From assembly GCA_903919615.1 (NCBI GenBank), contig CAIXIX010000398.1, positions 1 through 42,730 on the forward strand: DNA of 42,730 nt, given 5' to 3'. Positions 1 to 42,730 of the stretch are shown here, piece by piece. Positions within the stretch are counted from its first letter, which is position 1. Each line of letters opens with the position of its first letter. This DNA is from an uncultured Chthonomonas sp. (GTDB lineage: Bacteria; Armatimonadota; Chthonomonadetes; Chthonomonadales; Chthonomonadaceae). The translations under genes and the position numbers were made by a program. The notes below the pieces were generated by a model. The model was given only the letters and a program-made list of their open reading frames with translations. It did no database searches and had not been told where the DNA came from.

Positions 1-543
1 CACTATAAGACCGCAACAATCCGATGGCCTAAAGGTGATGCTGTAATTAATGCGCGTTGCCTTAGTACCGTTTGAACCGTCGTTAAACGCACTGTTTGTC
101 CCTGCGCGGCACGCATACTCCCATTCAGCCTCGGAGGGCAGCCGTGCGTAAAGGCCAGGAACCAGAACATTCAATCTCTGGCAATACTTCACGCAATCGT
201 GCCAGCTTACCTGCTCCACGGGCCGATCATCCCCCTTAAATTCGCTGGGGTTTTCCTGCATCATTGCCCGCCACTGCGCCTGAGTGCAGGCACTCTCGCC
301 CATCCAGAAGCCACGTGTGATGGTAACGCTATGAAGCGTTTCGTCATCGTATCGTCCGCTCTCAGTTTCCGGCGAGCCCATCTGGAACTGGCCCGATGGA
401 ATCCAGCGAAACTTGAAGAGCACGTCATTGTGATAAAGCTCTGCAACCAGCCCGAATTGATCCCAACGCCAGCCGCTTGCCCAGCTCGGAGGGAATTCTG
501 ATGGTGGGATGTAGTTGCGAGGCAGCGAGATGAGTTCGAGCAT
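1..543 (-). CDS. FGE/SUMF1-fold protein, second candidate DGR target (C-terminus beyond window)
   Basis: The frame is open from an ATG at 543 down to base 1, so the C-terminal half lies outside the window. After a short leader it shows the FGE-sulfatase/SUMF1 fold: FKFRWIPSGQFQMGS, VTITRGFWMGE, KGDDRPVEQVSW and LPSEAEWEYACRAGT. It is closely similar to residues about 610-757 of the large vWA/FGE protein at 2377-5097, including the leader pattern P-W-x-FG-x-EL ahead of the domain. Similarity is lost after FNDGSN, in the last 65 or so bases of the window. It is a stand-alone FGE domain without the long N-terminal part. It lies directly downstream of the template repeat, so it may be a second variable protein. 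No variable repeat can be seen because the C-terminus is cut. Substrate-modifying activity is not implied, because such domains serve as lectin-like binding folds in DGR targets. Confidence 0.8.
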   Translation of the reverse strand, partial: MLELISLPRNYIPPSEFPPSWASGWRWDQFGLVAELYHNDVLFKFRWIPSGQFQMGSPETESGRYDDETLHSVTITRGFWMGESACTQAQWRAMMQENPSEFKGDDRPVEQVSWHDCVKYCQRLNVLVPGLYARLPSEAEWEYACRAGTNSAFNDGSNGTKATRINYSITFRPSDCCGLIV

Positions 544-714
544 GTTGTATAGGTTTCGTAAGTGGATGGATCAGGTTACCGGCTCCGCGCAGGTTCGAAC
601 TGCACTCAATTGCACCGCTCGCGGCGCATCTAATCGTACGGCCTACTAGGGCACGGAGCCGTGTTGCTGCACGCGGAGAGTTTCCGCGCCGCGGTGGTCT
701 GGTCAACGGCCATT

Positions 715-735
715 CCATTGCGCATCGCGCATTGG
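715..735 (-). other. Imperfect inverted repeat beside the template repeat
   Basis: CCATTGCGC, a three-base loop ATC, and GCGCATTGG form a 9-bp stem with one mismatch. It ends 8 bases before the template repeat edge at 744, on the 3' side of the repeat in the coding direction. It may structure the template RNA, which is an inference. The rest of 544-743 shows no gene. Confidence 0.4.
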
Positions 736-743
736 CCGGTGAG

Positions 744-864
744 CGGTGAGCAGGCGGAAGCCGTTGTTCCTGTTGCGCTTAGACGGCTCGTTCCTGTTGC
801 GGTACGCGGAACGGCAGTTCCTGGCGTTGTTGTTCCAGCTGCCGCCGCGGAGCACGCGGTCTGC
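744..864 (-). repeat. DGR template repeat (TR)
   Basis: This 121-bp sequence is the near copy of 2496-2616, the end of the large FGE protein gene. In the coding (minus) direction it reads RVLRGGSWNNNARNCRSAY..., rich in AAC codons, the usual design of a DGR template. The two copies differ at 20 positions. Nineteen lie at one of the 29 adenines of the minus-strand template. Only one of the other 92 positions differs: 814 against 2566, a C-to-G change that turns a Cys codon into Trp. The repeat is in the noncoding gap between the reverse transcriptase stop (904) and the second FGE gene start (543). A 7-base tandem, CTCACCG twice, sits at its 3' end. The template transcript is presumably made as read-through of the operon. 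Confidence 0.95.
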
Positions 865-903
865 TCGTTAGACCTCCGACTTACGTTTATTGTGCCGCAT
901 CCA

Positions 904-1908
904 TCAGGCATAATCGAGCAGCCTGCTAAGAGTCCTTCGACGCCATGCGAAGCTGCTGGCGAATTCGGCGTGCGCCGCGAGAGCATTCGCGCGGCACTGG
1001 AGCTCCGCTTCGCACGTTTTGCCGCTCTTGAAATCCTCTTGCAGGGCAGCGAGCCGGGCGACGTACCTGGTCCGCGCTGCCCGAGACAGCAATACCTTGT
1101 CCGGCAAAATCGAATAGCCCAGAAAATCCATTCCGTCATCAACGCGCCGTGGCCCCGGCAGAGACTTAACCTCCAATTTCAGACGCTCAGCCAGGAAGCT
1201 TCGGACGTCGTCCTGCCAGACGGCAAGCTGGTCGGGATCGGGGTGCCACAGCACAAAGTCATCCATAAATCGAACGTATTTCCTGCAGCGCAGACGGGAC
1301 TTAACGAAATGATCCAATGAGTCGAGGTAATAATTTGCAAAATACTGGCTCGTTAGCGCGCCTATTGGTATGCCCCTGCCTGGCGCAGTGGAGTAAGCGC
1401 TCACGATTTTGCCGAGAAGCCGCAGCAGCGCTGCGTCTTTGAACAGTCGGGTGAACCCCGCCACGAGAGTTTCGTGGTCCACGGTGTCGAAAAACCGGCG
1501 GACGTCCAGCTTTAGGCGCCACTCGCCGGAGGTTGAGAAACCTCTGGCGCGTTTCAGGGCAGCGTGGTTACCCTTTCCGATCCTGCATGCATAGCTATCC
1601 GAAGTTGCTCCGCGCTCAAAATACGGTCCGCAAACATTGATAATGGCATGGTGCAGAACGCGATCGCGGAAGCAAGCGGCATGAATCACCCTCGGCTTCG
1701 GATCCCGAATGCTGAAACGACTGAATCGTCCCAGAACGTAGCTATCTGCCAAAAGTTCACGAGACATCGCCGCAAGCTCTGCGTCTAGACGGGACGCGAA
1801 AGCCATTACCGCAGGCGTTTCACGCTTACCGCGCGACGCCCTCCAGAAGGCGTTTGATAGATTCGCGCGATCCGCAATCTGGGGCAATAGGAATCCTACT
1901 CGCTTCAA
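904..1908 (-). CDS. DGR-type reverse transcriptase
   Basis: This 334-residue protein copies the template repeat RNA into cDNA with errors at adenines, in the role established for DGR reverse transcriptases. Visible motifs are the N-terminal DGR signature IRDPKPRVIHAACFRDRVLHH (about 67-87), DSYACRIGKGNHAA (104-117), motif 3 KLDVRRFFDTVDH (133-145), motif 4 GIPIGALTSQYFAN (179-192), catalytic YVRFMDDF (211-218) and FLGY (262-265). The SQ pair in motif 4 is typical of DGR enzymes, where group II intron enzymes have SP. The start is a TTG at 1908. It overlaps the TGA of the HRDC reading frame (TTGA), which implies translational coupling. It is close to full length for the family and has no maturase or endonuclease domain. 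The template repeat follows it. Confidence 0.95.
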   Translation of the reverse strand: MKRVGFLLPQIADRANLSNAFWRASRGKRETPAVMAFASRLDAELAAMSRELLADSYVLGRFSRFSIRDPKPRVIHAACFRDRVLHHAIINVCGPYFERGATSDSYACRIGKGNHAALKRARGFSTSGEWRLKLDVRRFFDTVDHETLVAGFTRLFKDAALLRLLGKIVSAYSTAPGRGIPIGALTSQYFANYYLDSLDHFVKSRLRCRKYVRFMDDFVLWHPDPDQLAVWQDDVRSFLAERLKLEVKSLPGPRRVDDGMDFLGYSILPDKVLLSRAARTRYVARLAALQEDFKSGKTCEAELQCRANALAAHAEFASSFAWRRRTLSRLLDYA

Positions 1909-2377
1909 GTGCTGCCTCCCTCAGCGACTGAGGACGAACAGTCGCGGATGCACTGCAAGAGCCGCGCACCGTATTTGCGTGCGCGTGCCTCGCCGAGGCC
2001 GCTGATAGCCAGCAGGTCGGCAACAGTCGAACACCTGCGCTCGGCGATAACTGCAAGCTGTTCATTTGTAACAATGACGTAGGGCGGCGTTCCGTCTTCA
2101 GCGGAAATCTCCTTCGCACATCGCGCAGTCGCGAGAATATGCGAAATGTTGCTTCATCCAGAATCTCACGGTAGTCAACGCCACGGGATTTACGTGATGA
2201 AGCGGATGCGGATCCGTCTCCATCAATAAATTCAACACAAATTGCCCATCCGGGATTTGGCGCGGAGCAAAAGTGCTTCTCTACGGCAACTACTCGATGA
2301 GACCGAACTGCATCATTCAGCCGCGCGGCCTCGTCTTCACTGTTGAGGGCAGATATCCAGAAAAATAAGAACGGCAT
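1905..2377 (-). pseudogene. HRDC-domain DGR accessory gene with a frameshift
   Basis: The gene begins at ATG 2377, overlapping the TAA of the upstream FGE gene by one base. Frame 0 gives a plausible N-terminal half through VDYREILDEATFRIFSRLRDVR. The HRDC domain then continues in the -1 frame: KEISAEDGTPPYVIV, NEQLAVIAERRC, TVADLLAISGLGEARARKY and ARLLQCIRD, ending at TGA 1905-1907. The switch falls near 2110-2125. The -1 frame is closed upstream by a stop at 2154-2156, so no single frame covers the gene. Frame 0 runs on to 1826 as nonsense that overlaps the reverse transcriptase. HRDC proteins are a known alternative to Avd as DGR accessory factors. The shift may be a mutation, a sequencing error or programmed. 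No classical slippery heptamer is visible, though an AAGGAG lies at the site. Confidence 0.8.
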
Positions 2378-5097
2378 TACCGTTTGCGCTTTCGATCCGC
2401 CGTCGCACGCTTTGCGCCATCAGCCGCCTCATCCTTCGGCGCGCGCTCCGCGCTGGCTGTGGCGCTTCGCTGCCACTCCGCCTCCGGCGGTTGACCGGTG
2501 AGCAGGCGGAAGCCGAGGTCCCCGAAGCGCTCAGACGGCTCGAACCCGCGGCGGAACGCGGAACGCCAGAACCCGGCGAAGTAGTTCCAGCTGCCGCCGC
2601 GGAGCACGCGGTCTGCCTCGGCGTTGCCGATTTCGCACGGATCGAGGACCCCAGCAGTTGTCAGCGCTGTAAACGCATCGTAACACCACTCATATACATT
2701 GCCGTGCATGTCGTACAATCCCCACGCGTTCGCCTTGAGCTGTTTCACCGGATGCGTTTCGCGGCCGCTGTTCACGTCGTACCAACCCAGTCCTTCGAGC
2801 GCAGGATCTTTGCCGTAAGGTTCTGTACAGTTCGAACCATCGTTGAAGGCGGACGATGTCCCTGCCCTGCAGGCGTATTCCCATTCGGCCTCAGAGGGAA
2901 GGCGCGCGTGAAGATCGGGATAAAGCTGGTTCAGACGCCGGCAAAACTGAACGCAATCCTGCCAACTAACCTGTTCCACGGGCCGGTCGTCCCCCTTGAA
3001 CAGACTGGGCATCTTTCGCATAACCGCGTACCACTGCGCCTGGGTGCAGGCTGTTTCGCCCATCCAGAAGCCGCGCGTGATGGTAACGTTGTGATGTGGC
3101 TCGTCATCCCATCGTCCATTTTCGTCTTCCCGTGAGCCCATCTGGAACTGGCCCGGTGAAATCCAGCGGAAACGGAAAAGTACTTTGTTAACAACCAACT
3201 CCAGATAGTCGCCAAACATGTCGCCGCCGGCGGCAGTCGCCCAGGGCGGTATAGACCAGGGTTCGAAATTGGTGATGCCGGTCTGCGTCGTAATCTGGAC
3301 AACTCTGGGATCTTGAAGCGGAACCGTCGCGGGCAGCCGCTCGCGGCTGATTGCGACGACGCGATGGCAGACTTCGCCCGTATCGCGTGTTTCCGATATT
3401 GTTACCGTTGGTACCTGTACATTCGTTGTTAACGAGACCAGGCGCGGCGACTTTCGTTCACTTTCCGAACCGACATCGCCGATGCGCACCCGGCTCGCCC
3501 TGATATCGATTCGGGCCTCCGGCGGCGTCTCTTTCGTAATCTGCGCCAGCCGTTCTCCGATGCGTGTGACAACCGCCGGGTCAACACCAGCAGGCGGCGC
3601 GCCATCCAGCGTGCCCTCGAGGACGAACTTCGACAATGCCCAGGCTGCCGACACGTCTGCGTCAGAGCGCGCAGCCTCGGATGCGCGCTCAACGCTCTTG
3701 TCAAGCCAGAATGCCAGGTCTGTGGCGTAGGCGCCGCGCCGATCGGTTGCAATGGCCTGCTCCAGCGTTTCGCGCAGTCTGCGTCGGTTCACCTCTGCCG
3801 AGGTGATCTCAGGGCGTTCCTGATCACCTGATGTAACATCTTCAAATGCGCCGCCTTCAACCAGATTGAGAGTTTCCTCCAGCCTGAAAGCGATCGAGTA
3901 TCCGGCGTGCTGTGTTTTGATTGCCTCCGCGATGGCGCGCTTCGTTTCGGGCGGCAGGGCCTTGAACTGCAACATGTACTCCTGCCGCTTATGCGGCAAC
4001 AGCGCGAACACGGACCCGGCCCGCGCCACATCTGCGCAAAAACGGGCGTCGTACTCGGAGCCAACATCCAGCACTTCTGGGCCCGGTGCGAGTCGGGCGG
4101 CACGGAGAAGGTAAGGCTCTATGCTAAGAGCCGGGGCCAGGCGTGATAGCAGATTGGCTGCGTTCTCATTGTTGCGATCCACCAACAGCGTAGCATCTTC
4201 AACCTGCGCTCTCTGCCCGCGGGCCGAAGCGGGCAGACGCTCAAATTTATCCCAGCAGATCGTGCGAAGTGTTCTTGCCAGCGCACCATCCCATCTATCT
4301 CTTGGGCATGGCATCAACACGGTGAGCGCGCGACTGCCAGAGCGGTTCCGGGCTGCAAAACGCTGCCAGGCCGCGATTACATGGATATCGCCATCCAGAC
4401 ACCCCATATCGGTGATAGCCAGTGTGGGCACATCTGGTGCAATGCGCTTCGCAGGCACATCGGGAGTTCCGCCCGAAATCGGATGACTCTTACAGCGATC
4501 CCGTCCTATTTGCCGTTGCAGGCGCACCTGCAGCGCTTCCACGTCTTGCGAGAAACCGGCCATATTGGGTCTACCGTCCACAAGCAGTTGAATCTCGGTG
4601 GGCCATGCTGCGCAGTGTTTACGTGGGATGTACTTTACTGGTGACAGACGGCAGACCGCCCTGAGATAGCGGGATTCATCCACACGTGAGCCTGAGCGCG
4701 AATGGCCAAATGCGCGGCGCAGATATGGCAGCAGACGCGAATATGGCATCAGCGCCGGCGGTGAGGGCGGTACATGACCATAGTTCACAGCAAGATCGGC
4801 CGGCGTAAACACCTCGACCGGTGGCTCGCGCAGTTCCTCCAACTTCTCGAAATGAGTGGCTCTCAGGTACTTTAGCTTTGATGGCGCTGGAGATAACGGC
4901 TGCACTAGCAAGGGCTGTGGAGTCTCGTTCGCGTTCATCGCGATATCAGGCAGCCCAATCGACAGTTCCGGTTCCGCTGCTATCTGGACGGCCTCACGAA
5001 ACCCGCAGAGGCGCGCGACCGCAGGGCAGTCGGCATCCTCGGCCTTCGCGCAGGCGCGCGCCATGTCGGCCCGGCTGATCGCGGCGCGCCGATTCAC
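2377..5097 (-). CDS. vWA-like/FGE-fold variable protein, DGR target
   Basis: This 906-residue protein starts at GTG 5097, overlapping the MoxR stop by four bases (GTGA). Residues about 165-270 resemble a von Willebrand A domain: TEIQLLVDGRPNM where the DxSxS metal site would be, then LAITDMGCLDGD and RALTVLMPCPRD. The metal-site serines are absent, so it is a degenerate copy. Residues about 280-600 form an unrecognised linker region. Residues about 635-868 are an FGE-sulfatase/C-type-lectin fold: FRFRWISPGQFQMGS, LPSEAEWEYACRAGT, AWGLYDMHGNVYEWC, VLRGGSWNYF and GFRLL. No catalytic Cys pair is present, so binding is more likely than catalysis. Residues 828-868 are the variable repeat. A Lys/Arg/Ala-rich tail (869-906) follows. 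The neighbours suggest it is the recognition part of an NTP-dependent conflict system. That function is inferred. Confidence 0.85.
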   Translation of the reverse strand: MNRRAAISRADMARACAKAEDADCPAVARLCGFREAVQIAAEPELSIGLPDIAMNANETPQPLLVQPLSPAPSKLKYLRATHFEKLEELREPPVEVFTPADLAVNYGHVPPSPPALMPYSRLLPYLRRAFGHSRSGSRVDESRYLRAVCRLSPVKYIPRKHCAAWPTEIQLLVDGRPNMAGFSQDVEALQVRLQRQIGRDRCKSHPISGGTPDVPAKRIAPDVPTLAITDMGCLDGDIHVIAAWQRFAARNRSGSRALTVLMPCPRDRWDGALARTLRTICWDKFERLPASARGQRAQVEDATLLVDRNNENAANLLSRLAPALSIEPYLLRAARLAPGPEVLDVGSEYDARFCADVARAGSVFALLPHKRQEYMLQFKALPPETKRAIAEAIKTQHAGYSIAFRLEETLNLVEGGAFEDVTSGDQERPEITSAEVNRRRLRETLEQAIATDRRGAYATDLAFWLDKSVERASEAARSDADVSAAWALSKFVLEGTLDGAPPAGVDPAVVTRIGERLAQITKETPPEARIDIRASRVRIGDVGSESERKSPRLVSLTTNVQVPTVTISETRDTGEVCHRVVAISRERLPATVPLQDPRVVQITTQTGITNFEPWSIPPWATAAGGDMFGDYLELVVNKVLFRFRWISPGQFQMGSREDENGRWDDEPHHNVTITRGFWMGETACTQAQWYAVMRKMPSLFKGDDRPVEQVSWQDCVQFCRRLNQLYPDLHARLPSEAEWEYACRAGTSSAFNDGSNCTEPYGKDPALEGLGWYDVNSGRETHPVKQLKANAWGLYDMHGNVYEWCYDAFTALTTAGVLDPCEIGNAEADRVLRGGSWNYFAGFWRSAFRRGFEPSERFGDLGFRLLTGQPPEAEWQRSATASAERAPKDEAADGAKRATADRKRKR
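2478..2490 (-). other. Hairpin just downstream of the variable repeat
   Basis: CCGCC-TCC-GGCGG makes a 5-bp perfect stem with a three-base loop. It lies 5 bases beyond the 3' end of the variable repeat in the coding direction. Hairpins or cruciforms at this place are known to promote DGR retrohoming in phage systems. This stem is shorter than the described ones, and the sequence is also coding (residues about 870-874). Confidence 0.45.
2496..2616 (-). repeat. DGR variable repeat (VR)
   Basis: This 121-bp segment encodes residues 828-868 of the FGE protein and matches the template at 744-864. The first 20 and last 30 or so plus-strand bases are identical. The 19 adenine-site differences are clustered in the middle. 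They convert template Asn codons (AAC) to Tyr, Phe, Arg, Asp and Leu, and Arg and Lys codons to Gly and Glu. The invariant 3' coding end, GGCTTCCGCCTGCTCACCG, is the likely initiation-of-mutagenic-homing site. The varied residues fall after GGSWN, the position known for ligand contacts in lectin-fold DGR targets. Confidence 0.95.
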
Positions 5098-6104
5098 GCC
5101 ACATCCCCTTCCGGGTTCTTACGCAGAGCGAACTTACCGATTCGGTCCAGCAGGTTGCGCTGCGCCGCTGCATCAGACGGGCAAAGATCTGCGAGTGCCG
5201 TTAGCAGATCCAGATACTCCGCACAGCCCGGCCGGACGAGGCCATACTGCTTTGCATCTTCCCTGTCGCGCAGGAGCTGTTCCGCTGCTGCCAGGTAGGT
5301 GTTTTCTGCGATATCTCCGTTGGGGAAATGGACTTTACCGCGCTGCTTCAGATACTCCAGTTGCGCATCCCTGCCGGGCGGCAGACTCATCTGGTAGACG
5401 AGGCAGCGCCTCAGGAAGGCCGCCGGCAGTTCCCGCTCTTCGTTGGTGGTGATGATCACCAGTGGACGCGGCGCACCTTTCTGCAGCGCCACGCTCTCCT
5501 GGGTGTAGGGCACATAGAATCCCAGATTACCCAGGCTCTCCAGCAGGCTGTTTGGCACATCGGTATCTGCCTTGTCGATCTCGTCGATGAGGACCACGCA
5601 GCCGGCCTTTTCCCTGTCCCAATCGACTGGAGATTTCGGAGGCGGCGCCGAGCCCCGGCATGCTCCCGATTGCTTCAGCGCAGATTCCCAGTTAAACGCC
5701 CACCAGAGGCAGCCCGGCCGAACGTAAAGCTTTTCGGCAAGCTGCGACTCGATGTTTGCGGCACGATTCTCATGCTCTCTCATCGAGCCCATCAGCTGCG
5801 CCTGCGCGAGGCGCGAGACCGCGTCAAAGGTGTAGAGAAGGTCCTCCGATTCAGCGCGAGCGTTAATGACGTGCGTTATTAACGGCGCTCTTAGAAACTC
5901 CGCCGCCGCGCGGGCGATCTGGCTTTTCCCAATCCCCGGTTCGCCTCGGATGAGCAGTGGACGCCCGGCAGCCATCGCAGTCTGAATAGCCAGCACGCTA
6001 TCTGGATCGAATTTGTGAACCGCCTCCGGCCAGGACCCGCATTGTGGAAGATCGAGAGGCTTATTAATGTCGGGCTTAAATGCTGTCTTCAAGTTATCAG
6101 TCAT
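5094..6104 (-). CDS. MoxR-type AAA+ ATPase
   Basis: A 336-residue ATPase. It has Walker A GEPGIGKS (about 54-61), Walker B VVLIDEIDKAD (170-180), sensor-1 ITTN (218-221) and a following arginine pair, LRR (231-233), in the order of MoxR/RavA-like AAA+ proteins. These act as chaperone-like NTPases, usually with vWA partners. Its ATG (6104) overlaps the stop of the DUF4062 gene as ATGA. Its own stop overlaps the GTG of the vWA-like/FGE gene. So the three proteins are translationally coupled and probably made in proportion. In conflict systems of this design the ATPase is thought to couple a sensor to an effector. That role here is inference from the neighbourhood. Confidence 0.9.
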   Translation of the reverse strand: MTDNLKTAFKPDINKPLDLPQCGSWPEAVHKFDPDSVLAIQTAMAAGRPLLIRGEPGIGKSQIARAAAEFLRAPLITHVINARAESEDLLYTFDAVSRLAQAQLMGSMREHENRAANIESQLAEKLYVRPGCLWWAFNWESALKQSGACRGSAPPPKSPVDWDREKAGCVVLIDEIDKADTDVPNSLLESLGNLGFYVPYTQESVALQKGAPRPLVIITTNEERELPAAFLRRCLVYQMSLPPGRDAQLEYLKQRGKVHFPNGDIAENTYLAAAEQLLRDREDAKQYGLVRPGCAEYLDLLTALADLCPSDAAAQRNLLDRIGKFALRKNPEGDVA

Positions 6105-7540
6105 GAAATTTTTTCCGATGCAAGGCGAGAATCAATGAGGCGGCAGATTTTCTCTAAGTGGAGCGCTACTCTGAATGCGCCTCTAAAAGCTTGTTCTTCT
6201 AGAGTCAACTTAGTCGGCCGAAGCGTCAACAGATGCTCTTGCCAATTGAATCGTTTCAGTTCGTCCAAGAGCCCAGGAAGCTTAGCGTCATTTTCGAACA
6301 AGATGTAGGTTGGGTTGTCGTCGTCCCACTCAAACTGCAGCGCTTCGCACAACAGATCATCGAGCCTCGGATTGGATGCTGAAATACGGAAGTGCGCCGC
6401 TATCGCATCTCGAAAGAACATGGCCCTGTCTATAACAGATATACCGGGCGTCGGTACTATTTGCGAGTACTCCACACTTCTCGCACCAACGAAATTGCCC
6501 CCGCGCTGCACGAGGTCAGCCGCTCGATTTAAGAGCCCCGCAACGAGAAGCTCAGCAGATCGGGCTTCAAGAAGGTCAGGAACGTCGAGATTTCCCTGGT
6601 GCAATCGCGGACGTGCAGACTCAAGCCATCCTGGCGGCATATGTAGGACCGCTACAGCATTTGCGACAACGCGGAGATCATCTAGATCCTTTAGGCCAGG
6701 TCGCCTCTCCAGCCACCTGTACATTTTAGCTAAACTAGCTGCGGCATCTTCGCCTTTAAGGCAGGTGATCAGTTCGTCTGAATCTGGATCTTTTGTTGAT
6801 GGAATATACAGCGCGGCGAGCTCGAGGCTGAGATTGGCGTTTTGGTCCAGTTTGAGCTTAAGCCCGTCAAGCACACCGCATAGGACTTCGGCTTTGGTGG
6901 CCGCTGTGGTTCTGGTTTCGCCAATGGTCGCATCGCGATTTGAATTTGCCATGTCGGTCGACTGGCCGGTTTCAGTGGAGGGGTCGCCTGGCACCGGTTG
7001 CGGCGTAGATTGCAGTGTCGCAGAAGAACCGCCTCCTGGTGGCTGTATGCTCTTCAGCAACACGGGCCGCAGGTCACTTAACCCCTGAAATTTTGCCCGT
7101 GCCAGACCTGTGTCGGTAATATATTTCCGAAATCGATTCTGTAGATTCGACTTAACGTGGGGTTGGTTGGCCGCCTGTACAGCATACGAACTATCATCAA
7201 CAAAGAGAATATAAATATCTTTTCGCGCCTTAACTGTTCCGTTAAGGCGTTGCCCGCACGCGAAGAAATACTCCCACTGTGTATATGAACGGCGAGGGTG
7301 TTCGCCACGTTCCGTTCGTGTGGGCTCTGCGCCATATGAGTGCCCAATTATCGTAACCACCACGTCGCAGCTATCCACTGCCTGTTCCAGCCTCTCCAGC
7401 AGCGTGACGCCGGGTAGCAGCGGGAAGTCTTCCTGCGTAAGAACGTGTGCATGTTCACCAAATCGCGACCTGAGGTCGCTGGCGATTTCGTTTCTAAAAT
7501 TTGGAAATTCTACTGAGACGCAGGATACAAAGATCTTCAA
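6101..7540 (-). CDS. DUF4062 (TIR-like) protein, first gene of the DGR operon
   Basis: A 479-residue protein. The N-terminal 120 residues are a DUF4062 domain, distantly TIR-like: MKIFVSCVSVEF, LTQEDFPLLPG, CDVVVTIIGHSYG, SYTQWEYFFA and DIYILFVDD. A Ser/Thr/Pro/Gly-rich linker (about 165-205) follows. The mostly helical C-terminal 270 residues I do not recognise. The start is TTG 7540, with GGAGG about 11 bases upstream. Being first in the operon with a signalling or effector-type N-terminus, it may be the effector or an adaptor. No protease, nuclease or membrane segment is recognisable. It overlaps the MoxR gene by four bases. Confidence 0.75.
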   Translation of the reverse strand: MKIFVSCVSVEFPNFRNEIASDLRSRFGEHAHVLTQEDFPLLPGVTLLERLEQAVDSCDVVVTIIGHSYGAEPTRTERGEHPRRSYTQWEYFFACGQRLNGTVKARKDIYILFVDDSSYAVQAANQPHVKSNLQNRFRKYITDTGLARAKFQGLSDLRPVLLKSIQPPGGGSSATLQSTPQPVPGDPSTETGQSTDMANSNRDATIGETRTTAATKAEVLCGVLDGLKLKLDQNANLSLELAALYIPSTKDPDSDELITCLKGEDAAASLAKMYRWLERRPGLKDLDDLRVVANAVAVLHMPPGWLESARPRLHQGNLDVPDLLEARSAELLVAGLLNRAADLVQRGGNFVGARSVEYSQIVPTPGISVIDRAMFFRDAIAAHFRISASNPRLDDLLCEALQFEWDDDNPTYILFENDAKLPGLLDELKRFNWQEHLLTLRPTKLTLEEQAFRGAFRVALHLEKICRLIDSRLASEKIS

Positions 7541-8385
7541 ATCGGCTACGGCCTCCGTGCTTCAGGTTTTAAGGTCGAAACTAATATTCAACGCAATGTA
7601 CCGATGATCCTACTCACCAACAACGAACAGGCAAGGTTAAGTTGGTAATGGAGTAATGCGGTAATGTGGTGCGTCCGATAAAGTGGAATGGTACGCACTG
7701 CCGCTTGCGGAGATGCGGACTCCAGGCGGTTGCGAAATCATGTGAATCTTTGCAGGCGACAGGTGGGGGATTTCAGTCGCTTAGGCTCCCTCGAAATGAC
7801 GGGGGCGCTAAGGCTCCAGAAATGACGGCCTTTGGGGTCGCTTCATTGTACGGAATGTGTCAGCGTAAGCAGCCTGCGAGTTGCGAGGAGCGATGTGAAG
7901 CGTAAGCAAATAACCGGAACCACTATCTGCTTTTGGAGGTTCGGCCCGTGTCTCTACCCGCGCCGCAGCGCAGCAAGGAGTCAGGCGGAAAAGAGCAGCG
8001 CCCTCCCCCACCTCCTTCCGCTTGAGCCCCTCGCGAGCTCGGGCCTCTTTCTGCTCAAGTCCCTCATTCTTCGGGCGGAGTAGAGAACACGGTGGAGACC
8101 ACTCTCGCAAGCTCGGATGGGAGGGAGGAAATGCGTTCGCTCCTACGCCAAATTTCTCGCAGTTAGTGCACATCGTCGTCCGCCAGGCAATCGGCCCTCA
8201 ATCTTATTTTCCGTCTTTTGCGTATTTTTGCGGCAATGAATCTTCATCTCTTTACGGCTTGGCGTCTTTGCGTGACTCTCCGTACCGGCTGAAGTATCCC
8301 CCGAAAAGCGGATGTTTCTTAACCTCCTGCATCCCAGAATGGCACTGTTGCGCCTGTGACTGAACACAACGCGCCGGAGGCCGCC
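7541..8385. other. Long intergenic spacer with degenerate repeats
   Basis: No credible gene is seen in this 845-base gap. At 7645-7668 an 8-base unit, GTAATGNN, is repeated three times. At 7780-7827 two copies of a roughly 22-base unit (GCTTAGGCTCC..AAATGAC, then GCTAAGGCTCC..AAATGAC) lie in tandem. The stretch 7980-8290 resembles low-information spacer sequence and could encode only arginine/alanine-rich nonsense on either strand. The spacer separates the minus-strand DGR operon from the plus-strand glycosidase group, so both promoters should be here. I could not place either with confidence. Confidence 0.6.
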
Positions 8386-10086
8386 ATGATTTCTGCCGCG
8401 CTTGCGATAATCCCACTTCTCTTTTTAAACGCTGTTACTGGGCAGCAGCAAGCTACCGCAAAAGCACAAAGCAGCAAAGCTGCGAAACCTGCCGCCAATT
8501 CAGTGCGCCTCAAGCACTGGCAGGATTCGCGCTTTGGGATGTTCATCCATTGGGGGCCAGTGAGCCTCAAGGGCACGGAGATCGGCTGGTCGCGCGGATC
8601 GGAAGTGCCGATTGACGAGTACGACACCCTCTACACCCGATTCAATCCTGTCAAGTTTGACGCCGATCGCTGGGTGCAGATCGCTCAGGATGCCGGTATG
8701 AAGTACATCGTCTTCACCACGAAGCATCACGATGGGTTCTGCATGTTCAACACGAAGCAGACCGACCACAACATCATGAATTCTCCCTTTGGAAGGGATG
8801 TGGTGGGCGAACTCGCGGATGCCTGCAAACGGCATGGCATGCCATTCGGATGCTATTACTCCGTGACAGACTGGCATCACCCCGATTTTCCGCTGGGCAG
8901 CCCCGGCGGGTCCACCAGGAAACCAAATCCGAATCTCAATGCATATGAGGAATATTTGCGGAAACAGGTTGCGGAACTGATTACCAACTACGGTCCCCTG
9001 AATACGATCTGGTTCGATGTGCCTCAAGAGGTGGATGCGAAGCGCGGTAAGGGAATAGTCGACTACGTTCGATCTCTTCAGCCGGACATTCTGATCAACA
9101 ACCGATGCAGCGTTCCTGCTGATTACGATACGCCGGAACAAACCGTTGGTCGATTTCAAAGAAATCGACCGTGGGAATCCTGCATCACCATCTGTCAGCA
9201 GTGGTCATTTAAATCGAACGACACGATGAAGTCTGTCAAAGAGTGCGTCGAAACGCTCGTGCGCTGCTCCGGCGGCGATGGCAACCTGCTATTCAATGTC
9301 GGCCCTACCCCGCTAGGTGAGATTGAGGATAGGCAGGCAGCGCGCCTGCATGAGATGGGTTTGTGGCTGAAGCGCTACGGCAAGACCGTTTACGGCACCC
9401 GCGGCGGCCCATTCAAGCCCGGCGCATGGGGATGCGCGACTTCTCGTGGCAGCAGTATCTTCCTGCATGTTATGCACTGGCCGGAAGGCGGACTTGAACT
9501 GCCGTCGATTCCCGGGCACATCCTAAAATCTGCCAGTATCACAGGACGAACGTTCACACTGAAACAGACCGATAACGGCATTCACATCGTCCCAGGTCCC
9601 GCGATTTCAAACAGCGCCATCGATGACATCGTCGAGCTCCGCATCGACGGTCGCGCGACTGATATCGCTCCCTTGTATACTGGCAGTTCACTCACCACCG
9701 GCAAACATGCGACCGCAAGCAACGTGTTTCGCGGGTTGGAAGAGTATAGCGCTTCGGCGGCCGTAGATGGCGATGACGGCTCGCGATGGGCAACTGACAG
9801 AGGCACGCACTCTGCGTGGTTGCAGGTAGATCTCGCAAGTGCTGTTCAAGTCGGACGCGTTCACGTTGTGCAAGAGGCCGACTATGCGCTCAGAATCAAG
9901 AGGTGGCAACTGGAGGTCCGCGATGATGAAAAGGAGAACTGGAACGTGATCCTCGCCGGGACGACGATGACGCCAGACTATAATTCCGATATCAAGCCGA
10001 TAACCGCACGGTTTGTTCGGCTGAACATCGTTGAAGCGACAGAAGGCCCGACGATAAGCGAATTCCAGCTCTTTGCTCCGAAGTAG
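8386..10086 (+). CDS. Secreted alpha-L-fucosidase (GH29) with C-terminal discoidin-type domain
   Basis: A 566-residue enzyme predicted to release terminal fucose from glycans outside the cytoplasm. The ATG at 8386 has GGAGG six bases ahead and opens a signal peptide (ISAALAIIPLLFLNAVTG). An upstream in-frame GTG at 8356 would add ten residues and is less likely. GH29 motifs follow: RFGMFIHWG (about 49-57), TTKHHDGFCMF (111-121) and NTIWFD, whose Asp (about 211) is the expected nucleophile. The last 120 or so residues (TASNVFRGLEEYSASAAVD, SRWATD, AWLQVDL) form a discoidin/CBM32-like carbohydrate-binding domain. It heads a co-directional group with only 28 bases to the next gene. Confidence 0.92.
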   Translation: MISAALAIIPLLFLNAVTGQQQATAKAQSSKAAKPAANSVRLKHWQDSRFGMFIHWGPVSLKGTEIGWSRGSEVPIDEYDTLYTRFNPVKFDADRWVQIAQDAGMKYIVFTTKHHDGFCMFNTKQTDHNIMNSPFGRDVVGELADACKRHGMPFGCYYSVTDWHHPDFPLGSPGGSTRKPNPNLNAYEEYLRKQVAELITNYGPLNTIWFDVPQEVDAKRGKGIVDYVRSLQPDILINNRCSVPADYDTPEQTVGRFQRNRPWESCITICQQWSFKSNDTMKSVKECVETLVRCSGGDGNLLFNVGPTPLGEIEDRQAARLHEMGLWLKRYGKTVYGTRGGPFKPGAWGCATSRGSSIFLHVMHWPEGGLELPSIPGHILKSASITGRTFTLKQTDNGIHIVPGPAISNSAIDDIVELRIDGRATDIAPLYTGSSLTTGKHATASNVFRGLEEYSASAAVDGDDGSRWATDRGTHSAWLQVDLASAVQVGRVHVVQEADYALRIKRWQLEVRDDEKENWNVILAGTTMTPDYNSDIKPITARFVRLNIVEATEGPTISEFQLFAPK

Positions 10087-10114
10087 CACAAACCCAGACA
10101 GCAGGGCAGATCCA

Positions 10115-13102
10115 ATGAGGCATCTAAGAATTTGTGCGGCTATAGTCATCCTCGCGACGCTGTTCGCTCGCTATGTCGGGGCGCAGGTGTTAAATGCAAG
10201 CTTCGCGAAGGGCGCGCCATCTGGCTGGACCCTTTCTGGTGGCATAGGATTCAGCCGCGATTCTCTCTGCGTAACCGGCAACGGAGACGACTCCAGCTAC
10301 TGGCAAACGCAGTGCAGCACGCTGGAAGCTGGAGCAACCTATCGCATCTCGTTTCGCGCCAGGCTTATGCCCGGCTCTACATCCGGCACTGTGATCAGCG
10401 GTCCTGAAGTCTGCAACCGGGATTACGGCTTGTCTCAGGAGTGGCAGCAGTGTGGGTTCGTATTTGCCCTGCCAGACCCCCTTGTGGCCAAAACGGTGCG
10501 GCTTGGCCAGTGGCATCTTAAGGGAACAGTCAGTTTCTCCGACGTGCGCATCGATCGCGTCGAACCGATCTACTCTCGCCACAACGCTCTCGTACTGGGC
10601 GAAGGCGAGTCTATCCGCAACGGCGTCTATCAGTTCATCGCACCCTATTTTGGCGAGGCATCCAACGCATCCAGACCATTAGAACACCATACCGCTTCGT
10701 TCAACTCAAACCGCTGGGGTTTTGGCGCTGGCTCGGAGGTGACGTATCGGCATGAACTGAGCGGAGCTGAACAGCTGTCCGGCAAGGTCAACGTCTCGCT
10801 TACCTACCACATTACGGGCTCTTGCGACGTTTCGGCTAGCGCAGATGGCAAGAACTGGGTACCAGTTGGCGGAACAAAAAACGAGAACTCCAGCACCCTG
10901 CAACTGCCGGCTTCACTGTTTCCTGCAAAAACAATATGGGTTCGCCTGAAGGCCAGCAATGGCGCTTTGTTCCAGGTTGATGGATATGGCTACAGTGCCT
11001 CGCTGAGCAAACAGACACCCGATTTTACAGGATCGACCCGCTACTTAAAGGTACTCAGTCAGATCGCCGACTGCCATGTTCAAACTGTTGCCTTGGGTGA
11101 CCTTACCGATCCGCTGAACAGCGCCGCCACACTGCGGGTAACCAGTGTCTCCAGCACCCGCTACATTGTGACTTTAACGCGAAAGCAGGCAGGGAGACCA
11201 GAGCAATCGGTAATAAAACATGTGTACGTCTATCCTGGAACCACGCTCGATTTTACGTTGCCAGGCAGGCTCGAACCGATTGCGGGTCCATATCGGATAC
11301 GGACAAAAGTAGTAGCCGAAGGCAAAGATGGGAAGCCATACATTGCTGAGAGCGATGGCACTGTCCCCTCTTTCCTGGCAGAGGATTACGGGCTATCGCT
11401 GCCTTCCCGCCTCAATGCGGCTCTCTGGTACTGTGAAAGCGACAACAAAGTCGCCGCAACGCGCTCCGCACCGAAAACGACCTCTGCGGCAATACAGATG
11501 TATGGTGCAGGCGGAGAGCGGGTTCATACACAGCTTGTGCTTCGCCCGAACTCCGAACTTGGCGTGGTTCGCATTTCAACGGCCGGGCTCTCTGGTCCAG
11601 GCGGCGCCACAATCCCATCGTCCGCAATCCTGCTCCGGAGAGCCGCCTATGTTCACGTTGAACAGCCAACCGATGCGATCGGAGTCGCCGGCGATTGGCC
11701 AGATCCGCTTCCCCCGCTAACCAAAGACGGATGGAAGCCTGCGATTGGCAGAAATAATCCGGTCTGGGTGACGATCAACCTGCCACGAGGCGCACGTCCT
11801 GGCGATTACAGAGGTACCATCCTGATTACGACCTCGCAATCCTCACAGCGCGTACCTCTCCAGTTGCATGTTTACGGGTTTGATCTGCCCGCACATACGA
11901 GCCTGAGATCGGGCTTCGGCATCTCACCAGATTCCATCCGCAAATACCACCACCTCCAGAATAACGACCAGCTCAAACAGGTGTGGGACCTGTATATGCG
12001 CGACTTTGCCGCGCATCGCCTCTGCTGCTATAACCCGATGGCTCTGGCTGAAATCGGCGTCGAAGCGATCAAGGGAGATCAACCTGGGGTTCGACTGGAC
12101 TTTCGTGCCTTCGATGAGGCCGCGCACCGCTATCTGGATCTTATGGCTTTTAACTCCTTCACGATCGGCGTTCAGGGAATGGGCACGGGGCGATACCCGT
12201 CATACGATCAGGGTTCGTTCCTCGGTCATGCAGCCGACTCTCCAGAGTACGATCTATTGATGCGAGACTACGGAAAGCGGCTTGAAGAGCATCTCGCGAG
12301 CAAAGGCTGGCTGAAGAAGGCTTACGTCTACTGGTACGACGAGCCAGAGCCGAACGACTATCCGTTCGTGGTCAAAGGCATGGATCGGCTGAAGAAGTAC
12401 TTCCCGCGCTTAACGCGGATGCTGACAGAAGGTTTCCGGGAGCCGCTTTATGCAAGTGTGCAGCTTTGGTGCCCAATCACTCCCAAGTTTGAGCAGCAGG
12501 CAAGCGCAGCGCGGCAGCAGAAGGGCGAAGAGGTGTGGTGGTACGTCTGCACTGGCCCGAAAGAGCCATGGTGCGGACTGTTTATCGATCATCCCGGGAT
12601 TGAAATGCGCATGTGGATGTGGCAGACCTGGAAATATCAGGTGCAGGGAGTGCTGATCTGGGAAACATGCTGGTGGACCAGCACGCCGCAGTTCAAGAAT
12701 CATGATCAGAATCCATGGCAGGATGCGATGAGCTACACAAGTGAAAGCAGCGGCGTTTGGGGCAATGGAGATGGCCGTATGTTCTACCCTCCGGAACCAA
12801 ATGGCGGCACAGAACCCATTATCGCTGCGCCAATCGACTCGATTCGATGGGAGCAGCTTGGCAAAGGCGTGCAGGATTGGGAGTACTTCGGTCTGTTAAA
12901 GGCGAAGATAAAGCAGGCAGAGTCACAGCATTTACCAGCTACAATTCTTGCACAGGCACGCACCCTGCTTTCAGTGCCGGACTCAATCTGCAAGGACATG
13001 ACGCACTTCACTCAGAACGGGCGACTGCTGGACCAGCAGAAGCAGCAAGTTGCTATGGAAATCGAGAAGTTAACTGCTATTTTGCCTGTCGGTTCAAGGT
13101 AG
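10115..13102 (+). CDS. Secreted DUF4091 / GH123-like glycosidase
   Basis: A 995-residue protein. The ATG at 10115 gives a clear signal peptide (MRHLRICAAIVILATLFARYVGA). The upstream in-frame start at 10073 overlaps the fucosidase and is not preferred. The N-terminal third looks like beta-sandwich carbohydrate-binding modules. The region from about residue 570 is DUF4091: YLDLMAFNSFTIGVQG, YVYWYDEPEPNDYPF, VWWYVCTGPKEPW and VLIWETCWWTS. The DEP motif matches the acidic pair used for catalysis in GH123-type enzymes. The substrate is unknown. Fucosidase context suggests host or plant glycans. Confidence 0.8.
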   Translation: MRHLRICAAIVILATLFARYVGAQVLNASFAKGAPSGWTLSGGIGFSRDSLCVTGNGDDSSYWQTQCSTLEAGATYRISFRARLMPGSTSGTVISGPEVCNRDYGLSQEWQQCGFVFALPDPLVAKTVRLGQWHLKGTVSFSDVRIDRVEPIYSRHNALVLGEGESIRNGVYQFIAPYFGEASNASRPLEHHTASFNSNRWGFGAGSEVTYRHELSGAEQLSGKVNVSLTYHITGSCDVSASADGKNWVPVGGTKNENSSTLQLPASLFPAKTIWVRLKASNGALFQVDGYGYSASLSKQTPDFTGSTRYLKVLSQIADCHVQTVALGDLTDPLNSAATLRVTSVSSTRYIVTLTRKQAGRPEQSVIKHVYVYPGTTLDFTLPGRLEPIAGPYRIRTKVVAEGKDGKPYIAESDGTVPSFLAEDYGLSLPSRLNAALWYCESDNKVAATRSAPKTTSAAIQMYGAGGERVHTQLVLRPNSELGVVRISTAGLSGPGGATIPSSAILLRRAAYVHVEQPTDAIGVAGDWPDPLPPLTKDGWKPAIGRNNPVWVTINLPRGARPGDYRGTILITTSQSSQRVPLQLHVYGFDLPAHTSLRSGFGISPDSIRKYHHLQNNDQLKQVWDLYMRDFAAHRLCCYNPMALAEIGVEAIKGDQPGVRLDFRAFDEAAHRYLDLMAFNSFTIGVQGMGTGRYPSYDQGSFLGHAADSPEYDLLMRDYGKRLEEHLASKGWLKKAYVYWYDEPEPNDYPFVVKGMDRLKKYFPRLTRMLTEGFREPLYASVQLWCPITPKFEQQASAARQQKGEEVWWYVCTGPKEPWCGLFIDHPGIEMRMWMWQTWKYQVQGVLIWETCWWTSTPQFKNHDQNPWQDAMSYTSESSGVWGNGDGRMFYPPEPNGGTEPIIAAPIDSIRWEQLGKGVQDWEYFGLLKAKIKQAESQHLPATILAQARTLLSVPDSICKDMTHFTQNGRLLDQQKQQVAMEIEKLTAILPVGSR

Positions 13103-13133
13103 TTTACTGGTTTCAGCACAGGCTTATAAGCTG

Positions 13134-13284
13134 GTAGGGTCGCTGCTTGCTGCGACCGAAACACTGCGGTCCACGAGCCGATCCCACCCGGAGGCCTGAT
13201 GTACTATTCATGTGGGCCAGTCATTCGAATTGCAGGCAATGTGCAAACTTGGAGGTACCGGTCGCAGCAAGCGGCGACCCTACC
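13134..13284. repeat. Palindromic intergenic element (REP-like pair)
   Basis: Two 26-base arms, 13134-13159 and 13259-13284, are reverse complements with one mismatch, 99 bases apart. Each arm is itself a hairpin: GTCGC, loop TGCTTGCT or CGCTTGCT, GCGAC. A third, related copy at 36404-36428 has GGCGC/GCGCC in the stem. No transposase or gene lies inside the element. Confidence 0.65.
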
Positions 13285-13345
13285 GTATGGGAGCACTTCC
13301 TGCGACCGCGGCGTCAGGTTAGAATTGAAAGGGAACAACCGATAA

Positions 13346-14614
13346 ATGCGAAGATTTCAGACAATGGCCTCAGCGCTTGCCCTGGTCACAATGGCCGCCA
13401 TCAGTGGAGGAACTGCAATGGCAGATCAGCACAAAGGGTGGGCCGTAGGAAAGCCTATCGTCACCTACTGGGCCGGGCCGGCGATGACTGATACTGCGGC
13501 GCAGCAGATAGCGGATGGCAAGTTCAATCTGGTCTGGTGCGGTGAAAAAGAGCTGGACGTCGTACAGCGCCACGGACTGCGGGCGCAGCTTACAGATGGC
13601 CTGTTGACTCCAGAGACTCTCGACGATCCCAAGAAGACTGCAGAACTCGACGCCCTCATCGAGCGCGTGCGCAAACATCCTGCCCTCTACGACTACTTCA
13701 TCACGGATGAACCGGATACCAGCCGCTTCGCGGGGCTAGGAAAACTTGTCGCACATCTGCGTGAGAAGGACCCGGCGCACCTCGCCTACATAAACCTGCT
13801 GCCTACCTACGCGAATAACGAGCAGTTGGGAACAAAGGGCGATGTTGTTCCTGCCTACGTCGAGTACCTGAAGCAGTTTATTGATGTTGTGAAACCAGGG
13901 CTAATCAGCTGGGACCACTATCAGTTCGCGATCGATCACGATATGCCGGATTACTTCCTCAATCTGGCCTTGGTCCGAAGAGCCTGCCTCGATGCGAAGC
14001 TGCCGTTCCTCAATATCGTTCAGGCCGCCACATGGACGAAATCGATGCGCGAACCCTCGGAAGAGGAGATGCGATATCTCATCTGGACTTCTGCAGCCTA
14101 TGGCGCGCAGGGCATCTCCTATTATGTCTACTCCGTAGCGGGCCACACACCCTTAATCGCGACTCTTGATGGTACGCCTACCAAAGTATACTACTGGGTC
14201 CAAAAACTCAATCCAGACTTTGAAGCGGTAGCGGCGCAGCTGCAGAAGCTGAAATCTACCGGCGTATACCACGCCGGAATGCTGCCGCCGGGCGCAGACG
14301 CTCTGCCAGAAACGTCCGATTTCAGAATTGATCCCGAGTTGCCAACGGCCGAGTTTGTGAAGCGCAAACCCGTCACCGGCGTCTTACTGGGATGCTTCGG
14401 AAAAACAGAGCACAGTCAACCGACGCATTGCGTGGTTGTGAACCTTAACTACCTTGCGCCAGCAACGGTTACGATCGTCAGCCAACACCACCATTACAAT
14501 CTCGAGGTCTTCGATTCCGCAACACGCAAGTGGACTGCCGCAACAGAGGCAAAAGGGAAGGTTACGCTTAGTCTGCCGCCGGGTGGAGGCAAACTCATTC
14601 GCACAAAGCGATAG
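13346..14614 (+). CDS. Secreted TIM-barrel glycosidase-like protein
   Basis: A 422-residue protein with signal peptide MRRFQTMASALALVTMAAISGGTAMA and an AAAGGGA about 12 bases before the ATG. The body looks like a GH42-type TIM barrel: YDYFITDEPDT (acidic pair near 120), GLISWDHYQF, LPFLNIVQAATW, RYLIWTSAAYGAQGISYYVYS. A small C-terminal beta domain follows (VTIVSQHHHYNLEVFD). A family number cannot be assigned from sequence reading alone. It is third in the plus-strand glycan group, after the palindromic element. Confidence 0.6.
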   Translation: MRRFQTMASALALVTMAAISGGTAMADQHKGWAVGKPIVTYWAGPAMTDTAAQQIADGKFNLVWCGEKELDVVQRHGLRAQLTDGLLTPETLDDPKKTAELDALIERVRKHPALYDYFITDEPDTSRFAGLGKLVAHLREKDPAHLAYINLLPTYANNEQLGTKGDVVPAYVEYLKQFIDVVKPGLISWDHYQFAIDHDMPDYFLNLALVRRACLDAKLPFLNIVQAATWTKSMREPSEEEMRYLIWTSAAYGAQGISYYVYSVAGHTPLIATLDGTPTKVYYWVQKLNPDFEAVAAQLQKLKSTGVYHAGMLPPGADALPETSDFRIDPELPTAEFVKRKPVTGVLLGCFGKTEHSQPTHCVVVNLNYLAPATVTIVSQHHHYNLEVFDSATRKWTAATEAKGKVTLSLPPGGGKLIRTKR

Positions 14615-14704
14615 CGATTGTATGCAAGTAAAGAGGAATCGCTCCGACGGCCGCGGAATCTCGACGCCATCCAGAGCTCTATTCAGGATCAGGAATACGA
14701 GGTA

Positions 14705-17695
14705 ATGTTGGCCCGGAGCGATTTTACTATTTCAGCACGGATAACGTTAGCAGTAGGATTTGCCCTGCTCGCTGGATTGAATTGCAGTGCCCAGCGGGCC
14801 AATCAGGCAGAGTTCTTCGAAAAGCAGATCCGCCCTGTCCTCGCACAACAATGTCTCTCCTGCCACAACGACAAGATCCAGAGCGGCGGACTGCGGCTCG
14901 ATACTCACTCAGGCTTGCTCAAGGGCGGGGAGCATGGCCCCGCAATCTCCATCGGAAGTGCGGCGGCTGGCAGTCTGCTTCTGAAAGCAATTGAACAGAG
15001 CGGCTCGATCAAGATGCCGCCTGGAAAGAAACTGCCCGCTTCAGACATTGAAGCCTTTCAAAAATGGGTGCGCGGCGGCGCGGCGTGGCCCGATGTTTCG
15101 GCTTCCATTACTGCAAGTCCCGCAGCATCTCACTGGGCATTTCGTCCGCTCCGCAGAGTCGTTCCTCCTCCTGTTCACGCTGCAGCCCGCGTTCGTGATC
15201 CAATCGACCGGCTTGTATTTGCGAAGATCGAGTCGGCTGGCAAAAGCACTGCTCCGGATGCAGACGGGCACCAGCTCCTCCGCAGGCTGAGCTACAACCT
15301 GACTGGCCTTGCTCCAACACCAGAGGAGCTGACCGCATATGAGATCGACCACTCTCCAGACCGTTATCTCCGTGCCGTAGATCGACTTCTCGCCTCCGCG
15401 CGATTTGGTGAACAGTGGGGACGACATTGGCTGGACGTGGTTCGCTATGCAGATACGGCAGGCGAAAACACAGACCACCCGCTTCCGCATGCCTGGCGAT
15501 ATCGCAACTGGGTGATCGATGCACTCAATGCCAATCTGCCCTACAACCAGTTTATCCGCGATCAGATCGCAGGGGATCTCCTCGCGAAGCAAAAGCAGGA
15601 TGACCGATACGGTTCACACGTGGTCGCAACAGGCTATCTCGCCATCGCAAGGCGTTTCGGCCACGACATCGACCAGGACATGAATCTGACGATGGACGAC
15701 ACCATCGACACGTTGGGCAAGTCCGTGCTGGGTCTCACGCTCGGATGCGCTCGCTGCCACGATCACAAATTCGACCCGGTTACGGCAAAAGATTACTATG
15801 GCCTGTACGGCATCTTCTCCAGCACGCGCTTCTCGTACCCCGGCTGTGAGCCGCATCAGGAGCCACGAGACTTGATTCCGCTCATCGCTCCCGAACTAGC
15901 CGCAAAGCGTACAAAGGAGGCAGCAGACGAGCGAACCAAGCTGCAGGCACAGCTTAGCGGGCAGGCATCGATTGCCCTGAAACAGGCGCGAGATCTTAAG
16001 GCTGCGGCAGTGCCGCTTTCTACAGTGATCGCAGAGGGCGAGGTGCCGGATGGCGGCGCAAGGGAACTCAAGGAGGGCGCTAAACGGTCACTTGACGCTC
16101 TAACGGCCAACACCGGTGATGTACTGCAGCTTTCGATATCTCCGCTAATGAGTCACGGAGCAGACTCTACCCTGGTCGATATGACGATCGAAGAGATAGG
16201 CGGGAGAGGCCGAAAGTGGTCGACCAGCGACCTTGTCGATAATCTCTCCAGCGCTAATCCGCGTGCGGACAGGTTTGGCAACAGCGCAACCTGGTATTTT
16301 CTGGACGCTCAGGACGGATTCGCGATGCTCCCCGAGAGTATGGCTGCTGTCGAATCACGCGGAGAGCTATCCGCATGGCGAAACGGAGATACACCTTCCG
16401 TCTTCGCCAACAGCTCAACTCAGCCTGTGAAGGTCTGGACCACACTCGCCGCGCGCTCCTTTTTTATGCACCCCGGTCAACGCGGCCCGGTTGCTCTCGC
16501 ATGGGTTTGCCCGCCAGATCTCAGCGGCCAGATACGAATTCATGGGCACATTACAGATGCACACCCCGGAGGGCCAGATGGGATTGGCTACCGCATGGAG
16601 ATTTTCCATGGACAATTCGGCGGCAAGCCGATTTCAGCTCTCTACACCGAGCTAGGAAGTCAGCTTCATTCGCAGCTTGGCGCGCGAAAGAGACTGGCAG
16701 AGCTGGATTTGTCGGCTGCAGTGCCCGTCGCATACGGTGCAGTCGATGGCTTAGCCGCAGATGCAAAGCTTCAAAAGCGCGGCGACCCGGCAAATCTTGG
16801 TGATGCAGTGCCGCGCAAATTTATTGACCTTTTAGGCGGAGATCGGCTTCGAGATCCCGCTTCGAGCGGACGGCTCGAGCTTGCGGATTGGCTAACACGT
16901 CCCTCAAATCCCCTTGCTTCGCGAGTTATTGTCAATCGTATCTGGCAGTGGACCGTTGGCGTACCGATTGTGGCGACTCCCAATGACTTCGGAACTCGAG
17001 GCGCCGCGCCAACCAACCCTGAGCTTTTGGACTACCTGGCGAGCGAGTTTATCCGGTCCGGCTGGAACATCAAATCGATGGTCCGACGGATCGCACTGAG
17101 CAGCGCCTTTCGCATGAGCGCGGTAACTAGCGCAAAAAACGGGCAAATCGAGCGCTTTGCACGAAGAAGGCTAACGACCGAAGAGATAAGAGATGCGATG
17201 CTGGCTGCTTCCGGAGACCTTGACCTGAAGCCGGGCGAGGCGCATCCCTTTCCCGCAGAATCGAGCTGGCATTTCTCACAGCACGCACCCTTTGCGGATG
17301 AGTACTCCACAACAAAACGAAGTGTCTATATGATGCAGAAGCGCAACCGGCGCATCCGCTTCTTCGCAATCTTCGATGGCCCGGATCCCAACTCGAGCAC
17401 ACCGGTGCGCGACCTTACTACCGTACCTACTCAGGCGCTCTATTTTATGAACGATCCCTTTGTGCACGACCGCGCTAGCCGCATGGCCGCAAGGTTGATA
17501 GGATCGAAACAAAACGATGCCGCAAGGCTGGATCTTGCCTGCAAACTGCTTTACTCCCGCCCCGTAACTGCTGGCGACCTTGCCGATATGGATGCCTACA
17601 AGAAATCGTTGCACAGAGGTTTAGAGCCGACAGCATTCTGGTCGGCCTACTGCCGTATACTGTTCGCAAGCAACGAGTTCCTTTACCTGGATTGA
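14705..17695 (+). CDS. Cytochrome c / DUF1549 / DUF1553 protein
   Basis: A 996-residue exported protein. The ATG at 14705 begins a signal peptide (ISARITLAVGFALLAGLNCSA). A TTG at 14618 is in frame but would bury the signal. A haem-binding motif CLSCH lies near residue 55 in a planctomycete-type cytochrome c domain (SGGLRLDTHSGLLKGGEHG, KMPPGKKLP). DUF1549 follows (RRLSYNLTGLAPTPEEL, FGEQWGRHWLDVVRYADTAG) and DUF1553 ends it (LADWLTRPSNPLASRVIVNR, FGTRGAAPTNPELLDYLA, MVRRIALSSAFRMS). Such proteins are nearly always paired with DUF1501, which starts four bases after this stop. Their biochemical role is unproven. Expansion in glycan degraders suggests a part in polysaccharide breakdown. Confidence 0.9.
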   Translation: MLARSDFTISARITLAVGFALLAGLNCSAQRANQAEFFEKQIRPVLAQQCLSCHNDKIQSGGLRLDTHSGLLKGGEHGPAISIGSAAAGSLLLKAIEQSGSIKMPPGKKLPASDIEAFQKWVRGGAAWPDVSASITASPAASHWAFRPLRRVVPPPVHAAARVRDPIDRLVFAKIESAGKSTAPDADGHQLLRRLSYNLTGLAPTPEELTAYEIDHSPDRYLRAVDRLLASARFGEQWGRHWLDVVRYADTAGENTDHPLPHAWRYRNWVIDALNANLPYNQFIRDQIAGDLLAKQKQDDRYGSHVVATGYLAIARRFGHDIDQDMNLTMDDTIDTLGKSVLGLTLGCARCHDHKFDPVTAKDYYGLYGIFSSTRFSYPGCEPHQEPRDLIPLIAPELAAKRTKEAADERTKLQAQLSGQASIALKQARDLKAAAVPLSTVIAEGEVPDGGARELKEGAKRSLDALTANTGDVLQLSISPLMSHGADSTLVDMTIEEIGGRGRKWSTSDLVDNLSSANPRADRFGNSATWYFLDAQDGFAMLPESMAAVESRGELSAWRNGDTPSVFANSSTQPVKVWTTLAARSFFMHPGQRGPVALAWVCPPDLSGQIRIHGHITDAHPGGPDGIGYRMEIFHGQFGGKPISALYTELGSQLHSQLGARKRLAELDLSAAVPVAYGAVDGLAADAKLQKRGDPANLGDAVPRKFIDLLGGDRLRDPASSGRLELADWLTRPSNPLASRVIVNRIWQWTVGVPIVATPNDFGTRGAAPTNPELLDYLASEFIRSGWNIKSMVRRIALSSAFRMSAVTSAKNGQIERFARRRLTTEEIRDAMLAASGDLDLKPGEAHPFPAESSWHFSQHAPFADEYSTTKRSVYMMQKRNRRIRFFAIFDGPDPNSSTPVRDLTTVPTQALYFMNDPFVHDRASRMAARLIGSKQNDAARLDLACKLLYSRPVTAGDLADMDAYKKSLHRGLEPTAFWSAYCRILFASNEFLYLD

Positions 17696-17698
17696 GAT

Positions 17699-19126
17699 AT
17701 GGAGATGACATTGGAAGATAAAGGCTTTGGCCAGACACGCAGACAGGTCATCCAATCCGGTGTTCTGAGCTCATCTCTCCTTGCGGGCCTGCTCCAAGAG
17801 ATGCTTGCAGATGCGGACATCACAAAGATTTCTGACGACCCGCTCGCGCCTAAGAAACCACATTTTCCTGCAAAAGCGAAGCGTGTAATTATGCTTTACA
17901 TGACGGGCGGAGTGTCTCATGTCGATACCTTTGATCACAAACCACGGCTCTACCAGGATGTTGGCAGAGAGGTAAAGCTCGATCATCCTGAGATCCGTAA
18001 TCGTCCGGGATATGAGCACATCTTCCTGAAGCGCCCACAATGGGAATTTAAGAGATATGGAAAATCCGGAACCGAGGTAAGCGGGCTGTTCCCGCACATT
18101 TCTGAGGTCGTGGATGACATTGCTCTGATCCGTTCGATGCAGACGGATCACTCTAACCACTACAACGCAACGCTCGGCATGCATACGGGTTCGTTTAATT
18201 TTGCCCGGCCGAGCATCGGATCGTGGATCAGCTATGGTTTGGGCTCATTTAATAAGAACCTACCGAGCTTTATCACGATCGCACCCGCGCAGACCTATGC
18301 GGGAACGCAGGTCTACAGCAGCGACTTTCTTCCTGGAGCGCATCAAGGAACACTCGTTGTACCGGGCAGCGAGCCAATTGCGGACATCAAACCGCTCGTC
18401 GCTTCCGCCGAGCAGTCCGATGAGCTGGCAGCTCTCGCAAGAATCAACTCCAGGCATCTTGCTGCACGCGACGAAGAACCCGTTCTTAAAGCGCGCATCA
18501 AATCATTCGAAACCGCATTCGGAATGCAGGTTGCTGCGCCGGAGGCCTTCGACCTGAGCCGCGAAACCGAGGCAACCCACAAGTTATATGGGCTGGAGCG
18601 CGGCAGCACAAAGGGATTCGCCTGGCAGTGTCTGGTGGCGCGCAGGCTGGCTGAAAGAGGAGTGCGTTTTGTGGAGATTATCGATACCGGCTCCTCTGGC
18701 AACTGGGATTCACACGGCGATATGATGGACCATGCACGTCTGGCTATGAATGTCGATCAGCCAATAAAAGGCCTGATAAAAGATCTGAAGTCTCGAGGCA
18801 TGTTAGAGGATACGCTTGTTATCTGGGCCACCGAATTCGGCCGCACTCCGTTTAACAACTCGGCCGATGCCAAGGGGCGAGAGCACCACAACTGGGCATT
18901 CAGTTGCTGGCTGGGTGGCGGCGGCGCAAAGCCGGGTGTAACGTACGGAGAGACAGACGAGTACGGCATCAAGGTCGCCACAGACCCCGTCCATGTTCAT
19001 GATTTCCACGCTACCATTCTCCATCTGATGGGCATCGACCACAAGCGATTAACTTACCGCCATAGCGGCCGGGATTATCGCCTGACGGATGTATTCGGTA
19101 ACGTGATACAGGGATTGCTGGCGTAG
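17699..19126 (+). CDS. DUF1501 (sulfatase-like) protein
   Basis: A 475-residue protein in the same operon as the cytochrome c/DUF1549/DUF1553 gene. The N-terminus has a Tat-like signal (QTRRQVIQSGVLSSSLLAGLL). The body shows the DUF1501 pattern: RVIMLYMTGGVSHVDTFDHKP, GLFPHISEVVDDIALIRSM, NHYNATLGMHTGS, TLVIWATEFGRTPF and GREHHNWAFSCWLGGGG. DUF1501 has an alkaline-phosphatase/sulfatase-like fold, but no Cys- or Ser-type sulfatase maturation motif (C/S-x-P-x-R) is seen. The substrate is unknown. Confidence 0.9.
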   Translation: MEMTLEDKGFGQTRRQVIQSGVLSSSLLAGLLQEMLADADITKISDDPLAPKKPHFPAKAKRVIMLYMTGGVSHVDTFDHKPRLYQDVGREVKLDHPEIRNRPGYEHIFLKRPQWEFKRYGKSGTEVSGLFPHISEVVDDIALIRSMQTDHSNHYNATLGMHTGSFNFARPSIGSWISYGLGSFNKNLPSFITIAPAQTYAGTQVYSSDFLPGAHQGTLVVPGSEPIADIKPLVASAEQSDELAALARINSRHLAARDEEPVLKARIKSFETAFGMQVAAPEAFDLSRETEATHKLYGLERGSTKGFAWQCLVARRLAERGVRFVEIIDTGSSGNWDSHGDMMDHARLAMNVDQPIKGLIKDLKSRGMLEDTLVIWATEFGRTPFNNSADAKGREHHNWAFSCWLGGGGAKPGVTYGETDEYGIKVATDPVHVHDFHATILHLMGIDHKRLTYRHSGRDYRLTDVFGNVIQGLLA

Positions 19127-19342
19127 ATCCAAGAACCTACAGAGAAGTGCGGCCTTTACACTTTATATCGAACGATCTATGGGTTCCATTTCAAATCACC
19201 GAATATTCGAAGTCTGGTATCACGCAATCGGTAATATCGTGGTTACACGCATGGGGCCGTGCGTGGTATCGTGGTCGACAACAATCAGTCGCCCACTGGA
19301 TCGTTCCGGATTTAGTCTGCGATCCTTCTAGACGAGGACGAA

Positions 19343-21331
19343 ATGCACTCCTTTGCTGTTTTTCAGACCACGCTGATCCGCGATGTGATTGCGGTATCGG
19401 ATCTATTTTATCGCCTTGGCACGCGTGCGTCTCAGCTTCCAGAAGCAAGAACAAAGGTATCCAACCCCGACTTTGTTCTTTTCAGGACACGAGCAGAAAA
19501 GGACGTGAGAACTGGTTCGACTTCCGAAGAGACAACAATCACGGATATCTGGAAGCGTCTGGTTGAATACCTGGGATGGGACTGGACAGATCGATGGGTT
19601 GAATTGGAGATGTGCCTGCAGGCTGAATCGCTGTTGCCTGTCGAGACTACGCGGAGATTGATTGGGGAAGCGCGGGCAGCTGACGGAAGCGTCATCTTTA
19701 TTTCCGACAGCTATATGCCCGCTTCGTTCATCAGGGCACAGTTACAACAGTTCAATCTGATTCAGGAACATGATCGATTGTATGTCTCGTCTGACATTGG
19801 CCTTCGGAAAACTTCTGGAAACTTGTTTCGTCACGTACTTCGCGAGGAAGGAATTGCACCGACAAAGCTCCACCACCTGGGTCACAGTGTCTCGTCGGAT
19901 ATCCTGGCTGCGAGACGTCTGGGTATAGTCGCCGAGCTTTGCGACGCTCCCAATCTCGAGCCAGCTGAAACGGCAATTTTGGCTGCAGGCTACGGAGATC
20001 ACTCGACGATTGTGCGCGACATGGTTGGAGCTTCGCGTCAATTTCGGCAGCGCGATGCTGACGTAAGTCTTCAAGGTGCACGTGAACTTGTAGGAACGTT
20101 TCTCGGGCCGTTTTGCACTCTCTTCGCGTCCTGGGTGTTGAAGGCAGCAAAAGAGCAAGGCCTGAAGAGAGTTTACTTTATGGCTCGTGACTGCCAGACG
20201 GTGCTTGCTGCCGCAAAGGTGATTTCGCCACAGTATGGCATCGAGTGCCGGTACCTCTATGTCTCTCGTCAGGCTCTATATCTGCCGTCGGTAGTAACAT
20301 GTAAGCGCTCTGAAATACCATGGCTTAATCGATGGTGGGAGCCATCTCGTCTCGAATCCGTTCTTGCCAAATTAGAGCTCGAACCGAAAGACCTACCCAA
20401 GCCAATTGGCACCGCTACCAGCGGCGGAACGCTGCTTGCAGATACCGATTGGAACGAGCTTTGGACGCTTCTGGAGGCTGACCCACTGAAGAGCCGAGTG
20501 GAAACGATTGCAGCAGAGAGGCGCAACGATGCCATTCGTTATTTTGAGAGCGTAGGGCTTTTTGGTCCAGAGAGATGCGGAATTGTTGATCTCGGTTGGA
20601 CCCTGGGCTGCCAAACAAGCCTGCGGGCGATCCTGAAGACGGCAGGTGTCGAAAGCGATATCCTGGGGTTCTATCTCGGGCTCAATGATGAACGTCGAAC
20701 TCCAGCAGATGCCGGCCCTGCAACGTCAATTTTCCATCCCGGCGAGCTAAATAATAGCGGTATAACCGGCACGTTTCATCCGGTCCAGTACTCAGTCTGG
20801 CTGGACCACATTATTGGCCAGGCTACGCACCCCTCCACAGTCCGTTATTCCTCCGATGCAAAACCAGCGCCCGTATTCCAGGCGATGAAGTCAGGAGGTG
20901 ATTGTCCTGAGCGACAGGTTGAACAGTTGCATGAATTGATAAGGCAGTACGCCGTACGCTATTCCAGTCAGATCACAGCAAATGGCCTAACGACGTCCGA
21001 GCTGAGAGGCGTGATACAGTCGCTGATTGCGAGCTTCTACGCAAACCCAGGTCCTAAAGCAATTACTGCTCTCGACAAAATCGATATGTCAAGCTGCCAG
21101 AACAACCTAAATTCGATCGCGATGTTACAGGGGCTTACCTGGAGAGATGTATGCAATGAATGCGTCCCCCCATCCCAGCGTTCGGGAGCCGTTAAGAGAC
21201 GAGATATCTGGCTTGAGGGGGTGCGATACAGCACACCGAAAGCCGTCTACAGAGCTTACTTGAGCGTGTTGCAGACACGGAAATTCGTAAAGGCCTTCGC
21301 TGACAAACTGAATACTTCGAGGTCACATTGA
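19343..21331 (+). CDS. COG5610-like HAD protein with lost catalytic motif
   Basis: A 662-residue protein resembling HAD-superfamily proteins of surface-polysaccharide loci. The start ATG follows GACGAGG. Family members begin with a DxFDTLLxR nucleophile motif. Here it reads FAVFQTTLIRDV, so both motif-I aspartates are replaced by Ala and Gln. HAD motif II is kept (VIFISDSYMP, about 116-125), as is a later segment, HLGHSVSSDILAARRLG. The second half has YFMARDCQTVLAAAKVI and GIVDLGWTLGCQ, typical of the family's C-terminal part. It probably cannot act by the standard HAD aspartyl-phosphate mechanism. No glycosyltransferase gene is adjacent. The 216 bases upstream show no gene. Confidence 0.65.
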   Translation: MHSFAVFQTTLIRDVIAVSDLFYRLGTRASQLPEARTKVSNPDFVLFRTRAEKDVRTGSTSEETTITDIWKRLVEYLGWDWTDRWVELEMCLQAESLLPVETTRRLIGEARAADGSVIFISDSYMPASFIRAQLQQFNLIQEHDRLYVSSDIGLRKTSGNLFRHVLREEGIAPTKLHHLGHSVSSDILAARRLGIVAELCDAPNLEPAETAILAAGYGDHSTIVRDMVGASRQFRQRDADVSLQGARELVGTFLGPFCTLFASWVLKAAKEQGLKRVYFMARDCQTVLAAAKVISPQYGIECRYLYVSRQALYLPSVVTCKRSEIPWLNRWWEPSRLESVLAKLELEPKDLPKPIGTATSGGTLLADTDWNELWTLLEADPLKSRVETIAAERRNDAIRYFESVGLFGPERCGIVDLGWTLGCQTSLRAILKTAGVESDILGFYLGLNDERRTPADAGPATSIFHPGELNNSGITGTFHPVQYSVWLDHIIGQATHPSTVRYSSDAKPAPVFQAMKSGGDCPERQVEQLHELIRQYAVRYSSQITANGLTTSELRGVIQSLIASFYANPGPKAITALDKIDMSSCQNNLNSIAMLQGLTWRDVCNECVPPSQRSGAVKRRDIWLEGVRYSTPKAVYRAYLSVLQTRKFVKAFADKLNTSRSH

Positions 21332-21448
21332 CGCCGTTGTGGAGAATGAACAACAGATTTAACCCAGTAAATCGCATCCGCTGCAACGATCACCAATCAG
21401 GCGATAGTCGGCAATCAGTTTTGAACGCCCAATAGCCTTACGATCCTC

Positions 21449-22186
21449 TTAAACACTCCTTGCGCATCGAAATCCATGGTCAGCGCTACGGTAATCCTGG
21501 CTGTCATAGCCACGAAATACGCAGCGGAAACCCAGTGGCTCGGCGCAAAACCAACTGCCTCCACGACGGACACGGTACTTGCCAGCCTTAGGCGTGGTGA
21601 GTTCTCCATTGTAGTATTGGTTGTACACGTAACAGTCGTACCAATCCGCACACCATTCCCACACGTTTCCGCTCATCTGGACATGTCCCCAAATGGCCGC
21701 GTCATCCGGGTAGCTTTGCACACTGCACGTCGTTTCTGTTTCGTTGTTCTCAAAGTGTCGACAATGAACTCCGTCATCCCAGTCGTTGCCCCAGGGGAAT
21801 TTGCGGCCTTCCGTTCCGCTCGCGGCTTTTTCCCACTCCAGTTCAGTCGGCAGCCTCAGGCCGGCCCACTTGCAGTAGGCCTGGGCATCCTCCCACGTAA
21901 CGCATACGACGGGATGTTGCGCCTTCTCTTCTGGGTAGGAACCATCTTGCCAGACTGGTTCCCAAAGGTCGGAAGTATCTGGTTCTCGATGCCCTGTAGC
22001 CTTCACAAACATCGCATACTGCTCATTGGTGACCGGGTACAACGCAAGATAGTATGCAGGAATCGTCACATGAAATGGATAGTTTGGTCCGTCATCTCTC
22101 CCACTTCCACCAGCCTTAAACGGGCCGACTGGGACGAGCGCTAGCCTGGTGCCGTCGATTGGGTTGTCAATAATCGAAACTGGCAT
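21449..22186 (-). CDS. Small FGE/SUMF1-fold protein
   Basis: A 245-residue single FGE-sulfatase domain: [81 protein letters not shown] and HGFRCARS. It lacks a signal peptide. Active FGE carries two Cys about five residues apart after GGSW. Only the first is at the expected place here, so sulfatase maturation is doubtful and no sulfatase gene is near. It is read away from the GH130 gene with an 80-base gap. Its end does not match the DGR template. Confidence 0.8.
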
Positions 22187-22265
22187 AGGTCAACCCTTTG
22201 TCCAGGTAATCTCCGACATCTGTTCTGACGAAATCACACATCTCAAATAGTGCAGAAGGATTGCA

Positions 22266-23519
22266 TCACACCATTTCATCCAGCAGCTGGTTCACATCCA
22301 CCGTTGCAAACCTCGTAACCGTATCCGCTGAAGCATAAGGAAGAATCAGTCTGCCGTTGTGGATGATGCTGCCGCAGCTATAGACCGCATTGGGAACGTA
22401 GCCGTTCCGATCCTCTTTGTCAGTGAATACTATCGGCTCTGCAAGTCTACCAATCAGTCTGCGTGGATCTTCGAGATCCAGCAGGAATGCAGATATTGTA
22501 TAGGTTCGCATCGGTCCAACACCGTGATGGATAACAAGCCAGCCCCGATCGGTCTCTATTGGCGAGCCGCAGTTACCGATAAGAACAATCTCCCACGGCT
22601 CCTTCGGCTCCATAATCAGCTCTTTCGTATCCCACTGATATAGACTGTCGGAGAACATGATGAAGTTGTTCTCGTTGTCCTGTCGACTTAGCATCACATA
22701 CTTGCCGCCGATCTTGCGGGGAAACAGCGCAAAACCCTTGTGTTCCACCTCTACGCCTGCAAACTGCGTAATAGTGAAATGGGTAAAGTCGCATGTCTCA
22801 ATGAGCTGTGGTGAGATGGTCCGCCCATCATAGGCGGTATATGTCGCGATGTACTTTACTGAACTGTCATCTCGGAATTCCACGAACCGCGCGTCCTCCA
22901 TTCCACGGCTTTCGGAAGCGTGTATGGGAAAGAGCACACGCTCCGAAAGCGGAGCAGCAGGATCAAAATCCAGGGTGTACAGCGGAGCACTACCGGGTTC
23001 ACCCAGGCGGCAAACGCCCGTCTCGGCAAATTGTCGCGAGGCATCAAACTCCACGATACCTTCTGCGGAAATCTGCCCGGTACGAAAGCTGATGGAGGAT
23101 AGGTGACCTTCGCCAGTCGACCTCAAGCTCAGGATGAAGCGTTTTGCTCCTTCACCTACACCGGACTGATCCGGATGCCAGACGATCGATGGATTAAAAA
23201 GCGCTGCGGCCTCGATCGTGTATTCGCACGCAAAGTAGGATCCTATCAGGATTTTTCGTTCGCGCGTGATCTCTTCAACTGACAGGGTTAACGGAGCCGC
23301 CGCCTCTTCATAGCGCTGTAGGACGTATTGCACAAAGTTCCGATGCCTGGGCTCAAAGGATGCGCAAACTTCTTGACTCAAGCGCGCAGCTTCTGCCTCT
23401 GGCAGCGAAAGCACGCGGGAGATTATTCGCGAAGTACGCGGCTCTGGAAAGCCAAATGAGCGAAGCAGTGCGCGGGAAGGATCCGGATGAAGCTGGATTG
23501 ATGATTTTCTAACGTTCAT
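22266..23519 (-). CDS. GH130 mannoside phosphorylase / hydrolase
   Basis: A 417-residue cytoplasmic-type protein. GH130 motifs appear in order: ALFNPSIVWHPDQ, SRGMEDARFVEF, GFALFPRKIGGKYVML, IVLIGNCGSPIETDRGWLVIHHGVGP and GYVPNAVYSCGSIIHNGRLILPYASAD. The Asp of the GMEDARF motif is the expected catalytic acid. The family phosphorolyses or hydrolyses beta-mannosides. It is close downstream (23 bases) of a pentapeptide-repeat gene on the same strand. Confidence 0.9.
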   Translation of the reverse strand: MNVRKSSIQLHPDPSRALLRSFGFPEPRTSRIISRVLSLPEAEAARLSQEVCASFEPRHRNFVQYVLQRYEEAAAPLTLSVEEITRERKILIGSYFACEYTIEAAALFNPSIVWHPDQSGVGEGAKRFILSLRSTGEGHLSSISFRTGQISAEGIVEFDASRQFAETGVCRLGEPGSAPLYTLDFDPAAPLSERVLFPIHASESRGMEDARFVEFRDDSSVKYIATYTAYDGRTISPQLIETCDFTHFTITQFAGVEVEHKGFALFPRKIGGKYVMLSRQDNENNFIMFSDSLYQWDTKELIMEPKEPWEIVLIGNCGSPIETDRGWLVIHHGVGPMRTYTISAFLLDLEDPRRLIGRLAEPIVFTDKEDRNGYVPNAVYSCGSIIHNGRLILPYASADTVTRFATVDVNQLLDEMV

Positions 23520-23542
23520 TGGATATATTGATAACTTTGATA

Positions 23543-24103
23543 TTACTTGCCGGATTTAGCCTTGTGACCGCCGGTGTAGATAGCTCCGTGGCGTTCAGGA
23601 TTGAAGCCGTTCGGCCACTTCGTGGCACGATCGACGGTGGTTCCATTCAGATCTATTGCTGTTAGATCAGCATGTGAAAAATCGCTTGTACGTATTGCTG
23701 CGTGAGCGAGCGCTGCCGAACGTAAGTTGGCACGATTAAAACTGCACGAAGTTATTCGTGCGTACTTCATAAACGCGCCAGCGCAGTTTGCCTTCGACAG
23801 ATCAACACCGTTAAGCGCGATGAAGGAGCACTCAGATCGACTGAGATCCACACTGGAAAAGTTAACACTTGTAAGCACACCGTATTCGAGAACCGCACCG
23901 CGCAAGTTCAATGTCGGGCGACTGAGTCCGTTTAGTGTGACAGCAGGACACCTGGTGTTGTGGCAGTCATCCGAAGCCGCCCCAGTTGTCTTCAGCGCAA
24001 GACACTCGCATGGTTTTACCGCATCCTTCGGATGTGATGCTTCGTAACCTACAACGGAAAGGATAGCAACCGCCGGAACGATACCGATCAAAAATCGCTT
24101 CAC
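23543..24103 (-). CDS. Exported pentapeptide-repeat protein
   Basis: A 186-residue protein. GTG 24103 is preferred because AAGGAGA lies about 10 bases upstream and the protein then begins with a signal or anchor segment (VKRFLIGIVPAVAILSVVGY). From about residue 60 the protein shows repeats of the A(D/N)LXX type: LNLRGAVLEYGVL, VDLSRSE, VDLSKANCAGAF, NRANLRSAALAHA and HADLTAIDL. The right-handed quadrilateral helix is the family fold. The function is not evident. A Cys-rich N-terminal segment (CECLA, DDCHNTRC) could be metal- or disulfide-bearing. Confidence 0.8.
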   Translation of the reverse strand: MKRFLIGIVPAVAILSVVGYEASHPKDAVKPCECLALKTTGAASDDCHNTRCPAVTLNGLSRPTLNLRGAVLEYGVLTSVNFSSVDLSRSECSFIALNGVDLSKANCAGAFMKYARITSCSFNRANLRSAALAHAAIRTSDFSHADLTAIDLNGTTVDRATKWPNGFNPERHGAIYTGGHKAKSGK

Positions 24104-24295
24104 GTAGAGATCGTCTCCTTCAAAGCACTGCACAATGGCTAATGTCCAGTGGTACTAACGCCCCAGAGTAGCGCTGCAATTCTGGACAGACTATACCTGC
24201 TTTCATAATTAGGCATTAATGATTCACTCATCATCGCATGCTATCCTATTTTGTAGCCGCCAAAAAACCAAAATATGCTGGAGGGTAAGAACCAA

Positions 24296-25279
24296 ATGAA
24301 GTTGATACTCCCTTTGTCTATTTGCACGATGGGTGCACTCTGTGCGGTTCAGTCGCATTCCTGCCTGGCCGATGCAACAGTTGTCACCCAGGTAACAGTT
24401 ACTGGCGATCTACCCGTCGGAGGCAGGCGAGACAGTAACCACACATTTATCCCCTTTCAAACGGGAAACATACGGACCCTGTATCATGGCGATCTCATCC
24501 GGATTGATTCTGCATCTGGTGAGTCCTACACCGTTTTGGACATCACGAAAGACAGGGTGACTGAGGTCTACCCTTCGACAAAAAGTTACGTGGTTCGCCC
24601 ACTAAGAAAATCGCTCAACGAGATTACTGCCTCCTCAGGGCGAGGAGCGTCTGCCGACGAAATCGTTGCGGACATTACCGTGGAGACTAAGCAGGAAACA
24701 GATCAGCAGACAATAGTTGGCCACGCAGCACGCAAAGTACATATATCCGCGTCTTCATCCCTGCGTCAGGATATCGCTGCGGGTCCGTCGTCCAATGGCC
24801 GCAGGGGCCGGGGCGGCATGGGCAGGGGCGGTGGATTTCCGGGCGGAGGCGGAGGCAGCGGTCTCCCGGTAAGTGAACAAATTCCCGGCGGTGGAGGGCA
24901 AGGCGGCGGCATCGGGTCTCGCGGCGTACTGCCATCTTTCGAGGCCACCGGCGAATTCTGGATGTCGGACGACATTGCCAGCGTATCAGCGGGAGTTAAG
25001 ACCCGGAAACAGCTCCCTGTTGCGGCCGTTATACAGGCTCTTGCGGTTAGTCAGCCTCTATCTGCGCTGGTTCGCCCGGTAGCAGATCGGCTTTCGAGCG
25101 CAAAGGGGATTCCGCTTGCCAGTCACCTGGTCATCAGTAAGATACTGACGAATCAGGACCCGAGCACTCCGCCCGAGCCGATGGTTATCGATACGATGGT
25201 AACGTCAATAACAGAGGGCAGTCTCGAAGAAGTGCTATTTCATGCTCCAGCAGATTACAACGAAATCAAGCATAAATAG
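24296..25279 (+). CDS. Secreted protein with Gly/Arg-rich insert, function unknown
   Basis: A 327-residue protein. ATG 24296 has GGAGG 11 bases upstream and opens signal peptide MKLILPLSICTMGALCAVQSHSCLA. An earlier ATG at 24275 lacks a ribosome site. The N-terminal half looks like a beta-rich domain (GNIRTLYHGDLIRID, YTVLDITKDRVTEVYPSTKSY), reminiscent of DUF4412-like periplasmic proteins. Residues about 165-220 are a low-complexity glycine/arginine stretch, followed by a return to ordered sequence (EATGEFWMSDDIASV). It is transcribed divergently from the pentapeptide gene across about 190 bases, and ends at a strong terminator. Confidence 0.65.
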   Translation: MKLILPLSICTMGALCAVQSHSCLADATVVTQVTVTGDLPVGGRRDSNHTFIPFQTGNIRTLYHGDLIRIDSASGESYTVLDITKDRVTEVYPSTKSYVVRPLRKSLNEITASSGRGASADEIVADITVETKQETDQQTIVGHAARKVHISASSSLRQDIAAGPSSNGRRGRGGMGRGGGFPGGGGGSGLPVSEQIPGGGGQGGGIGSRGVLPSFEATGEFWMSDDIASVSAGVKTRKQLPVAAVIQALAVSQPLSALVRPVADRLSSAKGIPLASHLVISKILTNQDPSTPPEPMVIDTMVTSITEGSLEEVLFHAPADYNEIKHK

Positions 25280-25307
25280 CCCACCGCAAAATAACATTCG
25301 AGAAAAC

Positions 25308-25341
25308 AAAGATCGCCGCCTGGATATTGCGGCGATCTTTT
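25308..25341 (+). terminator. Rho-independent terminator
   Basis: AAAGATCGCCGC, a nine-base loop and GCGGCGATCTTT form a perfect 12-bp stem ending in a T run (25338-25341). It lies 29 bases after the stop of the Gly-rich secreted protein. The opposite strand also ends in a T run, so the site can act in both directions. Confidence 0.9.
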
Positions 25342-25343
25342 GC

Positions 25344-25698
25344 GATAGCTTCCGTGGGCGGCATTTTTCTCCTCTCCTCCCGCTCGGGCACAACGTTGGC
25401 TTTCGCATCGGAACGCTGATCGGGTGCCCAGCAGGGTGGTCGCCCTATTCGCTGTTCCGCTCATTCTTCGCGCGCGAACATTGAACCCGGGTAAGGGTGA
25501 GGGGGGCCCGCCCCTTGGGATACTTTGCATTCCATTTTTCTTCGCGCCGCCAGTTCACATGCCGCACCGGTCCGCAAGGCATCAATGCCGGGTTCCCTGT
25601 GTGCGCCCGAGCCTGCGAGGGAGGCAAGCACATAGGGCAAACGCCAACCTGCGCCCTCTGCGTCTCTTTGTGGCTATGCTTCTCAATGTCTCTCGCAC
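25344..25698. other. Intergenic spacer without recognisable gene
   Basis: A 355-base stretch with no supported gene on either strand. Short reading frames in it have arginine/proline-rich composition and no ribosome sites. It contains a GC-rich palindrome-like patch near 25499-25516 (GAGGGGGGCCCGCCCC) and spacer text similar in style to 8180-8290. Confidence 0.5.
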
Positions 25699-26388
25699 CT
25701 AAAACGCGCTCACGATCGCAGGCACCTTTGTCACATTCTCAACAACGTGCGTATGCTTATAAGGCAATAGCTCCTCACGGGTATGGGAACCTTCGGTCAC
25801 ACCAATAATCAACGCGCAATTGGCGGATTCGCCCTCTTGCAGATCGGACGGTGTGTCGCCCACCTTGGCGACCTGATCTGTGCTTTCGACCCCCATTAGC
25901 TCCATAGCCCGATAGATCATATCCGGGTAGGGACGGCCGTGCACCACCTCGTCGCTCGTTACAGTAATGTCAACCAGTTCGCTGCCAACACCCCAGCCAA
26001 ACCGATCGAGGATTGTATCGGCCACATCACGGCTGAAACCCGTATCGAGACCGACTTTTATGCCTAGCGCCTTCAATTCGAGAAACGCCTGCTCGGCGCC
26101 TTCGATCGGTTTCACCTCATCCGCGTTACGGTAGTAAGAGATCATGATCTTGCGGAACGCATTGAAGATCAAGGTAGTCTCCTGGTCGGCGTCGGTTCCG
26201 GTAAGAGCTGTGTAACAGTCTATCATGTGACGGATGGCTACCGGTTTAGCGATTCCCATCACGCGATTGATATCTTCTCGCGTTGCAGGAATACACCTCT
26301 GATGCAAGGCCTCCTGAAGGCATCGGTTTACTGCATCGCCGTCGTAAACAGTGGTTCCAGCCATATCGAATACCACGAGTTTGATCAT
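25699..26388 (-). CDS. Phosphonatase-like HAD hydrolase (PhnX-like)
   Basis: A 229-residue HAD protein. Motif I is VVFDMAGTTV, with Ala in place of the second Asp, as in phosphonoacetaldehyde hydrolases. A cap Lys in VMGIAKPVAIRHM is placed where phosphonatase forms its Schiff base with substrate. Motif II is GLDTGFS and the C-terminal acidic motif is KVGDTPSDL. It belongs to the phosphonatase-like group (TIGR03351). It probably cleaves the C-P bond of phosphonoacetaldehyde or a relative. Its ATG overlaps the stop of the upstream FAD oxidoreductase gene by four bases. Confidence 0.85.
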   Translation of the reverse strand: MIKLVVFDMAGTTVYDGDAVNRCLQEALHQRCIPATREDINRVMGIAKPVAIRHMIDCYTALTGTDADQETTLIFNAFRKIMISYYRNADEVKPIEGAEQAFLELKALGIKVGLDTGFSRDVADTILDRFGWGVGSELVDITVTSDEVVHGRPYPDMIYRAMELMGVESTDQVAKVGDTPSDLQEGESANCALIIGVTEGSHTREELLPYKHTHVVENVTKVPAIVSAF

Positions 26389-27584
26389 TGCAGCCGCTCC
26401 CCTACATTCTGGCGATGACGCTCGACACCAGCTTCTGACAATGAACTCAACACGATGCGCTCGGCGACGCCAAACGAAAGTGTCATTCCTGCGCCACCCA
26501 GCCCTGTCACGATCGTGGTATCAGCATCCGGATTTGCGATGACATAGGGCTCGGTCGGGTGCTTCGCGTATATTCCATGCCACCGTTGGGCAATTGATAG
26601 ATTGGGAATATCAACAAACGTCTTCAAGTAATCGAGGATGTAGGAGTCGATCTCCTCGCGATTGAAAGGCTCGACGTACTGCCCGTACTCATGAGAATCG
26701 CCAAGTACGACTTCGTCGCGGCCATTTTGCGATGTCATGACGTGGATACCAAAGCGGTCAAAATCGGGCAATTCGGAAGAAAATCGTTTGCGTACTTCTG
26801 GAAGAGATGGACAGGTCTCAAAAGCCTTATAGTGGCGAAGTGTCGATCCCGCTGCAAGCATTGGGCCAATGCGCGCTCCATCCCGGGTTGGGTTGGTCCG
26901 CATCATTTGAAGCTTACATCGCGTCAGCCCCAATGATTGAATCACTTCAGGATAGAGAAGGTGGAACTCGTCCCCGGAACAAACCCATAAGTGAGCGGCT
27001 TCAATGGCGCGGCTGCCTGTTCTAACGTAGGGCGAAAAATGACCCGTAACTGTTTCGCCATAGTGAAACACAACTCCGTACGTTTGCGAGAGCCAGCCAG
27101 GCAGTTTGGCTATTACCTCACGTGGATCAACGCAAATCTCCGTTGGGCTCCACATGCCGCCAATAAGCTTCGACTGAACTACGGAAGACGCGCGGAGGCC
27201 AATCTGCCCCGGATCTTCAAGAGCACATTCGTATCCGTGGTTTCCAGCCTCGTCAAGGAATTCACGCAGGACCCGCGCCTCATCCTCATGATATGCGAGA
27301 TGAAGGGAGCCACACGGGTCGAACCAGATTCCACTCCGCCCAAGAACATCAAGCCATATCTCACGGCTGCGCATTGCAAGCAGTCTCATTGGGCCAAATG
27401 GCTGCCCAATTGGCCAGATCATTCCGAAATTCCGAATGGAGGCGCCGCACGCCTGAGGTGCACGCTCAATGACTACGACGCGCTGTCCGGCGCGCGCAAG
27501 ATGATAGGCATGCGCCAATCCAATGATCCCCGCGCCAACAACTGCATCGTCAAACGCAGTATCTGATTGTCTGGTTACACCCAT
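26385..27584 (-). CDS. FAD-dependent oxidoreductase of phosphonate catabolism (TIGR03364-like)
   Basis: A 399-residue DAO-family flavoprotein. The dinucleotide-binding motif VVGAGIIGLAHAYHLARAG lies near the N-terminus. ASIRNFGMIWPIGQP is the signature of the subgroup found beside phosphonatase-like hydrolases. The C-terminus closes with TIVTGLGGAGMTLSFGVAE. Members oxidise amino- or N-methylaminoalkylphosphonates to phosphonoacetaldehyde, which fits its coupling (ATGA) to the phosphonatase-like gene. GGAGGG is about 10 bases before the ATG. No C-P transporter genes are in the window. Confidence 0.85.
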   Translation of the reverse strand: MGVTRQSDTAFDDAVVGAGIIGLAHAYHLARAGQRVVVIERAPQACGASIRNFGMIWPIGQPFGPMRLLAMRSREIWLDVLGRSGIWFDPCGSLHLAYHEDEARVLREFLDEAGNHGYECALEDPGQIGLRASSVVQSKLIGGMWSPTEICVDPREVIAKLPGWLSQTYGVVFHYGETVTGHFSPYVRTGSRAIEAAHLWVCSGDEFHLLYPEVIQSLGLTRCKLQMMRTNPTRDGARIGPMLAAGSTLRHYKAFETCPSLPEVRKRFSSELPDFDRFGIHVMTSQNGRDEVVLGDSHEYGQYVEPFNREEIDSYILDYLKTFVDIPNLSIAQRWHGIYAKHPTEPYVIANPDADTTIVTGLGGAGMTLSFGVAERIVLSSLSEAGVERHRQNVGERLQ

Positions 27585-27676
27585 TCGTGCAGAGCCCTCC
27601 CATTAATGCCTGAGATCTGTTCCAAATTCTGGAGTGCAGTATCGAACACAGATATTAAGAGAAGATTATCTCACAA

Positions 27677-29131
27677 TTAAGGCTTGGCCAACGAGTGCGC
27701 CTTCATCAGTTCAAGCGATTCGAGCGCTCTCGCTCGTGCATAGTCATGTTCGACTATACGATCCGGATAATCTGTCGAAGTTGCCAGCAGAGGGAAGCGC
27801 CACGGCTCATGAATTACTGAAGCCGAAAGCTCAGCCAACTCAGGCACCCAGTGTCTGATATACGACGAGGTCGGATCAAATTTTTCAGACTGACTCACAG
27901 GATTGAAGATGCGAAAGTAGGGCGCAGCGTCTGCGCCGCAGCCTGCCACCCACTGCCAGCCAAGTGTGTTATTTGCGAGATCTGCATCTACAAGCGTATC
28001 CCAAAACCACTTTGCGCCCTCCTGCCAGGGGATCAGCAGGTCTTTAACAAGGAACGAAGCGACCACCATTCGAACTCGATTGTGCATGTATCCCGTCCGC
28101 CACAGCTCCCTCATTCCTGCATCCACGAGGGGATAGCCCGTGCGACCCTGACACCACGCAGTTTTCATTTCTGGGTCGTTATCCCACGGGAAGTCGGCGA
28201 ATTCTGACCGTAATGGCTGATCGACTGTGTGCGGATAGTGGTAGAGCAGATGGTGCGCAAACTCCCGCCAGATGAGCTGCCGAATATACCCTTCATGTGA
28301 GGACGAAGAGACGGAGCCAAGGGCTGCGCGATTTACCGCCGAAACCACCTGACGCGGACTAATTTCACCAAAGTGCAAAAATGGCGATAGACGGCTAACA
28401 CCTTCCGTAGCCGGCATATCACGTTGCTCTAGATAGCTGACAGCTGCGCCGTTAGCAAACGTAGCAAGCCGTTTCTGAGCCGAAAATTCACCGGGTGTCC
28501 AAGTCTCGTCCAACCCATCTGCCCAGTCGATCCGTGGCAAGAGTCTCAGGTCTTCTACGGCTACGCTAGCCGGCCATTCGCTGGGCGAACGCACCCTCGA
28601 TGGCGCAGCGATTGGACTGGTTTCGCCCCAGGACGAAAGGCAAGCCCGATAAAAGGGAGTAAAAACACGATAGGGCGTACCCGAAGCCGTCGCAATGCTG
28701 GTAGGCTCAAATAGCAGACTGTTGTTGACAGCACGGACATCGATCCGATTGGCTATCAGTTCACTTTCAACCATCCTTTGCTGATGGATCGCTGCCGGTT
28801 CCCACCGCCGACTGTAGATTAGCGCAGTCGCGCCGAATTCCGCCGCAACGGCACTCAGTTCACGAGCAGCAGGGCCGGTGCGAAGGATGAGCTTAGAGCC
28901 CAACTCATTAAGAGTTGCCGACAGCGACAACAATGAATGATGCAGCCACCAGCGCGAGGCCGCCCCTGGCGACCACGCACCTTCCTCATCTGGGCTATAG
29001 ACAAACACAGGAATTACAGGTCGTTTTGAGTCTACTGCAAGTGCGAGAGACGCATTGTCCGAAACGCGCAGGTCGTTTCGCAGCCATACAATCACTGGGC
29101 CCGTACCGGAATTTTCATGAGTCACGCTCAT
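27677..29131 (-). CDS. phrB: Deoxyribodipyrimidine photolyase
   Basis: A 484-residue class I CPD photolyase that repairs UV-induced pyrimidine dimers with light, using FAD. The N-terminal antenna domain starts VIVWLRNDLRVSDN. The FAD-binding C-terminal part has EGYIRQLIWREFAHHLLYH, GRTGYPLVDAGMRELW, GYMHNRVRMVVASFLVKDL and DADLANNTLGWQWVAG. The ATG at 29131 is preferred: GGAG lies about 10 bases ahead and conserved sequence begins soon after. It overlaps the desaturase gene by 17 bases, so the two are cotranscribed. Confidence 0.92.
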   Translation of the reverse strand: MSVTHENSGTGPVIVWLRNDLRVSDNASLALAVDSKRPVIPVFVYSPDEEGAWSPGAASRWWLHHSLLSLSATLNELGSKLILRTGPAARELSAVAAEFGATALIYSRRWEPAAIHQQRMVESELIANRIDVRAVNNSLLFEPTSIATASGTPYRVFTPFYRACLSSWGETSPIAAPSRVRSPSEWPASVAVEDLRLLPRIDWADGLDETWTPGEFSAQKRLATFANGAAVSYLEQRDMPATEGVSRLSPFLHFGEISPRQVVSAVNRAALGSVSSSSHEGYIRQLIWREFAHHLLYHYPHTVDQPLRSEFADFPWDNDPEMKTAWCQGRTGYPLVDAGMRELWRTGYMHNRVRMVVASFLVKDLLIPWQEGAKWFWDTLVDADLANNTLGWQWVAGCGADAAPYFRIFNPVSQSEKFDPTSSYIRHWVPELAELSASVIHEPWRFPLLATSTDYPDRIVEHDYARARALESLELMKAHSLAKP

Positions 29132-30026
29132 TTGAACTAGCTCCATACAGCGGCAGGTTTTGCTGCCTGCCACCACGCTCTCCACGCAGTACATGCTCAG
29201 GAACAGGCTTCAAGTCCCAGACAACTTGGGTCCATGAAAGCGCCCTCAGCACAAGGTAAGTGATATCTAGTTCCCACCAGAAGAACCCCTGGCGCGCAGA
29301 CGCCATGAAGTAGTGGTGATTATTGTGCCAGCCCTCGCCAAGCGTGAAGATTGCTAACAACCAGTTGTTACGTGATCCATCGCCCGTATCGTAGCGTTGG
29401 CTGCCTAAAATGTGTGCAAGGCTATTGATACAGAAGGTCGCGTGATACAGGGCAACCGTACTCCAGATCATCCCAACGACGAGCCCAGATGGACCTGCAA
29501 TCAGATAACATGTTGCCGACAGCAACAGCGCTGGAACGTAGATATGGTTGTCCAGCCAGACAAGTTCCGGGTACCGGGTTAGGTCCTTAATGTTATCGTA
29601 AGAGGTTTTTCCGCGGCTGGCCGTATAGACCCAGCCAATATGAGCAAACAAGAAGCCAAACCGCAAAGGAGAGTGAACGTCCAGTTCGGTATCGGAATGG
29701 CGGTGATGTGCACGATGTTTCGAGGCCCACCACAGCACCCCACCCTGTGCGGCGCTCTGCCCAATAAATGCAAGGATGAACTGGAATGCGCGCCCGGTCT
29801 TAAAGGCGCGGTGTGAAAAATATCTGTGCAGCCCGGCTGTTATTCCGAACATGCGAATAACGTAGAGCGCTGCCGCCAGCAGCAGCGCTCTGCGTGACAC
29901 ACCGGTCCACAAAGCAGCAAAACAGGCAAGATGTACGATCAGAAAGGGCGCAGCGTCCGCAAATCTTATGGGTTCTGGCCACTTCGCTGAAAGCGTTGAT
30001 CTTATCTTTTGAGTTGTATTTGACAT
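29115..30026 (-). CDS. Fatty acid (delta-9 type) desaturase
   Basis: A 303-residue membrane di-iron desaturase. The three histidine boxes are seen: HRYFSH (about 67-72), HRAHH (about 104-108) and HNNHH (about 236-240), with hydrophobic segments between them. The layout matches acyl-CoA/acyl-lipid delta-9 desaturases. It makes the cis double bond that CFA-type methyltransferases use, and those are encoded by the divergent operon starting at 30202. So membrane-lipid modification is a shared theme of the locus. Confidence 0.9.
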   Translation of the reverse strand: MSNTTQKIRSTLSAKWPEPIRFADAAPFLIVHLACFAALWTGVSRRALLLAAALYVIRMFGITAGLHRYFSHRAFKTGRAFQFILAFIGQSAAQGGVLWWASKHRAHHRHSDTELDVHSPLRFGFLFAHIGWVYTASRGKTSYDNIKDLTRYPELVWLDNHIYVPALLLSATCYLIAGPSGLVVGMIWSTVALYHATFCINSLAHILGSQRYDTGDGSRNNWLLAIFTLGEGWHNNHHYFMASARQGFFWWELDITYLVLRALSWTQVVWDLKPVPEHVLRGERGGRQQNLPLYGASSNERDS

Positions 30027-30095
30027 TATTACTTTGGTCTAAACACATTTCACATACTCGTCGAAATGCGTGTTAACTGTTGATCAATTGTCCAT

Positions 30096-30101
30096 ATTAT
30101 A
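30096..30101 (-). promoter_or_regulatory. Candidate -10 box for the desaturase-photolyase operon
   Basis: On the minus strand the hexamer TATAAT lies about 70 bases ahead of the desaturase ATG. A matching -35 at 17 bases is weak (TATTTG). A palindrome TTGATCAA (30080-30087) follows the box downstream and could be an operator. Confidence 0.4.
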
Positions 30102-30149
30102 CGGTTAGATATTGCTCAAATAGCCAACAATTCTGATAATAAATATCGA

Positions 30150-30182
30150 TTGCACATATCTTGTCTACTTTTTGTCTAATAT
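30150..30182 (+). promoter_or_regulatory. Three 11-bp direct repeats, candidate CarH/LitR-type operator
   Basis: TTGCACATATC, TTGTCTACTTT and TTGTCTAATAT follow each other with exactly 11-base periodicity. The third includes a TAATAT -10-like box 20 bases upstream of the ATG at 30202. CarH, the B12-dependent light sensor of the MerR family, is known to bind 11-bp direct repeats of the form TNTACA-like across a promoter. Here the core is TTGNNNA. No MerR-family gene is in the window, so the regulator is inferred. Confidence 0.4.
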
Positions 30183-30201
30183 TAGGGTAGGATTCAAGGT
30201 A

Positions 30202-31449
30202 ATGAAGATTGCAGTGATTGGTAGCGGGATTTCGGGATTGGCAGCCTGCCACTATCTGGCCGAACACCATAGCATTACTGTTTATGAGTCCAGCCAGAAG
30301 CCTGGAGGTCATGTTCTTACACAATTTGTGGAGACGCCGAATGGTCCTATTGGCTTGGATATGGGATTTATTGTTTACAACGAGCGTAACTACCCTCTGT
30401 TCAACCGCTTGCTTGGTGAACTCAACATCACAACGCATGCGTCGGATATGTCGTTTGGCGTTCGAAACGACATCACAGGAATAGAGTATGCAGGCAGGTC
30501 TTTCGACACGCTATTTGCCGACAAGCGTAATCTGCTCAAAGCATCGCACTGGCGCATGCTGAACGATATCAGTTGGTTTATGCGGGATGCGACGTCGCAG
30601 CGCAATGCGTTTCCGGATGATACGGTCGACCAGTTCTTAAGTCGTCATGACTACTCAGATGCGTTTGCTGAAGGCTTTCTTCTGCCACTCGGCGCCGCCC
30701 TCTGGTCCTGCCCTACACAAGCGCTGAGAAATTATTCGGTTAGCTTTGTGATTGACTTTTTGGCCAACCATGCGATGCTAACGCTCAAAGACCGACCGGT
30801 GTGGCGGGTTGTCACAGGAGGTTCACAAAAATATGTGGATCGCCTTGTCGCAACATCCATGGCAGAATTCCGCTGCAACCGTTCGGTTGATAGCATCGTG
30901 CGGACGGGGACCGGGATTCGCGTATATTCAGGCTCAGTGTCTGAGACATTTGATGAAGCGATCATCGCGTGCCACTCGAATCAGGCGCTTGCCCTGCTCA
31001 AACAACCAACTCAAACGGAGACAGAAGTGCTGGGGGCGATAGAATACCAGGCTAACGACGTGTGTCTCCACACAGATGACAGCGTAATGCCAGTAAATCG
31101 CAAAGCGTGGGCTAGTTGGAACTACCACGTTCGCGGCGATGGCGCATCTACTCAACAATCCGTCGTCACGTACAACTTGAACTTGCTGCAGGGGATTAAG
31201 TCGGACGTGACCTATTGCGTGTCACTGAACCAGACAGAATACATCGATCCTTCGGCAATAATCGCAAGAAGCACGCTCCACCATCCGGCAGCAACAGTCG
31301 CAGGCGTTGCAGCACGCAAGCGTAGAGCCGAACTTATCCGACATGAGGGAATATCATACTGCGGAGCCTACTGGGGATATGGATTTCATGAAGATGGCGC
31401 CCGTTCTGGAATTGAAGTTGCGCGCGCATTTGAGGGAACGTCCGCATGA
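30202..31449 (+). CDS. FAD/NAD(P)-binding protein (COG2907-like), lipid operon gene 1
   Basis: A 415-residue amine-oxidase-type flavoprotein: MKIAVIGSGISGLAACHYLAE at the N-terminus, SQKPGGHV binding-site segment, and C-terminal SYCGAYWGYGFHEDGARSG. The family is found with DUF1365 and CFA-synthase-like enzymes in photo-oxidative-stress or light-induced regulons. Some members act on methylated fatty acids. The start ATG 30202 is chosen because the Rossmann motif begins immediately. An in-frame upstream start at 30172 overlaps the putative operator. Its stop overlaps the next ATG as ATGA. Confidence 0.85.
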   Translation: MKIAVIGSGISGLAACHYLAEHHSITVYESSQKPGGHVLTQFVETPNGPIGLDMGFIVYNERNYPLFNRLLGELNITTHASDMSFGVRNDITGIEYAGRSFDTLFADKRNLLKASHWRMLNDISWFMRDATSQRNAFPDDTVDQFLSRHDYSDAFAEGFLLPLGAALWSCPTQALRNYSVSFVIDFLANHAMLTLKDRPVWRVVTGGSQKYVDRLVATSMAEFRCNRSVDSIVRTGTGIRVYSGSVSETFDEAIIACHSNQALALLKQPTQTETEVLGAIEYQANDVCLHTDDSVMPVNRKAWASWNYHVRGDGASTQQSVVTYNLNLLQGIKSDVTYCVSLNQTEYIDPSAIIARSTLHHPAATVAGVAARKRRAELIRHEGISYCGAYWGYGFHEDGARSGIEVARAFEGTSA

Positions 31450-32210
31450 CACTTGACGTCGGTTCAGCTATCTACTTAGGTACGGTGCGACACCGCAGAT
31501 TCTCGCCGGTGATGCACGAATTCCGGTACCGGCTCTATATGGTTTGCCTGAATCTCGAACATCTGGAATCGCCGTCCGAATATCCATCAGCACGTTTACT
31601 GCGGGGAGGCTTTAAAAGGTCGGATCACCTCGGCGACGTTAACGTTCCATTAACGCAGGCTGTATCGAACCTCGTAAAGGAGCGTCTGGGGTTTGCGCTG
31701 GGCGGCCCCATTCTCTTGTTAACCAATCTCCGGAATTTGGGCTATGTAATGAATCCTGTCAGTTTTTACTATTGCGTTTCTGCGGACCTCAACTCAGTGG
31801 AAGCAATCGTCGCGGAGATAAACAACACGCCATGGGGAGAGCGATACTGCTACGTTTTGGACCGCAGAGGCGGAAAGTCGGCGCATGACTTCCCCAAACT
31901 GTTTCACGTTTCGCCATTCATGCCAATGGACCAGGATTACCGATGGCGGTTTACCGAACCCCGCAAGTCGATAGCGATTCATATGGAAAACCGGAAGGAT
32001 GGTATTAAGGTCTTTGACGCAACGTTAGCACTGAAGCGCTTAAGTGCTGACAATGCTAATACAAGAAAAGTACATCTCGCCTACCCTCTCATTACGTTCA
32101 AGGTACTTTTCGGGATCTACTTTCAGGCGCTTCGCCTATGGCTAAAGCGGTGTCCCTACTATCCCCATCCTCGAAAAATCGTAACAACAACTCGGGGGCC
32201 ACAGTCATGA
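31446..32210 (+). CDS. DUF1365 protein, lipid operon gene 2
   Basis: A 254-residue protein with DUF1365 features: GTVRHRRFSPVMHEFRYRLYMV, ILLLTNLRNLGYVMNPVSFYYC, AIVAEINNTPWGERYCYVL and FHVSPFMPMDQDYRW. The function is unknown. The family is genetically tied to COG2907 flavoproteins and CFA-synthase-type methyltransferases, both adjacent here with ATGA overlaps on both sides. Confidence 0.9.
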   Translation: MTLDVGSAIYLGTVRHRRFSPVMHEFRYRLYMVCLNLEHLESPSEYPSARLLRGGFKRSDHLGDVNVPLTQAVSNLVKERLGFALGGPILLLTNLRNLGYVMNPVSFYYCVSADLNSVEAIVAEINNTPWGERYCYVLDRRGGKSAHDFPKLFHVSPFMPMDQDYRWRFTEPRKSIAIHMENRKDGIKVFDATLALKRLSADNANTRKVHLAYPLITFKVLFGIYFQALRLWLKRCPYYPHPRKIVTTTRGPQS

Positions 32211-33529
32211 CGGGTCTTGTTGAGCACAATTCGGATCGGCAACCACCGGCCCGCCATCGAGATTTTGTTTTTGATTTGCGCCCGATCGCGTCTGCGCTCC
32301 GAAACGCCGTTTGCAATCGCCTTGCGTCGCTGGATACCGAAGTTGAAATCCGCGAGCAATTACGAAACGACCGCGTTGCTGCCCTGTCTTTGTCAGCCGG
32401 CGGACCACTCGCGATAACCGTTCATGACCCACGATTTTACCGAATAATCGCAATGCATGGTGCTCTAGGAGCCGCCGATGCGTACCGTCGAGGGTTTTGG
32501 ACCTGTAACGATCTGACCTCCCTATTCCGGCTCTTTACGCGGCGGATCGGTAGCGTGTCGCGATTAGAGCGGTCTCTTGCGTGGGCGGCATCAATACCTG
32601 CGTATGCAGCGCACCTAATGCGCCGGAATGGAACGCTAGATGCCCGTAAAAACATTGAAGCGCATTATAATCTCGGCAATGAGTTCTTTTCACTGTTTCT
32701 CGATCCAACCCTAACATACTCCAGTGGCATATTTGAAACTGGCTTGGAGAGCATGCAGGACGCTTCTATCGCAAAGCTGGATCGTATCTGCGCCAAGCTT
32801 CAGCTCGAGCCTGGAATGGAAATTCTGGAGATTGGAACTGGCTGGGGCAGTTTTGCCATCCATGCCGCCCGTAAATATGGATGTCGTGTGACAACTGTCA
32901 CCTTATCTAGCCAACAACTTGAAGAGGCGCAGAAGCGAATCGCGTCGGCAGGTCTGAACGACAGGGTTTCCGCACAACTGCGAGACTACCGCGAAGTTAA
33001 GGGCCAGTTTGACCGAATTGCATCCATTGAGATGATTGAGGCGATCGGTCATCACAGGCTGCCCGAATTCTTCCATACCTGTGCATCCCTTTTAAAAAAC
33101 GATGGGTATATGGCAATCCAGGCTATCACGATGCCCGATCAAGGTTTTGAGGATTACCTGCGCAGGACCGACGTGATCCGCGAATATATCTTTCCAGGAA
33201 GCTGCTGTCCATCCCGACAGGCGATTCTGAACGCCGCTACGTCTGCCTCCGATCTGCGCCTGGTCCACCTGGAAGAGATTGGCCGCCACTATGCTCTTAC
33301 GCTGGCAAAGTGGCGCGGAGCCTTTCTGAGCAATCTTCAGCCAGCAAGAAAGTTGGGATATTCCGACGAGTTCCTGCGTCTATGGCACTTCTATCTCTGT
33401 TACTGTGAAGCAGGCTTTGCCGAGAACCATGTAGGCGACGTGCAATTAGTGTTCTCGAAACCTGGACACGTGCACCGAGATCCGGCCCCGCTGCCTGCCA
33501 TTCAATGCCCAAAGGTGCGTGAACAATGA
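32207..33529 (+). CDS. Cyclopropane-fatty-acid synthase family methyltransferase
   Basis: A 440-residue SAM-dependent enzyme that adds methylene or methyl to unsaturated acyl chains of phospholipids. Motifs: HYNLGNEFFSLFLDPTLTYSS (about 151-171), the SAM site LEIGTGWGSFAIHAARKYG, IASIEMIEAIGHHRLPEFF and YIFPGSCCPS. The length fits the family. ATG 32207 overlaps the DUF1365 stop. A longer frame from 32138 would run into that gene. The desaturase encoded divergently can supply its substrate double bonds. Confidence 0.9.
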   Translation: MTGLVEHNSDRQPPARHRDFVFDLRPIASALRNAVCNRLASLDTEVEIREQLRNDRVAALSLSAGGPLAITVHDPRFYRIIAMHGALGAADAYRRGFWTCNDLTSLFRLFTRRIGSVSRLERSLAWAASIPAYAAHLMRRNGTLDARKNIEAHYNLGNEFFSLFLDPTLTYSSGIFETGLESMQDASIAKLDRICAKLQLEPGMEILEIGTGWGSFAIHAARKYGCRVTTVTLSSQQLEEAQKRIASAGLNDRVSAQLRDYREVKGQFDRIASIEMIEAIGHHRLPEFFHTCASLLKNDGYMAIQAITMPDQGFEDYLRRTDVIREYIFPGSCCPSRQAILNAATSASDLRLVHLEEIGRHYALTLAKWRGAFLSNLQPARKLGYSDEFLRLWHFYLCYCEAGFAENHVGDVQLVFSKPGHVHRDPAPLPAIQCPKVREQ

Positions 33530-34314
33530 TCCCATGGGGAACGATTGCCCTTGTATGGTTTTGCACTGCCATTCTCATGTCCGAGCTCTTCGTGGTTCAA
33601 AGGCGTCTCAAAAATGCGGGAATAGTAGATATTGCATGGAGTGTTTGCACCGCTGCAAGTGGGTGCGTATTTGCAGCAGTAAGCCACGGCGACGTGATAC
33701 GCAGAGTGGTCGTCGCTTTGATGGCGACAATCTGGGGTCTCAGACTTGCCTCGCACCTTCTGGCTCGCTGTCGTCGTGAAACAGAAGACGGCCGCTATAT
33801 TGCACTTCGTGCGAAATGGGGCGCTCGCGCCAACGTAATGATGTTTGGGCTGTACCAGGTACAGGCCCTGTGGGCCGTTCTATTTTCGCTCCCCATGCTC
33901 GCGGCAGCGTGGCCGCGACGCCCATTTTCGACCATTGACATAATCGCGGTTGTCGTCTACCTAGGATCTATAGTAGGCGAGGCCATTGCAGATCGTCAAC
34001 TTGCAGCATTCAAGGCGTCTGGTCCCCGACATAGTGAGGTCTGTCGCACGGGGTTGTGGAGCTGGTCTCGTCACCCGAACTACTTCTTCGAGTGGTTTCA
34101 CTGGCTCGCATACATTTGCCTTGCTTCAGGAACACCACTTATTGGCGTCGCCATCGCGGGCGCCATCGTAATGTTCCTATTCTTAACCAGAGTAACCGGG
34201 GTACCAATGACCGAAGCGCAAGCGATTCGTTCCCGCGGCGATGCGTACCGTAAGTACCAGCGGGAAGTCAGTCCGTTCGTTCCTTTGCCACCAGGGAGGT
34301 TCCACGCTAAATGA
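33526..34314 (+). CDS. DUF1295 membrane protein (steroid 5-alpha-reductase-like fold)
   Basis: A 262-residue polytopic membrane protein. DUF1295 features: NAGIVDIAWS, RETEDGRYIALRAKWG and the conserved GLWSWSRHPNYFFEWFHWLAY, ending with the VTGVPMTEAQAIRSRGDAYR helix. Family members resemble NADPH-dependent reductases or lipid methyltransferases of the endomembrane type. Its place between two CFA-like enzymes suggests reduction or further processing of the modified acyl chain. That is an inference. Confidence 0.85.
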   Translation: MIPWGTIALVWFCTAILMSELFVVQRRLKNAGIVDIAWSVCTAASGCVFAAVSHGDVIRRVVVALMATIWGLRLASHLLARCRRETEDGRYIALRAKWGARANVMMFGLYQVQALWAVLFSLPMLAAAWPRRPFSTIDIIAVVVYLGSIVGEAIADRQLAAFKASGPRHSEVCRTGLWSWSRHPNYFFEWFHWLAYICLASGTPLIGVAIAGAIVMFLFLTRVTGVPMTEAQAIRSRGDAYRKYQREVSPFVPLPPGRFHAK

Positions 34315-35357
34315 GCGCTGTTTCACATGCGGCAGTTATCGCCGCGGAATCGGGTTGGGTGCCTGATAGTTTAATCACACGCGGGATCAAGATGGCCTGT
34401 GGGAATCGGCTATCTGCGATCGAAAAGCAGTTTTCCAGTCTGCCGGGCGTCGCTATGGAAGAGTTTCTGGAAGAGCTTGAGCGAAGCCCGATTGCAGCGG
34501 CAACAGAAACCGCCAATGAACAGCATTATGAGTTGCCGCCAGCTTTTTTCGAAGCCGTGCTTGGACCGCGGTTAAAGTACTCTGGCTGCGAGTGGCCAGC
34601 CGATGTCTGCACGCTCGCCGAGGCAGAAGAGAAGGCGCTCAACACCGCGGTAACGCGGGCACAGATCCTAGATGGAGCAACTATCCTTGAACTTGGATGC
34701 GGATGGGGATCCCTGACTCTCTACATGGCAGAGCGCTTCCCAAACTCACCGATAACTGCGGTCTCAAATTCGGCTCCGCAGCGCGAATTCATAATGAAAC
34801 GAGCTCAGCAGCGCGGAATTAAGAACGTGACTGTTGTTACCGTCGACATCAATGCCTTTGAGCCAGACACGAATGTCCCTTTTGATCGCATTATCAGCAT
34901 CGAGATGCTCGAGCACGTCCGCAACTATCGAGCGCTATTCCGCCGAATCGCGGGATGGCTGGCGGAGGATGGTTTATTGTTCGTGCATATATTCAGGCAC
35001 AAGTGCTATCCATATCTATTCGAAACCGAAGGGGATGGCGACTGGATGGGCCGGCATTTTTTTACAGGTGGCGTCATGCCGTCCCACAATCTGTTAGCCG
35101 ACGCGCAGGACAGCCTAACTCTGGCAAAGTCCTGGGAAATCAATGGGACCCACTACGCGAAAACAGCAGATGCGTGGTTGCGCAACCTCGATTTGAACGA
35201 AGGTCGCATTCGCCCCATCCTGGCTGAGCACTACGGACAATCTGATGCTGGTATATGGCTAAACAGGTGGCGGATGTTCTTTATCGCCTGCAGAGAGCTT
35301 TTTGGTTATCGAGAAGGATCCGAATGGGGCGTATCGCACTACATTTTCACGCATTAA
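34311..35357 (+). CDS. Second CFA-synthase-like SAM methyltransferase
   Basis: A 348-residue methyltransferase. Its layout is that of CFA-synthase relatives: HYELPPAFFEAVLGPRLKYSG, SAM site ILELGCGWGSLTLYMAERFP, FDRIISIEMLEHVRNY and FVHIFRHKCYPYLFE. It lacks the long N-terminal part of the 32207 gene and resembles the subgroup that methylates other acceptors. It ends the operon and is joined to DUF1295 by an ATGA overlap. Confidence 0.85.
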   Translation: MSAVSHAAVIAAESGWVPDSLITRGIKMACGNRLSAIEKQFSSLPGVAMEEFLEELERSPIAAATETANEQHYELPPAFFEAVLGPRLKYSGCEWPADVCTLAEAEEKALNTAVTRAQILDGATILELGCGWGSLTLYMAERFPNSPITAVSNSAPQREFIMKRAQQRGIKNVTVVTVDINAFEPDTNVPFDRIISIEMLEHVRNYRALFRRIAGWLAEDGLLFVHIFRHKCYPYLFETEGDGDWMGRHFFTGGVMPSHNLLADAQDSLTLAKSWEINGTHYAKTADAWLRNLDLNEGRIRPILAEHYGQSDAGIWLNRWRMFFIACRELFGYREGSEWGVSHYIFTH

Positions 35358-35360
35358 AGA

Positions 35361-35395
35361 TATAATGTGTCGACATCACCGAGGATAATCGACAC
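35361..35395 (+). promoter_or_regulatory. TATAAT box with 7-bp inverted repeat before the esterase gene
   Basis: A consensus TATAAT (35361-35366) is followed immediately by GTGTCGA (35367-35373), a 15-base gap, and TCGACAC (35389-35395), which touches the ATG. The GAGGA ribosome site is inside the gap. The repeat could be an operator at the transcription start or an RNA hairpin hiding the ribosome site. No good -35 is seen. Confidence 0.45.
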
Positions 35396-36385
35396 ATGAT
35401 CAAACCCACAACCCTGCTTATATTATTAACCGTATGTATCTCACTATCCGCTATCGCGCAGCAAAACCCGAAGCCAAACCCCGATTCCCAGTATCACCTG
35501 GGTCCCGACTCACTATCCCAACCGGGCGTGCCTAAAGGTGAAATTCGTGGGCCATTTGTTCTGCCGTGTAACATCTACCCGGGCACTCAGCACACCTACT
35601 GGGTCTACATTCCGGCACAGTACTCCCCGTCAAAACCGGCCGCCCTCATGATTTTTCAAGATGGCCAGGCCTTTAAAGACGAACGGGGAGACATGCGTGC
35701 TCAGAACGTGATGGATAACCTCATCTACCGTCGTGAGATCCCCGTAATGATCGGTGTATTTATCAATCCCGGCCGCACTCCAGACCAGAAGGAGCCGTCG
35801 CCGGAAGTTGGATGGGGAGATGGCTTTACCAATCGAGGCACCGAGTATAACACTCCGGACGATAAGTACGCTCGCATCATCACTGAAGAGCTTCTTCCTG
35901 TTCTATACAAGGACTATAATATCTCTCGCGACCCGGAGATGCATGGTATTGGCGGATCAAGCTCAGGAGCCATTGCTGCGTTTATGGTCGCATGGGAGCG
36001 ACCCAATATCTTCCGCAAAGTGCTCAGCAATGTGGGCAGCTTTACCAACATTCACGGCGGCCAGGTGTACACGGAGAGAGTGCTTGAAAGCAAGAGAAAG
36101 CCAATTCGCATCTTTCTCTGCGATGGCAGAAATGACAATCGCGGAACACGCAATGGCGTCTACGATGAAACGTGGGACTGGTTTCTGCAGAATGTACGGC
36201 TAATGAAGGCGCTTACAAAGAAGGGTTACGACGTCAATTACACATGGGGAATGAACAACCATGGACAAAAATTTGGCGGACTCTGCATGCCGGAAATGAT
36301 GCGTTGGCTGTGGCGGGATGGTCCCGTTTCAACCGATCCAAACGACGTGGAAGAACGATCTTTTCGCGAACCAGCAACGCGCTAG
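35396..36385 (+). CDS. Secreted esterase (enterochelin-esterase-like)
   Basis: A 329-residue alpha/beta hydrolase with signal peptide ([17 protein letters not shown]). An esterase-D type fold is shown by [26 protein letters not shown], nucleophile elbow [28 protein letters not shown] and a C-terminal His in NNHGQKFGG. Such enzymes cleave acyl or siderophore esters, and in glycan degraders often feruloyl or acetyl groups. It has its own promoter region separating it from the lipid operon. Confidence 0.85.
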
Positions 36386-36403
36386 CCTGCATTATTCGCG
36401 ATA

Positions 36404-36444
36404 GGTAGTGGCGCCGCTTGCTGCGCCGGTGCATTACGATGCAC
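36404..36444. repeat. REP-like hairpin pair
   Basis: GGCGC, an eight-base loop CGCTTGCT and GCGCC (36410-36427) match the palindrome family of 13134-13284 with a changed but still paired stem. A second perfect hairpin, GTGCAT-TACG-ATGCAC (36429-36444), adjoins it. It lies just after the esterase stop and may stop transcription or stabilise the message. Confidence 0.55.
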
Positions 36445-36480
36445 GTGCAATCAGCGGACACGAGAGGTATCCTAAGGCAA

Positions 36481-36864
36481 ATGAACGTAACTGATCGCTA
36501 TACGAGCGTCGATGAATACATTGATGCTGCGCCAGAAATCTCAAAATCGCACCTCAATACCCTCCGAGATATCATCAAGAGGAAGGTACCCATCGGCACT
36601 GAAGTCATCAGCTACAACATGCCCGCAATGAAGCTGAATGGACTTGTGGTTGTGTACTATGCAGCTCACAAGTCCCATGCTGGTTTCTACCCGGGAGCGA
36701 AGGTTTTCGAGGACTTTGGTGAGGATCTTGCGGCTTACTGGACCTCGAAAAGCACGATACAGATACCCTACGACATACCTGTCCCGATAGCACTTATTGA
36801 ACGCGTGGTTGACTACAAACTTGCGGTAATCGAGAGCAAGAAGAGCAGCAAGAAAATGGCCTGA
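36481..36864 (+). CDS. DUF1801 (YdhG-like) protein
   Basis: A 127-residue protein with the DUF1801 pattern: SVDEYIDAAPE, LRDIIKRKVPIGTEVISYNMPAM, GLVVVYYAAHKSHAGFYPG and IQIPYDIPVPIALIERVV. Small soluble proteins of this family resemble frataxin-like iron chaperones, but the role is unsettled. The ATG at 36481 starts the conserved region. The extra 21 codons of the open frame from 36418 fall in the REP hairpins. Confidence 0.85.
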   Translation: MNVTDRYTSVDEYIDAAPEISKSHLNTLRDIIKRKVPIGTEVISYNMPAMKLNGLVVVYYAAHKSHAGFYPGAKVFEDFGEDLAAYWTSKSTIQIPYDIPVPIALIERVVDYKLAVIESKKSSKKMA

Positions 36865-36915
36865 ATTGCAAAATGCTTTGCTTCGCCTACAAGCAAATCC
36901 CGCGATCCCGAACGG

Positions 36916-37290
36916 CTATCGCTTCTTAAACCGCGAGAAAAATCCACGAGGCGCATCGGGCTTTGGGGTCTCAAACGGCAGTCCGGCGGCCACCCAGGCG
37001 CGCATGCCCCCGTGTACCACGTAAAGCTTACTTTTCCCCTGGCTAGACAGGTGGCTCATTGCTAGATTGCTGCGATTACCGGTACTACAGATTACGTAAA
37101 TCGCACGGTCATCCGGAAGATTACCTGTACCGCGGGCTAGGTCGAGAAGCGGCATTGAAATCGCGCCCGGTATGTGAGCCGATGCATACTCAGTAGTGGT
37201 GCGTACATCGAGCAGGCACGCGCCCGCGTTCACAGCCTCCCAGGCTGCATTGACGTCCGCTTCGGACCAGGTTGGGCTCTGAACACTCAT
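36916..37290 (-). CDS. Rhodanese-domain protein
   Basis: A 124-residue single-domain sulfurtransferase. Motifs: CLLDVRTTTEYASAHIPGAISMPLL, active-site loop ICSTGNRS with the catalytic Cys, and LYVVHGGMRAWVAAGLP. Its C-terminal tail is basic (FFSRFKKR). It lies just downstream of a broken DUF2892 gene, a frequent partner of rhodaneses. Confidence 0.9.
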   Translation of the reverse strand: MSVQSPTWSEADVNAAWEAVNAGACLLDVRTTTEYASAHIPGAISMPLLDLARGTGNLPDDRAIYVICSTGNRSNLAMSHLSSQGKSKLYVVHGGMRAWVAAGLPFETPKPDAPRGFFSRFKKR

Positions 37291-37378
37291 CGGGTAATGC
37301 TCCTGGCCGTCTCGGAGGGTATTGCAATGTGAGGCGGCGCTAGTGAATCAATATACCCTAGACATAATCTTCGTTTGG

Positions 37379-37531
37379 TTAACGTGTCGTTAGAAGAACC
37401 TCAGACTGAAACAGACTGAGCCCAACAAATGCCGTGAACAGATACCATCGGAGGTTGACAAACCACCCCAGCTCACCGTAACCAGAATGACGAATCCTGC
37501 GATCTAGCCGTAGTTTTCTCTCAATCGTCAA
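37379..37531 (-). pseudogene. DUF2892 membrane protein remnant with compensating frameshifts
   Basis: A 50-codon frame from TTG 37531 starts like DUF2892 (MTIERKLRL). It then turns to nonsense in frame, while the neighbouring frame reads IAGFVILVTVS, the expected first membrane segment. It returns in frame as GWFVNLRWYLFTAFVGLSLFQS, the second segment. So one base was gained near CTAG and one lost near AGCTGG. The C-terminus is truncated (EVLLTTR) before the usual Cys-containing end. It starts 6 bases after the stop of the large secreted gene. Confidence 0.6.
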
Positions 37532-37537
37532 TGTAAA

Positions 37538-40141
37538 CTACTCTGGAAGCAGAAAATCTCCAATATCAAGCGGTAGCATCACCATTGCCCCAGCAGGAGT
37601 GTGCTTAACTGTGAGGTTACCGTGCCGGATGCTGCGGATGGACTTCAAATTCGGCAAACCTGGCAGTGAAATCGTTATAGGCTTCCTCGCATCCGTGCGA
37701 AAATCGGTCAGCGTGATCACCGCGCCAAGGGGCCCCTCCTGCAGAGTCGCATCCACCAGTGGTTCGGAGCATACGATTGGCCTCAAAACGTGTCGAGCTA
37801 TCGCTACTGGCTGTGAAATCAGATCACGGATTTCCTGTGGATAATTTGTGAGCAGCTCCGGCTTGCCTTTCAGCGCAGGTTGAATGTACGCAAGGCCGGC
37901 CAGAGCGCCACAGCTAATTGCCATTCCATCGCCAACTGTGTGCGTAGCTATGGCAGTCTTGCCACTCTCCCATTGCGCAAGGATATAAGATGGGTCGATG
38001 GGTTCCAACTCCTCGGTGCTGCAAAATGCTGGTATCGATGAACTCGCGTCGACCACTATTCTTCCGAGCGGCTTCATATCAGGAAGATCGTCGGCTGGCT
38101 GCAGCGTGCGAATCTTGCGAATGAGATGAGACGCCTTCAAACCGTACAGCGACAGCATCCCCGGCTGCGGCTCTCGGTATTCGTTGAGAACTCCACCACC
38201 ACTCTCCGCGACAAGCACCCCACCCTTTTCCACCCAGCTCTTTAGTGGTGAGACCGCAGAAGACAACATCTCCTGCCCGACGAGATAAAGCACTCGATAA
38301 TCCGTCAGCTTCCCGGCAGCCACATCCTCATCCGTGATGAGATCGACCGAATAACCTGCATGCCGCAGCGCCAGCCATAAGGCTTTGCGTTCATGGTTCT
38401 CGACGTTCAAATCTGCATAGTACAGGTTGTTCGTATGCTCCTGCTTCGGGTCGGTCAGCAGATCTTCGTTGTTCCACACGTCGTTTGCGACAGGCATCAT
38501 GATGGCGATCTGAGCCTTGCGCATCCGTGCTGCCGCTAGCCTCGCATCAACCTGTCCAACATCGGTGAGTATACGATGGATCGACCGGTACTTCTCCTTG
38601 CTCTCAAGGAAATCAATGTAGTCGCAAGTTCCGAACGCCTGGTGATAGATCGCGAAGTGATCGATCACTTTAGCCTGATGGCCGAGCGCAAAGTAGTTCA
38701 TGCGCAGCAGATTGGGTGCGGTCTCGCCGTTATCGGGAATGGTGTAGAAACAGTAGGGAGCGTCGTGATAGTCAGCCGCATGTCGGAGCGCATCCAGAAG
38801 ATAGCCATATGCCTGCGGGCCAGCCTCTGGAACCTGCCACCACCAGTCCTCGGACCAGGGCATTGTCATCGCCCCATCGCGGAACGGATCGATCCACTTC
38901 CGAACATCGGGCCAAACAGAAAGATGAGGGCTGAAGTTTGCTCCGGTCTGTACGCCGGCGGGGAAGTTCGCCTGTACCTGCTTCGTCTTGGTTGCCAGAT
39001 CTTTCGACCACTGACGATACCGAAACATCGCCGCTTCGAAGAACAGCTTTGGCTTCGACGCGGGAAGTGGTCCTTGAAGCTTCACGAGGCTCCAACGATC
39101 CTCTTCCAAAATTACAGCTGCCTTCGATACGAGTTCGGGCAACACAAAATCGTCGGGATGAAACCCACGCGACTTGAGGTCTGCCACAAATGCGGCATTA
39201 ATCTCGTTCTCTTTCGCCTTGTTGACTTCAATATCGATCTCATCGCCGAGCGTCACCGCCCGAACATAAGGCAACAGCCCGCTCTTTCGGAGCCGCGATG
39301 CTGCAGCGGCTTCATCCTCCTCGGGCTGCTCCAATCGAGTTTGCAATGGCCCGGCATTCAGGCTGCGCAAACGGTCCAGATCTTTCTCATCGGCGGCATA
39401 CTGAACCGAATTGGCGTATCCCAGCCTGCGTAGTATCTCTGACTGCATCTCGCGGAGCGGTGAGGTTCCAGGCTGGTCAGCAAAGGCCTGGCCAGCAATG
39501 AACCAGATATGTGTCGAGAGAGTAGGCTTTGGTCCGTACGAGTTGATCCAGGCTAACTGCTGCTTTGAAGCCTCTTCGAGGGTGTAAATCCGGGTTTTGT
39601 AAGGAGCGACCGTCGGTACGAGAAGCCCAAGGGTCGGAAGTGGCTCCCCACCCAACCAAACGCTGTTTCCCAGTTTAATCTGCTGTTGCGAACGCAAATC
39701 AATCCTGCGCAATAGGCGATGTTCCGCTCCTGCAGAGATCTCGACAGTCAGGTTCAGCCCATCCTGAACCGGGCTGGTTAATGCGGCCACAAACACGGGC
39801 GCAAGATACTCAGACTTGGCTCGAAATGATGGATGGGCAGACATATGCTCGCCGATGTCGATCCACGCGGACTTTTCGCCAGGCTTCAGCCACGATTCTT
39901 TTGCAGGCGCTGACTTCTGCCCACCCGTCGCGGTTGCGTAGATTGTATCACCGAGCCAGGGATCGAGATTGGGGTTGAAATAGATCCGGGGCGCAATAGC
40001 CAGACGCGCAGCAGCAGGGTTGGTTACTCGTACGAAGAGTTTGCCGGGGCCAACAAGATCTACGCGTGCGGCAGATGCTCGAACAACGCCAGAAAGTAGC
40101 AGCAAACCTGTGAGGCAATACGTGAAGAGGCTATTCAACAT
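37538..40141 (-). CDS. Large secreted glycosidase-like protein (GH42-like)
   Basis: An 867-residue protein with signal peptide (LFTYCLTGLLLLSGVVRASA). The ATG at 40141 is preferred, with GGGGGA seven bases ahead. An in-frame start at 40171 adds ten residues. The middle part looks like a TIM-barrel glycosidase: STHIWFIAGQAF, VRAVTLGDEIDIEV, MTMPWSEDWWWQVPEAGPQ and RMNYFALGHQAKVIDHF. The C-terminal third resembles the GH42 trimerisation (glutaminase-like) domain: YRVLYLVGQEMLSSAVSPLK, WVEKGGVLVAESGGGVLNEY. The exact family is not determinable by eye. It follows an amino-acid permease by 32 bases. Confidence 0.65.
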   Translation of the reverse strand: MLNSLFTYCLTGLLLLSGVVRASAARVDLVGPGKLFVRVTNPAAARLAIAPRIYFNPNLDPWLGDTIYATATGGQKSAPAKESWLKPGEKSAWIDIGEHMSAHPSFRAKSEYLAPVFVAALTSPVQDGLNLTVEISAGAEHRLLRRIDLRSQQQIKLGNSVWLGGEPLPTLGLLVPTVAPYKTRIYTLEEASKQQLAWINSYGPKPTLSTHIWFIAGQAFADQPGTSPLREMQSEILRRLGYANSVQYAADEKDLDRLRSLNAGPLQTRLEQPEEDEAAAASRLRKSGLLPYVRAVTLGDEIDIEVNKAKENEINAAFVADLKSRGFHPDDFVLPELVSKAAVILEEDRWSLVKLQGPLPASKPKLFFEAAMFRYRQWSKDLATKTKQVQANFPAGVQTGANFSPHLSVWPDVRKWIDPFRDGAMTMPWSEDWWWQVPEAGPQAYGYLLDALRHAADYHDAPYCFYTIPDNGETAPNLLRMNYFALGHQAKVIDHFAIYHQAFGTCDYIDFLESKEKYRSIHRILTDVGQVDARLAAARMRKAQIAIMMPVANDVWNNEDLLTDPKQEHTNNLYYADLNVENHERKALWLALRHAGYSVDLITDEDVAAGKLTDYRVLYLVGQEMLSSAVSPLKSWVEKGGVLVAESGGGVLNEYREPQPGMLSLYGLKASHLIRKIRTLQPADDLPDMKPLGRIVVDASSSIPAFCSTEELEPIDPSYILAQWESGKTAIATHTVGDGMAISCGALAGLAYIQPALKGKPELLTNYPQEIRDLISQPVAIARHVLRPIVCSEPLVDATLQEGPLGAVITLTDFRTDARKPITISLPGLPNLKSIRSIRHGNLTVKHTPAGAMVMLPLDIGDFLLPE

Positions 40142-40173
40142 TGCAGTTTCCCCCAGGGCCAGATTCAGCATAA

Positions 40174-41724
40174 CTACGGAGCTTCGGAACGGCTGGCCTC
40201 TTCCCGACCACTCTTGCCAAACGCATAAAACACAAATCCGAGCGCAAGGAAGATAATGAGCGGCACAACTTGCGTCATTTCATACGGAATTCGGTGCCCC
40301 GCGAAACCGGAAGGCAGCGAGTCATCCGGTTTGCCCGATGAGCCAAACCAGCCTACGCCGAGGCCGGGCCAGATGAGCGTGACGGTGGCTAGCAGCGCCC
40401 AACCAGTGACTACAACACCGCATATCCATGCGCCGGCCATTCCGCCAGGAACCTGGAAAGGTCGTTGAACGTTTGCGTGCGAATACCTCAGTTTGATCAG
40501 CGCGGGAAAGATACCTAAATAGGAGAGTGTGGTGGTTGAGATGGCCAGGCCAAGTACTGCGGAAAAGTACTTCTTATTGTCTCCATCGGACATCTTGAAA
40601 GCAAGTACCATTACCACCGTTGCCAGCACACCTGCAAGAATGTTCGCGGCCACTGGAGTTCCGTAGCGAGATGAAAACCTGCCAAGTGCGCGAGGCCCTG
40701 CGCCATCATAACAGGCGACAGCCACCACGCGATCCGCGCCGATAATCCAGGTTGCAGCGCTGGAGACCAGCGCCAGCACAAACGCCACGGCAGCCAGCCC
40801 CCCCAGAAATGCGCCTGCCCCCGTAAGTGTGCTTGTCCCATCTGCGGCCACGTTTCCACCATAAACGGTGAAGACCGCCTTGATAGTATCCACAAATCCG
40901 TTCAATCCGCTAATTTTGCTTTGAGGAAGGATGAGGAGGATCGCAAGCACCGGCAGGCCGTAGAGGAAGATTGTCCCAATGGCCGAACGTGCAACCATGA
41001 TCGGGATATCTCGCCGTGGGTTCGGCATCTCCTCCGCAGCCGCGCTCGGCACCTCAAAGCCTACATAGTTGAAGAACACGACAGGTACAGCAGCAATGAA
41101 TGCGGCATAGGTAGGAAGATAAGCGTGAAACTTAAAGCCATGCAGTCCGTGCTTGGCAGCGTAAATTCCGGTTGTTATTGTGAAGAACGAGAGGACAATA
41201 AATCGGGCCCATGCGCCGATGTTGGAGACCCATCTGCCATATTTGAACGAGAGAACCGCGGAACCGACAGTGAACCAGATGAAGGCGAGCCCAAGCAGAT
41301 ATTTAGCCCATTCCGGAATAGGGATAATGAGCGTGCTTATGGCCGTGATCGCGGTAATACAGAGCGATCCACCCAGCCAGATGGGATTGGAGGCCCAGTA
41401 AAAGATACTGGTAATGGCTGCAGGCAGTCGACCGAAAGCCAATCTCGTCCAAACGTAGCTGCCGCCCTCTTCAGGAAATGCGGAGCTCAACTCGGCCGTA
41501 AGCAGAGCATAGGGAACGAAGAAAGCAATGCCGAGTACGGCAAGCCAGGTGAAACCCTGCGCACCGATGTTCGCGACAGAACCAATCGTATCCAGACCTA
41601 CCAGAGTACAAATCAGGAAGAGCAAGAGGTCAATACGCCCAAAGTCCTTGTGGAGCTTGCGCTTCTCTTCGGCCCCAGATTTGATAAGGTCAGAACTGCT
41701 GCCCATCTCGCCGCTATCACCCAT
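40174..41724 (-). CDS. APC-family amino acid permease
   Basis: A 516-residue membrane protein with about 12-14 hydrophobic segments. The first, LLLFLICTLVGLDTIGSVA, has the APC unwound-helix pattern. FPEEGGSYVWTRLAFG and FFNYVGFEVPSAAAEEMPNPRRDIP are hallmarks of the family. It likely imports an amino acid or amine by proton coupling. The substrate is unknown. The start is either 41724 or the ATG six codons later. It is cotranscribed with the secreted glycosidase-like gene. Confidence 0.9.
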   Translation of the reverse strand: MGDSGEMGSSSDLIKSGAEEKRKLHKDFGRIDLLLFLICTLVGLDTIGSVANIGAQGFTWLAVLGIAFFVPYALLTAELSSAFPEEGGSYVWTRLAFGRLPAAITSIFYWASNPIWLGGSLCITAITAISTLIIPIPEWAKYLLGLAFIWFTVGSAVLSFKYGRWVSNIGAWARFIVLSFFTITTGIYAAKHGLHGFKFHAYLPTYAAFIAAVPVVFFNYVGFEVPSAAAEEMPNPRRDIPIMVARSAIGTIFLYGLPVLAILLILPQSKISGLNGFVDTIKAVFTVYGGNVAADGTSTLTGAGAFLGGLAAVAFVLALVSSAATWIIGADRVVAVACYDGAGPRALGRFSSRYGTPVAANILAGVLATVVMVLAFKMSDGDNKKYFSAVLGLAISTTTLSYLGIFPALIKLRYSHANVQRPFQVPGGMAGAWICGVVVTGWALLATVTLIWPGLGVGWFGSSGKPDDSLPSGFAGHRIPYEMTQVVPLIIFLALGFVFYAFGKSGREEASRSEAP

Positions 41725-41843
41725 TAACCTGCACCCTCCGTCTCAAGCATTAAGTCTGGCAGTGCATCATTGCGTCCGAAAGAGCATACCTGTTCCACGC
41801 GGAACGTGACTTTCAGAGTCTTAATGCTGCAGGTAATGTTGCG

Positions 41844-42215
41844 CTATTCGAGTAGATGTTTTCGATCAATCGCTTCCATCAGAGCGTTCACAATAGAGAG
41901 TTCTGATCTTGCGAGGAGGGAAAGCGTTTCTGCGGCTCCCTTCTCCGTTTGTCCAAGATCAACACTTTTTGCGATCAGTTCCTCAAGGAGCAAAAGGTTC
42001 GCCCGGGTTTCGATCAGACAAGCTGCGAAGGCTTCATCGCCGCTCGCGTATGCTTCGGCAATCTTAGCCGGCAAAGATGAAGCAATGTCTCGGATCTTAT
42101 CTGGAAGATCATCGGCAGGGCCTGATGCGGTTGCCCCGGCGACAAGTCGACAGGTCTCAGCAAGATCTCTTGCTGTCCTCCAGATGTTCAAATCGTGATA
42201 AGTAATTTTTCTCAA
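41844..42215 (-). CDS. Four-helix-bundle (S23-like) protein
   Basis: A 123-residue protein of the TIGR02436 four-helix-bundle family: YHDLNIWRTARDLAETC, SSLPAKIAEAYASG, FAACLIETRANLLLLEELI and LLARSELSIVNALMEAI. The family is related to intervening-sequence proteins of 23S rRNA genes, but no rRNA is near here. The function is unknown. Confidence 0.85.
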   Translation of the reverse strand: MRKITYHDLNIWRTARDLAETCRLVAGATASGPADDLPDKIRDIASSLPAKIAEAYASGDEAFAACLIETRANLLLLEELIAKSVDLGQTEKGAAETLSLLARSELSIVNALMEAIDRKHLLE

Positions 42216-42341
42216 GCGTGACGATCCTGTTAGCCGATGCTAGTAGATTATAATCGGTCTTGAACGATTGATGCTGGTCAATTTTCTCCGGCTAATTCGC
42301 ACAGGCAGTGCGGCAGCGATTCCCTGTCCTCCAGCCAAAGA

Positions 42342-42641
42342 TCAGGGATTATCAGTCAGCCGTTGTTGTGCCTGCTTTACAGGTTCAAGCTGTTGAATTC
42401 TAAACGCAGCGGCCTTTTGCCATGCGTCTCTTGCCATTTCCTTCTTTCCCTGCTTCAGATAGAGATCTCCCTGCGCAAGATACAGGCCAGGGTCCTCGAC
42501 ATCCAGTTTGTATTCGGTGTTCTGAATTGCGAAACCGACGGCAAGTAGTTTTTGGGCGCCGACAAAGTCGCCAGCCTCCATATAAACCCGGGCTAGGAGC
42601 CTGTCCCGGAATAAATCTTTTATCGCCAGAGAGTCATTTCG
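42342..42641 (-). pseudogene. TPR-protein C-terminal fragment, 5' end lost
   Basis: The frame reads LFRDRLLARVYMEAGDFVGA, then DPGLYLAQGDLYLKQGKKEMA and ends QAQQRLTDNP, typical of tetratricopeptide repeats. TPR-like sequence extends upstream of the only ATG (42581) to an in-frame TAA at 42642-42644, with no usable start. A transposase gene begins divergently at 42666, so the 5' part was probably removed by an insertion. An intact short protein from 42581 (79 residues) cannot be excluded. Confidence 0.55.
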
Positions 42642-42665
42642 TTAGCAGATGGTGAACTTACTCTT

Positions 42666-42730
42666 ATGGCACACGAATTTCGCGAATATGCTCCCGACCA
42701 GGCATTTCTCATGCCTCCCAGCCCACGAGA
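42666..42730 (+). mobile_element. IS1182-like transposase, 5' end only
   Basis: From ATG 42666 the frame reads MAHEFREYAPDQAFLMPPSPR to the window edge. This is the usual start of IS1182-family DDE transposases, which continue with a W-L-P-E-D-H-L segment. Only 21 codons are present. The terminal inverted repeat should lie within about 42630-42665 but cannot be defined from one end. Confidence 0.6.

Follow-up and report, generated by a model that had tools for sequence, protein, structure and literature searches.

A predicted CarH-type operator between divergent photolyase and lipid-modification operons in an uncultured Chthonomonas

The repeat array and the operons around it

The window analysed here, by which we mean the whole stretch of 42,730 nucleotides, holds two divergent operons, and the 175-bp intergenic region between them (32% G+C) carries an array of three tandem 11-bp repeats. 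The features concerned are the following:

27677..29194, minus strand: DNA photolyase/cryptochrome family gene (PF00875, PF03441), overlapping the 3′ end of the desaturase gene and in the same operon
29115..30026, minus strand: fatty acid desaturase gene (PF00487), divergent
30077..30098, minus strand: weaker possible second unit pair, AATATGGACAA TTGATCAACAG, nearer the desaturase start
30138..30167, minus strand: alternative promoter candidate, TAGACA (30167-30162), 18 bp, TTTATT (30143-30138), 9/12, by consensus match only
30149..30178, minus strand: candidate promoter of the desaturase–photolyase operon, TAGACA (30178-30173), 18 bp, TGCAAT (30154-30149), 9/12, by consensus match only
30150..30182, minus strand: predicted CarH-type operator of three tandem 11-bp units, on the basis of the published consensus nnnnTnnACAn (PMC9304148); on the plus strand its letters are TTGCACATATC (30150-30160), TTGTCTACTTT (30161-30171) and TTGTCTAATAT (30172-30182)
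30172-30182, minus strand: unit ATATTAGACAA, perfect nnnnTnnACAn
30161-30171, minus strand: unit AAAGTAGACAA, perfect nnnnTnnACAn
30150-30160, minus strand: unit GATATGTGCAA, a pseudorepeat (TnnGCA), one off consensus
30151..30180, plus strand: candidate promoter of the lipid operon, TGCACA, 18 bp, TCTAAT, 9/12, entirely within the repeats, by consensus match only
30202..31449, plus strand: FAD-dependent oxidoreductase of the amine oxidase type, UfaD-like, first gene of the lipid operon
31446..32210, plus strand: DUF1365 protein, of the family of UfaO (furan fatty acid oxygenase)
32138..33529, plus strand: CFA/UfaM-type SAM methyltransferase
33526..34314, plus strand: DUF1295 protein
34311..35357, plus strand: second CFA-type SAM methyltransferase

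Three repeats spaced 11 bases apart and overlapping a -10-like box had been noticed in a preliminary description; they are present in strict register, and the box is TCTAAT at 30175-30180. Known CarH operators consist of three or four tandem 11-bp units nnnnTnnACAn, some of them imperfect (PMC9304148). The array has this make-up: its units lie on the same strand in exact 11-bp register, and two of them are perfect, where at least one would be expected, the third being one position off. Its composition of two direct repeats and one pseudorepeat (2 DR + 1 dr) is thus like that of published CarH operators. The second unit pair may be a chance occurrence; the 33-bp stretch there reaches just 10.9 bits in total with the position weight matrix (PWM) described below.

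On the plus strand, the operon looks like a furan-fatty-acid-type operon because of the families to which its products belong, UfaD being an NAD-FAD protein related to phytoene dehydrogenase, UfaO a protein with DUF1365, and UfaM a SAM methylase (PMC7380195). Beside the photolyase gene, at 25699-27584 on the minus strand, a HAD-family hydrolase gene overlaps a DAO-type FAD oxidoreductase gene, and the two likely form a small separate operon.

The array and chance expectation

AT-rich repeats at a promoter could arise by chance, and the bare pattern taken alone (three tandem nnnnTnnACAn units with at least 11 of 12 positions matched) is just moderately unusual, since 23 of 5000 dinucleotide-shuffled versions of the 175-bp intergenic region also contained it, as did 6 of 60 shuffled whole windows, and the reversed motif used as a control gave one match within the window. 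Against this, a PWM trained on arrays drawn from other genomes only ranks 30150-30182 first in the window, with 31.6 bits, about twice the maximum of 15.3 bits in 60 shuffled windows. Moreover, when the 7.42-Mb genome was searched for triplets of TTGTNNA units in 11-bp register and no more than one mismatch was tolerated, just three loci emerged, two of which are the carH gene and its conserved partner, a fasciclin gene. We therefore regard a chance origin of the array as very improbable. The looser pattern with two mismatches gave 15 sites against 13 for the reversed control, which is no excess, and the additional sites were dropped.

A CarH-type regulator in the same genome

The earlier suggestion of a B12 light-sensor operator made a CarH/LitR homologue a prerequisite, and such a homologue is indeed encoded in the genome. 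Among the five B12-binding proteins found there, a single one, of 302 aa (G000:C456:70278-71183), starts with a MerR helix-turn-helix and is of the CarH type. Its domains, MerR_1 (PF13411), B12-binding_2 (PF02607) and B12-binding (PF02310), give the CarH combination of a MerR DNA-binding domain, a 4-helix B12 cap and a Rossmann B12 domain, and phmmer aligns it over nearly its full length with Thermus CarH 5c8d (6.5e-33). TransRegCarH is its best NCBIfam match (E 3.3e-40), but the score of 138 bits lies below the curated cut-off of 400.

The Wx9EH motif, which contacts the Ado group, is preserved, with W149, E159 and H160 invariant among 15 sequences (the regulator and 14 homologues). The lower-ligand histidine lies in QLHEFG, where the first acidic residue of the (D/E)xHxxG motif is replaced by Gln; H196 and G199 are again invariant in the 15 sequences, and a GG pair is found near the end. 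In Thermus CarH, the histidine after the Trp forms the bis-His light state. At this position the regulator of the present genome has Ala, and its relatives have Arg, Lys, Gln, Ser or other residues; the literature describes this histidine as common in CarH proteins, present in many, yet not universal.

The Ala could point to a CarH paralogue without B12 light sensing (CarA- or class II-like) acting at the site, or to another signal, and it is also true that the B12-free class II LitR proteins of Pseudomonas control a similar set of genes (PMC9758184). Nevertheless, all 15 homologues retain Wx9EH and HxxG, and class II LitR (PplR) sites have the form TGTACA-N12-TGTACA (PMC9758184), a spacing different from that of 30150-30182, where an 11-bp register with TAGACA cores is found and the class II pattern is not. 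We consider this alternative improbable, though less so than a chance array.

Other array-bearing loci in the genome

The preliminary description had advised looking for the same repeats at other promoters, and the triple pattern, no more than one mismatch being allowed, does recur upstream of carH and upstream of one further gene, a fasciclin gene on contig C32. The carH array, located 101-144 bp upstream of the gene (L006:6135-6178, G000:C456), is strong and reverse-oriented, with three perfect units and one imperfect unit. It has no divergent gene here, where the fasciclin gene is on another contig, while its counterpart in relatives serves a divergent fasciclin gene, which suggests that an ancestral locus was split or that the array is a second operator for autoregulation. 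In addition, carH has a weaker forward array over its own -35/-10 region (TTGACG-18-TACAAT). The C32 fasciclin gene (G000:C32) has two oppositely oriented arrays (L007:1490-1522 and L007:1605-1637), a perfect one directed toward the gene and a weaker one directed away from it. Phytoene-synthase-type genes are represented by two adjacent copies (HpnC/D-like by position) and a weak one, and the genome-wide pattern search found no array with 0-1 mismatch near them.

Arrays, carH and target genes in relatives

Genes for carH (E 1e-35 or better) are present in 11 of the 31 genomes of the same order. A fasciclin ortholog adjoins carH in ten of the neighbourhoods examined within the phylum, and the usual arrangement in relatives is a divergent pair of carH and this same fasciclin gene with arrays in between. 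Fasciclin arrays with at least 10 of 12 positions matched precede all nine copies in carH-containing genomes but only one of ten in genomes without carH (Fisher 1.2e-4), the reversed control giving 0-2 matches per region at this threshold; at 11/12, the counts are 7/9 and 1/10 (p 0.005). The one array-bearing fasciclin gene without carH comes from a genome that is 64% complete. Because many of these arrays sit in the shared carH–fasciclin gap, their counts are not independent of those of carH.

In G173 and G174, carH and an array are followed, divergently, by genes for fasciclin, FAD oxidoreductase, DUF1365, CFA, DUF1295 and CFA proteins, which comprise the whole lipid operon of the window. 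In G006 (L108:7483-8934), a photolyase gene comes directly after carH; an in-frame TAG is present in the search match. The FAD operon of G015, whose first protein is 51% identical, begins with 2 DR + 1 dr, the last DR being the -35 element of a promoter TTGACA (17 bp) CATAAT. That the three array loci of the present genome form one regulon is argued most strongly by these arrangements, in which the pieces sit together, and CarH arrays in relatives go with the lipid operon, photolyase and fasciclin genes.

The link between carH and the FAD operon also crosses phyla, as records from Gemmatimonadetes and Ectothiorhodospiraceae (L118:6111-7106 and L136:2450-3330) show carH with arrays near an FAD lipid operon. 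Of the named genomes that possess the FAD operon, those two records alone have arrays linked to carH, the Pseudomonas and Vibrio loci having none. The FAD operon is not always under CarH, given that in three distant relatives it is found without CarH and without arrays. Arrays do not generally lie upstream of photolyase genes: the count was 0 of 18 relatives, in a comparison that took in the window's own photolyase, which is second in its operon.

Orientation of the array and the responding operon

The array had been placed before the lipid operon, which holds as far as position is concerned, the ATG of the FAD gene (30202) lying 19 bp beyond the array end. Yet the region is divergent, and the TnnACA units point toward the minus-strand desaturase–photolyase operon. 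In the arrays of nine fasciclin copies and of the G015 FAD operon, the units point with the gene. Since this is the normal orientation in the clade, the array fits the lipid operon by position only. Relative to the desaturase start, it lies at -156 to -124, resembling the -255 to -107 of most fasciclin arrays, a range outside which its location with respect to the FAD gene (-52 to -20) falls. In both orientation and spacing, the array suits the desaturase–photolyase operon no less than it does the lipid operon, as judged from sequence.

Together with the photolyase gene that follows carH in G006, these features could mean that CarH controls the desaturase–photolyase operon only and that the proximity of the FAD gene is incidental. 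We hold this to be rather unlikely, though a more serious contender than the alternatives discussed above: the repeats enclose a 9/12 plus-strand candidate promoter, and arrays precede the orthologous lipid operons in G015, G173 and G174. With 9/12 candidate promoters within the array on both strands, a single bound CarH complex could block both divergent operons.

Proposed mechanism and comparison with known systems

The consensus match, the carH gene, the arrays elsewhere in the genome and the neighbourhoods in relatives together lend computational support to the B12 light-sensor reading, and 30150-30182 very probably serves as operator for a CarH (class I LitR) repressor that depends on adenosylcobalamin. 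Binding, repression, B12 dependence, release by light and the identity of the responding divergent promoter are what we infer from these data. In the dark, CarH oligomers loaded with AdoCbl would bind the tandem 11-bp units and cover the -35/-10 region, blocking both the desaturase–photolyase operon (minus strand) and the FAD–DUF1365–CFA–DUF1295–CFA operon (plus strand). Light would break the Co–C bond, whereupon CarH would fall apart and leave the DNA, allowing the photolyase and the membrane-lipid-modifying enzymes to be made. CarH would also repress its own gene and the fasciclin gene. Because the repeats match a CarH site and carH is present in the genome, light is likely to induce a photoprotection programme in this bacterium.

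With the CarH systems of Thermus thermophilus and Bacillus megaterium and the myxobacterial operators (PMC9304148), the present one shares a MerR-B12 repressor with Wx9EH and an operator of three or four tandem nnnnTnnACAn units, pseudorepeats allowed; the known operators overlap the -35 or the -10 element. Their targets, however, are carotenoid genes, in contrast to the photolyase, desaturase, lipid-modifying enzymes and fasciclin considered here, and the window's site, unlike theirs, is set in a divergent region. The light-induced class II LitR (PplR/PmlR) regulon of Pseudomonas (PMC9758184) resembles the window in combining photolyase, FAD oxidoreductase and UfaM-type genes, but PplR and PmlR do not sense B12, use LOV proteins and, as described above, recognize a different site. 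The RpoE–ChrR singlet-oxygen regulon of Rhodobacter, which includes ufaM, ufaD and ufaO and whose ufaD/ufaO operon is linked to ChrR, has in common with the window a UfaD-type FAD enzyme, a member of the DUF1365 UfaO family and a UfaM-type methylase; control there is by an ECF sigma/anti-sigma pair rather than by a CarH-type operator (PMC7380195).

CarH operators themselves are already known; what is new lies in the targets, fasciclin and the furan-fatty-acid-like genes. In the literature searched, we found no relevant paper tying CarH or LitR to fasciclin and no report for this lineage, so that B12-based light control would be extended to lipid-modifying enzymes, photolyase and fasciclin. The fasciclin family includes AstaP, a stress-induced carotenoid-binding protein. 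For the broader proposal that, in this phylum, the AdoCbl sensor regulon consists of a secreted fasciclin, a furan-fatty-acid-type lipid operon and photolyase instead of carotenoid genes, with fasciclin as a light-induced photoprotective protein, we see the chances as evenly balanced.

In G015 (L094:6009-6652), a perfect three-unit array precedes a gene for a 184-aa SRPBCC-like protein that is divergent from carH and occupies the usual place of fasciclin, and this gene is likely another CarH target.
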